DNA from: Trametopsis cervina
Lineage: Eukaryota; Basidiomycota; Agaricomycetes; Polyporales; Irpicaceae
Direction of reading: 5' to 3'
Assembly (NCBI GenBank): GCA_022385755.1
Contig: MU278350.1
Span: 1,254,905 to 1,318,904, forward strand
Length of the DNA stretch: 64,000 bases
The notes below the pieces were generated by a model. The model was not told the origin of the DNA. It did not search any database and was given only the letters and a program-made list of their open reading frames with translations. Position numbers and translations under genes: made by a program. The number at the start of each line of letters is the position of its first letter. The stretch's first letter is position 1. Of this stretch, positions 1-64,000 are shown piece by piece.

Positions 1-767
1 GAGTTCCTGCCTGATACCACCGTTGTCGTCTGAAGGCTATCGGGACGTTGGTGCTGTAAGTCCGGTGTGCCATTGCTCCTTATTTCTTCCTCATCTTCAT
101 ATTCTGCCTCAGCATCCGAGGCCTCGCCCAGTATGCTCCCATACGTCGCATTGGAGACACTTTGTCTCATCTCCCGAACCTCCTCACTTGGTGCTGTGCT
201 CTCCCTCCGTGTCGAAATTAGTGAGCCACGCGCAGATATATTGGCGGTTGGTGTAAGGAGACTCGTCACAGTCAAGCGACGGGTATCAGACGATTCAGCT
301 GGGATGACCGAGACGTTGGAGGTCTTCGCCCTCGGTCCGATATGCCACACCCGAGCCAACCTCCGTATGTTGAAGAAAATCGCAATAAGACACAGGAGCA
401 TTCCTATGGTCCCTCCAAACGCTCCAGCAACTGCTTCTACAGCACTGAGGTCTGTGTGATCTTGTGGCTGTGGGGTAGATGCGGAAGCGGATACTGCAGG
501 AACCTGCGCAGGCGTGGCGCCAGATGACGACGGAAGCGACAGTGGCAGGGCGGTGATCACGAAATTCGAAGCAGGATGCCCGACACGAGCAGAAGCATCG
601 ACCAAGTGATGATGAGTGTTCAATGATGATGAAGAGGACGGAGTCGAGGCGTCTGTAGATGAGGAATGGGTTGAGATCGACCCAGGTGTAGGTGGAGGAA
701 TAGATGCAGAGCCAGAGCTGTCTGATGTTGGTGTATCATCTCGTGCTATCCTCGAATGTGCGGCCAT
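1..767 (-). CDS. Ser/Thr-rich single-pass membrane protein, tandem copy A (runs off window)
   Basis: The frame is open from an ATG at 767 to the window edge, about 255 residues, so the C-terminus is missing. It has a Ser/Thr/Pro-rich N-terminal half, the motif PQPQDHTDL just before one hydrophobic segment (GGTIGMLLCLIAIFF), then a basic RRLAR stop-transfer and an acidic cytoplasmic tail. There is no convincing signal peptide. Copies B and C downstream share the PQ-DHTDL motif, the membrane segment and the SPDTR-like tail, so this is a paralog. A leader intron (GTGAGT to TTAG) ends one base before the ATG, as in the other copies; that supports this start. The function is not recognised. The architecture resembles fungal cell-surface sensor-type proteins, but no ligand domain is visible. 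Confidence 0.6.
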   Translation of the reverse strand, partial: MAAHSRIARDDTPTSDSSGSASIPPPTPGSISTHSSSTDASTPSSSSSLNTHHHLVDASARVGHPASNFVITALPLSLPSSSGATPAQVPAVSASASTPQPQDHTDLSAVEAVAGAFGGTIGMLLCLIAIFFNIRRLARVWHIGPRAKTSNVSVIPAESSDTRRLTVTSLLTPTANISARGSLISTRRESTAPSEEVREMRQSVSNATYGSILGEASDAEAEYEDEEEIRSNGTPDLQHQRPDSLQTTTVVSGRN

Positions 768-917
768 GCTAAGAACACTGGGGTCTGATAGAAATTGCAG
801 TGAGCCTTCCGATTCATATTATGTTGATTGGACTCACGCCTTTTCCACAGAAACTTATGCCACTTCGGCAACGAGAAGCGATACCTGGTAGAACGCAGCA
901 GAGACTGCCCTGTGAGC

Positions 918-1110
918 GAAGATTGGGAGACAAGAGGTCAAGCCAGCGTAGTAAGAGCTCGACCTCTATCTCACAGGACTTATATTATGTGATTCAGTAT
1001 AACAGATCTAAGCCACCAGAAGTGGATGGGAGCGACCATCTTCGCATATCGATGGCGGAATCTGTTGCGAACATTCTCACTTGCTAGGTCGCGGGGCTAC
1101 ACGTTGATCG
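918..1110 (-). repeat. duplicated promoter block, copy A
   Basis: A block of about 190 bases that contains CCTATCTCACAGGA-like and GTTGCGAACATTCTCACTTGC-like segments recurs upstream of copy B (about 2508-2712) and copy C (about 4890-5080). The upstream region was therefore duplicated together with the genes. The copies have diverged by small indels. Confidence 0.6.
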
Positions 1111-1154
1111 CCGCACAAAAAAGTACCATGGCATTGTATGGCAAGTTATGGCCA

Positions 1155-2366
1155 TTACCAAGCGACATTCGCGTTCGTATACGGCGGCGGTGCACCCGTC
1201 ACCTCCATCACCCCGCTGAGACCAACTACACTTGCACCACCCATCACGCTGGGATCTCTGCCTGTTGCAACCGTTGTCGGTGTCTGAGGGCTAGCGGGAG
1301 GTTGGTACAGTAAACTTTGTCTGTCATCGCTCCTTTCCTCTTCCTCATCTTCCTCGTATCCGGCTTCGGAGGCCTCGTCCACATCCCACAGGATTAGATG
1401 TATCGCACTGGAGTCACTTTGGCTCATCAGCGGGACCGCTTCACTTGGTGCGCTGCTCTCTCTCCATGTCGAAATTAATGAGCTACCTGCGGATGTACTA
1501 GGGATTGGTGGAAGGAGATCTGTTGTAGAAAACTCCTCATCTTCCTCGTGTCTGGCTTCAATATCGGAGGCCTCGCCCCAACTGCAGAGACTTTGATATA
1601 TTGCACTGGTGTCACTTTGGCTCATCTCTGGGACCGCGTCACTTGGTGCGCTACCCTCTCTCCATGGCGAGATTGGTGAGCCGCTCGAGGGTGTACTGGG
1701 GGTTGGTGGGAGAGGACCTGTCGTAGAAAAATTACGGGTGTCGGGTGATGTCGCAGGTGTGTTCGAGACGTCGGCGTCCCTGGCACGCCGCCTGTTATGC
1801 CACAGCCGAGCCAGCTTTCGCTTATCGAATGAGAATACAACAAAGCACAAGAGCAGCCCGAGGAACCCGCCCAAGTTTCTGGCGACTGCCCGCAAGACAG
1901 TGAGATCTGTGTGATCTTGGGGCTGCGGAATTGCTGAGGAAGCGGATCCTTGTGGAACCTGCGCGAACGGCGTTGAGAGGGGTTGTGTAATTGGCGCTAC
2001 CACCGTCGTAGGTAGTATCGACAGGAATGATGCTGGAGGCGTGACGCCAGACGACAGTGGCTGAGATGGGATTAAGAAGGTTGAAGCGGGACCCTCGAAT
2101 TGGACGGGAGCAAAAACATGGCCAATGACCGATGGTGAAGAAGTCTCAAGCGAGGGCGAGGTCGAGGAGCTTGTGGATGAGGAAGAATCACAGGCGGACC
2201 CGGATGGAAGAGGAGGAATAGATGAGTCAGATGAAGGGGTAGAGACAGAGGCTGGCGAACTGAGCTCCACCGCAACGGTGAGGCTTATGCTGAGAATTGT
2301 GCTATCGACCAGCGTAGTTTCGATTTGTGCTCTATGATCTTGTTCGATCCTTGGATATGGGGCCAT
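1155..2366 (-). CDS. Ser/Thr-rich single-pass membrane protein, tandem copy B
   Basis: A single uninterrupted frame of 403 residues. Residues 1-145 are Ser/Thr/Pro-rich. PQPQDHTDL lies at about 147-155, a hydrophobic segment at about 165-181, and DKRKLARL follows as a basic stop-transfer. The tail is acidic and ends with the PPxY-type motif APPPYT. The cytoplasmic tail holds an internal direct duplication (residues about 213-278 and 279-344) that copy C lacks. Copy B also stops just after the PPPY motif and lacks the extra C-terminal segment of copy C. A leader intron (GTGAGT near 2436, acceptor ATAG) lies just 5' of the ATG. Function unknown; a surface protein of unknown ligand is the most I can say. 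Confidence 0.7.
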   Translation of the reverse strand: MAPYPRIEQDHRAQIETTLVDSTILSISLTVAVELSSPASVSTPSSDSSIPPLPSGSACDSSSSTSSSTSPSLETSSPSVIGHVFAPVQFEGPASTFLIPSQPLSSGVTPPASFLSILPTTVVAPITQPLSTPFAQVPQGSASSAIPQPQDHTDLTVLRAVARNLGGFLGLLLCFVVFSFDKRKLARLWHNRRRARDADVSNTPATSPDTRNFSTTGPLPPTPSTPSSGSPISPWREGSAPSDAVPEMSQSDTSAIYQSLCSWGEASDIEARHEEDEEFSTTDLLPPIPSTSAGSSLISTWRESSAPSEAVPLMSQSDSSAIHLILWDVDEASEAGYEEDEEEERSDDRQSLLYQPPASPQTPTTVATGRDPSVMGGASVVGLSGVMEVTGAPPPYTNANVAW

Positions 2367-3627
2367 GATAGAGTGACTATAATCCAGTATAGATTATGAT
2401 AAATCTGGCAATTCCTATCGTGTTTGTACTACTCACGTCCAATTTTCATTGAAACGTAGGATCCTTCAGTTCAACTGAGGACAGTGTAGCAGAGCAAGGT
2501 ATCTGTGGGGAAGATTGGGGTCAAGCCAGCGCAGTCCGGGCTCGGACCGTATCTCACAGGATATATGGTGTACGATTCGATGTAACACATTTCATAGCAA
2601 CTATGTAGAGAAGCGGATGGCTGTACGGCATCTCCACGAAGAGATAGCAGAACCTGTTGCGAACATTCTCACCTGCCAAATTAGGAAATTACGCGTTAGC
2701 ATCGCCGACGAAAACCCACATTGTACGGCCACATCACAGCCTTTTATAAAGCGACTGCCTGGGATTTATCGACGCTCATACTTTGTTTGACCGATAAACA
2801 ATTGTAGATGATGATCTGTTCTACACTTACGCTCAAGTTACATAATTCAACAAAACGTTGGCTGTTCCTGGGAACCATACTTCTAGACGAAGTGGTATAC
2901 TGAAAAATTCGTATTGCGGCATTGAGTTGAGGGCAGGACACGGAATGCCCTAGTAAAAGGCGAGGGCATTGTTTGGTTGCACTGCCCTCTGCCGCCAATG
3001 ACCTCTGTGAGTGCACTGACGTCGACACATGAAATCGTGCATTTTATTGAACTCGCGGGGCTGCGTCTACTCGGACCGTCTCCGCGCGCCTCCCGTTCTC
3101 CTGCTTTCGCACCTCCATGCACGATCATCCCTCACATCCACGCTCATGCGCACACCGGAGACAAATATCTGCGGGAGTAGGAATAGGAGTGGCGGAAATA
3201 TAAGGCCATAAGGATTTGGATGGACATGCTGAGGGAGTAGGCGCAAGCGCAAGGTAGGATTGTGTTGTCGCATTTGGGGAAGTATGAGTGGTCGGATGTC
3301 ATTGTCATTGATGAGAAGGGTCACTACGCTAGGTATTCTCATGCTATTCACCGACTATCTTTCTGCGTGCTACTGGAGCAGCCTGTGCTAATTATACAGT
3401 TATATATCCTGTCTGACCTGAAGAGCAGCGAAGATACATTCAACAGTTCGAGACCACGACGTTCGATAAATAAAGGAGTGTGAACAAAAGAGCGTGTACA
3501 TATCAGGTATCTGCCCCCTTCTCGAGGTGAGTATAGCTACTTTCATACCAAAGTCCATCGCTGACCCTCGTCCTGCCATACCCGACTTCCAGAAGACGCT
3601 TGATGGCTCTTGCGCACGCATGCGCGG
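2367..3627. other. intergenic region between copies C and B
   Basis: Holds the leader exon, the leader intron and the duplicated promoter block of copy B (to about 2712), then a duplicated flank block (2898-3176). From 3177 to 3627 I see no supportable gene; the short frames there lack domains and splice logic. Confidence 0.5.
2898..3176. repeat. flank block of the tandem array, copy 1
   Basis: Nearly identical to 5280-5575 at its left end (the stretch running from TGAAAAATTCGTATTGCGGC to the CTGCCCTCTGCCGCCAA segment) and more diverged rightward. The offset of about 2.38 kb matches the offset between the starts of genes B and C (2366 and 4740), so gene plus flank were copied as one unit. 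Confidence 0.75.
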
Positions 3628-4740
3628 CTACAAATGAACAGGAGAGCTGTTGTAACGCTCAATCGCAAGTCGTGCTTGCTCAAGCTCGTTGAGATCGAAC
3701 ACAGGGGCCTTCGCGCTTGTATATGGCGGCGGCGCATCCGTCAGACCCGACACCCCGCTGAGACCCCCCAAACTTGCGCCGCCCACCACACTAGGATCTC
3801 TGCCTCTTTCTACCGGCGTCGGTGCCTGAGGGCTAGCGGGACGTTGGTGTGATAAACTTCGTCTACTATCGTTGCTTTCTTCTTCCTCGTCTTTATATCC
3901 GGTTTCTTCCTCATGTCCTGCTTCGACGTCGGAGGTGTCGCCCCAACCGTCCACACTGTGATATATGTTACCAGAGAGACTTTGCCTCTCCTGGAGCGCT
4001 TCACTTGGTACGCTGCTCTCTCTGAATGTCGAAATTAGCGAGCTACCCGTGGGTGTGCCGACGGCGATTGGTGCGAGGAGACTCGTAGAAAACTGACGGG
4101 TGTCAGGTGATGTTGCAGGCGTGTCCGAGACATGGGAGGTCCTTGCCCTCAACCTGGTATTCCGCAGTCGAGCCAGCCTTTGCCTATTGAACAAAAACAC
4201 AATAAGGCACAGGAGGATCGCGAGGGCCCCGCCTAAGCCTCCAGCAATTGCCCGCAAGACACCGAGGTCTGTGTGATCTTGTGGCTGTGAAATTGCTGTG
4301 GAAGCGGGTACTTGTGGGACCTGCGTGAACAGCGTTGAAGGTGGTTGTGTGATTTGCGCAAGCGGCATCGTAGGTACAGACGACGGGAATAATGCTGTAG
4401 GCGTGGTGCTAGTAGAAGACGACGACGACGATGACGACAGTAAGGGGAGGGATCCAGAGGTTGGAACAACACCCGGGAAGTGGGAGGCCACGATGGGCGT
4501 AAAAGTCTTGTGAGTGGTTGATGGTGCTGGAGTAGCCGGCGCTGACGAAGCCGATAAGTTTATGGGGAGAAAACTAAAGATGGACCCGGATAGTTGAGAA
4601 AGAATAAGAGAAAGAGATGTAGGAGTAGAGGCGGGGGTTGATAACATGGGCTCCGATATGACGGTGGTACGTGTGGTAAAGAATATCGTAGTTGTATCAG
4701 TCGTCATTCTAGGCTCTCCTCCATTCTTATGTCTGGCCAT
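3628..4740 (-). CDS. Ser/Thr-rich single-pass membrane protein, tandem copy C
   Basis: I start this at the ATG at 4740 (MARHKNGG, 370 residues) because it aligns with the MA-start of copies A and B and lies just 3' of the conserved leader intron (GTGAGT to CTAG). The frame is also open upstream to 4839 through that intron. It has a Thr/Ser-rich N-terminal half with a polyserine run, ISQPQDHTDL, a hydrophobic segment (GGALAILLCLIVFLFN), RQRLARL, an acidic tail with HEEETGYKDEEEE, the APPPYT motif, and a C-terminal FDLNELEQARLAIERYN segment that copy B lacks. Likely inserted in the plasma membrane. The role is unknown. Confidence 0.7.
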   Translation of the reverse strand: MARHKNGGEPRMTTDTTTIFFTTRTTVISEPMLSTPASTPTSLSLILSQLSGSIFSFLPINLSASSAPATPAPSTTHKTFTPIVASHFPGVVPTSGSLPLLSSSSSSSSTSTTPTALFPSSVPTMPLAQITQPPSTLFTQVPQVPASTAISQPQDHTDLGVLRAIAGGLGGALAILLCLIVFLFNRQRLARLRNTRLRARTSHVSDTPATSPDTRQFSTSLLAPIAVGTPTGSSLISTFRESSVPSEALQERQSLSGNIYHSVDGWGDTSDVEAGHEEETGYKDEEEESNDSRRSLSHQRPASPQAPTPVERGRDPSVVGGASLGGLSGVSGLTDAPPPYTSAKAPVFDLNELEQARLAIERYNSSPVHL

Positions 4741-4889
4741 AACAGGATAACTAGAGCCCAGAATTGCGGTGAGCCTGAGAATTTCAACCGTGTTGGCGGT
4801 ACTCACGTCCAATTTCCGTAGAAGCATACGACCCTTCACTTTAACCGAGGACGACGTAGGAGCGGCGTAGGGGGGCAGAGTATCTGAGT

Positions 4890-5080
4890 GAAGAAGGGGG
4901 CCAAGCCAGCATAGTGCAAGCTGGTACCTATCTCACAGGATATATGTTATGGGATTCGATGTAACACATTTCATAGCAACTGCTATAGAGAAGCGGATGG
5001 CTGGGCAGCATCTTCACCAGAACCTGTTGTGAACATTCTCACTTGCCAGATTAGGAAATTACGCGTTGGCATCACCTACC
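4890..5080 (-). repeat. duplicated promoter block, copy C
   Basis: Shares ATGGGATTCGATGTAACACA and TTTCATAGCAACT with the block at 2508-2712 upstream of copy B, and weaker similarity with 918-1110 upstream of copy A. It probably carries the common regulatory region of this gene family. Confidence 0.65.
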
Positions 5081-5279
5081 GAGAACCCCACCGTGGCATT
5101 CTATCTCAACATCATAGCCTTCTGTAAAATGGCTGTTTGAGGTTTATCGGCGTGCATATTCCGGTCAACCAATAAACAGTTGTAGGTGATTATCTATTCT
5201 GCAGTCACGCCCGACTTGTGTGAATTTACTAAAAAAAGTACAGGCTATCCCTGAGGATGTGCTTCCAGACGAAGCGATA

Positions 5280-5575
5280 TACTGAAAAATTCGTATTGCG
5301 GCATTGAGTTGAGGGCAAGACACGGAATGCCCTAGTAAAAGGCGAGGGCATTATCTGGTTGCACTGCCCTCTGCCGCCAACAACTCGTGTGGGTGTGATG
5401 GTTGAACACAGGAGATTGTGCATTTTCTTGAACTCGCGGGGCCGCGCCTATCGGTACTGCGCGCGCCTCCACTCTTGGCCTTCGCACCCTTCCATGCACA
5501 AACCAGTCCACTTGCATACCCTTAGGATCACGCTCACGCACACACCGGAGATAGAATAGCTGCAGGAGATGAGTG
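5280..5575. repeat. flank block of the tandem array, copy 2
   Basis: Second copy of the block at 2898-3176. Strong identity runs from the TACTGAAAAATTCG segment to the CTGCCGCCAAC segment. Weaker similarity continues through the CGCACACACCGGAGA segment. Confidence 0.75.
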
Positions 5576-6392
5576 AGGGGGTTCCCACAGTAGCTCAGAG
5601 ACCGACCCGGTAGAGGTGTGCGGGCTGTTGAGGTGCTACAACAGATGAGATCGCGGCGGATAATCATGGGCTCCACACCTAACTTTGAGGTTCGTTGTGT
5701 ACTTTATTTGTTTCGTGGGGAAATGTGCTCACTGCCGTGGGTGCTTAGAAGATTGTGTCTCGTTCTGCAGGCAAGATCGCCACCATCATCACACCAGTAA
5801 GCCTATAACTTGCGCTCTGTGATAGTGGAATGGTACTGGTGCTACGCATATGCGCATCTACAGGCATCCTGCATGCCCGTCTATGGCGGCCGAAAATGCT
5901 CGAGATCGCGGGTGCGGCCCACTTGTATCACTTGGGTTAATCTACAACGTGACTCACGACATTGTCAGAAAACAGTCTTGAACATGATACAGCCACAATG
6001 AGCTATATGCATAGCACAAGATTGTGTCTGCAGTCCGCCTTGGATGTTAGCCTCCTGAATGGGATACTTGCGACCCAGATTGTACAGTGCTAGAGTCAAG
6101 GTCGCCAATATCCCATTCATAATTGTCCGACTCACGGTGTCAGCCCTAGCTGCATGCCAGTAACAGCGATCGCCTTACGGAACTCAGCCTAACACAGTGC
6201 CTCTCTGGGGCTGACACGGAGAAGATGGGACGTGACCTCACTGACTTCTTCTGGCTGCCCGATCGCATTCGAAGCCGCCAAAAACGGAACACCAGCAAGT
6301 CAGCCACCCGCCGATATAACCAGCCGTGAGCCTCTGTCCCTCCTTCTTCAGTTACCGTCACTACAATCCGTCCTCACTTCACTGTGAGCAGC
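5576..6392. other. intergenic, nothing recognised
   Basis: Contains the promoter and 5' leader of the coiled-coil gene at its right end. No supportable coding region or repeat family was seen. Confidence 0.4.
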
Positions 6393-8905
6393 ATGGATCC
6401 CGATTGTACCTCCCTCTTCAGCCGGCTGCGACTCCTCGCACCGCTGATGCTGTGGGGCTACGGCACCGCCCAAGGCTTAACCACCTGGGTCTCGAGTGTC
6501 GCTAGTCCTATGGCCGTTTCGGCTGTCTCGTTCGTCCTCTGCTCCTTCACCCATCTTGTGTTGCTCTCTCTTGCGACTGGCACAAATGGAATCCGACAGC
6601 TCGACGTTCCCTCTTCCACATCCACCCGACATGGCTCGTCCGCGGTGTTCACCACCGACCACGTTCTTTACCAACGCTCTGTCGAAGACTCGTTATCGGT
6701 TTTGTATGCTATATTTTATTCTCTATCTATGGTAAGCCTTACCTTTCGAGGGTTCTTTGGTTGCGGCTGACACAGCGGTTCTGCTAGGTTGTTATCCTTT
6801 ATGCGCTCTCGGTCATACGGCGGCTGATCCTCAAGAAGCAAGAATACGAATGCATCATTGAACACAACGCTCGCGTCGCCGCGGCTTGGGAGAAGGAACG
6901 CGAGCGGGCCTGTATTCAAGCAGCTCTGAAGTCTATTGCTGAGGCGCGCAAGAAGAAGGCTGAGGCTCATGCTAAGGCCCTTGAGAGGAGTGCAATGCTT
7001 GAAGTGAGCTGCCCTTCTTCATTGACACACTACGTTCTCTAATCTCTCTAACTACAGGCCCAACTCCATGTTTCCGAATGTGAGCGGGTGGTGAAGAGTG
7101 TAGCGCTGGAGGGGGTGAAGGAGGAGCTGAGGGAGATGGAGGTGCAGGATGTTGTGTTGCACAGCAGGCTTTTGACGGAGCTCGTGGAGGGGTCAAGGTG
7201 GAAGCGACGATACGAAGAGCGCCAAGCTGATGCCAATGCGCAATCGCGACAGGAAGCCGAGCGACGAGAGACGGCGGAGAGGCGACATGCTCAGATTCAA
7301 GCGTGCCAGTTTGTAATCCATGCGATCACGATGCGCGTCCAAACCTCACTCGAGAAGGATCTTGCCGACATCCGCATCACCAACGCCGCTCTTACCGCCC
7401 GACGCGATATGCTCAACGAACGCGCCTCTTCCGTCTCCGCCTCCTTGCAAGCGACCGGCACTCTCTTCCGGACGCGCGTGAGCGTACTCAAACAACGACT
7501 CGACCAGCGCGACGCGCGCTGCGCCGAGCTCGAAAGCCGTCTGGCGGTCTCTACCACGGAGCACGAGACGCAGCTGGAGGAATGCAAGACGGAGCTTTCC
7601 CGCGCGGCCGCCCGCGTACGTACTCGCAAGCAGCAACTCATGTCATCACAGCTTCGCAACATCGCATTCCGCACCGACACTGGCAAGCTGGAGGACCAGA
7701 TCTCGCTCGTCAATCAGGGAGTCGAGGAGGCCGAGGAGAAGCTGGAGTCTGCGGAGAGTGAGTTGTCTACTGAGAGGCAGCAGCACAGAGCAATGAGGGG
7801 CGAGTACTTGGCGAAAAAGCAGGCGGCGGATGATTCGGCGGCCGGTATCACCGCGGAGAACAGGGATCTTCGCGCGCAACTGTCTCTCGCCACTGAAGCA
7901 GCTACACTGGCGACGAAGCTTCAAGGCGACCTCGAGGCTGAGAAGGAGGCTCATAAGCAGCAGATCGCTCGACGGGTCGCTCTGGAAGGGAGTGTGGAGT
8001 TCTTCACCCTGGAGCGCAGAATGCATATGGAGCAGTGTTCGCGGGATTGGGCCGCGGTCAAGGACGACCTTGTGGATCGCGACGGCATTCAACATCGACT
8101 CTCTCTTGTGAGTCAGACGCAAGTATCTGCTGCAGCTGATAGGACATCTGCACTGGAGAAGCTTCAAGACGAGCTCGACGCCGAGAAGCAGTCTCACGCG
8201 CAAGACATCGCCCGGTGCGTGGCCCTCGAAAAGACCCTGGAGGTCTCTGCGCTGGAGTACAAGACGCACATGGAGCAATGTTCGCTGGACCGAACGGAGG
8301 AGAAGGCCGAACGCGATGGTCTCGAGCACAGGTTGGCTCTTGTCAGCGAAGGATTCGGAGAGGCCGAAGCGAGGTTGCAGTGCGACGCTCGCGAGTTGTA
8401 TGTGGAGAGGCAGAGACATCAGGCGACTATCGAGGCATACCGCGCTGGACAGCGGATGGGAGATGGGATGGTAGATCGTCTGATTACGGAGGCTCAAGTG
8501 CTCCGGGAGCAACAACCTCCGAAGACTGAAGAGGTCGCCTGCCTTCAAGATCAAGATCAACCTGGAGTTGAACGGGAATCGCAAGCGATCCCGACGAAGA
8601 CGACCTCGTTCCAGACTCCCCTTCCGATGAGGTTCAAGTCCCATGTCATGGCCGACATCCTCAGGCGGCGGAACTTGGAAAGGAGCAGCAGCAGCAGCAG
8701 GAATGCCTCCCCTCTCTCGGGCTCGCCGGCGAGCACCGCGGGACCTTCGACACCCTCACTCGTGTGGTCTCCTAACAGCTCTATCTCTGCATCTGAAGCC
8801 CCTGGCTTGCAGAGTCCGGAGCCGATGATGTTGGGGATGCTGGAGTCGAAGGATGGGGGGATGGGCAAGGGGATTGAGGAGGAGGCGGATGGCCTGGTGT
8901 TGTAA
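6393..8905 (+). CDS. membrane-anchored long coiled-coil protein, about 800 aa
   Basis: Exons 6393-6731, 6788-7003 and 7058-8905; phases agree and give 800 residues. The N-terminus has two hydrophobic stretches (about residues 9-60 and 97-125); the second spans the exon 1/2 junction and is followed by RRLILKKQEYE. The rest is a near-continuous, charged coiled coil up to about residue 700, then a Ser-rich low-complexity tail. Two copies of a module of about 68 residues occur at about 470-537 and 550-614 (shared ARxVALE, HMEQCSxD, RDGxxHRL, LVS), flanked by two copies of a shorter module with ERQxH. The protein is probably anchored in an intracellular membrane with a cytosolic rod. I do not recognise the family, and tethering is only an inference from the shape. 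It is convergent with the downstream fucosyltransferase-like gene. Confidence 0.75.
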
Positions 8906-9369
8906 GGTGGAAATACAAAAACATTGTATATGTGTGTAAAATGAATTGCATGAGCTTCTTCGACGCAGCGATTGGATGTGTGAATAACCGCCTGAGTCTT
9001 TGGAGAGCGAAGGACAAAGATACATCTTATCCTTTGCAGTTGCTCTATGGTTGCTTCGGCTATCTCCTTTGTCCCCTTGTCCTTCACGAAATGACAGTTT
9101 CGCATATCTATCGTTGACAAGACGCAAAAAATCTGATTATACGTATTGATGTTGTACATAGCATAGACACAGCACAAATTAGCACGCGATATGCAAAGCG
9201 TTCATAGCTACAGTATCTGACGAACTCCTGCAGTCCCCTAGGCAGACATGACAGGAGCTCAACTTTCGTACCTCAAGATAACCTTCTCTAAAGCCCTGGA
9301 ATGCAACCAAGCCTCTGACGCAAACCCAATGACGAACAAATGCAATCCTCATAACCAACATAAAACCCA
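8906..9369. other. convergent intergenic region
   Basis: Shared 3' region between the coiled-coil gene (plus) and the fucosyltransferase-like gene (minus). No gene supported. Confidence 0.5.
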
Positions 9370-11080
9370 TCAGTGATCATCTGCACCCTTCTTTCCCCAC
9401 TTGACCGTCCTCGCCACGCCGTTATTCCAATCCAACACCCTCCTCCGGGAGAGGATGGAGAACGTTGACCTGTCTGTTCCCACGAACCCGACTCCTGACG
9501 CCTGGATAGCAGCATCCAGGATGACAGGGTACCACCGCCCATACCGCTCCTCCGTCTGCATCGCGTCGTGATCCATGCGGACCCACCCCCGTGCTGCGAC
9601 GTCAGCCCACCACGTCGGGTTGGTCTCGTCGCTTGTCATGATCACGCGCGACGAAGGTACGTGTATGCTTCTCTGTTCCAGGAGCTCGTCTTGGACTTCA
9701 CTAACCCGGCGGGCGATGACGCTCAGAGGAGCAAAGCAGTCCTCGAACTTCTCAGCATCCCAGCACCAGTCTTTGAAGTCACCATGTCGGACATGTATAG
9801 TGATATACTGAGAACGAAAGTATCGTGCGTGAGCTTGGAATGGCAGAGAGAGGTAGGTCACACTCACAGCAGGTAACTCGGCAGACTGGGGTAGGCCCAG
9901 TGCACGATTCACATATGCACGTGTTACGTCCTCTACTGACTTCGTGAAATGGAGGAATGTTCCAACAGATCGCCATGCAGGGGAGTATGTAAAGTCGTAT
10001 TCACTTGTCTAGAGCATTCTATGAGCGTGTTATGACACCATATAGAGAAATTGGGGTCATACCACTTGCGCGCCAACGTAATAGAGGTAATCGTAACACA
10101 ACAGGTGCTCGTCTGGGTCAAGCCTGGTGTGATGCAGTGGGGAAGAATGAATGTTTCCCAAGTTCTGGTTGCGATCTTCTGGGAACGCGAGACGCGCCAA
10201 GGACCAGAACGACGCTCCCTTGTCGTGTTCATAGCCTGGGATCATCTTGATCCATTCCGGGGCTTTGGTATAGGATATGTCTCATTGCGCAAAGTCAGTT
10301 TGGTTGTCTCTCAGGTATACCGAGAGCCACTCACCCAGCCGAAGGCGTTCAGGAAGAGAACTGTACTTTGCGAAGTGATCTCCGTACTGTACGGCCTCCC
10401 AGACATCCCAGCACCCGATGTCATCCCACGTCTCGCTCGCCGCATCCTTCACTTCGTACCACTCCAGCAAGGGTATGTTTGACTCCCGAGTAAAGCGAGG
10501 GACGTCAAATATGTCACCGAAGAGTATAGGTGGCGCGTCGGTGCCGATGTGCATAGGCACGAACATGGCGACAATCGGCACTCTGTCCGTTATTATACCG
10601 AGGTATATTAGGTTCATGTATGTCATTACATCATTATCTGCAGTTCAGACGACTATCAACCTACGATCACTGGATGTATGCGAGGGAAAAAGACGCACTC
10701 CACCCTGCAGACAACCAGGAGGTAATGTACTGGACGTCCGATCGCAGATTATCGCGAAAGCTTTGCGTCGGTGCTCCCACCACCCATGGAGAGTATTGCT
10801 GCTCTGTGATCGTCTCATTTTGGCTGATTGGCTGTTGTAGTGGGCTCTTGTGCTGTGTGTATGCGTTCGCATCTAATCTTGTCGTATGATGGGAAGAGAG
10901 ATGGAAGATAATAGCGAGGCCGACAAATGCACAGAGCACGGTGAAGAGTCTCCTCGGCTTCGGCGGGACATATGCGCGTCGGATGCGAAACTTGGACTTG
11001 GAAGGAGTGGATAGCGGGGACTCGTCCTCGTAAGAAGGTAATGAAAGCTCATCTTCGCCTTTGGTCGAGATGAAAAGCAT
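9370..11080 (-). CDS. type II membrane protein, GDP-fucose O-fucosyltransferase-like
   Basis: Five exons (11080-10699, 10637-10335, 10262-10063, 10008-9868, 9807-9370) total 1464 bases, 487 residues, with all phases consistent. An N-terminal cytoplasmic part is followed by one hydrophobic segment at about residues 45-61 (LFTVLCAFVGLAIIFHL) and a lumenal domain; this is a Golgi type II topology. The lumenal part has WNNDVMTYMNLIYLGIITDR near the start of the domain and HVRHGDFKDWC, the basic motif typical of the O-fucosyltransferase (PF10250) fold in fungi. The acceptor substrate cannot be inferred; basidiomycetes carry several such proteins of unknown specificity. The first junction joins TGG-A to AT-AAT. 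The family assignment is from motif memory, not a search. Confidence 0.75.
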
Positions 11081-11488
11081 CGTCAGAGGGAAGAGAAAAA
11101 AGAGTACCAGACCGAGGTGGAATGGTGGAAAGCGGTCAAGAGCAGCTAGCGGGGCGTCATGGAGCGGGTGGCGAGGATGGCTCCTGGTTTTAAAGACGGG
11201 GATTTTGTGGAATTAGGAGGTGACAGACGGTTAGCTTCGTCCCTTGTCCAATGTCAATGAGTTCTAGATCAATCGACTGTCAAATAGTCCACTCGATCAC
11301 CCTTTTAGTTTCCCCTTTAATAGTGAATATTGGCGCCGGTGCCTGTCATTCTATCGACTCTCTTATGTGTTGCTAGTCCAACTTTGCGAAGGAGTACACT
11401 AGCTTGTGACTATACAGTAAGTACGCACACAGGATAGCTATCCGGGGAGTTGGCGCACTGGGTCTATTAAAGCAAAACACAGTAGAAC
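11081..11488. other. intergenic region
   Basis: Promoter side of the fucosyltransferase-like gene and 3' region of the Swd2 gene. Nothing else seen. Confidence 0.45.
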
Positions 11489-12897
11489 TCATGCTATCGG
11501 GGGGCCTTTTCGCTTCAGTAGCTCCTTCGCGATTTCATCCGGTTCGCCTGATGTGTCAGGTAACCAAAATGCCTATCGGCAAACGGGTAAGGCTTCGCAT
11601 CAAAGGCACAACGCGGGTGCACTTACCAACTCCTGTCCTGCTGTGCACATCATCGCAAAGCGAGGGTTAAACCGAACGCATCGTGATGGACCTGGGTGTC
11701 CCTCCAGCTTGCCCAGAGGTTTGAGTATCAGCGGATGAGCGTTGGGATCTGGTGGCCCCTCCTTCGCGGGAAGATTTTGGACGTCCCACACGACCACTTT
11801 GCCATCCAAACTTCCACTGATGACGAACTTGCTGTCTGGAGTCCAGCAAACCTCTTCTCCGCTGCTGCCCTTCGAAGGCTCCATCGTCTCTTTCGCATTC
11901 AATCTGCGCCGTTCCAGGCCTATGTGGCCTTCCAGTTTCGCGAGTAAATGGCCTTCGAAGCTATCCAGAATATAGTGGGCATTGCCAGAGCAGCCGACCA
12001 GGAGGTACTTTCCATTTGTCGAGAAAGATAGAGAGGACATGAAGATTGGTCGGGGCGGGTAGCTGATCTGGCTGAGTGTAGGGTCGTCTAGCGTTATGAC
12101 CAAGAATGGAGCCTTGTCGAAGTGCGCTTGGTCATAGAGCAGGATACGAGAATACTCGTTGACAGCGACCGCAAAGACGAGACCTGTAGAGTCATACGCA
12201 ACGATGGGAGACGCCGGCAAGTTCAGCAAACCTCGACAGTTTGGACTACGGAGATCCCAGAGTCTCACTGTCTTGTCCATGGACCCCGACATGAAGCCGT
12301 CGTCGACGGGCGACATCTCCAGGGATATGACCTTGCCTTTATGCCCTTTGAAGTACTGGAGATATTTGTTGTCGTGCAGCGAGTGGTACCGCACTGTGTC
12401 ATCTTCTTTCGTTGAGGCGTGTATTATGGCTGTGTTCTTATGTGTAAAGCGTGGGAGGTCGACACCGTATTTCTTTGAATAGAATGTTTTCGCGGCCCTG
12501 GATGTATTAACATAAATCATAATGAACAATCAAGGTACATCCAGGGGGAACTTGCTTGCCGGTTCTGCATGTGTACAGACGGAACGTCTCGTCGTCCGAC
12601 GCAGTCAACACCTGGTCCCCTCTGTCATCAAATGCAATGCCAGTAATTTGTCTCGGCTCTTGAGGTTGTCCTGGTTTGCTACCGGGAGATGTTGGTGGTA
12701 CAGGTTCTACGGAGTTCTTGAAGATCCTGGCCGGCTTGAACTTCCCCTACACGCACATGGTGGTCCTGAGTACGAAGTTGGCGTAGTTGCAGATCCGTGT
12801 CACGTACCATGATGGGAGGGGCGAGGCTGAGAGTAGGCTGCATCGTATTCGTTCCATTGGTATTGCTGCTCGACGGTGTAGGTGCTATGGCGGACAT
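11489..12897 (-). CDS. SWD2: WD40 protein, Swd2/WDR82 homolog
   Basis: Exons 12897-12808, 12746-12556, 12497-11627 and 11572-11489 give 411 residues. After a short Ser/Thr-rich N-terminus comes KFKPARIFKN, then WD40 repeats with GIAFDDRGDQVLTASDDET, YSKKYGVDLPRFTH, SGSMDKTVRLWDLR and CRGLLNLPASPIVAYDSTG; the end is AFWLPDTSGEPDE. This is the Swd2/WDR82 signature. In yeast the protein belongs to the COMPASS H3K4 methyltransferase and to the APT part of the cleavage/polyadenylation factor. Only one choice keeps the frame between exons 2 and 3: a GC donor (GCAAGT at 12555) spliced to CAG, which restores TGKAAKTFYSKKYG. It is divergent from Rpb5, with only 160 bases between the start codons, so they may share a promoter. 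Confidence 0.9.
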
Positions 12898-13057
12898 AGC
12901 ATATGTGGGTGGTGTACGTGAAAGAGTGCAATGAATAGGCGGAGTTACAAATCACCACTTCTCATGAATTTGGTGTAGACGCCCGACCACCCATCTATCT
13001 TTTGGCACATTACGTTGGCTCGACTCTGCATACACTTCATTCTCCCGTTCTCTCAAA
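12898..13057. promoter_or_regulatory. short bidirectional promoter, SWD2/RPB5
   Basis: 160 bases separate two divergent start codons of genes that both serve RNA polymerase II transcription. Co-regulation is an inference from spacing only. Confidence 0.5.
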
Positions 13058-13982
13058 ATGGCTGATCAGGACGAGACAGCGAGACTTTGGAAGGTCAACA
13101 GGACGATTCACGAGCTGGTTAAGGACAGAGTGCGCGTGTTCTAGTGAGGTCTGCAGGCTGTGTATGCTTACGTCCGTTTGGGCAACTTAGGGCTTCCAAG
13201 TGTCTGACGATGAGATCAACCTGGACCTCACCACGTTCAAGCAACATTACGCGAATCAGTCAGGAAGTGTCGAGTGCGTCTCTTTCCAAACCTACGCCAC
13301 CGTTTAGTGCAGCCACTGACGAGACGTTCGGGGTGCTCAGCCGAAGCCAGCTGAACTTCTTCACAACTATGCAGACAAACCCCAGCGACCAGCTCTACGT
13401 GTTCTTCTCGGAAGAACGGAGCGTTGGCGTTAAAACGATGCGAAAGTGCGCATCGTGTCACGCTAGCGTGTACGCTAGCTGCTGATTGACTTCACAGATT
13501 TCTTATGATTCTGGAGGAGAAGAACATACAGCGCGGGATCATCGTCTTCCCTGGGAATATGACTCCCTCTGCGCGGAAGGTCCGTCTGCATTCTAAGCAA
13601 TCGATAGAATTGTGGCTTCATTATGCTACTTAGGTCATCGTCGCCATGCAAAACCAATACAAACTCGAGGAGTTCTCTGAGTCGGACCTTCTTGTCAATA
13701 TTACACATCATACTCTTGTACCGAAACACGAAGTCCTCTTACCGGAACAGAAAAAACAGTTGCTGGAGAGATAGTGCGTCATTTTGCACGTTCATGGTCT
13801 CGAACGTCAGTGCTGACGTTGGGGGTGGACCATATAGCCGTCTGAAAGAGACGCAGCTACCGCGCATACAACTTGCTGATCCTGTGGCGCGGTATTACGG
13901 GCTGAAACGAGGGATGGTTGTCAAAATCACTCGGCCGAGTGAAACGAGTGGAAGATACGCCAGTTACAGAATATGTTTCTGA
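13058..13982 (+). CDS. RPB5: RNA polymerase subunit Rpb5 (RPABC1)
   Basis: Six exons (13058-13129, 13191-13273, 13308-13445, 13498-13579, 13634-13773, 13838-13982) total 660 bases, 219 residues, the usual Rpb5 size. The start [20 protein letters not shown] and the [10 protein letters not shown] segment match the Rpb5 N-terminal jaw domain. The C-terminal assembly domain shows [47 protein letters not shown]. The subunit is shared by RNA polymerases I, II and III. The exon 4 donor is GTCCGT, a non-consensus +3 C that also occurs in two other genes here. Intron 3 contains an 8-base inverted repeat. Confidence 0.93.
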
Positions 13983-16884
13983 TCGTTTACCCTTTTCCAT
14001 GGTACTTCTAGATCTAGCCTGGGTTGAACGTTGGGCTTTGTAACAGGCTTGCGCTTTCAGCCAGCCCGGCTGTTCGCCACACACTCTTTGTGCCACCGCA
14101 TTTATTTACACTGTACGATCACTAACTATAGCATAATTTTGGGATACTACTATGAGGCGTGACCGTTCAGCCCGACGTTTTACGCCAAAATGACATAGTG
14201 AGTGATAGAGTTGCGATCCCGGCATTATTACTGACTCTCCACCGCTCATAGAGACCGTACGATATCTTTTCTCTCATTGCTATTGGCGATGGATTGAATC
14301 GTCCGACGTTACTGAAACCATTACTGATCTCTTCACCGCCGCTCAGGCTCTCTCGACTCCATCCATTTCCGAACGCGAACCGGCTTACATTGCACCAGGA
14401 CCAGCATGAGCTATGCTGTTTACGTTTAGTATTCCTCAGGTGCCGTTGTCGGCGTTTTGTTACGTCGATAGCCGGGCCCCGTACGACGGCGAAAGAGGTG
14501 AGCCAGTCGGGTTTGTGATCGTTTGTAGCTAACCCCGAACATTCTCCCACTCCAGACTTTGTCTTCTGTCATTGGAGACTCTAACCACCGTCCCGGCGGT
14601 TGCTAGCTCATCCCGTGCATTCTTTTGCTTCGGGCCTTTTATTCTGTCATTGGAGACTTTCTTACCACCGTCCCCGCCGAATTACCATTTGAGGTGGCGA
14701 AGTGGCGGAGAAGCAACGCAAGAAGCGCATTTCCGATACTCCCAAGCTGTTTTGCTGCCACGGTGCGTGCTCGGCGGCTTCAGCCGCTAGGGTTGGAGCT
14801 CCGGCATCACTGGAAGAGTCGGCCTCTCGCTCAGTCAACGGCCTTTTCTCTCGCAGTTTCCGCATTCGACCTACCGCCATCATTCGTCAATGTGTGCGGG
14901 AGCGTGGCGTATTGCCGGCACGCAAGGAGGCGATATCAGTCGGGGCGCAGGGAAGTCGAGAGCTAAGACCAACAGGAAAGTGATGCGTATGCCTTCTTTT
15001 GCCGTCGCAATCGGTGTAAGCAGAATTGACCATATCGCATCCGTATAGTCAAACTTGGGGATGGTAACGCCGTTTAGACTTCTCCCGTAGTATGTCTCAG
15101 TGCTACGGGAGACGCGACTTGGGCCTCTGCAATACTGGGGTACCATGAGTCCGACGGATCTCACTTCTTATTTCGATAAGGACCTTCCGAGCCTAAGTCG
15201 CCAAAGCGTGCTCCGGGATACCACACAGCGGCGTGGCTGGCGACACTTAGCTATCAAGTGTAGACAATATCTTTTGCGGCCATGAGGACGTGAAGCCGAG
15301 TGTAGATTGACACAAGTGATGTAAGCTTACTGCGACGTATACGATCTTGCCCACCCACTATTTGCAAGCGGAAAACTGGCACTTCCGATCACTATCAGCT
15401 CGCGATGGTACCCTACTCTATTATGGCAACTTGACCTTCTTACATATTTTTGTAGCATCCTCTTGCCGGACGTCTAGCCGTAAGTAAGTTTACGAAGAGT
15501 TGCAAATTACACAATAAACTCAAACCAACTCCACAGCATTCCAGCCAGCGGGGCCGCACCCTTGTGGCGTCGGGGTATTACTCACCGTGATTCACACCTG
15601 TGTTTCCGACTGCGTCAGAGCCATTATCGCAAGAAAAAAATCTCTGCGACAGAAACATACTGCACAGCCGACGTCCGATACACAGTCTTCCGCACTATTG
15701 CCTTGCATGCTTAGTTAGCTCTTCCGTGGCGCTCAAATATTGTCAGTCAGATTCTTACGTTGTTGCGTCCTTAGCTTACGATAGAACCCCTGTTCCTTAA
15801 TCACTTGCAGCGCATGCTAGCCACCAACCGCTGGTAGCTCCTCCGTTGATGATTTCGACCTTTGAAGTGTCAGACAGGTCCCAACACTTTGCCGGCGCCG
15901 CCAGAGTCTGCCGCTGTCTCCAAGCACAAGGCCCGGGCCCGGCCTCAATACACCCGCAGAGCTCGTATGCGCCCCTCGTCCCCATGCGCCTCACGTCGAA
16001 CTGAGTGGCGCTGAAGCGCCGGTGTCAACAAGCCCGATCTGCTTCAGATCTGGTGGCAGATCCGCCATCTCGTCCGTTTTCGATCGTGGCACGTGGGTTA
16101 CTAGGTTTGTTGCTTGTTCATTGGTTGTGCGCGACTGAGTTCGATCTTCCTCTCAGCTTTTCTGCTTCTACTTTGATTACGATGGAGAGGACAGGCATGA
16201 TGCACATCTGACTGGACCTTTTCTGTTTTCAAAGTCCCTTGGATGCGGGCCCAGGTCTCAGAAAGCATGCCTACACCAAGCCGAAGGTCGGAAAGGTGGA
16301 AACAATATGGCATGGCACTGGAGGAGGTTTGGATATACAGGATCATGCATCGTCACTGGAGTCAACCGGACAGTGAGTTGCCGACCCATGCACTCCATCA
16401 AACGCTCATGCCTTAGTATAGACTATAAACCCTAACATTGTACCCTACCCCTTCCGCTACTCGTCGGATTTTCATGCTAGTAAAGATGTAGGAGATCCGC
16501 ATTTAACCCCTCTGAGAATCTACGACAGATCCAAGCGCTGCAGATTCATTTGTAGGTACCTTGTTTTCTGAGGCAATGCGTCCATTCGTCCGATTAGGAT
16601 TCATGTTGACAGTACGTTGTCTTGTCAATATTCCAATGTCGACCCAAGGGTATCTCACAGCCTCCACAGTATTGGAGCATCTGCTAACACCTTGTGTGAA
16701 TCGACTCATCGGCGGACGTGGCGTGAGGTGAGCTTTCTCCATTTCACACTCATCTGTGACACCTTGCTTGGGGTGAAACAATGTTCTCACAAAGTATAAA
16801 GAGAACCGGTGTGGACGATGGTACTCCAGTCTCAGTTTCAGCAACTGAGCATCCTTCGTAGTTTCACACATTAAATCTTCCAGC
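13983..16884. other. 2.9 kb gene-poor region
   Basis: No frame here shows a domain, family motif or sensible intron structure. A short direct repeat of TCTGTCATTGGAGACT occurs near 14564 and 14644, each followed by an ACCACCGTCCC-like segment. Degraded mobile-element sequence is possible but not shown. The right end is the promoter of the first terpene synthase. Confidence 0.4.
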
Positions 16885-17987
16885 ATGTCCACTTTCACCC
16901 TCCCCAACCTACTCGCCATGTGCCCATGGAAAGGCTCTACCAACCCCAACTACGAGAAGGCGGCGCGCGAATCCTCCGCATGGGTCGACAGTTACAACTT
17001 CTTTGTCGATAGGAAGAGGACCGCCTTCCTCACAGGCAGCAACGAGCTGCTTGTCTCGCACGCATACCCATACGCCGACTACTATCAATTCCGCACGGTC
17101 TGCGATTTTATCAATTTGCTCTTCGTAGTTGACGAAGTCAGCGACGAACAAACCGGCAAAGAAGCTCGCAAAACCGGCGAGACCTTCCTCAACTCTCTGC
17201 GTCACCCCGAATGCAACGATGAATCGCCTTTGGCAAGAATGACGAAGGAGTATGTTTATTTAATTCAGTAGTGACACGCAGCATCTGTTAACGCGTTTGA
17301 ATAGGTTTAGGAATCGTCTCATGAAACACATTGGACCAGCCTCTTTCAGGCGTTTCGTGGCCCACTGCGACTCCTATATCGACGCCGTGGCGGTTGAAGC
17401 CGAGCTGCGCGAGCGTGGCGAGGTGTTGGGCGTGGCCTCATTTCAAGAGCTCCGGAGAGAGAACAGCGCCATTCGCATCTGTTTTGACCTCATGGAGCTT
17501 GGACTTGGAATAGACTTGCCAGACGCTGTGTTTGAGGATATGACTTTCGCGTCACTGTACTGGGCTGCGGTCGACCTGGTCTGCTGGTCTAATGTGCGTA
17601 TCTTAGCTTGAACTGCCTGCCGGTTGTCTCTGGCATGTATTAAAATCATTGTAGGACGTATACTCCTACAATATGGAACAATCAAAGGGCATCGGAGGCA
17701 ACAACATCGTTACAGTCATCATGCAAGAAAATCATGTCGATCTGCAGGCAGCATGTGATCTCGTGGGTGATCGATGCAAAACGCTCATTGAACGGTTTAC
17801 TGCCGTGGAGAAGGACTTGCCATCCGAGCTCGACACGACGGCCGTCGCAGCGTTTGTAGGTGCGATGAAAGATTGGGTCGTCGGAAACTTGCTATGGAGT
17901 TTTGAGTCGACTCGGTACTTCGGTCCTCAGCATGCTGAGGTCAGGCGCACGCTCGTGGTCACGCTGCGTCCTCAAGCCTTCGAGTAA
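16885..17987 (+). CDS. sesquiterpene synthase (class I terpene cyclase), copy 1
   Basis: Three exons (16885-17249, 17305-17593, 17655-17987) encode 328 residues, the normal size for basidiomycete cyclases. The aspartate-rich metal motif is D83-E84-V85-S86-D87. The second metal-binding (NSE) motif is N218-D-x-x-S222-x-x-x-E226; its first Asn is the last codon of exon 2. The conserved pair RY lies in ESTRYFG near the C-terminus. The enzyme should ionise farnesyl diphosphate in the cytosol with three magnesium ions and cyclise it; the product cannot be predicted from sequence alone. It is convergent with a paralog at 18337-19601 that has the same exon 2 length (289 bases). Confidence 0.92.
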
Positions 17988-18336
17988 GGATGTCGGTGAG
18001 TGAAGCCGGTTATGGGAGAAGTCATACGCGCAAACTTATTAGAAGCATGCGGACTGATGATAGACGCTTCTCATTGTGATGTACTGAGTTACCGATTTCG
18101 AGCCCCGAAGTGCTCTCTGCGCCTGCGGCCGGTGTCTGTAACGGAATACCCATCTTTTACTCTGCTTGTCCTCGTGTATACATAGCGATCCCCATTCAAA
18201 TATGCGCGCTCCGTATTTGATTTGATTTTGTACAGTTTTATCTACGTAACTCAGCCAGTGGCATGTTATTCCAATCCGTTGAATCCCTACTGGCCGCTTC
18301 TACCCGTCCCACAGGGACGGTCATCATTCTGAGAGG
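17988..18336. other. convergent intergenic region between the two terpene synthases
   Basis: AT-rich 3' region shared by the two genes. No gene seen. Confidence 0.5.
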
Positions 18337-19601
18337 TCAAATGATTGTCCTCACTCTAGAAGGGCGTGTATCAGCGCATATTTCTTCAGACGCCCCCAGC
18401 TGGTTATCAATGTATGAAAACTTACCCTCCTTAGGATGGTACTCACGAGCCGGTGACAGCTCAACAACCAAAGTCTCCCTGATCTTACTATTCTCGCTGC
18501 CAAAGTAGCGCTGGGTACCGAAGCTCCACTCCAAGTTTCCAGCAACCCAGCATTCCATGGCCATAACATATTTGCTGTGTCATTTGTTAAATAAAAAGAT
18601 TCTGCCACATTGAACGGTAACAGAATCAACTCACGCAACGACAGCATCCATTTCTCCTCCGAAAGAGGGCAGATCTTTCTTGCTGGCCTCGAAGATGTCG
18701 TAAAGCTCCTTGAAGTGGACTCCGACGTAATCAGAGGCCTCCTGCAAGTTAATATCCTTCTCCCTTTGGAGGACCGTGAGGATGTTGTTAGTCAGATGAC
18801 CCATAGCTTGCTCCATGTTGTAGGAATAGACGTCCTGTATGACGAGTAATCAGTACATAATTTGCCATATTATATGCATGTCTTACGTTGGCCCAGGTGA
18901 TCATGTCAACAGCGGCCAGGTGCATGCGCATAAACACCGGGTGCTCAAAAATTTCGTCGGGGAGGTCAATGTCGAGCAGGTAACCAATCAAGCCGAAGCA
19001 GTATCGAACGGCGCTATTCTCGCGGCGCAGGCGGTCGTAGGCCGGGACGTCAAGTACGATGTTCTTCTCACGGAGCTCCGCTTCGACGCCGAAGGCATTG
19101 ATGTAGGCCTCGCTGTGCTTCATGAAGCGGCGAAGAGTCGCTTCCCCCGCATAGGGAAAGAAACGAGCCTTAAAGCTGAATTTCGGTCAGAAAAATCGCG
19201 CCGTTCAGAACAGAGTTCACGTACTCTTTGGTCATCTTGCACAGCACGGATCCGTCGTCGTACTGATCGTCCTTGAGGGTGTTGAGCACAATCGCGCCCG
19301 TAGCCACAGCGTCCTTGCCGCTTTGCTCGTCGCTGATCTCGTCAATTGTGAATAACAAGTTGACGAAATCGCAGGCGGTGCGGAGCTGTTCAGGCCCGGT
19401 GTACGGGTAGACCCACGCGCAGAGGAGCTCACTGCCCCCTTGCTTGAAGAACTCGAGCTTCTTGCCAGTGAAGACGTGGTAGCTCAGAACCCACTCAGCG
19501 GAACCAGCGCGAGCGTATTCGTAGTGTGGGTTGAAGGAGGCTTGCCAGTGGCAAAGTGCATGGAGGTCTGGGAGGCGGTAAATGCGAGCAGAAGTCGACA
19601 T
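18337..19601 (-). CDS. sesquiterpene synthase (class I terpene cyclase), copy 2
   Basis: Exons 19601-19225, 19175-18887, 18834-18635 and 18574 onward. Metal motifs are D87-E88-I89-S90-D91 and N222-D-x-x-S226-x-x-x-E230, with GTQRYFG carrying the conserved RY. It is clearly paralogous to the gene at 16885, but has one extra intron (18575-18634) that the other lacks. The 3' end is ambiguous. Read unspliced the frame ends at 18337 (367 residues). A GTAAGT donor at 18425 joined to TCTAG at 18356 would instead end the protein soon after EYHPKE, at about 343 residues, closer to the size of copy 1; I favour the spliced form. The product is not predictable. Both copies would draw on farnesyl diphosphate from the mevalonate pathway. 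Confidence 0.88.
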
Positions 19602-20487
19602 GGTTTGGAAGGATTCTGAGAGTTGCAGGTGTGCGGTGTGGATTCGCTTGTCTGTCTGGCCAGCAACATCGTATACCAGGTCTTGCTTAAGTACAGGTCT
19701 ATGAACGCCTTGTTATGCGCCTTGGCCAGCCAATCGTCCTCTCGGCAAGCAGAATGGTGGCCTTGCTTCTGTCATGTAATCGTAGGATGAGACAGCGCAC
19801 ACAGTTATGCGAGGGCAAGGCCATGTCTCCAAACACATCAATGGAGCGCCGGTTGTCCACCAGTCTGAATGAAACCGGATAGTGTCGACCGTCAGCTGCG
19901 GCAAAAAATTGTGTCCGAGACGCACTGACCTAGTTTTGAGCACTCAGAACGAATACGCGCCCCAAGCGCACTGCCTAGGGGAGGAGCGGCTAGCCGCTCC
20001 CGGTCGGAGGCAAACCATCGTGCTCTGTTTTCACTCATCCTCCGACCTCCTCATTAGTATGGAGAGTTCTTAAATGAACGGCGGCCCGGATAGTGCTGTA
20101 AGTCGAGGAAATAATCGAACCTCTGACGGATGGTCGTATTTGACTTGGGTGACAGTAAGGGTATACGATTTGAGATTTGCTCATGGCAAATATTGGCGAA
20201 AGGCTGAGTTCCATTGTGATTCATCGCGCTAGCGCAATATCGTATCCGTCTGGCAACTGTGTGTTGCGTTTGGACGAGCGCACAAACAGGAAAGTGCCTG
20301 ATGGAGGGAATAACAGGTTCAGTATATATACGATCTTAACGCAAGGCGAAGAAGGGACTCAATGTACGCATTAAGGGGAGTTTAAAGATAGAATGCCGCA
20401 AAGTGGGAGAATATCCATACCTTTTGAACCGAAAGTCGAGTACTGATGGTGCTGCAGCAAGATCGTAGAGTTCTGACCTATTTCTTC
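19602..20487. other. upstream region of terpene synthase copy 2
   Basis: Contains the promoter of the minus-strand synthase. An 18-base perfect palindrome sits at 19983-20000. No gene supported. Confidence 0.45.
19983..20000. promoter_or_regulatory. perfect 18-bp palindrome with a CGG-N4-CCG core
   Basis: GGAGCGGCTAGCCGCTCC equals its own reverse complement. Inverted CGG triplets are the usual half-sites of fungal Zn(II)2Cys6 regulators. It lies about 380 bases upstream of the start of terpene synthase copy 2. Function is inferred from form and position only. Confidence 0.4.
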
Positions 20488-21087
20488 TCATTGGGGATGA
20501 TGTCCGCAGCCTCCACACACACCTTTCCATGAAATGAATGATTTTTCATGATGCATTGACTTGGGTAGAATCGTCGTAATGACTGAGGACCGTGCTAGCA
20601 GTGCTGTATTGGTGGCCGGCTTGGAGGACATGAGCAAAAGCGGATAGCGCTGTGGCATCGTTGTAGGAAGTTCATTGTTGTATTGTGAACGAGAACAGTT
20701 TGGCGGCGATGAATGTATCTGAAAGCTATATTGACTATACTTACAACTTTTGACGAACCGGAACCCGAAGTTGTACTTGTGGTTGCTGAACTTGACTGCG
20801 CCCATAAGGGATGCTGGCGCTAATTACAATCAAACGTAGTTGGGCTCAGAACATGACGCAGTTTCGAAGTTGTGACGAACTTTTGTCTCAGAAAGTAGCA
20901 TACTGCATTTCTCAGATGCAACATCCCTTTCGCCGCAAATACCGAAAGTCGTAACTCCCCAACCATCCCGTGCTGACTCAAACTCGAACTCGAACGATGA
21001 GTGAGCGCCAACGATGGTGTGATCATTGCATGTATGAGAACCCGGGCGCCACTGTGAGAGTGGCTCGACTTTCTTTCCTTGACTCAT
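20488..21087 (-). CDS. unresolved hypothetical gene
   Basis: A frame starting at 21087 (MSQGKKVEPLSQW) runs about 85 codons with balanced composition (FEFEFESARDGWGV, FGICGERDVASEK). A second open segment lies at 20488-20805, and a good GTAAGT donor with a TTTCAG acceptor falls inside it. Several splice combinations are possible, including one that gives a Ser/Thr-rich middle part, and I cannot choose among them. No family is recognised. The start lies 105 bases from the divergent start of the fusion gene. It may be a real small gene or chance open frames. Confidence 0.3.
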
Positions 21088-21191
21088 AACTACAACCACA
21101 CGACCTACAAAAAGCGGCTAAGTGCTGTGTGCGTGACGAGACTAGTATACCTCATATTCTACTCTGTTACGATCACATTCTGTCTGCTGGG

Positions 21192-24100
21192 ATGGACACC
21201 AATACCAGTACCTCACATTACAACCTCCCCACTCCGGTACCAGATTCACCAGCTTTCTCTCGCAAGCCCTACAGATTCTCGACTCTATGCGCCACTGTAG
21301 AGTCTCCGAACTCTTCGCACCAGGATCAGCACGGAAGTTCTAGCGTTCCTATCTACCAAACTGCGACCTTCAAGGGAATAGAGGGTCAGTATGATTATAC
21401 GAGAAGTGGTAATCCGACCAGAACGCATCTCGGTGAGTAATGCTACCTATACCTGTGAACTAGCAAACTCACGTAACCTTTGAAGAGCATCACATCGCCA
21501 AGATTTCCTCCGCTCAGCATGCCTTTGCTGTGTCTTCTGGAATGGCGGCGCTAGATATCATCACTCGTATCTTGCAGCCTGGTACCGAAGTTATCGCTGG
21601 AGACGATATCTACGGTGGTACGAATCGACTTCTCAGCTATATCCGTACGCACATGGGCGTTACGGTTCACCACGTTAATGTTCAGAAGCCCTCCAACGTC
21701 ATTCCGTTCCTCAAGCCTGGCAAGACAGCAATGGTTATTCTGGAGACGCCTGGAAATCCTCTGCTCAAAATTGTCGATATAGAGGCTATCAGCGCGCTGG
21801 TCAAGGAGACTTGCGAGGACGCTATTGTCGTTGTTGATAACACAATGATGAGCCCGTACCTGCAACGTCCGTTGGAGCACGGAGCAGATATCGTCTATGA
21901 CAGTGCAACAAAGTATCTCAGTGGTCACCACGACTTGATGGCGGGTGTCATTACCTGCAACCGGGACGACCTCGCAAAGGTACATATTTCAACTAATGGA
22001 ATAAGCATTCTATATACTCATCGCGCCGTAGAAAATAGCATTCACCATCAACGCCGTCGGGAACGCTCTCACCCCCTTCGACTCTTTCCTGCTATTGCGC
22101 GGAACTAAGACTTTAGCTATCCGAATGGACCGCCAACAGTCCACAGCTATGCTTGTTGCACAGATGCTTGAGAAATTAGGCTTCCTCGTGCATTACCCAG
22201 GGCTTCCGAACCATCCAGGGCGGGAAATACATGAACGCATCGCTGATGGTCTGCATTACATCTACTTTGCCGACGTAAACCTGTGGCTGACTGACACGCA
22301 GGCTATGGCGCCGTCTTATCATTTGAGACTGGCGACAAGGAACTCAGTGAGCGCATCGTCGGAGCTACCAGGCTTTGGGGTATCAGTGTCAGCTTTGGCT
22401 GTGTCAACAGTCTGATCAGCATGCCCTGTGTTATGTCGTAAGTGGTGCTTCAGCATCTGCAACAGCCTGAGTCTTACATCAATGCAGTCACGCCTCTATA
22501 GACCCTGCCACACGAGCCGAGCGTGGCCTCCCCGAGGACCTCATCCGTCTCTGTGTCGGTATCGAGGACCCTGCGGATCTTCTTGATGACCTGAGGCACG
22601 CCCTGTTACAAGCCGGCGCTATCACGTTGGCTTCCAACGACTTCATTCGTATCCCCACTGTTGTCAACAAGGCTGCCGAGAAGCTTGTTCTGGGAGAGCC
22701 TCGCATCGAGAGGCAGAAGGAACAGGCTGAATATGAGTGGCTCGTAAGTGCGCCAGGCAAAGTTATCCTCTTTGGAGAGCATGCAGTAGTACATGGCGTG
22801 GTGCGTGCCGTTCGCTATCTCTTGTTTGAGCCGGTTACTTATAATTGCTCCAGACTGCTCTTGCTGCGTCAGTGGATCTTCGGTGCTACGGTCTGGCCAC
22901 GCCGCGGTCGGACAACAAGATATCTGTGGCATTTACCAACATCAGTAACTTCTATCACGAATGGGATATTGATAAGCTCCCATGGGACGCTGTGACCCCC
23001 GTTACGCCAGGCGAGAAGCATCCTGATGCATTGGACCAACGGCTACTGGATGCTATCAATGAGAGAGCTCTGCCACCCGCGCATGAGATGGTGCCCAAGT
23101 CTCACCCTGCGGCGTTAGCTTTCCTATACTTGTACATGGTCTTGAGCCATTCCAAACGACGGTAAGCTGCCGCGACGTCTCTTACGTTCGTAGTATTGAT
23201 TGCTGTCGAGCTAGACCTGCATTCTCATTTACTGCGCGATCTACACTACCTGTAGGTGCTGGTCTAGGTTCCTCGGCCGCGTTCTCGGCCTGCATTGCAA
23301 CTGCCATCCTCCTTCAGTATTCACGCATCCAGGCCCCCCAGCCTCCAGCACCTAGCCGCCCCCCAACGGACACCGACCCGGGCCACCTGCACATCTCCCA
23401 TGCGGGCCGACGAGCGATCACTCAAAGCCTCGCGGAAGAGATTAACAATTGGGCATACGTTTCGGAGCAGGTTCTGCACGGCAATCCAAGCGGAGTTGAC
23501 AATTCGATCGTCGTTTTTGGTGGCGCGCTTTCATACACCAAGCCAGGTTTCGGCCGGTTCGGAAAGAAGGTTGGAATGGACAAGGTCTCAGGGTGCGTGG
23601 CAATGGCACGCAGAACGGGCCGCTGGCGCTGATCAGTATTGCACAGTTTCAAATCTCTCAAGTTCCTGTTGACCGACTCCAAGATCGGACGCAATACGAA
23701 ACAGCTCGTAGCTAAAGTCGCTCAAAAGAAGATGGAGGTAGATTCTATTTCATTTTTGAGTTTATCAACGACCTGACTGTAAATTTACCAGGACCCTGAC
23801 GCTGTCAATGAGATGTTCACTGCAATCCAGAGTATCAGCGACGAGGCCAGACGGGCTCTAGACGACCCTGAAATGTCACGAGAAGAGCTGCTCAACGCTT
23901 TGTCTGTAAGTGTACCAGGGATATATCCAATTCCGCTGTGTAAACTCACGCCATGGATACAGGCCTATATTACGGAAAATCACACCTACCTTGTCCGCCT
24001 CGGTGTATCTCACGAGACGCTCGAGGATATCCGGGCAAAATGTGCGAGCTACAGGCTGAGCACCAAGCTGACGGGTGCCGGCGGCGGAGGCTGCGCAGTT

Positions 24101-24411
24101 ACTCTCGTCCCAGATGGTATGTCTATTGCATCATTTCTATCTCCCCGTGGCTTATGTCGCCGTTCATAGGTTTCCCGGAGGGTGACCTGACTGCCCTGCT
24201 GCGCGATTTGCAAACCGCAAACTTCGACCCTTACCTCACGTCCGTTGGTGGTTCCGGCTTGGGCATCCTCTCTCCACACGGTCGCAAGCCTCTGGACGCT
24301 GATGCTGACGGAACGTCCTCCATTCAGGGCCTGCAGGATCATTTCAGCTCGATCAAGGATGAAGACTTGACGCGCTGGGTTGAGGGCCGGGGACCGTGGA
24401 TGTATGTGTAA
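21192..24411 (+). CDS. cystathionine beta-lyase - mevalonate kinase fusion, 895 aa
   Basis: Eleven exons (21192-21432, 21486-21979, 22032-22248, 22302-22437, 22488-22800, 22854-23161, 23215-23592, 23647-23737, 23792-23905, 23963-24116, 24170-24411) total 2688 bases. Residues 1 to about 405 are a Cys/Met-metabolism PLP enzyme: YDYTRSGNPTR at 67-77, PLP lysine K223 in SATKYLSGH, ending DLIRLCVGIEDPADLLDDL. About 40 linker residues follow, then EWLVSAPGKVILFGEH from 446 begins a complete mevalonate kinase with GHMP motif PVGAGLGSSA (582-591), GNPSGVDNSI and TGAGGGGCAVTL near the end. Exon 5 encodes both the lyase end and the kinase start, with no stop and no in-frame Met between. Expected activities are cystathionine to homocysteine and ATP-dependent mevalonate phosphorylation. 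Both halves keep the family motifs I can check, so it looks functional; the fusion itself needs RNA or protein proof. Confidence 0.88.
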
Positions 24412-24927
24412 AGCTTCTCTCCGTGTGCAATGTGCGAAGGAATACGATGACGTAGAATTGGGTGTCTCAGTGTTGTAAATTAGCGGTTGATCTTGCCCTC
24501 GGAATGCTAGTCTTGAGGCGTGCGAATGACGCAAGTGCTCGCGCTCCGTCTATGCGCTTGTTTCGTTCATATTCAGCAGAGTCGTGTGTGTACCGTGTGC
24601 CACTGGGTCGATTGCTTGGTACCAGCAGGGTCCGCTGCGCTCCGTGCATACCGATGACTATTGCAACGTTGCCCGGCGATAATCCTTGCAATTGATCTCC
24701 GCCAATACTCCTGTGCGCTGCACGTTGTGAGCACGCGGTACACAGCTGCGGTGCAGATCCTGACCTCGTTGACATAACGTCGCACGGCGTATATACCACA
24801 ACCGCATTGCGAATTCAACGACTTGCAGTCTGTCGCCGAACAATGTGAATGGCATCACTTTCCGCATATGGATGAGTACAACAAGCGTCACAGAGTGTGA
24901 CCGTAAAGTATATCCCCTCTTGAGCGG
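24412..24927. other. intergenic region
   Basis: Terminator side of the fusion gene and promoter of the Vps71 gene. No other gene supported. Confidence 0.45.
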
Positions 24928-25654
24928 ATGCCACCACGACGTCAGCGTGCGTAGCCTTCATTTGGATGTAGAAGAGAGATAACTCAACCGTGAATATGAC
25001 AGACAGCCGTCCGTAAGACTGAAAATGCACGCTCGACGCATCTCGACGAAGCGGTAATCGTCAAACGCACGAAGAGGCATCTGGATGAACTCGAGGTAGG
25101 CCATGTTCCAACAGACTCCTCACGTCAATCGGATATGAACACGAGTGTATATGTTTTTTCGCAGCGCTCGAACTACTCCGAGCCGTCGACGCTTTTCGGA
25201 CACGCTGACGAAGACGACGAGACCGGCGGCGGAGGTGGCGGCGGTCGCGCCACCAAAGGACGCGCTCGCCAACCCATCTCCGACAAGAGAGCGGCAGAAC
25301 AAGGCAGGAAGAAGAAGTCGACGATGAACATCCGAACGGCCGTGCTGTATAAGAAGAATCTCGCTCTTCTCACCGACGAGTCCGTGAGTAGATGACGCTG
25401 TTTACATATTTTACGTCTCCTCACATATATCTTTTCCTTCTGTTCACCTGCTTTAGGGCATCGCAGCGTACCCAGCAACGGTACCAACGTATTTGACCGC
25501 TGGTGCACCTCCGCCACGACAGCCGCCTAGGATGCTCTGCACGGTGTGCGGGTATTGGGGAAAATATCGGTGCAAGAAGTGTGGCATGGCATACTGCGAT
25601 ATGAATTGCGAGAGTGTTCATGACGAGACCAGATGTGAACGCAGGGTTGTCTGA
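24928..25654 (+). CDS. VPS71: HIT zinc-finger protein Vps71/Swc6 (ZNHIT1-like)
   Basis: Exons 24928-24946, 25007-25095, 25165-25383 and 25457-25654 give 174 residues. The 19-base first exon supplies MPPRRQ, continued as PVRKTEN; this is the only in-frame start I found. A basic helix (VKRTKRHLDELERSNY) is followed by a glycine-rich stretch and a C-terminal HIT zinc finger: C-x2-C (CTVCG), C-x2-C (CKKCG), YCDMNC and H-x3-RC. In yeast Vps71/Swc6 is a subunit of the SWR1 complex that places histone H2A.Z. Identification rests on the C-terminal position of the finger and the overall size. Confidence 0.82.
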
Positions 25655-26129
25655 TCTACGTACCTTTTCATTCAGCACAGCACATGTTTAATCTTTGTCT
25701 AATCAGATAGCTTCTACTCATTTATTCGCACAACTCCTTCGCCGTCCGCAGCATTGGATTTGAGCTTTTGCACAGTATTGTCATTCGTCCAACAGTCGCC
25801 ACACAATAAAGAGCACTATAAACTAACGGAGTACTAATAAAGAAGTAGTAGGTATAGAATATGCAGATCGGAAGGTATAAATGCGACAGACGATAGCAAC
25901 GTCGAAGGGGCAGTACTGGTACCTTAATGTACCCTCGGGGAGCAAAGAAGTAGAAGTCTATGAGTGCGTGCTTTTGTGCACCTTGCCCGTGGAAACGTCA
26001 AGAGGGTGGAGGCGATGATGGATGGTGGTGGCGGACTTAGGATGACAGAGCAAATTATGATAGTACAGTGGGTAGTGTTGGTTCGTGGGGTCATGAACTC
26101 TGGTCATGAGCAACGTGACGGGACTGAAA
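25655..26129. other. convergent intergenic region
   Basis: Shared 3' region of the Vps71 and Erg3 genes. Nothing else seen. Confidence 0.5.
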
Positions 26130-27454
26130 TCACTGGTCTTTGCCCAGCGCAGCCTTCCTCTTCTTTTCTTCTGCCTCCTTTACCTCGAGCAAAGGATCCA
26201 GCTCGGATGCAGGCTGGCGGTACGAGCCACCCATACGGTCGGGCAAAGTGAAGTACTATATGGAGAACACATCGTGTGAGCAGACAGCGAGTCTAGAGCA
26301 ATGATAGGATACGAACCTGGCCGTAATTCACTGTGAAATAGAGATGATGCAATGTATGATGCGCAGGGCCATTAATGATCTTCTCTAGGGGGTGTCCCGT
26401 TATCATATCAGAGTCATGGATCTAAATGGCATTGTTAGACTTTCTTGCGGACAAGGTGCACATATGCAACTCACGAAGATAGTCCAGCAGTTGATGAATG
26501 TGAATAGCCCAAGGAAGAGCTTTTGGTGAAGAGGGAATACATAGATGAATAAGTGGTACGGAATGGACTGGAGGTAGCCGTCAAGTGGGTGGAACGCGTA
26601 AGAAGCGAAGGGGGTGGGAACTATAAGACATGTATATCAGTAAACGCGTTTGATTACACGGAAGTGAGAAACGGAGGGATGAACATGGTAATCCACATGT
26701 TAGAATAACAACGAAAGGGTGACGTACTCAACCACTTGTGGTGCGGCTTGTGCAGCCACTTGTAGCAAATTGGATGATGCTCCCAACGATGAATCCAGTA
26801 AATGGAGTAGTCGGTAAACACAAGGAACCTGACGGAACACGCGTCAGAAAAGTGGTGTGAGACGTTGCAGCCGAAAAAGACAACTCACAGAACAACAGAG
26901 AAGATCAGGTACGCCCAGCCGTACTCGTTAACGTCCGTGTACACCTTCGAGTGTCCGCGCACCTCGCCCACAAACCAGGGGAGAGTCAGGACTATCATCG
27001 TCGGCATGGCCTTCAGACTGGTCTGAATCTCCAGTTTGACCTGGTTTTTGAGGAACCGCGGGTGTTTCATCATGTCATGGTTGAAAACAAACGCATACGA
27101 GAACCCAGCGAAGAGGAAGTAGAGGAGGTGGACGCCAACGGCGGTCAGAATACCGAGGGAAATGGTCTGACGCAGGATGTAATCCCGCGGCCACGCCGAT
27201 GCGTATGGTATTGAGGCTATCTCTGACTGGAGGATATCGGCCGAAAGCGGCGGATGTGGCAAGTACGACACAATATTCGACCATGCAGATATTGAGGGTT
27301 TGGCTGCGCTGAGCACCGGGAACGACGTGTTAAACGAGGACGCCGCGCTGAAGATTGTTGAGTTTGCTGATCCAGCAAAAGCTGAGACCGGGACGAGGTG
27401 CGCATACACCTTGTCCAGTACGTAGGTGTCTGCGAGGTTCAGGAGAAGATCCAT
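26130..27454 (-). CDS. ERG3: sterol C-5 desaturase (Erg3)
   Basis: Five exons (27454-26889, 26828-26728, 26620-26475, 26421-26317, 26255-26130) encode 347 residues. Several hydrophobic segments and three histidine clusters of the di-iron membrane desaturase family are present: WIHRWEHHP at about 200-208, LHKPHHKWL, and [17 protein letters not shown] followed by [12 protein letters not shown], the ending typical of Erg3. It should introduce the C5-C6 double bond of ergosterol in the ER membrane using oxygen and cytochrome b5. The basic C-terminus ([15 protein letters not shown]) may aid ER retention. It lies near the mevalonate kinase fusion and the terpene synthases, so three isoprenoid functions are close together. 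Confidence 0.94.
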
Positions 27455-28520
27455 GGCTGTGAAAATGTGCTACACGTCTCCTGGGGTCGGTATGGGGGTA
27501 GGTCGTCGCTGTGGCAGACGACGAGGAGGCCTCGGAGAGCAGGGCAGGTGTAGAGATGGGCGGGGATGGGAGGGCAGTGATGCGCACCATCTGTGATTTC
27601 TCTTTTATTGAGGGCATGCCGGCCAATGTCAGACCACTTGCCAGAAATTTTGTTGCACAATATTGCTGACCGATCGTTGATTGGGCGTCTATGACTGTTG
27701 GGCGATTAGATCAAAGCGCGTGACCGGGCCTTGGGCTTTCGGCCGCGACGCTGTCTCGGACATCCTCGACGACTTAAAGACCTCCTGAGAGCAGCCCAGT
27801 TCTGGCGTATGTGCGATCCAAAGAATAACATGCCATTTAGATATGGTACGTTTATGAGCAAAATGCTGACTTACATACCGTCCTGTACACGTTTCACGTT
27901 GATCAGTGCGGCTTGGTCTGCCTCTCCTCCCAACTTGAGACTTTGATTAGATGCGTTTAATTCTCCAGAAGACTCGCGATCGCAGCGGTGCCGCAGAACT
28001 CGTCTGGGTCGCTTAGTACCCACGTCGACAGGCGAGATAACCAGCATCATCACACTACGCAATCACCCACCCAAGATAGCAGCTTCAATGGATGCAGCGA
28101 AACACGAACACCAGAGCCTGGTAGATGCATGGTGAGGGAGTTGCAGGAAGCGAAGTAAGTGTGTGTTCCCGATGTTGCTAGGTTCTTATATCGTAGCTTA
28201 CGAACCGAGTTACTCGGTGGAGCTCACACTGGGACCCTCGATACGCCACTTCGTGTCAACAGACCCAACTAGGTAGACCAACTTGTATTTTCACCTCACT
28301 AGCACCGGAACTTGCCTGTTCATTACGTCTCTGTGTTCATTCGTTCATTCAGCGAAGACCAAGAGAGAGAGAAGACGGGTGTATTAGAAGAGTAGTAGCG
28401 AGGGCATGATAACATAGCGGTATTGAGTAAGGTAGAATGTGTGCCGGTGAATCCTCTGAGCGCGGGGAATATAATGTTGAATGAAGCAGACAAGCAAAGA
28501 GGACAGAGGAAACAGCATCA
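27455..28520. other. intergenic region with a possible small gene
   Basis: About 1.07 kb between Erg3 and Ydj1, both on the minus strand. The left half contains two well-spliced open segments (27689-27940), listed separately. No other gene is supported. Confidence 0.4.
27689..27940 (-). CDS. possible small protein, 3' part only resolved
   Basis: Two segments fit as exons: 27940-27879 and 27801-27689, joined by a GTATGT donor and CGCCAG acceptor, with a CTAAT-type branch sequence before the upstream acceptor. They read KLGGEADQAALINVKRVQDE, then LGCSQEVFKSSRMSE, ending TRFDLIAQQS and a stop. The composition looks coding, but the 5' exons and start were not found and no family is recognised. 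Confidence 0.35.
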   Translation of the reverse strand, partial: SQVGRRGRPSRTDQRETCTGRYVSQHFAHKRTISKWHVILWIAHTPELGCSQEVFKSSRMSETASRPKAQGPVTRFDLIAQQS

Positions 28521-30485
28521 TTACTGCTGTCTGCACTCGGGCTCGACGCCCTCGTCATCCTCGTCTTCGTCCTCCCAATCATCCTCGGTTTCGCCAAACT
28601 TCGCATAACCGTCATCAAAAAAGTTACCAGGGAAAGGCGGTTCACGCACGTCCGCAATGTCGCTCTCCTCAAACGGCACCTCATCGATCACAGCCGGCTT
28701 CGGGTCCATCTCTGGCTTACCTGGAGGCAGCAAAGCTTCGAGGGCCTGTATTGCAACGCAAGGAGGTAAAGTCAAATTTGGAGAGAGGAGCATGATCAGA
28801 GCGATTACTGACCGTGCGGTCCACTGTCCTGCACCACTCCTCATCAGGCATGTCTACTTCGAACACGACATAGAGCTGGCCCTTTTGATCTGGGTTTTTG
28901 TATATCGGCATGCCTTCTCCACGGATCATAATGCTATCGCCAGTCTTGAGAGGCTTGCCCATAGGACTTGATATATGTATACCACGACCATCCAAGTGGG
29001 TTAATATTATCCTAGAGAATCCAAGCAGGGCTTCTGATAGAGTGATGTGGACTTTCGTGAGGAGGTCGTTGCCTGACCGATCAAAGGCAGCGTGAGGTCT
29101 AGTTTTGAGTTGGAAGATGACATCGCCTGGGGGAACACCAGGCTACCAAGTGGTGTGAGCGGGTCGCGCTCTAATAGATAAGCGCAATAACTCACCTCCT
29201 CATCGCCTGCACCGGACAGGACTATCCGTTGGCGATCGGCCATACCCCTTTCAATGAAGATCTCTTGCCGTGTTTTCTCTTTCACGGTCTTGTTGCCTTT
29301 GCACTTTTTACATCTGCAACGTCCAATGATCAACCATGCAACCCTAGATCAATAGCACCGTATGCAGACTGACTGGTCCTTCTCCCGTATCTTCTGTCCA
29401 TGGCCTGAGCAATCTGTGCACATCGCTCTGGAAGTGCCATATCGACCGGGCCCTAACTGATGAGGATTCTCAACAGGAAACATGCAAATAGCAACTGTTT
29501 GCTCACCTGTGTCTGAGCCATAACATAGCCTTTACCGTCACACTTCGCGCATGGCTTGGGCTTGGCTGATCCCTTTGCGCCCGACCTGCCCATAGCTATC
29601 ATTAACTGCATGCCACAGGACAGAAATACGGCACGCACCCCTTACACGTCCCGCAAACCGCTTCCTTCTCCATGTTCATCTTTACACTTTTCCCGTTGTA
29701 AAGATCCTCCAGCGTGACGTCGTACATTATGACGGAATCTTCGCCCCGCGTTTTATGTCTGCCGTGTCCACCGTGTCCAAAGTCGAATCCGAAGTTGAAC
29801 CCTCCGGGACCTCCACCGAAGAGCTCTGCAAATATGTCTGCAGCGTCCATGCCACCACCCATCCCGCCCATCCCGCCGGGTCCACCGCGGCCGTTAAGAC
29901 CATCAATGCCGTACATGTCATACGCCTCGCGGCTGTCTGAAGAACTCAGGATTTCGTAGCTGAATAGAAGGAATGTGAGGGTCCCGAATGATTAAAGACC
30001 ACGAAGTACTGACGCAGCTGCCATCTCCTGGAACTTCTGTCCCGCCTCCGGGTCATTGGGATTCTACATGACACTGGCTAAGTATAACGAAGGTCGGCGG
30101 GGAACGAAGAGTTCGGACACACCTTGTCCTATTCGCATACGCATTGATCGTCAACTAAGGGAGCTAAAACGGCAAGAATAATACGGTGAACGCACTGGAT
30201 GGTGTTCGCGAGCCTGGTGCCAGGATACGGAATGAGTACATTGCGATCGGTCGAACACACAATGTAACACACCTTTTTGCGATACGCCTTCTTGATATCA
30301 TCTACAGCCCAAGTACGAGCAGGATTAGCAGGCAGACAAGACGAACGGGGGGCTGGAAGAGGGTTTACCTTCCGTTGCGTCAGGTCTCACACCAAGCAGC
30401 TCGTATAATGTCGTGTCCACGGCCACTGTACAGAATATGAATATGCTGTGTTCTTCATTGCCAATGACATACGGAAAAACTCACT
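28521..30485 (-). CDS. YDJ1: type I DnaJ/Hsp40, Ydj1-like, with CaaX box
   Basis: Twelve coding segments from 30485 down to 28521 (30485; 30425-30369; 30301-30273; 30213-30196; 30128-30123; 30063-30014; 29959-29639; 29585-29507; 29456-29374; 29313-29196; 29142-28813; 28745-28521) give 438 residues. J domain: TTLYELLGVRPDATE, KKAYRKKAREHHPDKNPNDP. Then a Gly-rich linker (GGMGGMGGG), four zinc motifs of the CxxCxG type (CGTCKGSG, CAKCDGKG, CTDCSGHG, CKKCKGNK), client-binding domains, and a C-terminal CRQQ, a likely farnesylation box as in Ydj1. It stimulates Hsp70 in the cytosol and at membranes. The initiator ATG is split by an intron (A/TG), and the D-K of HPDK is a 6-base exon. The first base of the gene is therefore a single-base coding exon. 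A 51-base in-frame segment (28599-28649) may be an intron. Confidence 0.9.
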
Positions 30486-31109
30486 CCTATTATGTTACAG
30501 CACCCGGTGACAGACGTGGTCGATGGAGAAGTTTTGCAGACGTAGCAAGTGTGCAGCAGCCGACCGCAAGTGTGCGTTTTCTCTCCGGCAGCCAGCAGCC
30601 ACGGGCGGGCGCTAGACAAACGCGCTACAGCTCAATCGCATACGCGATCTCGGCATTTGCCATCCCGAGCGTGCAATAAATTTGCGTTGCCGATATGGTT
30701 TCGTTCTTCTTACACTGACCACCTACGCGAACGGAACGGTGGGCACTTTGTAAGATACTGGGACCGAGGGTGAGTTCGCTTGTTCTTCGTACCTCTCTCC
30801 ATATGATGCTCTGTTCATATAACTTATCTACATTGTCCGACTGGGTTTTTACCCAGAGTTGAAGACATCTTCACTTCTGATTCTCCCTTGCCGATGTCTG
30901 TCGTTCATTAACCACATCGCTGACACGCCTTTACCCATTCTAGGACGTTTTCATCGGAACTACGGCAGGTCTGGATGGAAACATCTTGTAGTGTTGTTCA
31001 TCGCGGGAATCCCGAAAAGTTAGAAACCTTGTGCATCCCTTCCCGTGTTATACAGTAAAAGCATCAGGCTGATGGGTGGCATCGTTCTGTAGTAGCTCCA
31101 TAGTACACA
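30486..31109. promoter_or_regulatory. divergent intergenic region YDJ1/RCM1
   Basis: About 620 bases including the 5' leader of the Ydj1 gene. No heat-shock element was confidently located, and no gene is supported. Confidence 0.35.
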
Positions 31110-33143
<2,034 letters not shown>

Positions 33144-33472
33144 ATTCAAAAACGTTTTGCGGTTTGCGGATGTATTGGTTTCTGTATTAATGAGCTGTAC
33201 ATGCGTACACGGTTGATCACAAGACATCGGTTATACAAATATCATAGCTCGCGCTTTCAGCGGAAATGAACAGAAAAACATCCTAATGCGAAAACATCAC
33301 TGTCAGTCGATGCGTGAGTACAGACACCGTACCCGAAACTATGTAGCGTGCTGGAGGTAAGTCGGTATACGTGCCTGCGATCAGAGGTGGGAAGAACAGG
33401 TGGGTGCCTGGAAGAGGTGGTTGTGAGAATGTCAAACGATTCGACGTTAGGAGAGGGGAATGTGTCAGTGGA
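33144..33472. other. convergent intergenic region
   Basis: 3' region shared by the Rcm1 and branchpoint-bridging protein genes. Nothing else seen. Confidence 0.5.
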
Positions 33473-35301
33473 TCAGTGCGCGAGTGGGTCGGTCTGCTGG
33501 GCGTATTGGCCCTGGTAATATTGTGCGTAGTTAGCGGCGGAGTAATCTTGGCCCTGGGGGTAGTAGCCTTGACCACCGTAGCCTGGTTGTTGAGGATAGG
33601 CTTGTCCGTAGCCTCCACCTCCATATCCTCCGCCATATCCGCCTCCTTGGGGTGGACGGAAGCCGTTGTTTTGCGGGGGCGGGATGTTCGTTTGCCAGAC
33701 CTCGGGACGCCTCCAAGGAGGAATATTAGAGCCGCCGGCAGTAATGTCATGTCCGGCCGACCCAGTCCAGGGCTTCCCGCCATCGGCGCCGGGGCCTTTA
33801 CCGCTCTCTCCAAGCTCAGCCATCAAGCTAGCGTACTCGGAGTCGAAGCCACCCTTGATCATCGGCGCAGGGGCATGCTGAACAGCGTTAGGATCCCTGT
33901 TAACTGTGCAGTCACGAGCCATATGTCCAGCACTTCCGCAGACACGGCAGATGATGTTCGCTGTGAAATTGCGTTGTTCCGGACAGTCGTACTTGCGGTG
34001 ACCAACGTTACCGCAATTCTGGCAAATCTGGTTCTCGTCATCGCGAAGCGTACCGTTCAGTGCAGCAAGTTCTCGGAGTTGGTTACGCTTGTGGTCATTC
34101 TGACCCTCGGGGGTGGAGGCAGCCTTCATAACAGTCAGCAAGGAGATAGTCAGGTTAAGATAACTGGACTCACTGTTTCGATGACTTTGTTGATCATCCT
34201 GACACAAGCTACAACTTTGTCCTCAGCTTCGGCAGTTACGAGACAGTGTAAATCTTCCTCAGCATCCTCAGCATACTGCTCAGGCCTAGCTTTTCCTTCT
34301 TTCACACTCCCTTTGCCTCTGATACTGATCTTAGCACCACTCTCCCTCTCCATCTTCTTCAAGCTGTTACCACGTGGGCCGACTAGAAGACCGAAGAAAT
34401 TGATCTCAGGGAACTCCTTGACAGGAATATAGACTTTCTCAGAAGGACGCTGCGATCGCTTCTGCTGATGGTATTCAACTGGAGGGCGGAAGTTGGGATC
34501 GTTCTTCATCGCCCGATCCACGAGTTTGATGCGCTCATCCTCGAGCTTCTTGCGGTATCGTACCTCACGAGTGTTAGTACGACGACCGTGGGAATCATAG
34601 GTAGGTGGAGGAGAAGGAGACCTAACAACACGCTGAATTAGTAATACAGCCAATATGAAGAAGAGCTATACACACCGTTCTCGCTCTGGAGGAATGAAAT
34701 CGTTCAATCTCAGCTTCCTATTAATTTCTTCCAGGCGCAGATGAATGGCGTAGTTATCAAGGTGAGCTTGGGATACCCCGTTGGCGGAGATAGCTGTAGG
34801 TAAGCCGGGAATCTCAGTCTTAGCATCGCCCCATCGGCTGCGACGTTTGCGAGGGGCATTGGGATCCGCTAAAGAAGTAGTGGTAAGAAACGAAGTGAGA
34901 GTTAGTATGATGGTCAGGGTCAGTGGAATCACAACAAGCTGCAGAGCAAGGCTTGCAAGATTAGTCGTGAGTGAGACAATCTGCAGCGGCGGAAGAGAGA
35001 AAGCTCATCATGTCGGTTTAACGCAACTACTTACGGGTAGCTGAGTTGGAAGTAGGCGACTCTTCGCGGGTTTGACGCGAACTCTCTCGTTCAGTTGGAG
35101 GGGCACGAGGATAGGCGGACGGAGACGGTTGTGCGAGCTGCGGGGGTGCAGACTCTTCGACAGGGGCAGGGCCGAATCGACGACGGTTACCGAGAGGGAC
35201 TGGGAGATGGTCAAAGCATGTCAGTAAGAGTCGTGCGAGCGAAGAGTGGCACACTTACTCTCATTGGTACCAGTCACTTCGCGGGTTGCCACTCTCCACA
35301 T
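33473..35301 (-). CDS. MSL5: branchpoint-bridging protein (BBP/SF1)
   Basis: Five exons (35301-35259, 35199-35035, 34868-34676, 34621-34174, 34123-33473) total 1500 bases, 499 residues. Order: [14 protein letters not shown], a Pro-rich segment, [11 protein letters not shown], the SF1 helix-hairpin region ([13 protein letters not shown]: [14 protein letters not shown]), the KH-QUA2 domain ([29 protein letters not shown]), two CCHC zinc knuckles ([28 protein letters not shown]), and a Gly/Tyr/Gln-rich tail. It recognises the intron branchpoint during early spliceosome assembly. That fits a genome whose introns are this frequent. The long intron 2 is open in one frame and could be mistaken for coding sequence. 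Confidence 0.94.
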
Positions 35302-35607
35302 TTTGGTTAGCGGACGTGAAAGTAGACGAGAGGTGTAAGGAAGATGGTGAACGTGGAGGACAGGTTAGTCGCCGTCGATGCTGTCGACACTGGAAATCTT
35401 CGTCGCGCGCTTTCAAACTCCGCCGTCTGACTAAACATGGCTCCGCAACACAGATGTCGGTACCGTTACGCTCTAGCCTCATACCGCCACCCACTGTGCT
35501 TGGACCGCGTTCGATAACTGAATAATATCGTTTGCTACTGGTCGACCACTAGTACTTGTTTGCTGTGATAAAGTCTCGCAGCCCGACTCTCGTCAGCGAC
35601 TGAATTT
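35302..35607. promoter_or_regulatory. divergent promoter region BBP/SSL2
   Basis: 306 bases between divergent start codons. It probably serves both genes. No specific site identified. Confidence 0.4.
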
Positions 35608-38996
<3,389 letters not shown>

Positions 38997-40247
38997 GCGA
39001 CGGTGGCGGTCTCAGGATGTGTGGTGTGGGTGTTTGGGCACTGTACAGTCACATGTGCGGACCCCTGAGTGTGGCCTTGTGCGTCGGAGGGGATGTAGTT
39101 TGTCACTCGTTTCGTTTCGTTGTAGAATAATTAATGTGAGAATAAAACTAATCGATCAGGCACTTGGAGATCAAAACCGCACGGAATGGTTGTTTTACCA
39201 GTAGCTGGGCTGATTAGGGGAACCTGCAAGGAGGCAGAGTGTGTGGCCAGGCGTAACAGATGCTACTGGCGTCACACACACCATCTGGAAAGCCGGGAGG
39301 ACCGAACTCCGGGCGGCGTGCCTGACGCCTCCGGGATGACGGAGGAAGGCCGAGCGTGGTGCACAATCGGCACGAGTTCGGCTTGCAAGCCAAGTGTGAC
39401 TGGAAAAATCACAGCTGGGCGACATGACGGACGGCGGCGCTGGTGGGCATCTGAGTAGCGGTGGGATGCGGTCGGCGTTGCTGGGGATTGCGGGCGACGA
39501 CGTCGAGCGCATCTGGCGCATCTCACAGGGGCAGCCCCTGCCGTGACATGGGCATTGCAGACGTGCAGGCACCCAGGGCGGAGACGACACGGTTATATGG
39601 GCGTCTGGAGTAGTGGATCGGAGATAGCCGCGTGTGCGATGAGTGTTGCAGCAGCGCAGTGCGTGGTCAGGAGAAAGAGGGGGGTCTCTCTCTGGCTGGG
39701 TGTGTCACGGCGTTGTTGCAGCGATGGACGTAGACCTGCTGCGTCGTGGACTGACGTTGCGTGAGACGCGGTGCGGGAATGGCGGGCTGGTGGGATGGCT
39801 GTGAGCTGAGACGCCAGACAGTGGGATTTTGGACTCATGGGATTGGGTTTGCGACGAGAACAGCTGCTTACCACATCGTTGCTGCCCTTGGCTGCCGCAG
39901 CACACGGGAATTATTGTGAGTTGTGTGGGCAGTCTGTTACGGTGCGGTTAGCGTGTTACCGTCCGTTACGGTGCAGTGGAAGCTGTTACGGTCACACATA
40001 TGGCAAAAATAAGCAGGGAACATAACCCGATCGACGCCAACAATGGGTGCAGCACGGTGCCGGTGGACAGAGATTCACAGCGTGCCGATAGCAGTCGGCG
40101 GTATGTCTATATCTGTCCTATGCTCCCTTCATCGGCCGCCCCTGCTGTTCCCCGCTATTTCATCTCCCTTACCGCCATCTACTATCTGCTACTGCTATTA
40201 AGCCTGACCTCCCGTCGTCGCGTCTGCGACTGTCCTCACCACCACTC
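38997..40247. other. 1.25 kb intergenic region
   Basis: 3' region of SSL2 and promoter plus leader of the bZIP gene. It contains a TTACGGTGCGGTTAGCGT / TTACCGTCCGTTACGGTG-like short repeat around 39937-39990. Open frames here lack recognisable features. Confidence 0.4.
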
Positions 40248-41412
40248 ATGTCCTCCAAGCGTGGCCGCAAGCGCAACGACAACCTCCCCCCAAACCGTGC
40301 AAGAGATGTACAGAGAGCCTTTCGTGCCCGGCGAGCCGCGCACCTCGAGGTCCGTTCCGTTCTCTGCCCTCTGTCCCTCCCCCGTGTACTCACCGCAGGC
40401 ACCCCGCATCCGCCAATGCCGTCCCCTCCGCTGCACGCTCGTTCGTGTCTGCACACTCGTCCTTGCCTCGTCTCTCTTCTTTCCTCTCCAGGCGTTGGAA
40501 CAACGGGTTGCAGAGCTGGAAGATGAGAACAACACTCTGCGAGCAGCGCTCAGCCTCCCTCCCGCGAATCGTCCTCCTCTAGGCAAGGGCCCAACTGGCA
40601 AAGACAAGCCTAAACCGTATGCACCCAGAGGTCCTCCATCACTTTCTTCGCTAATAACATCCGAACCCATTGCATCGGGTTCATGTCTGGCATCCGGCAG
40701 TAGCCTCTCTTCAATGGCCATGCCCCCCACCAGTCGTACAGAGTCGCCGTCGGACGGCTCGACCAGGACAAACTCGCTCTCCCCGGCCTCGCTCTCGACA
40801 GTCCTCCACTCAGCAGGACAAGGCCCCGTCGTGTCCGACGGGTGGGACGACGGCATGTTTGGAGGGAGAGACAGGTCGGAGGTGCAGCCCTCGCCAGCGT
40901 CCAATTCGTATCCCGTCACCCCCGTATCGAGCACCGCCAGCCAGTCCCCGTACTCCTTCTCCAACCCGGGCGGCTCATCATCGAGGCCGCCAGTGTCCTC
41001 TTACGTGATGCCACAAAACTATCCCCACAACGCAGACAGGCCCGCGGGGGAGGGCTTCTCTGAGAACATGTTCGACCGGGGATTCCCCTTTACACGGTCA
41101 GCGTACTCTACTGGCGGCCACGATACGTCGCATTCCTTCCACGCACAATCGCCGACGTCCTCGGTCGCCCTGCCCCATCGCGGAGGCGCCAATGTGCAGA
41201 ACACGATGACTTTCGCGCATCGAAGGTCCATCACCGAGCCCCAGGCGCTGCGTTCCGCCCTAATGGGCCAATTGCCGGCCATGATGGGGCACGCGCACTC
41301 GCACTCGAGCGGACAGAAGGGCGCAAACATGACGGAGACCGTGGGCCACTTGAGGGCAGCAGAGTTTGACGTCGATCCTAGAGTAAACCAGATGAATACT
41401 CTCCCGTCGTAA
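40248..41412 (+). CDS. bZIP transcription factor, Yap-like basic region
   Basis: Two exons (40248-40349 and 40492-41412) encode 340 residues. The basic region is SKRGRKRNDNLPPNRARDVQ followed by RAFRARRAAHLEAL; the zipper has leucines at 36, 43 and 50, and the exon junction falls at its start. The rest is Ser/Pro-rich and disordered, with HAHSHSS near the end. QRAFR resembles Yap/Pap1-type stress regulators. At the position of the invariant Asn (eight before R26) there is Ala18; an Asn is two residues earlier. I do not assign a specific ortholog. The donor of exon 1 is GTCCGT. Confidence 0.82.
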
Positions 41413-42463
41413 TCCGAGCAGCTTCCCCCCTTTTTTTTTCTCGCTGTTGTTTCTTGTTATCCCCAAGGACGTCGTCGTTCCGCGAGCATTGTATCGTTAC
41501 TCACCGTTGATAAAGCTTTCGAGTCCCACGCTCTGCATCCTACATCAACATCAACATCTTTACTTACTTACAATAATACCTGTAACAATGTCCCTAGCAT
41601 CTGACTTATTCGTCACATATTTTGGGTTCCGCTAGTTAACGTTATTGCCTGTAATTCTTTGCATCTCCAACGAGCCAGTTGACCTCGCTCACGAAGCCGC
41701 CCCGCATGTGCTTCCCACCGCAGGGGGAATGGAAGAGGCCGAAGAACACCTCGCTGAGTACGAGAAGCCTATGATGTCTCCCATCAAACTTCCTGCACCG
41801 TGTAAACCCTGTTTACTCAGGCACGCCGCCCGCTCATCTATCTGCACCGCTTAGGCTGCGTGCGACCAATGCACACATCGCCAGCCTCCTCCGAGCAATG
41901 ACTGGCTCTCTCTCGTTCAAACGTAGCAATAAACATTGTATGTACACATCTCATCTCCGACCCTCCGCCACACACACACTAGCACTGTCCGCACACGTTC
42001 TGGATGTGCGTGCACGGGCACGGCAACGGTGATCTCCGCTGACACACGCAGTCCTGTATCCAAGATACCACTCGAGGGATGAGCGAGGCTGTCACACTCC
42101 AGTACGTAGCCTCGCGCACTATGCCGTGGACGTCGGTAATCGACCACCAAACGCGGCGAGTGTCCCTCCCACATCGTACTGCAAGCCGTCAGCCGCGAAT
42201 ATCGCCCGTGTGTCGTCCGAGAGGCGGCGGGCGAGGGAGATTGTTGGGTTCATCAAAATATAGCGGTCAGGCTGTCCTTCGTGCGGGAAGAGAGCCAGTA
42301 TATTAGTGCTTCATATGGTAATAAGTCCATCCCGGACCATTCTAGAGCTATCTGCGGCGCACAGCCCAGACCCAACAGGCGTACAGCGGTAATCAGCCTC
42401 GTCATATTCAGAAGCGGTCGGACAGCGAGGGAGAACACACCTGCCCAGCCTCGTGCGCAGCGC
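41413..42463. other. convergent intergenic region
   Basis: 3' regions of the bZIP gene (plus) and the uracil-DNA glycosylase gene (minus). A poly-T run follows the bZIP stop. A frame at 41645-41854 was not supported. Confidence 0.4.
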
Positions 42464-44058
42464 TCACTCTTCTTGCGTCGCGAGCGAGCACCAATCGACA
42501 CAGCCGTCCGCGCCATACTTCTCTTCGAGCCACTCGTTGGCCTGCTTGAAGTGGCCGTTCCCGAGGAAGCCCCTCGACGCACTAAGTGGGGAGGGATGCT
42601 GTAATGGAGAAGACTAAGTATCAGAAACCAGGGTACTGATCTCTCGCACACCGCAAACTGAGGTTCAATACGCACGGCGCTGGTCAGTATGAGGTGTTTC
42701 TTCTACGTAAGCAGCATCGATATGAGCGAGCGGATATGCAGGCGTGAGTAAAAACGATCGACCTTGTTGAGTTTCGCGACTCGTTTGGCTGCCCAAGCTC
42801 CCCACGCGAGGAAGACGATGCCCCGGCCGCGGCCAGCCAACGCAGATTCGTGCGCGGCGAGGTTGGCGCCGCCGTATTTGTCGACAATATCGACGACCCT
42901 GTCCGTGAACTCTTCCCAACCTTTGCCGGAGTGAGAACCGGCTTCATTCGCCTTCACCGTGAGACAGGTATTAAGCAGCAAAACCCCGTTCTGTGCCCAT
43001 CCAGTCAGGTTCCTAAGCAGACCGATCTGTCAGATAGTCCGCCACTTATGATGCAACAGGGTCACAGCTCGACGCACCCGTGCTTTGGAGGCACGAACTC
43101 GGGGTATTCATCTTTTATCTCTTTGTAGATCTGCCAAACTGTCAGGCACGCTCTTCGGTCGACAGATGGATAGCTATATGTTTCCTCGGACTCACATTTC
43201 GCAGCGATGGCGGCACCTGTACGCCGTGCGGCACTGAGAAACATAGGCCTAGAAAACGGAACGTCACTCAATCGGGTGGTCTCATGAGCACAACGAGGCA
43301 TAAGTACCGTGAGCTTGCTTCGGTCCATGGTACGGGTCTTGCCCAATTATGACAACTTTGACGCGTCCGAGCGGGGTGAGATTCGACCAGGAATAGACGT
43401 TCTGTGCTGTGGCGGGCGGTCAGAGCGGAGAGAGTGCGATGCTTGCCCCCTATAACGTACGTGCAGGGTATACCTTCAGGTTCTGCGCAGAATCTTCAGC
43501 GCCCCTCACGCCCTGATCCCATAGAAACTGCTTCAGCTTCAGAAAGTAGGGCTTTTTGATTTCGTCTTTGAGGACCTTGAGCCTGATGGGCCGGTCAGGG
43601 TGGTACATATCAGGACGTCACTGTCCGATATCGGACACTCACCAGCTCTTTCCCATCGTATCGCATTCCAGAGCGAGAAGCCTTCTTTGATCCTCCGACA
43701 GCGACTGGACATAAGCCGAGAGCGAGAACGGGATAGAGTTCAGGGTTTGGCCGGGCTTCGGCGGCGCAAGTGTGGCTGGTGGCGACACGGTCTCCTCGGT
43801 GGTAGACACTGAGGACTTCTCAATCTTGCGCTTTTTCGCGATGGACTGTGCACCGGCCCCCGAGAACATGTCCATGAGACTGGCCTGTCTCTTTGTCGAG
43901 GCCTTTGAGTCCTTCGCGTCACTTGACGCGCTCTTCGACACCTTGGTCGTCGTCTTTGACGCGACTTTGGCCGGTTTGTCGCCAGCAGCCTCGGTGGCCT
44001 GCGAGGAGGTCGGTGTCTCCAAGTCCTCCAGGTAGACGATGGACTTTTGTTCTGCCAT
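42464..44058 (-). CDS. UNG1: uracil-DNA glycosylase (family 1)
   Basis: Eight exons (44058-43643, 43582-43474, 43401-43308, 43248-43196, 43130-43078, 43012-42763, 42702-42676, 42598-42464) encode 378 residues. The catalytic water-activating motif is GQDPYHG with D197. Uracil-recognition parts are [19 protein letters not shown] and the C-terminal HPSPLS loop (335-340). It removes uracil from DNA to start base-excision repair. The N-terminal 115 residues are disordered with [20 protein letters not shown], which resembles a PCNA-binding box plus nuclear signal (residues Q-x-x-MDMF). The frame remains open 130 codons upstream of this ATG, with another in-frame ATG at 44286. Exon 7 is only 27 bases. 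Confidence 0.94.
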
Positions 44059-44906
44059 CGTCGATATCCAAGCTCGAGGGTGTTGTACGTGGAGGTTGTC
44101 CGCTAAGCTGGTCGTCAACGCGAGCTTTGACGTGGGACGCGGCGAGTCTGTATATGAGCGCGCCACGGACGCGTCGCGTTTGCCGATCAAATCGCCACGT
44201 GGGTTGCTCTTTCCGCTCCACGACGAATATCGTGCGATGTGAACCACATAACGAGCTGATTTTCGAAAATCAACAAATTTAAACATACATAAAGGAATGC
44301 AGATGACGCTACTCTGAAGTTTGTTCCCGGCTTGCACAGCGATCCTTGCTGTCTGCGCATACGCAGATTGTGAGTGATATGCCCGCACGCCGGATGCAGA
44401 GAGAGCTGCAGTAGTATTCGAAATACCCACCAACTGATAGACTCGCATTGGTTATGATGGTTCCTGCACGCCCTTGTCGAACCGTGCTCGCCTGAAGGAC
44501 AGGTGTAAGGACGCACGGGCGGACGTTGAGCCGTGCAGCAGCCAGCTCGTTCGAGAATCAGGTGTCGGGCGCTTACTAAAATAGGCCGACTTTTCGTGGC
44601 TGGCGAAGGCGACCAGTGTCCATCTGCGCATTTCAATCTCGTCTCACATCATCAACGCTGCCGACGCATCTGGCCTGGACGCCGACTAATATTCTCGTAA
44701 GTGCAGGCTTGTTACTCTCTACAGTTGGTGCTGAACGACGTGTCTGCGCATCGTCTGTCATCGGTGTGGCTAGCAGTGGCCCTGAGTGCTCGCGATCCGC
44801 CAGTGTCCCTTTGGACGCACACACAACATCCTCAACGGAGCCTGAAGAGCAGAGTTTGCCACACTGCCGCGCGCACATTCCTCCCCATCCCCACCCGCGT
44901 CCAAGC
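44059..44906. other. divergent intergenic region UNG1/dolichol kinase
   Basis: Contains the open upstream extension of the UNG1 frame (to 44448) and the promoter of the dolichol kinase gene. No separate gene supported. Confidence 0.4.
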
Positions 44907-47900
44907 ATGTCTCTGGACGTGCGGAGTCACGCAGGAGAGTCCAGGCCTCGGGCCGGCGAAGACTAGGATCGACTACACTCGCACAGAAGCCGCAGGTGCA
45001 GCAGGGCTGGAGTACGAGTTACCAGGCTGGATCGTCGAGGTGCGTTCTCGTCATCTTCTCACCTTTGCATCTATAGACTCGAATGCGCCATTACCAGCTC
45101 AGAGTCTGACACCGCTACGGAGGATTACGACTCTGACCAGGACGCTCGGAGTTCGCGTGGACGGCCGGAGGGACAAAGTGCATTGGGGGTTGGCGAAAGC
45201 GTGAGAAGGACGGCGCATACGAATGGGAAAGGTGTGCGCGCCGGAGTGAAACCTTCGTCTGACTCACAGTCTGGCGGCTCGAGGATCAGTAGCCCCACGA
45301 GAGCCACGGAGCGTTTGCCCTTCACGCGTTCCCGCTCACCCGCCATACATGCTCTTGGAGGTGCATTTGGACTACCTCATCGAACGCAGTCGCCCTCAGT
45401 GGTGCAACGGGCCAGGCATGCGGTGCCCATGCCCACACGCTTCCTACTTCCAGGCACGGTGAACATTACGTTTCGAATACCATTCACCGTGACGTGCTGG
45501 ATGGTCTCAATAGACCTCAGGCAGGCGGCAGAAAACATCCTGCTGCTCGCTTCTCTGGGGTTCGGTGCGGAAAAGCTGAGGGCAGTCTCAGGGGGACCTC
45601 TCTCGCCCGACATGTGGTGTTCAATAGGTGAGCGTCTTGGTCCGGCCTTCAGTTATCCGCGGAAGCTTGACAGCTTACCTAGAAATCTCACTACTCATCA
45701 TTGCATCCATAATCTACTATTGTATTACACGCCTTGCATGGCACAAGGTAATCGTTCCTACGGCTACAGATTCTAATCCGACGCCTACTCTCCGACCGGC
45801 CTCGCCTCGTATGGGAGAAGGCAGACGTGGCGCTCCGGTTGTGACGGCCAGCCTGAACAAAACTGACGAGAAGGGCTTGTTATGGATGTCGGTGCCCAAA
45901 AACTACAGGTCAGTTGCACGCTCGGAAGAAATTGGCCATTGTTTCTCAGTCACGGTTCTCTAGGGATTCTGCAGATGATGGCATCTTGACAGGCTTGTTG
46001 GGTGGCCCGTTGATTGTTACGGCACTGCTCTATCTCACTATCCGGTGGTCGCAGTCATCCGGCGACGCACCACTCCCCTCGAATTGGCTCATCGAGTCCC
46101 CGAGCGTCCTGTCGAATCAAGAGTTCCCGCGTACCGCGCTCGACGCGCTCCTTGTCACTCGCCGCAGTCTTGTCAGCTTGTCTACCTTTTGTTCAACCAT
46201 CTTGATTGTGCATGTATGTGCGTCGCGGATTACAGAAGCCCGGCATCGCCGGAAGCTTAAAGTACCCGACGGCGAACTGAGCCATGTACCGCGCAAGGAA
46301 AGTCGAAGAGGATATCTCTACATCCTGTTTACGGTTTCCGTGACTCTGTGGATACTGTGCGTCAAGATCGCGCTCGGTGAAGCAAGACTCGGAATATGGC
46401 AGGGTGCGTGATAATGTGTATATTTCCGGTCGGAGATAAACTCTTATCGTATGACCAGGTTTGGAGAATTACGAAGTGGTTGCGGCGTCGCTGTTCTACC
46501 AGTTCACCCTCTACATCGCGGTCAGATTGGCCCACCATGGTTTTACCCTAGGAGAACTTTCTCTGGTCGCCTTTGGTGCCACTGTTCTATTCATGGAGAT
46601 GATGAATCTTACGATAGCTCGGGTGCGGCGTGGATTTTTTTCGTTAGCCAACTTTACAGCTTACTCATGTCGCCTTTCAGTTCTGGACCGCCTCCACTCC
46701 TTTTATCAAGACGTACCGCCTGCCAACGCCCTTACTCATCTATCAGATCGCACTTATCCCGGGTTCCTTCCTCGTCGGATTTTTGCTGTCGCCCCTACTA
46801 TACCTTTCTCGTCATCTCGCCCGACGCCCGGCACGCCGACTCAAATTCCCGGAGGAGAAGCTGCGCCAACGGCGGCTGCTCGCACTGGGCTTTTACGGAA
46901 GCACTCTCCTGATTGTGGGCGGGGTCATCGGCCTGTGGGCACGATGGTGTCTCGGGAGCAGAGATCCGTGGGTATGGGTTATCTTCTGGCTCGTAGAGGG
47001 GAAGACACAGTGGAGCAGACCTGCGTTGCTTGCGTACTGGGCAGCGCTCGGTAGCATCAGTGTTGCGGGCTGGAACAGACAGCTTGCACGCTCCAGACGA
47101 TACCGTACCAGGCCTATGGGCGCGATGGCCAACGACCCGATTGTTGCACCGCCTACGACCGCAGAGGCTGCGCGTCCCACGGTTGCCGTTGCTGCAGTTC
47201 CCTCGAATGAGACTGCGGCACCCGTGACTCCCACCCCCGAGGCGCCAAGTCCTATGGGACTTAATTTCCCCAACCTCCCTAACCTGTCCAACCTGTCCAA
47301 CCTCTCTAACCTCTCTAATCTCCCTAACCTCCCGAACTTGTCGAACCTCCCTAACCTTCCCAATTTGTCGAACCTCCCCAACTTGCCGCAGCTCTCTAAC
47401 GGAGCCAATGTTGCGACTGACTTGTTGGACGCGGCGGACAAGCATGTGCCTACGTTGAGTATTAATGCGCGGCGGAAATTCTTCCATGCTCTAGCGGTGG
47501 TGATGTTCCTTCCTGGCGTTGCAGTCGACGTGAGCCGCATTACGACTGATCCGTGCTGCTCATCGCTGACACTGTTTTCTTATTTTCATCCCAGCCTGCC
47601 TTTGCCCATTTATCCTTCAGCGCCGCATTTGCTCTCTTTATCTTCGCAGAATACGTCCGATATTTCGCACTGTACCCTTTCGGTGCAGCGGTGCATGTGT
47701 TCATGAACGAATTCCTGGATCAGAAGGACAGTGGGACCGCCATCCTGAGCCACTTCTATCTGCTGACGGGATGCGCCATCACCGTATGGTTGGAAGGGTT
47801 AGTTCGTCCAGATCCTCTGACATCATCGTCACCGCTTATCCAACTCCCAGATCTTCTCGGCTGCTGCATTTTACCGGGATTCTAGTGCTTGGCGTCGGTG

Positions 47901-48283
47901 ATGCGCTGGTGGGTGCTTTTATCTCAGATTTGTAGATCCGATTTCTGAGGTACGATAACAGGCATCGATAATTGGCAAACGTGTTGGACGACATAGATGG
48001 TCCTCGAGTTCGCCCAAGACTGTCGAGGGTAGTGCAGCCTTCGCGCTGTCTGTAGTAGGGTGTGCCTGGTTCCTGCGTCTGTGTGGATTTGCGGAAGAAT
48101 TTTCGGTTTGCCCCCGTTGCTATTCCCCGATCGGCTGTTGAAACTGACTTGAGGTGTGTCTAGGTCCTCCGGTATGGTGCTGTCGCCGCTATGGCGTCGA
48201 TACTGGAGGCGTTTTCTATACAAAATGACAACCTGACTCTTCCCCTGTATATGTGGAGCATGTTGGCATTCGTAGACGTGTAG
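44907..48283 (+). CDS. SEC59: dolichol kinase (Sec59-like), 5' end uncertain
   Basis: Exons from 45077 on are firm: 45077-45627, 45674-45908, 45964-46403, 46459-46622, 46681-47529, 47595-47797, 47851-47908, 47962-48105, 48164-48283. The first exon is unresolved; an ATG at 44907 is the best nearby start, but several splices are possible. The protein is polytopic. Its C-terminal catalytic part has RKFFHALAVVMFLPG, FALYPFGAAVHVF, MNEFLDQKDSG, LSHFYLLTGCA, then the CTP-binding GVGDALASIIGKRVGRHRW and SPKTVEGSAAF, all dolichol-kinase signatures. It makes dolichyl phosphate from dolichol and CTP in the ER for N-glycosylation. At roughly 920 residues it is much longer than the yeast enzyme (519), owing to a disordered N-terminal extension and a Leu-Pro/Ser-Asn repeat insert. 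Confidence 0.85.
47266..47400 (+). repeat. in-frame tripeptide repeat (L-P/S-N)n inside dolichol kinase
   Basis: About 14 tandem Leu-(Pro/Ser)-Asn units encoded by imperfect 9-base repeats (CTCCCTAAC / CTGTCCAAC forms). It lies in a loop between membrane segments, just before the catalytic C-terminal part. Synonymous variation shows it is not a fresh expansion. Confidence 0.9.
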
Positions 48284-48828
48284 AGACACTCTGTGGGTGG
48301 CTGTTTTGTTCGTTGAACATCTTGGGACGGTGTTGCATGGGACATTAGTTTTGTTTTTAGGTACCTATTAGAAATGTATGTGCACCGCCGATATCCTGCC
48401 TGAAGTTTACGCGTGTACGTTCGACCTCGGGACCCACGAGCGTATGTTTCTGTGTGCGTCGGAGTGTAACTGCGGTTCGCGGAGCCTGGTCTATGACCTC
48501 ACCTGCCAAGACGCCCCGGCAGTGGAGGCCGAAAGACCTGCAGTGACAAGCGCCCGAGCTCAGGTGCTGCCGAACAAGCCAGTACACCGCCGGGTGGAGG
48601 CCCGCAGAGGCTTCCTCTCAATTTGCCTAGAGGTCCGGAATCCAGCCTGCTTCAACAGCGACGTACACGTCCTGGTCTATGTCTGCCTTCTCCTTCAGCT
48701 GTACCACCACTATCGCCAACCACGCTAACACCCCCGCTGACCAATTGCGCAAGCAGGGGTGCTTATTGATCTTGTTGTAATCTGCTCCAGATCTACTGGT
48801 CCCGCTCCAGCTCGCACCCAGTATTTCG
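48284..48828. other. intergenic region
   Basis: 3' region of the dolichol kinase gene and promoter of the histidine kinase gene. Open frames on both strands here lack motifs. Confidence 0.45.
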
Positions 48829-51800
48829 ATGGAACCTGCCAAACTATACGGTGCTCTGAACCAGGATTCAAGACCTAGTGCATTGGCGAGCGGATCTTCA
48901 AGGCCTTCGGACGCTTCAACCTCGTCTACGACTCCATCTTTGACACTGAACAATGTCGCCTTCGCTCTCTCGGCTACTGCGCCCCACATAACCTTGTCTC
49001 CTGCACCTCGCTTGTCTGCGCCTCATGGCTCTGCGAGGAACAATCCAAGGCGACCCTCGACTGCCTCATCCGCAGAGGACAAGCTGGTGCGACTGCCGTC
49101 TTCTCGTTCGTCTCCTGTAGATCTCTCTGCGATGTCAACACCGAGCTTAGGCTCTCAGGACGGAGATAGTAGGCCCTTCACGCGTAATTCAAGCGAGCAT
49201 ACATCTATCGAAGAGGTGAACCGAAAGGCAGCCGAGGCAGTGGCCGGTATGCGCGCGGAGGCATCCCGTCTGGCAGGAGCAGGTGAGCAGTGACTTAAGT
49301 GGCGCGCGACGCGCATATTGCTCATATTTTCTAGTGGAAATGCTGCCGTCCCCCTTCGACCCTTCGCCTTCCGACGAGCCTCTTGCGATGAGTCTGGGTG
49401 AACACTACAGCTCTCAAGTGGACTATGACTGGGCAACGTTCATCACCGCGTACGCGCAAGGCAGATGGGACCCGCTAAAGACCCCACAACCACCGAGGTC
49501 GCATCTCTCGCCTATGAATCACGCCCCGGCTTCTAGACACCCTTCATTGGGTCTAGAATCGGTGGAGCTAATGGCATCTCCAGAGACCACGTCCCATGAG
49601 GCTCCTTGGGAAACAGGCTATCTCGAAAGATCTTCTAGCGACTATATTCAGGAAGTTGTGGCGAAATCTCAGACATTGACGAACTCCGCACCTCCGCAAT
49701 ATCATGTTCCAAACACATTGCCGCAAGGTCAAGGCGCCCCCGCCATTCCCGCATTGCCAGACAATGGGATAGCGTCCAGGCGGTCTATGCCGCTTCATTT
49801 GGGGTTTTCGCATCGCATGCGGAATTCTTTTGCTGATATGCGCTCATCAACCCTTCACGCGAACACTACGGAGCCACACAGACCATCTAGTTTCACAAAC
49901 GCTGATGTCACGACATCAGCGGCCGCAATACGGTTGGCTGCTGCACGTGTTTCAATTGCCCCACTTGCATTGCCCTCCCCCGAGCATGAGCTTACTGATC
50001 CAATGCGCGGTGTTACAGCAACTATACCTGGTTCGCATCCCGTACCAGAGCATTTCTTGCCGAAGTCCCCTGGTACTCTCCGCAAGAGTCGGCTGAGTAG
50101 CTTTTGGCAGGGGACGCAAGATATTGAAGACTATCGACTTCCCACAATTGAAGGTAGCCCGCCCGGATCTGTCGATGACCATGGCTCCGCTGATGAACCG
50201 GAGGCCACGACATCGCATTTGCCTTTTGCTCTCCCTTTGTTGCCTCCCGCGACGGCCCCTGTGAGGGGTTCGCACGACCAGGAAGAGGAGGATTATTTCG
50301 GAATAGATGGTCAACAGGGTTCTGATGGTATGTCTGCTAACTACAGTGAATCTGCGAGCTCCGCTAGCACAATACCACGCCCCGACTCGGAAATGTCTCG
50401 CCAGATGTCTGCCCCACCATTTGACTCTGAACCTTCAACGGTGCCTGCGATACCTAGGCGTATCTGTCTCACGCGACAAGCTTCAGCTCCACTTCCAACC
50501 TTGTCCCTGTACGAACGGCGGTTACAGTCTACTCGGCCGTCGTCCGAAAGCTCCGTTATGTCGCGTGCGAGTAGATCAGCAAAGGAAGAACAAATGTTCT
50601 CAGAACTCGGTTACCTTGCACCTCCTAATCCTCCGGATGAGCTAGAACGCAGAAGGGCGCTGTACAAGTAAGCATGATTAGTTGCATTCTCACAAAGAAT
50701 GACCGTACTCATTGTGTAGATTCAATATTTGGAATACGGGCCATGATATGAACTTTGACCGCATTGCGCATCTAGTCAAACTAGTGTTCAATACTCGCAG
50801 TGTAGTCATATCGTTAATCGACGGAACGGAAGAGTGAGTGCATTTCCTGCCCCCCTTGCTTCGCGCATCCTGATCACCTTGCAAAGGTTCTTCAAATCAG
50901 AATGTAAGCTCATTAGCTTGTGAGAGGTAGTCAACCGATGACCTACCATCATTAGCCGGGTTCGCTGTCCAGAACATGCCAAGGTCAAGTTCTCTTGATG
51001 CTCATGCTATCCTGCAACGGTTAGTCTCACAGTCGCCGAAGATCCCCTGACGAGCTTAGAAATAAATGACAGAGATGATGAGCCTACTGTGATCCTGGAC
51101 GCCCAAGACGACTGGCGTTTCGCGAGAAATGTACGTCATACATTCGTCGTACTACGATCCTCTGCATGTTGACACGTCCCTGTATAGCCGCTTGTGACTG
51201 GACCTCCACACATAAGATTTTATGCCGGTTGTCCTCTGCGTACACAGGATGGGCACAATATTGGGACGTGAGTATGGTCACCACAATCTGAGATTAAGAC
51301 GCTAGACAAGGTTATTAGGCTTTCCATCATGGACGACAACCCTCGGCGAGAGTTCAATCCGCGGCAGAGACATACTTTGAAGGAATTTGCTGTAAGGCAC
51401 CGTTTATTTGCGCTAAACCATGTCTAACTGATCAATAGCAAATTGCAATGCGAGAATTGGAGCTGTGGCGTGATAAGGTACGCTTTCGTTGGTTTGACAG
51501 TCGGGAGACGGGGATCATACCTGTGGTGTGCAGATCCAACTCCGCATCCGAGACCGCATTCAAAATTCAGTACGTGTTCACGAATACCATGAAGGGTGAG
51601 ATACCGTTGATTTAATGTCCTGGTTTAGATGGAGCAGTTCACTCGCGAATGTCTTGAAGTGGATAAGGATGTCAGCGGAGACAAAAAGGAAGGCCAAGGT
51701 CTGTTCGCCGGTACTTCGATGGAGAAGATCTACGAACGCGCGGCGAAGCTCGTAAAACGCACCCTTGATGTCGAAGGCGCCATCGTGATGGACGTGTCTC

Positions 51801-54800
51801 ACGTCGATGTGGTCGAGAATATGTCGGCGGAATGTTCGACGTCGATAACCATCCACAGTGACAACCCGCAAATAGGGACGGTCAACCGGTTGTTGAACGC
51901 CGATGAATTCGCGAAGCTGCAAGAGTTCTTCAATAAGTCTCCCGACGGGAAGATATGCGAAGGAGTCCTACCAGCTGGTTTGCGGCCGTTTCTTCCTACG
52001 CAGATTCAGTATGCCCTGGGTAATTCTTGATTCATCTCAGGCGACCCAACACTCGTACTGACTACCCTGATCAGTCGTACCCATCTTCAACATCGACAAG
52101 CGTCCTTTCGCTATTCTGTGTGCTTACAGTACTGGCGAGCGAACTACGCTATTTGTGAGCCCAAATATTTAGTCCTAAGAACCATCTTTACTGATGCTGA
52201 TATAGCTTGAGGGACACGAGCTGTCGTACCTGAGAGCGATAGGTATGGTCCACAAACGCCTTCCCGGGAAGCTGTGCTGACTTCTTTTGTTAGGCGTAAT
52301 CATACTGTCTGCGGTTCTCAAAAGACGGATGATCCTCGCTGACAAAGCCAAGAGTCTCTTCATTTCAAAGTGAGTGATTCTGACATTTGTCGTAAGGCCC
52401 AAGTCAAACCTAGATTATAGCATTTCACATGAGCTTCGTACGCCACTACATGGTGTAAGTATAGACATCAGTTACGATATACCCCGAAGTCTAAAAAGTC
52501 TAACAGATACTGGCATCCGCCGAACTGCTTTCCGACACGAGGCTCGATCATAGCCAAGCATCGTTCCTTCAGACAGTACAAGCTTGCGGCACCTCATTAG
52601 TAGAGACAGTGAATCACGTCCTCGATTTCACCAAGTTGAGCGGAAATGCGAAGTCGGGAGGTGTGGAGAACGTCGTCCAGCGTAGCAAGTATGTTATTCA
52701 TCAGACTCGTGCCAAGCGCCTAGTACTGACGAGAGACAGGGTTGACCTCATGCAGCTTGTGGAAGAGGCGACGGAAGGATGCTGGATTGGTCATCGCGCA
52801 CGCATGTTCACCTCAGAGATTGGCAGTGTCTATTCTCCTCCCAAACCGGACAAGAGCGCGGTAATGTCCCCTCAACAGAGCAAATTCGTCGAAACCGTGA
52901 TTGATATAGGACATGTCGACACGGTAAGTTCGGCTCACCTATTGGATATGGATCCTGCTTATAGCCTGTTTCAAGATGGGATGGACTGTGAGATGCGAAA
53001 AGGGCGGGATCCGCCGAGTTCTGATGAACCTTTTCGGAAACAGCTTGAAGTTCACTACCGTAAGTGCTCTCAGAGTATATTTAAGCACTGTGCTCAATCC
53101 TATTTGTCACAGGATGGATATGTTCACGTCATGCTGCGCCAATATCCTCATGGCCCTAATGAGGTGAAGATTGAATTATCGGTGATCGACACGGGAAAGG
53201 TGAGTGAGGGCTGCGCGCTGCCCTGATTATACATACTGAAATCAATCGCTTCAGGGCATTAGTCAGAATTTTCTCAAGGTTAGTGTTCAGGACCTTCAAA
53301 CGGTCTCACGGTTGCTGACTGACCTTCCCGCCAGAACGGGCTTTTCCATCCTTTTTCTCAAGAGAATCCGTTACAGACGGGCACCGGTCTAGGTCTTGCT
53401 ATCGTGAACAGTATCGTGAGGTCAAGTAGCGTGGACGGCAAGGTAGACGTATGGAGCACTGAAGGCCTCGGCACGGAAATCAAGGTTACCTTCACCGCTG
53501 AAGTTGTCAAAGACGACGAGGCCCCGAAGCACGATCTAGACCTACTCAATGTCTACAACTCGCTGCAAAGACCCTCGGTGGCCCTTGTCGGGTTTGACAT
53601 GCAACACCGTGGCACCCAACTGCTGCACAATGTGGTATCTGACTACATCGTCAGCCGTTGGGGATTCGTTATGGCACAAGGCTCAGATGAAGGGGATATC
53701 GTGATCGTCAACGAAGATATCACCCCAGTCGTACGTGCGACAGAAGAGAAACATCTGCATCAGGCCTTTATATTGCTCTCGGCATCCAGAGGCAATGCAC
53801 GGCTAATGAACACTCTCACGGACTTCGAGTCACTGGGTGGCTTTTGTCGCATTGTTTACAAGCCCTTTGGTCCACAGAGGCTGTATTCGGCCCTCAAGTT
53901 ATGCCTCCATGCCTTGAATATGGCGCATGCGACTCGCTTGAGGTCCCAGGAAGATATCGATCAACGAGCGTTGCCGACCTTACAGTCCCTGTCGGCGACC
54001 GACGAACTCCCTTCGTCTACGTTACCCCGACGATTTTCGGAAGATAAAAAGGTTCTGACTTTGAGACCGCCGCTTGGCCCTCGATCTTTCACCGCCCATC
54101 CTTTGTCGAACTGGGCTGATTTGGGCTCTCCATCGGAACAGGACGAACTCCACGAGGATGACTTGCGTTCGGAATCTCCCGTCTTCTCACAAAGTCCTTC
54201 TAGTCCAACGGTTTCGATAGGCACAGGAGGTACACTGCTCAAGACTTCCGTGGGCAGCTTGCAGCCGAAGCGTTCCATTCGTGTTCTCGTTGTTGAAGAC
54301 AATGCTATTCTTCGTCATGTCCTGTGCGTATACATCACCACCTCACTGGGTTTATATTCTGACGACGATTCGAACAGTGTGAAGTGGTTGAAACACAAAG
54401 TAAGTGACTCGATATATTCAAATTTAGCCCGGCATGTCGCTGAAGCTGTGTAGGGTTACGATTTTCGCGAAGCTGTTGATGGACTAGAGGGTGTTCGTAC
54501 TTTCGAGACAGAGGGCTTCTTTGAGTGAGTATGGGTTCACTCAACTCAACGCTACAGCAGTCTAACTTTGCATCAGCGTGGTGTTGGTAGACATGTCCAT
54601 GCCCGTATTAGACGGTATGAGCTCTGCTTGATATCTCGCGCTACCAGTATTCACGTCATATGTAGGGGTGGGCGCAACAAGCAGGATGCGGCAAGTTGAA
54701 AACACTCGCAAAAACTCATCACACCTAGAACCGCAAGTAAATTCAAGAATATTGGCTCTCACGGGCATGTCGTCTCTGGAAGACAAACGAAGGGCCTTTG

Positions 54801-54938
54801 AGGCCGGGGTTGACGGCTAGTGAGTTTATTTGTAGCGTCCAGCCCTACTGTGGTATTGATATGGCATATAGCCTGGTGAAACCCGTCGCCTTCAAAACAC
54901 TAGATTCAATGTTTCATAAGTTGGGCCTATTGCAATAG
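48829..54938 (+). CDS. GAF-domain hybrid histidine kinase
   Basis: Twenty-six exons sum to 4788 bases, 1595 residues, with every phase consistent. Residues 1 to about 590 are Ser/Pro-rich and disordered. A GAF sensor follows at about 600-770 (FNIWNTGHDMNFDRIAHLV, ILDAQDDWRFARNPLVTGPP, IRFYAGCPLRTQDGHNIGT). The kinase part has H-box NISHELRTPLHG (H954), N-box RRVLMNLFGNSLKF, DTGKGI, and the F/G2 segment FSQENPLQTGTGLGLAI. A receiver domain follows with VVEDN (E1470/D1471), phosphoacceptor D1515 in VVLVDMSMPVLDG, LALTGMSS and LVKPVAF. No transmembrane segment is seen, so a soluble sensor is likely; it would relay phosphate through a histidine phosphotransfer protein. Several exons are tiny (17, 22, 24 bases). 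The ligand is unknown. Confidence 0.92.
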
Positions 54939-55554
54939 GACCTACGCCTAGTTTCACATATAGATATATGGCCGGAATGGCCTACGATAATACCACAGGT
55001 CTTGTACAAGCCAGCACAAGATGGACATACCCCTACGTCGCATACTTTATCTTCCAACCTCTATCGCATACACTCCGCTTTATACCGAGTCATCGTTACG
55101 CATAGTTTGCTAGCTTTCGTCCTGCACCATTCTCATCACACTCTGCGCCCATCCAACCTTCATAATATTTCTCGTCGACCACATACTCAGCACTGTATCC
55201 CACTATCTTTTTCTGTATATTTGCCGTACCTGTATATGATATTAACTGCGTAAGAACTTACGAGGGACACGAAACGAGACTCAAATCACGTCACTGCGAG
55301 CAATGAATGATGTTTCATTCTACGTGTAGTACCTTATATCGGTCACAGGTCTATTCTACAAAGTCAGTCGTGTCCAACTGCGGCGCTGAGCTATCAGCGA
55401 TTTTGGCTTGAAATGATACAGATTACATATAGCAGATGGCCTTTAAAGTTCAGGTGGTTATGCGTACAAGAAAGGAAAGGAAAGGAAACGGGAGTTATTT
55501 TGGTGTCGTTAGGAATGGTAGGTATATCCAGGGAACTGAACAGGGCACAGACTT
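54939..55554. other. convergent intergenic region
   Basis: AT-rich 3' region between the histidine kinase and homocitrate synthase genes, including a short AAAGG repeat near 55472. No gene supported. Confidence 0.5.
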
Positions 55555-57448
<1,894 letters not shown>

Positions 57449-58151
57449 TTTGAGAACGTTGGGTACTTTTGGGAGTGAGGAGCGGAAGAGGTAAGGGGGT
57501 GGTAGTGAGGAGAGAGGAGGTAAGGCTAGCGAGAAACTTGTAGGCAAAATTGAGTGGAGTCAGATGCAGGTTCCAAGTCATTTCCCTGCAATCAAGTCAC
57601 GTGCACTTACCTGGAATAATATCGTCGACCTATTGAAACTCTTGAACCTCCATTCATCATATTACTCTCACGCCGTGCTCGGCATGTGCGGAGGTATATA
57701 ATACAGTAATCAAGTCTCGTGAGCTAGTGTACCGCATTAAAAATCAAGGGACGCTACACATGACGTGTGCTGCTTGCCTGAGGTAGCAATGGCAGGGCTG
57801 CAGGGGACACAGAAATCGCTCTTTGTTCAGAAAGAGATAAAACGCGTTGTAGGTACCACAGCTAGGGCATTGCGTATTGGTGGTTTGTCGGCGAGCACAG
57901 ATGCATGCAGACTACTGGCGTGCTCTGACAGCAAAAACGGACCTCATATCAGATGAACTGAACAGAGATGAACTAGTTCTGCTCACATACGTATGGATGG
58001 AGTCAAATCAGTTGTATTGCCAGTATAATACATGTCTAAGGTCTTAACGTCCTAGATCGATGAGTAGTAAGTCCAGACCCATAAACATACAGCCCTAACA
58101 GCACAACACACAACAAATGTAGATATCTTCTTCCCCGTCAGCCCAAACCAT
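57449..58151. other. intergenic region
   Basis: Promoter side of homocitrate synthase and 3' side of the MFS transporter gene. A motif close to TGACTC was not confidently found. No gene supported. Confidence 0.4.
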
Positions 58152-59959
58152 CTAATCCTCGTTCCACAACTTCACTGGTAACCGTTTCCCAACAAAGAAC
58201 GAACACCATGTTAGAAAGATGAGAATAGCGTATACGGCGGTACCTCCGAGCCAATTATGTTGCACCGAAGCAGCGAAGAGGGATGTTGATAGTGCAGGCC
58301 CTATGGCACGCACGACAGACGCGGCGAGCTGGGCAAGACCGTTTGTCGCGCCTAGAGAGCGTTGATTAGGGGCAGACGCGGCGACGTATAAGAATATCGA
58401 GCCTATATGTTTGTTCGAACGGTCAAGGATTGGTTTAGTCACAAGAGCGTGAAAACTAACCGTAAGCCAGATCGCAAGCAATAGACATCGAAAGCTGCAG
58501 CGCCATGAGTATCCATACCCAAACTGTCATCCCTGTCTGTTGCACTAATGCGCTGATGACGGGGAACATCCAGAATAGACACGCGAACATCCCAAGTCCG
58601 ACAAGGAACAACCGCCTGGGACCAGCGACCTCTATGAGCTTGGCAAAGTACAGTGCTTGAAAGATACCGTTGGTCACACCGAAGCACGCCAGAGTTGTAC
58701 CAATCGTAGCAGGGTCCAGGCCGAGACCACCAAGATGGATGGGCGTGGCGTAGAAGAGAGGGAGGATGGCGCGATATGCGATGTCTATCATGGCGAGAAT
58801 AGCGTAACAAGCAACCGACAGCAGTACAGGGTATGTGAACAGCGCACTCATGGGAAGCGGGCGCTGGTCGTTAAGAGTGTAGGCTTCTGGGTCGCATGAT
58901 CTACGGTTAAAGATCGAGAAACGTCTAGGTACCGTCTGGTTTGCAACAGAGTAGTTAGTGAAGATCCAGTGTTATGATGAATGTTAGATTGGAACGTACC
59001 TCTTTCAGGAGGACGGCAGTAATCACAAATACAAGAGCTGAGAATCCGGCTGCAGTGGCACAAGGGAGGAAGTAAGGATATTGTGTCCAGAAAGGATCAG
59101 TAAAGATCTCTGGCCAGCGGTCATGTGGCTTTGAGAGCACGCCTCCAATTAACGGGCTGACAAAGTTCGTTTAAGCACAAGCCGGCAGTGATACAACGAA
59201 ATCATTTGACTAACCCTACCGTGGTCCCAGTGGACCACACAACCGGCATCAAGGCGAAGCCTTGAGCTCTATTTGTCGAATCAGTCAGTTCTAGATTACA
59301 GTAGTAAGCCCCTACTATTCAGCGCGCAGTGTCATTATACATACCAGTCATCATGCTCTTAATGACGCCCAGATTGCCGTTAAGCATGCCAACGAGGCAG
59401 CGGCTGTGAAAGGGGTTCATCGACAACTAACAGTGATCAAGGAGGAGGGCGTACCTGAGCACCAATGTCCAGAACGTTTTTGATAGACCGAATAATATCA
59501 TGGAGATACAAAGCCCAGCCACTCCGATCAAGAGGACTGGTTTGCGACCAATCTGATCGGAGACGCGACTCCATTGAAGGATGAACATGGCCTCCGTAGC
59601 GAAGAACAAGGATTCCTAGGTCAAAGATGAGAATCAAGTCTTCACTGTCTTCGTTGATTGGAACTTACGATGAGTCCCGCATAGTACCCCACCTTTGCCT
59701 CATCTCCCCCAGTGATGTCCAGCTCACTGATGAGCTAAGGAGGCATTGGTAAAAGACATCTCAATGAATGCGGCCACTAATGACTCACCTGGTTTATGAA
59801 GGGGTATATGCACTGTGAAGTGATAGGCTCTGCTAGCTGGAAGAACAACAGTACGGCCAACTGCAGTTTCGGAAGAGGCGTCGGTGCCTTCACTTTCTTG
59901 TCCTCGGAAGGGAGCAACGCCTGTTCGTCAGCCTCGTCGAACCCATAGCTGCCAGTCAT
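58152..59959 (-). CDS. MFS transporter, ZIFL/DHA1-like
   Basis: Eight exons (59959-59789, 59734-59669, 59615-59455, 59403-59345, 59290-59215, 59156-59000, 58935-58461, 58402-58152) encode 471 residues. An acidic N-terminus precedes twelve predicted hydrophobic segments. The signature WSRVSDQIGRKPVLLIG lies between TM2 and TM3, and CLVGMLNGNLGVIKS and LMPVVWSTGTTVGPLIGG follow, as in the fungal ZIFL-type major facilitators. The substrate cannot be told from sequence; relatives export drugs, metals or small metabolites. It is not part of an evident pathway with its neighbours. Confidence 0.88.
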
Positions 59960-60834
59960 AGTAAAGGGGCAAGTGTGGGGGACAGAGGGATACCTGACTC
60001 CCTCACATTCTCACTGTCCTTATCCATAGTCTGCTAGCGCTGCCCTGTAATTCCATTGAGTATCTTCAACCCGGAATCACCTGCGCCAGAATCACCCACC
60101 AAGCGATAGTATACACGCGGACCCTCCCAGTGGAAGTTTCTCCTATTTCCTGGGAGCGCAGATTATCGGCTAGGAAAGGTCAGTCATTACGCAAAATGTG
60201 TACTGCTTGTGCGTAATAAACGATCACAATCTATAAGTTCCGGTTGCTCATCGCGGTCGTCTGCGGAGTTGCAATGGATTCTGTACCTGGATAGACCCGG
60301 AGCCCCAATCAGCACAGCGATACCGCGAGAAGGAGAAGCAGTACCAAAGTTATTCAACAACTCGAGGGAGTGTAAACTTCAGGCTAATGGCTGGCAACTC
60401 GGCTGGCAACTCGGCGGCAGGAATTCGTACTTGGCTTTTGCACATCTTATTCTCTGCGTAAACCCAAATATCCGGGAGTAATTGGGTACCTTGGGCGACA
60501 AACGCCGCTGTGGAACATCTGCGTGGAGTCACGAACCTGCCATCTGTCGAGAAGCTTCTTGTGAACCAAGATCGTCTTTGAAATCGATGATCAACAGGTA
60601 ATCAGCATCGGCTTAGTGCGAGGAAGCCGATGGTTATTTTATCGCTGAGCGTCAGCTCTGACAGTAACCTTACGTTTCCTGTGTTATTGGGCCATCACGA
60701 CCTGGATTTCCACGTATGAGCAGGCCAGGCCTAGCATCAGCAGAGTATGTACGTACCAATCGTAATTTGCCGTGTGGTGGTTCGTCAATAGCTAGCCGCG
60801 ATAACATCCGAATAGTGTATATACCAGAGCCTTA
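59960..60834. other. intergenic region
   Basis: Promoter of the MFS gene and 3' region of the ThuA-like gene. A short tandem repeat GGCAACTCGGCTGGCAACTC sits at about 60396. Frames here lack features. Confidence 0.4.
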
Positions 60835-62269
60835 CTAGATGAAGAGCGTAAAAGCTGCGAGTATGGTAGATAATATAGCCGTGCCTAAGGTTATCGAAGC
60901 AGATCTGGGAATACCGCTTGCTCAATTGCATAAAGACAAGTCATTCAGGCGGTGACTCACATTGCGGCAGAACTCTGCGTGTTCGTCGAACTTTGCGAAG
61001 GCGTCGAAGAAGGTTGATTCCCATCGGCAGTAGGCGTCCCACTGGAAGAAGCAGCGGAGCCTACAGCCGCACTTGTATTCGTGGCTCTCGTGGTCCCAGA
61101 CTGTATAGCCCATGAGATACCCCCCATCACATGCCCGAGGAAGAGATCATCCTGCGGAGGTCACGGCTCGTGAAGTAGACGGAAGGCCTCTGTTTGAGTA
61201 ACTCACTTTCCAAGTTTCATTTGTATGTCCCAGGCTGGTGTAGAAGCTACGGCCCGCAATACCCCCAGCTTCCACGCCGGCACCATGCTCCTGAAACCAC
61301 GCTAGAAATGGCTCGTGTCGGTACTAGTTCGCAACCGAAGACATGCAAGGGCTGACCAGTAGGATGAGGGGTCCCTTGATTGAACCGACGCGGCCCAGGA
61401 TCTGCGGTATACGGGTGCTGAGATTGAAAGTTCACACTAAAGTACTTGGTTCAGCTGACCATTGTAGCTTGATTCGTTTGCCGACAGGACTACAGTCGCT
61501 CCAACGCTCCGAGGGTCTGATTTAAAGTTGTACCTGACAGATTCATCACGTTAGACGGAATAGACAAAGCATGGCAGTCTCCGCCCACATTTCGTCGAAG
61601 ACCCGCCATTCCTTCGGTAGCATACTGGTACTGGGGTGCGAGGGGCCGACAACGTCAACGGTCTGCGCGACATGTCAGGAGTTGGGCTGGGAATGTCTGT
61701 CCAAGAACAGGGCCCACCGCGTTCGTAATTTCGGGATGATAGTCAAAGTGGGCTCCTGAGAAACCGCGAATTGTAGCGAAGTCAAACTTATTGCATCTGA
61801 ATGTTCGTACTTACCGAGCTCCTTGTCAAAGAACGTAGAGTTTCGGAGACAGTCTGAGGCGGCATGAATGCCAACAAAGTTTCCACCTTTGTCGACATAG
61901 CGCTGAAACGCAGCCTGACCGTCGGCATCGAGAACTTCGAACGGTGCCGTCAATTGCATGCTAAAAAGAATAGTATATGCACATACCTTCCCCTGTGTTC
62001 ATAAGGAAGACGAGAACATCGTATTGAGCAAGCCCATCATCAGTAAACACAGAGGCGTCTTCTGTATTATTGAAATGGATATTGTAGGTAGGTCCCTGGG
62101 CTTTTAGAGCTTCAATGGCAGTGGGAATTGAATCATGACGAAAGTCAGCTGTAGCCGAATAGATGAGTCCCGAGGCGGTAGTGAGTTCCTGTGCTTGAGA
62201 TGCTTGAGACATGAGTGTAGATGTAATAATAAATGCGCAAGATAAAGAATGAGAGATCGAACAATACAT
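60835..62269 (-). CDS. GPI-anchored ThuA-like protein
   Basis: Nine exons (62269-61987, 61934-61815, 61755-61718, 61662-61589, 61533-61460, 61401-61357, 61301-61207, 61151-60961, 60904-60835) total 990 bases, 329 residues. The N-terminus (MYCSISHSLSCAFIITSTLM, then SQASQAQ) looks like a secretion signal. The core is a ThuA/trehalose-utilisation-type fold: GLIYSATADFRHDSIPTAI, GGNFVGIHAASDC, AHFDYHPEITNA, GPSHPST, WFQEHGAGVEAGGIAGRSF, then YTSLGHTNETWK. A Ser/Thr-rich spacer follows, and the last exon encodes a hydrophobic end (TLGTAILSTILAAFTLFI), typical of GPI attachment. The role of fungal ThuA proteins is not established; a cell-wall or surface carbohydrate function is only an inference. 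Confidence 0.87.
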
Positions 62270-62467
62270 ATTGACCGAACGCGAAGGTGTAGTTATGGAT
62301 GGTGCCAGAGCCCAGTGTGTGAGGCAGGGCTGCGCATCAATTCTGACATACTGTACAGCGGCCCGTAGTCCCGGCCCAGCGGCGGTGAGTCCAGACTAGC
62401 GCCCTTGTGGCTTTGCTCACAACATCATAGCGTTGAGTCCAGTGCATTCCATTCTATTACCCTCAAT
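62270..62467. promoter_or_regulatory. short divergent promoter, ThuA-like/CIA30
   Basis: 198 bases between divergent start codons; probably shared. Confidence 0.45.
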
Positions 62468-63480
62468 ATGTCGCGTTTGTCGAGGCTCACTCAGTATATG
62501 AACCGGTCGTCTCAAGTTCTTCGAGATAACACGTCGCGCAGTAGGCATGTTTGCACAATGCTGTATTATCAAGCACTCACCAGTCCCGCAGTGCTACGCA
62601 TGGCCGGAGCCGATGATCCCGCGAGAGAGCCTCTCAATCTGTGGTCTTTCAACAGCAGAGAACATTTGGCGAACTTTGCTACAGGATGCGATGCAGATAT
62701 CGGCGGCACGTCAAGTGTCCACTTTGACCTAGATGAATCCACTGCAACGGCGAGCAGTGGTCCAGGGGCATTGACACCGCCGCGGCCGTCAGCGAAGTTC
62801 TGGGGTGAGATGAAACTGAGTGCTCGTCCGGGATTTGAGGGTCGTGTTCGAGGGGGGTATTCGGGGTTTAGAAGTAAGGTGTGTGGTTCTGCTGCGCGTT
62901 TCAAGCCAGCTATTGACGTTAGTCCAGCCGCGCCCGACGATGTTCGGTGAAATAACCGACGATGTATCAAACCACCGTTTCCTGGCCCTCCGACTTCGCG
63001 CACTAGGTCACCCGCGCACCCGCAACTCTTACTTTGTCAACATTCAGACGGACGGACCTATAACCAGTGATCTATGGCAGCACCGGCTATTCTTCCAAAG
63101 AGATGACGGGGGATGGGAAGACATATTCGTGCGTGTAAAGTTACTAACGTTCTCATAACCTTAATTCGACGCTTTGTTGCAGATTCCGTTCGACAACTTT
63201 GTGCTGACTAACACAGGCGAAATCTCTAATGACCAAGTGACTATGTACCGCGAAAGAGTTCGCACCGTTGGCATATCCCTTCTAGGTGGAAACAGTGGCG
63301 TTGAGGGACCGTATGAGCTCGGAGTGGACAGCATCCGCGCTGTCAATGAGGAAGACGTGACCACGCCCCAAGGTATGCGTCGTTTCGTTTCGTTAAGCGA
63401 CGATTCTGAAATGCTCTTCGAGTAGAAAAAGTGCCTTCTGATGGCACGCAGTGGCAGAGACAGCCGGTGTAGCCTTCTAG
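62468..63480 (+). CDS. CIA30-domain complex I assembly factor (NDUFAF1-like)
   Basis: Four exons (62468-62878, 62928-63128, 63183-63372, 63452-63480) encode 276 residues. The N-terminus is Arg/Ser-rich without early acidic residues (MSRLSRLTQYMNRSSQVLR), as in a mitochondrial presequence. The CIA30 domain shows LWSFNSREHLANFATGCDAD, IGGTSSVHFDLDE, GYSGFRSK, ALRLRALGHPRTRNSYFVNI, IPFDNFVLTNTGEI and GPYELGVDSIRAV. Family members help assemble mitochondrial NADH:ubiquinone oxidoreductase. The last exon adds only nine residues (VAETAGVAF, the first codon split); if that splice is not used the frame ends at 63425 instead. Confidence 0.85.
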
Positions 63481-64000
63481 ACTGGCAGCAAGTTGTAATA
63501 TGACAATCGCATTATTTACCAGACCCTGCTCTGCAGGTGATAATAACACTTATTCCCAGCTCGCGATATACTAGTCAGCCAAGCGCTTGGACGCCACAAC
63601 GCTGCGCGCGAATTGGCTCTGATGATCCTAGAACACGATCTCACTAAGTGTTGCTCCAATCACGAATAAGCCAATGAAGCGCAACCTGTGAGTCAGTCGC
63701 ATTGCAGGAAATGATCACTGACGACCCAGGCTTGCACAGTACCTGGCTCTCGTTATGTTCCCAAACCTTCTTTTCAACAGGGTCTATGAGTACCTTTTCC
63801 TATGTCCTCTGAGGACCGGAGATGACCATCATCCATCTTTACAAAACTTCATAAATCATCTGTGAAGATGATCATGGGGCTCGCACTCTCTAAATCACTG
63901 GGTGCTCACGTCTCATCATCAAAGGATTGCCTCTGCCATCACATCCTGCATACTAGATGATCACCCGCTTGTCGATGTCATGGGCGTATTTCCATCTACC
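63481..64000. other. terminal intergenic region
   Basis: 520 bases with no supported gene up to the window edge. The beginning of a further gene outside the window cannot be judged. Confidence 0.4.

What the first reader, a model, noticed from the sequence alone, without database searches (positions are those of the whole stretch)
21192..24411. In-frame fusion of cystathionine beta-lyase and mevalonate kinase
The reading frame passes from the lyase C-terminus (LIRLCVGIEDPADLLDDL) through about 40 residues into the mevalonate kinase N-terminus (LVSAPGKVILFGEHAVVHG) inside one exon (22488-22800). There is no stop, no intergenic gap and no in-frame Met from which the kinase could start alone. 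All eleven exons keep phase, and both halves keep the active-site motifs I can check. I know of no described PLP lyase joined to a GHMP kinase of the isoprenoid pathway. It would tie sulfur amino-acid metabolism to mevalonate use in one polypeptide.
Basis: partly seen in the sequence, partly recalled or inferred. Interest (0 to 1): 0.88.

Follow-up and report, generated by a model that had tools for sequence, protein, structure and literature searches.

The report
Mushroom cystathionine-lyase/mevalonate-kinase fusion, already known
The gene really does join two unrelated enzymes, one for making methionine and one for making sterols, but this joined gene is the usual form in basidiomycete fungi and was published in 2012; why the two were joined is still unknown.

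Summary
Eleven exons (21192-24411) give one 895-residue frame: cystathionine beta-lyase (CBL, about 42-402), linker (403-447), mevalonate kinase (MVK, 448-895). The hand-built protein is identical to a deposited Trametopsis cervina protein. It is neither an assembly error nor a local oddity: all 120 listed proteins (itself included) cover at least 89% of the fused query, and one search lists the fusion in Pucciniomycotina, Ustilaginomycotina and Dacrymycetes too. In a tree, 16 fused MVK domains part from 10 stand-alone fungal MVKs by one change (support 93/87, below the tool's star). No second MVK was found in this genome. The catalytic residues checked are invariant where the sequence is present.

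The claim of novelty fails. The fusion was described twice in 2012: as 'metC-MVK' (PMC3342255) and as basidiomycete STR3 with a C-terminal MVK (PMC3468542); Lignosus and a Pleurocybella transcript followed. Function remains open: I saw no enzyme assay in eight paper searches and passages of nine papers. I read it as an ancient bifunctional enzyme. A sterol-methionine link is possible, untested.

The parts
21192..22605 (+). Cystathionine beta-lyase part (exons 1-4 and start of exon 5): 21192-21432, 21486-21979, 22032-22248, 22302-22437, 22488-22605; residues 1-402
   Evidence: Exon model; PF01053 42-402; TIGR01329 above cut-off; aligned to Arabidopsis CBL 1ibj, 342 bits
22606..22740 (+). Inter-domain linker, residues 403-447, wholly inside exon 5
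   Evidence: Between the Pfam/PDB match ends; 43-60 residues (counted over columns 403-449) and 45% mean pairwise identity in the 64 aligned rows, longer in Violaceomyces and Ceraceosorus; predicted partly helical with low confidence
22741..24411 (+). Mevalonate kinase part (end of exon 5 and exons 6-11): 22741-22800, 22854-23161, 23215-23592, 23647-23737, 23792-23905, 23963-24116, 24170-24411; residues 448-895 and stop
   Evidence: PF00288 and PF08544 over cut-off; rat MVK 1kvk aligned to residues 448-849; no other MVK found in the genome
21902..21934 (+). PLP-lysine motif SATKYLSGHHD (residues 220-230, lysine K223 at 21911-21913) of the lyase
   Evidence: K223 in 62 of the 62 rows that have the column, of 64; aligned to SATKFIAGH of 1ibj; positions computed from the exon model

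Best explanation
This is the usual basidiomycete form of both genes: one bifunctional polypeptide, CBL at the N-terminus and MVK at the C-terminus, made from one mRNA. The lyase half splits cystathionine to homocysteine on the way to methionine; the kinase half phosphorylates mevalonate on the way to sterols and other isoprenoids. The two reactions share no intermediate, so the fusion most likely fixes the amounts, regulation and place of the two enzymes rather than channelling a substrate. The fusion probably arose once, before the three basidiomycete subphyla separated, and replaced the separate genes. Shown: one frame, identity to the deposited protein, conservation, no second MVK found, checked residues intact. 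Inferred: both activities, one uncleaved protein in the cell, single origin, and the selective reason.
For: Gene model and identity to P0001. 120 of the 120 listed proteins, the window's own included, cover 89-100% of the fused query (617 passed E 0.001, list cut at 120). 120 of the 120 listed for the fused query P0156 carry PF01053 and PF00288 by my reading, 54 of them new. Lyase-end and kinase-start motifs follow each other with a linker between in 15 of 16 fusions from three subphyla (the lyase motif was not recognised in P0282); tree with a single change between 16 fused and 10 stand-alone MVKs, support 93/87. Kinase half finds only its own exons in the genome, then one match at E 0.11 and 28% identity. 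The best other CBL-like locus is 41% identical; its largest open frame scores best with a cystathionine gamma-synthase model, and that of a second locus with O-acetylhomoserine sulfhydrylase, both as fragments below the curated cut-offs. MVK K454, S589, S590, E654, D665 in 64 of 64 rows; CBL Y69, R71 in 58 of 58 and K223 in 62 of 62 rows that have the column. Seven of the 120 sit on longest contigs of 2883-3178 bases that leave 177-424 bases beyond the coding sequence, less than the 532 bases of introns in the window gene, which points to spliced transcripts (my arithmetic). A Pleurocybella transcriptome unigene is fused. Same statements in two 2012 papers.
Against: No enzyme assay or protein-size measurement was seen or could be made. 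Cleavage or a separate kinase mRNA in vivo is not excluded for this species. The literature names exceptions: Laccaria bicolor and Postia placenta; the second is met by a 909-residue fused Postia protein (P0015), the first I could not check. No Tremellomycetes or Wallemiomycetes appeared by name in the three lists, each cut at 120. 19 of 64 aligned rows have a Met in the linker. The tree branch that separates fused from stand-alone kinases is not starred by the tool, two rows are long-branched (Puccinia, Gonapodya), and the root is a midpoint. The structure model is weak around the PLP lysine (residues 222-231 and 347-367 under pLDDT 50).
Confidence: 0.9

Rival explanations
1. Artefact: an assembly or gene-model error that runs two neighbouring genes together.
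For: Fused models can be made by automatic annotation; the deposited protein here is a prediction too.
Against: The open frame is read directly from the genome inside one exon; the same joining recurs in the 120 listed proteins and across subphyla, on short, probably spliced contigs and in a published transcriptome unigene.
Confidence: 0.01
2. Fused gene, but separate proteins: the polypeptide is cut in the variable linker, or a second mRNA or internal start makes the kinase alone.
For: The linker is less conserved than both domains (45% mean identity against 82% and 66%) and varies in length; 19 of 64 aligned rows have a Met there.
Against: No in-frame Met in the linker of this gene, nor in 45 of the 64 rows, itself included. 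Among the first 80 shorter MVK hits, 34 have more than 14 residues before the MVK motif; 33 of these still carry lyase or linker sequence (24 by regular expression, 9 by eye) and one (P0184) does not. None of this bears directly on protein cleavage.
Confidence: 0.07
3. One half is no longer an enzyme and serves as a scaffold or sensor for the other.
For: No assay of either half was seen.
Against: Checked catalytic residues of both halves are invariant; the lyase half scores above the curated CBL cut-off; no other MVK was found, and an MVK is needed for sterols (established knowledge).
Confidence: 0.02

Closest known systems
metC-MVK fusion of Ganoderma lucidum and other basidiomycetes, 12 in all (Liu et al. 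2012, PMC3342255; passages seen)
   Same: Same domain order, about 886 residues on average there, reported as the only MVK and the only best hit to CBL in those genomes
   Different: Nothing of substance found; the window gene is one more member (895 residues)
Basidiomycete STR3 orthologues with a C-terminal mevalonate kinase (PMC3468542, 2012; passages seen)
   Same: Same fusion, found from the lyase side; no stand-alone MVK seen in basidiomycetes; separate and not clustered in ascomycetes
   Different: That paper excepted Postia placenta; a fused Postia protein is listed (P0015)
Arabidopsis cystathionine beta-lyase, PDB 1ibj
   Same: N-terminal half, E 7.3e-101, with the same YDYTRSGNPTR and SATK motifs
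   Different: No kinase domain
Rat mevalonate kinase, PDB 1kvk
   Same: C-terminal half, E 7.3e-61, with K13, E193 and D204 of the chain kept
   Different: No lyase domain; gapped against about residues 612-641 of the fusion. That it is from rat is recalled; the listing says mammalian

Membership tests
metC-MVK / STR3-MVK basidiomycete fusion | CBL at the N-terminus and MVK at the C-terminus in one frame | tested here: met
metC-MVK / STR3-MVK basidiomycete fusion | Length near the published values (about 886 on average; 918 in Lignosus) | tested here: met
   895 residues; published values
metC-MVK / STR3-MVK basidiomycete fusion | Only MVK in the genome | tested here: met
   five matches lie in this gene's own exons; one other at E 0.11, 28% identity. 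The assembly may be incomplete
metC-MVK / STR3-MVK basidiomycete fusion | Only CBL in the genome | tested here: inconclusive
   No close second copy: outside the gene the best match is 41% identical, and the two loci scored fit other subfamilies better; weaker PF01053 loci on C2, C3 near 1577 kb, C6 and C17 were not classified
metC-MVK / STR3-MVK basidiomycete fusion | Host is a basidiomycete | tested here: met
   Identical protein named Trametopsis cervina; Basidiomycota, Polyporales, Irpicaceae
metC-MVK / STR3-MVK basidiomycete fusion | One transcript and one protein in the cell | tested here: inconclusive
   Short contigs and a published unigene in relatives; nothing for this species
Cystathionine beta-lyase | Curated equivalog model above cut-off and PLP lysine kept | tested here: met
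   TIGR01329 522.6 bits against 487.5; K223
Cystathionine beta-lyase | Catalytic activity on cystathionine | not testable with these tools
   Needs an assay
Mevalonate kinase | GHMP N and C domains, MVK motifs and catalytic residues | tested here: met
   best fold match 1kvk
Mevalonate kinase | Catalytic activity on mevalonate | not testable with these tools
   Needs an assay or complementation

The most novel reading that the evidence does not exclude
The fusion hard-wires methionine supply to sterol output. If the only CBL is part of the only MVK, the sterol regulator SREBP, reported to bind and induce mevalonate kinase in Ganoderma lingzhi (PMC9810662, passages), would also raise homocysteine and methionine synthesis and so S-adenosylmethionine, which sterol C24-methylation consumes. 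If so, one promoter has balanced carbon skeleton and methyl donor across Basidiomycota. That the Ganoderma lingzhi gene g3941 is the fused gene is inferred from relatives, not seen; that paper's text does not hold the word cystathionine.
Probability: 0.2. Interest if true: 0.6.

Novelty: already known. Interest (0 to 1): 0.27.

Why it matters
The fusion itself is known, so this locus adds a member. It still matters in three ways. Much of a phylum carries a fusion of two enzymes from unrelated pathways, with no tested reason that I saw. A knockout or knockdown meant for one enzyme in such a fungus would hit both, which affects the reading of mevalonate-pathway engineering and of methionine mutants. 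And a fusion shared by three subphyla may serve as a rare genomic marker for Basidiomycota.

Tried and rejected
Assembly or gene-model error: rejected. Separate second copies: none found for MVK; of the other PLP-lyase loci in the genome, the two scored fit different enzymes better and the rest were not classified. Stand-alone MVK in other basidiomycetes: one search searched with the 449-residue kinase half, so candidates were limited to about 0.55-1.75 times that length. Of its first 80 hits (P0121-P0200), 38 hold the SAPGK motif; 4 of these have 14 or fewer residues before it (Umbelopsis, Morchella, Sugiyamaella, one unnamed); of the other 34, 24 match a lyase-tail expression, 9 more show lyase or linker sequence by eye, and P0184 is unresolved. 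42 of the 80 lack the motif and say nothing; hits 81-120 were not examined this way. P0174, which looked stand-alone, begins with a stretch like the linker of P0176. Xanthophyllomyces proteomics for the size of the kinase: the passages seen give no mass; its genome paper lists ERG12, and the one place with 'fusion' there is a reference. In a 2026 review of the mevalonate pathway 'basidiomycet' was not found, and the passages with 'fusion', 'fused' and 'bifunctional' do not concern this gene. Searches for follow-up papers: one search found none, only the 2012 Ganoderma paper, only papers already in hand, one search gave the SREBP paper. Bacterial-type promoter/terminator scan: nothing found, and not suited to a fungus. 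Structure model: mean pLDDT 73.7, pTM 0.53; both folds are recognised, but the arrangement of the two halves is not reliable, so no channel or interface is argued from it. ARAGORN: no tRNA.

Full report
WHAT WAS CHECKED. I read 19500-26500 on the plus strand and the open frames of both strands, and built the gene by hand. With exons 21192-21432, 21486-21979, 22032-22248, 22302-22437, 22488-22800, 22854-23161, 23215-23592, 23647-23737, 23792-23905, 23963-24116 and 24170-24411, all ten introns are 50-57 bases long with GT donors and AG acceptors, and the joined frame is 895 residues with one stop at its end. A first attempt with another acceptor for exon 3 was out of frame.

IDENTITY. The product matches deposited protein P0001, 'cystathionine beta-lyase [Trametopsis cervina]', at 100% over 895 residues. 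Trametopsis cervina is in Agaricomycetes, Polyporales, Irpicaceae. Pfam finds Cys_Met_Meta_PP at 42-402 (E 1.5e-127) and GHMP N and C domains in the second half, over their cut-offs. NCBIfam's equivalog model for cystathionine beta-lyase, TIGR01329, is passed (522.6 against 487.5 bits). The nearest solved structures by sequence are Arabidopsis CBL 1ibj (342 bits, residues 45-400) and mevalonate kinase 1kvk (209.7 bits for the kinase half). In the alignments the lyase keeps YDYTRSGNPTR and SATK, and the kinase keeps K13, E193 and D204 of 1kvk at residues 454, 654 and 665. That Tyr127, Arg129 and the PLP lysine are catalytic in CBL, and Lys13, Glu193 and Asp204 in MVK, is recalled; their positions are read from the alignments.

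CONSERVATION. In the first search 617 proteins passed E 0.001 among the 7999 candidates scored, and the best 120 were listed. By reading the list, all 120 (the window's own included) carry PF01053, 119 also carry a GHMP domain, the exception (P0115) still covers 100% of the query, and the lowest coverage is 89% (P0111). I aligned 64 proteins, a hand-picked set including fragments. Mean pairwise identity is 82.5% in the lyase part (42-402), 44.9% in the linker, 66.1% in the kinase (448-850) and 36.9% in the tail. K454, S589, S590, E654 and D665 are in 64 of 64 rows; Y69 and R71 in 58 of 58 and K223 in 62 of 62 rows that have the column. The linker (columns 403-449) is 43-60 residues long in this set, and 19 of 64 rows have a Met in it; it is longer in Violaceomyces and Ceraceosorus.

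DEPTH. A search with an unnamed, more distant fusion (P0156, itself truncated) listed 120 proteins, all with PF01053 and PF00288 by my reading, 54 of them new. They include Rhodotorula, Sporobolomyces, Microbotryum, Mixia, Atractiella, Puccinia and Phakopsora (Pucciniomycotina), Malassezia, Violaceomyces and Ceraceosorus (Ustilaginomycotina), and Calocera (Dacrymycetes), besides many Agaricomycetes (subphyla and classes recalled, except for Trametopsis). In a tree of the kinase domain from 16 chosen fused proteins of these groups and 10 chosen stand-alone kinases of Ascomycota, Mucoromycota and others, the label changes once, with support 93/87 and in 93% of bootstrap trees; the branch is not starred by the tool, two rows are long, and the root is a midpoint. 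One origin before the subphyla split is the simplest reading. No Tremellomycetes or Wallemiomycetes were named in the listed rows, and the lists are cut at 120.

OTHER COPIES IN THIS GENOME. The kinase half finds five matches in its own exons, then one at E 0.11 with 28% identity. PF00288 rings at four places, of which the window is one; the other three were not matched by the kinase half, and I did not name them. The lyase half finds its own exons, then loci on C37 (up to 41% identity) and C34 (36%). The largest open frame of the first scores best with a cystathionine gamma-synthase model, and that of the second with O-acetylhomoserine sulfhydrylase; both are gene fragments below the curated cut-offs. 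Other weaker PF01053 loci were listed and not classified.

ONE MESSAGE? Seven of the 120 (P0006, P0020, P0051, P0056, P0059, P0081, P0106) have longest contigs of 2883-3178 bases that leave 177-424 bases beyond the coding sequence (arithmetic). The window gene has 532 bases of introns, so these are probably spliced transcripts, though the source does not say so and the introns of those species are not known to me. A Pleurocybella mycelial unigene was reported as fused.

STRUCTURE. AlphaFold2 with the 64-row alignment gave mean pLDDT 73.7 and pTM 0.53, with residues 1-90, part of the linker (424-437) and two lyase stretches including the PLP-lysine region (222-231, 347-367) under 50. Foldseek against the PDB puts 1kvk first (TM by target 0.81) and 1ibj seventh (0.72, rmsd 7.1). 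The two folds are recognised; their arrangement is not known.

LITERATURE. Liu et al. 2012 (PMC3342255, passages) found the fusion in 12 basidiomycetes except Laccaria bicolor, named it metC-MVK, and stated that it is the only MVK and the only gene with a best hit to CBL. The rice-blast paper of October 2012 (PMC3468542, passages) found the same from the lyase side in all basidiomycetes examined except Postia placenta, saw no stand-alone MVK in basidiomycetes, and reported the two genes separate and apparently unclustered in ascomycetes. The Lignosus genome (PMC4129116, passages) and the Pleurocybella data (PMC3720577, passages) repeat it. P0015, a 909-residue fused Postia placenta protein, removes one of the two exceptions. 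Eight paper searches and passages of nine papers showed me no enzyme assay of the fused protein; the library holds open-licence papers only, and the papers merely listed were not opened.

MECHANISM. Most likely both halves work as the ordinary enzymes and the fusion fixes their ratio, regulation and location. Nothing I saw suggests substrate channelling, since the reactions share no metabolite. A possible reason is that sterol synthesis needs both isoprenoid flux and S-adenosylmethionine for C24-methylation (established knowledge); SREBP is reported to bind and induce the mevalonate kinase gene in Ganoderma lingzhi (PMC9810662, passages), which would then also drive the lyase. This is inference and untested.

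VERDICT. A correct observation of a real, conserved and already published gene fusion; this locus is an ordinary member. Interest is modest and rests on the open question of why these fungi keep it.

Noticed in passing
window 25457-25651 (+): Downstream open frame with a HIT zinc finger (PF04438, 37.4 bits over the cut-off of 24.7), an ordinary neighbour.
   Followed up: partly
window 11603-12529 (-): Open frame with WD40 repeats.
   Followed up: no
window 53323-54450 (+): Open frame with a weak HATPase_c match just over the cut-off (26.9 against 26.4 bits), perhaps part of a histidine kinase or HSP90-like gene.
   Followed up: no
window 7052-8902 (+), 39952-41409 (+), 49220-50668 (+): Long open frames (483-617 codons) with no Pfam match at E 1e-5; long open frames on the other strand overlap the first two.
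   Followed up: no
window 22744-22749 (+): The bases GTAAGT that encode Val-Ser of the kinase motif VSAPGK look like a strong 5' splice donor (consensus recalled), in an exon that must not be cut there; whether it is ever used is unknown.
   Followed up: no
P0146, P0151, P0152, P0167 (Lentinula): Lentinula entries of 412-739 residues look like broken or mis-modelled copies of the fusion, so single-domain 'mevalonate kinase' names in mushrooms can be fragments.
   Followed up: partly
P0282 (Malassezia psittaci): A 1249-residue relative, about 350 residues longer than most others, with extra Pfam labels; it may hold a further domain or a joined gene model.
   Followed up: no
P0184: Unnamed 507-residue kinase whose last 60 of 89 residues before the SAPGK motif resemble neither the lyase nor the linker; the one possible stand-alone basidiomycete-like kinase among those examined.
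   Followed up: no
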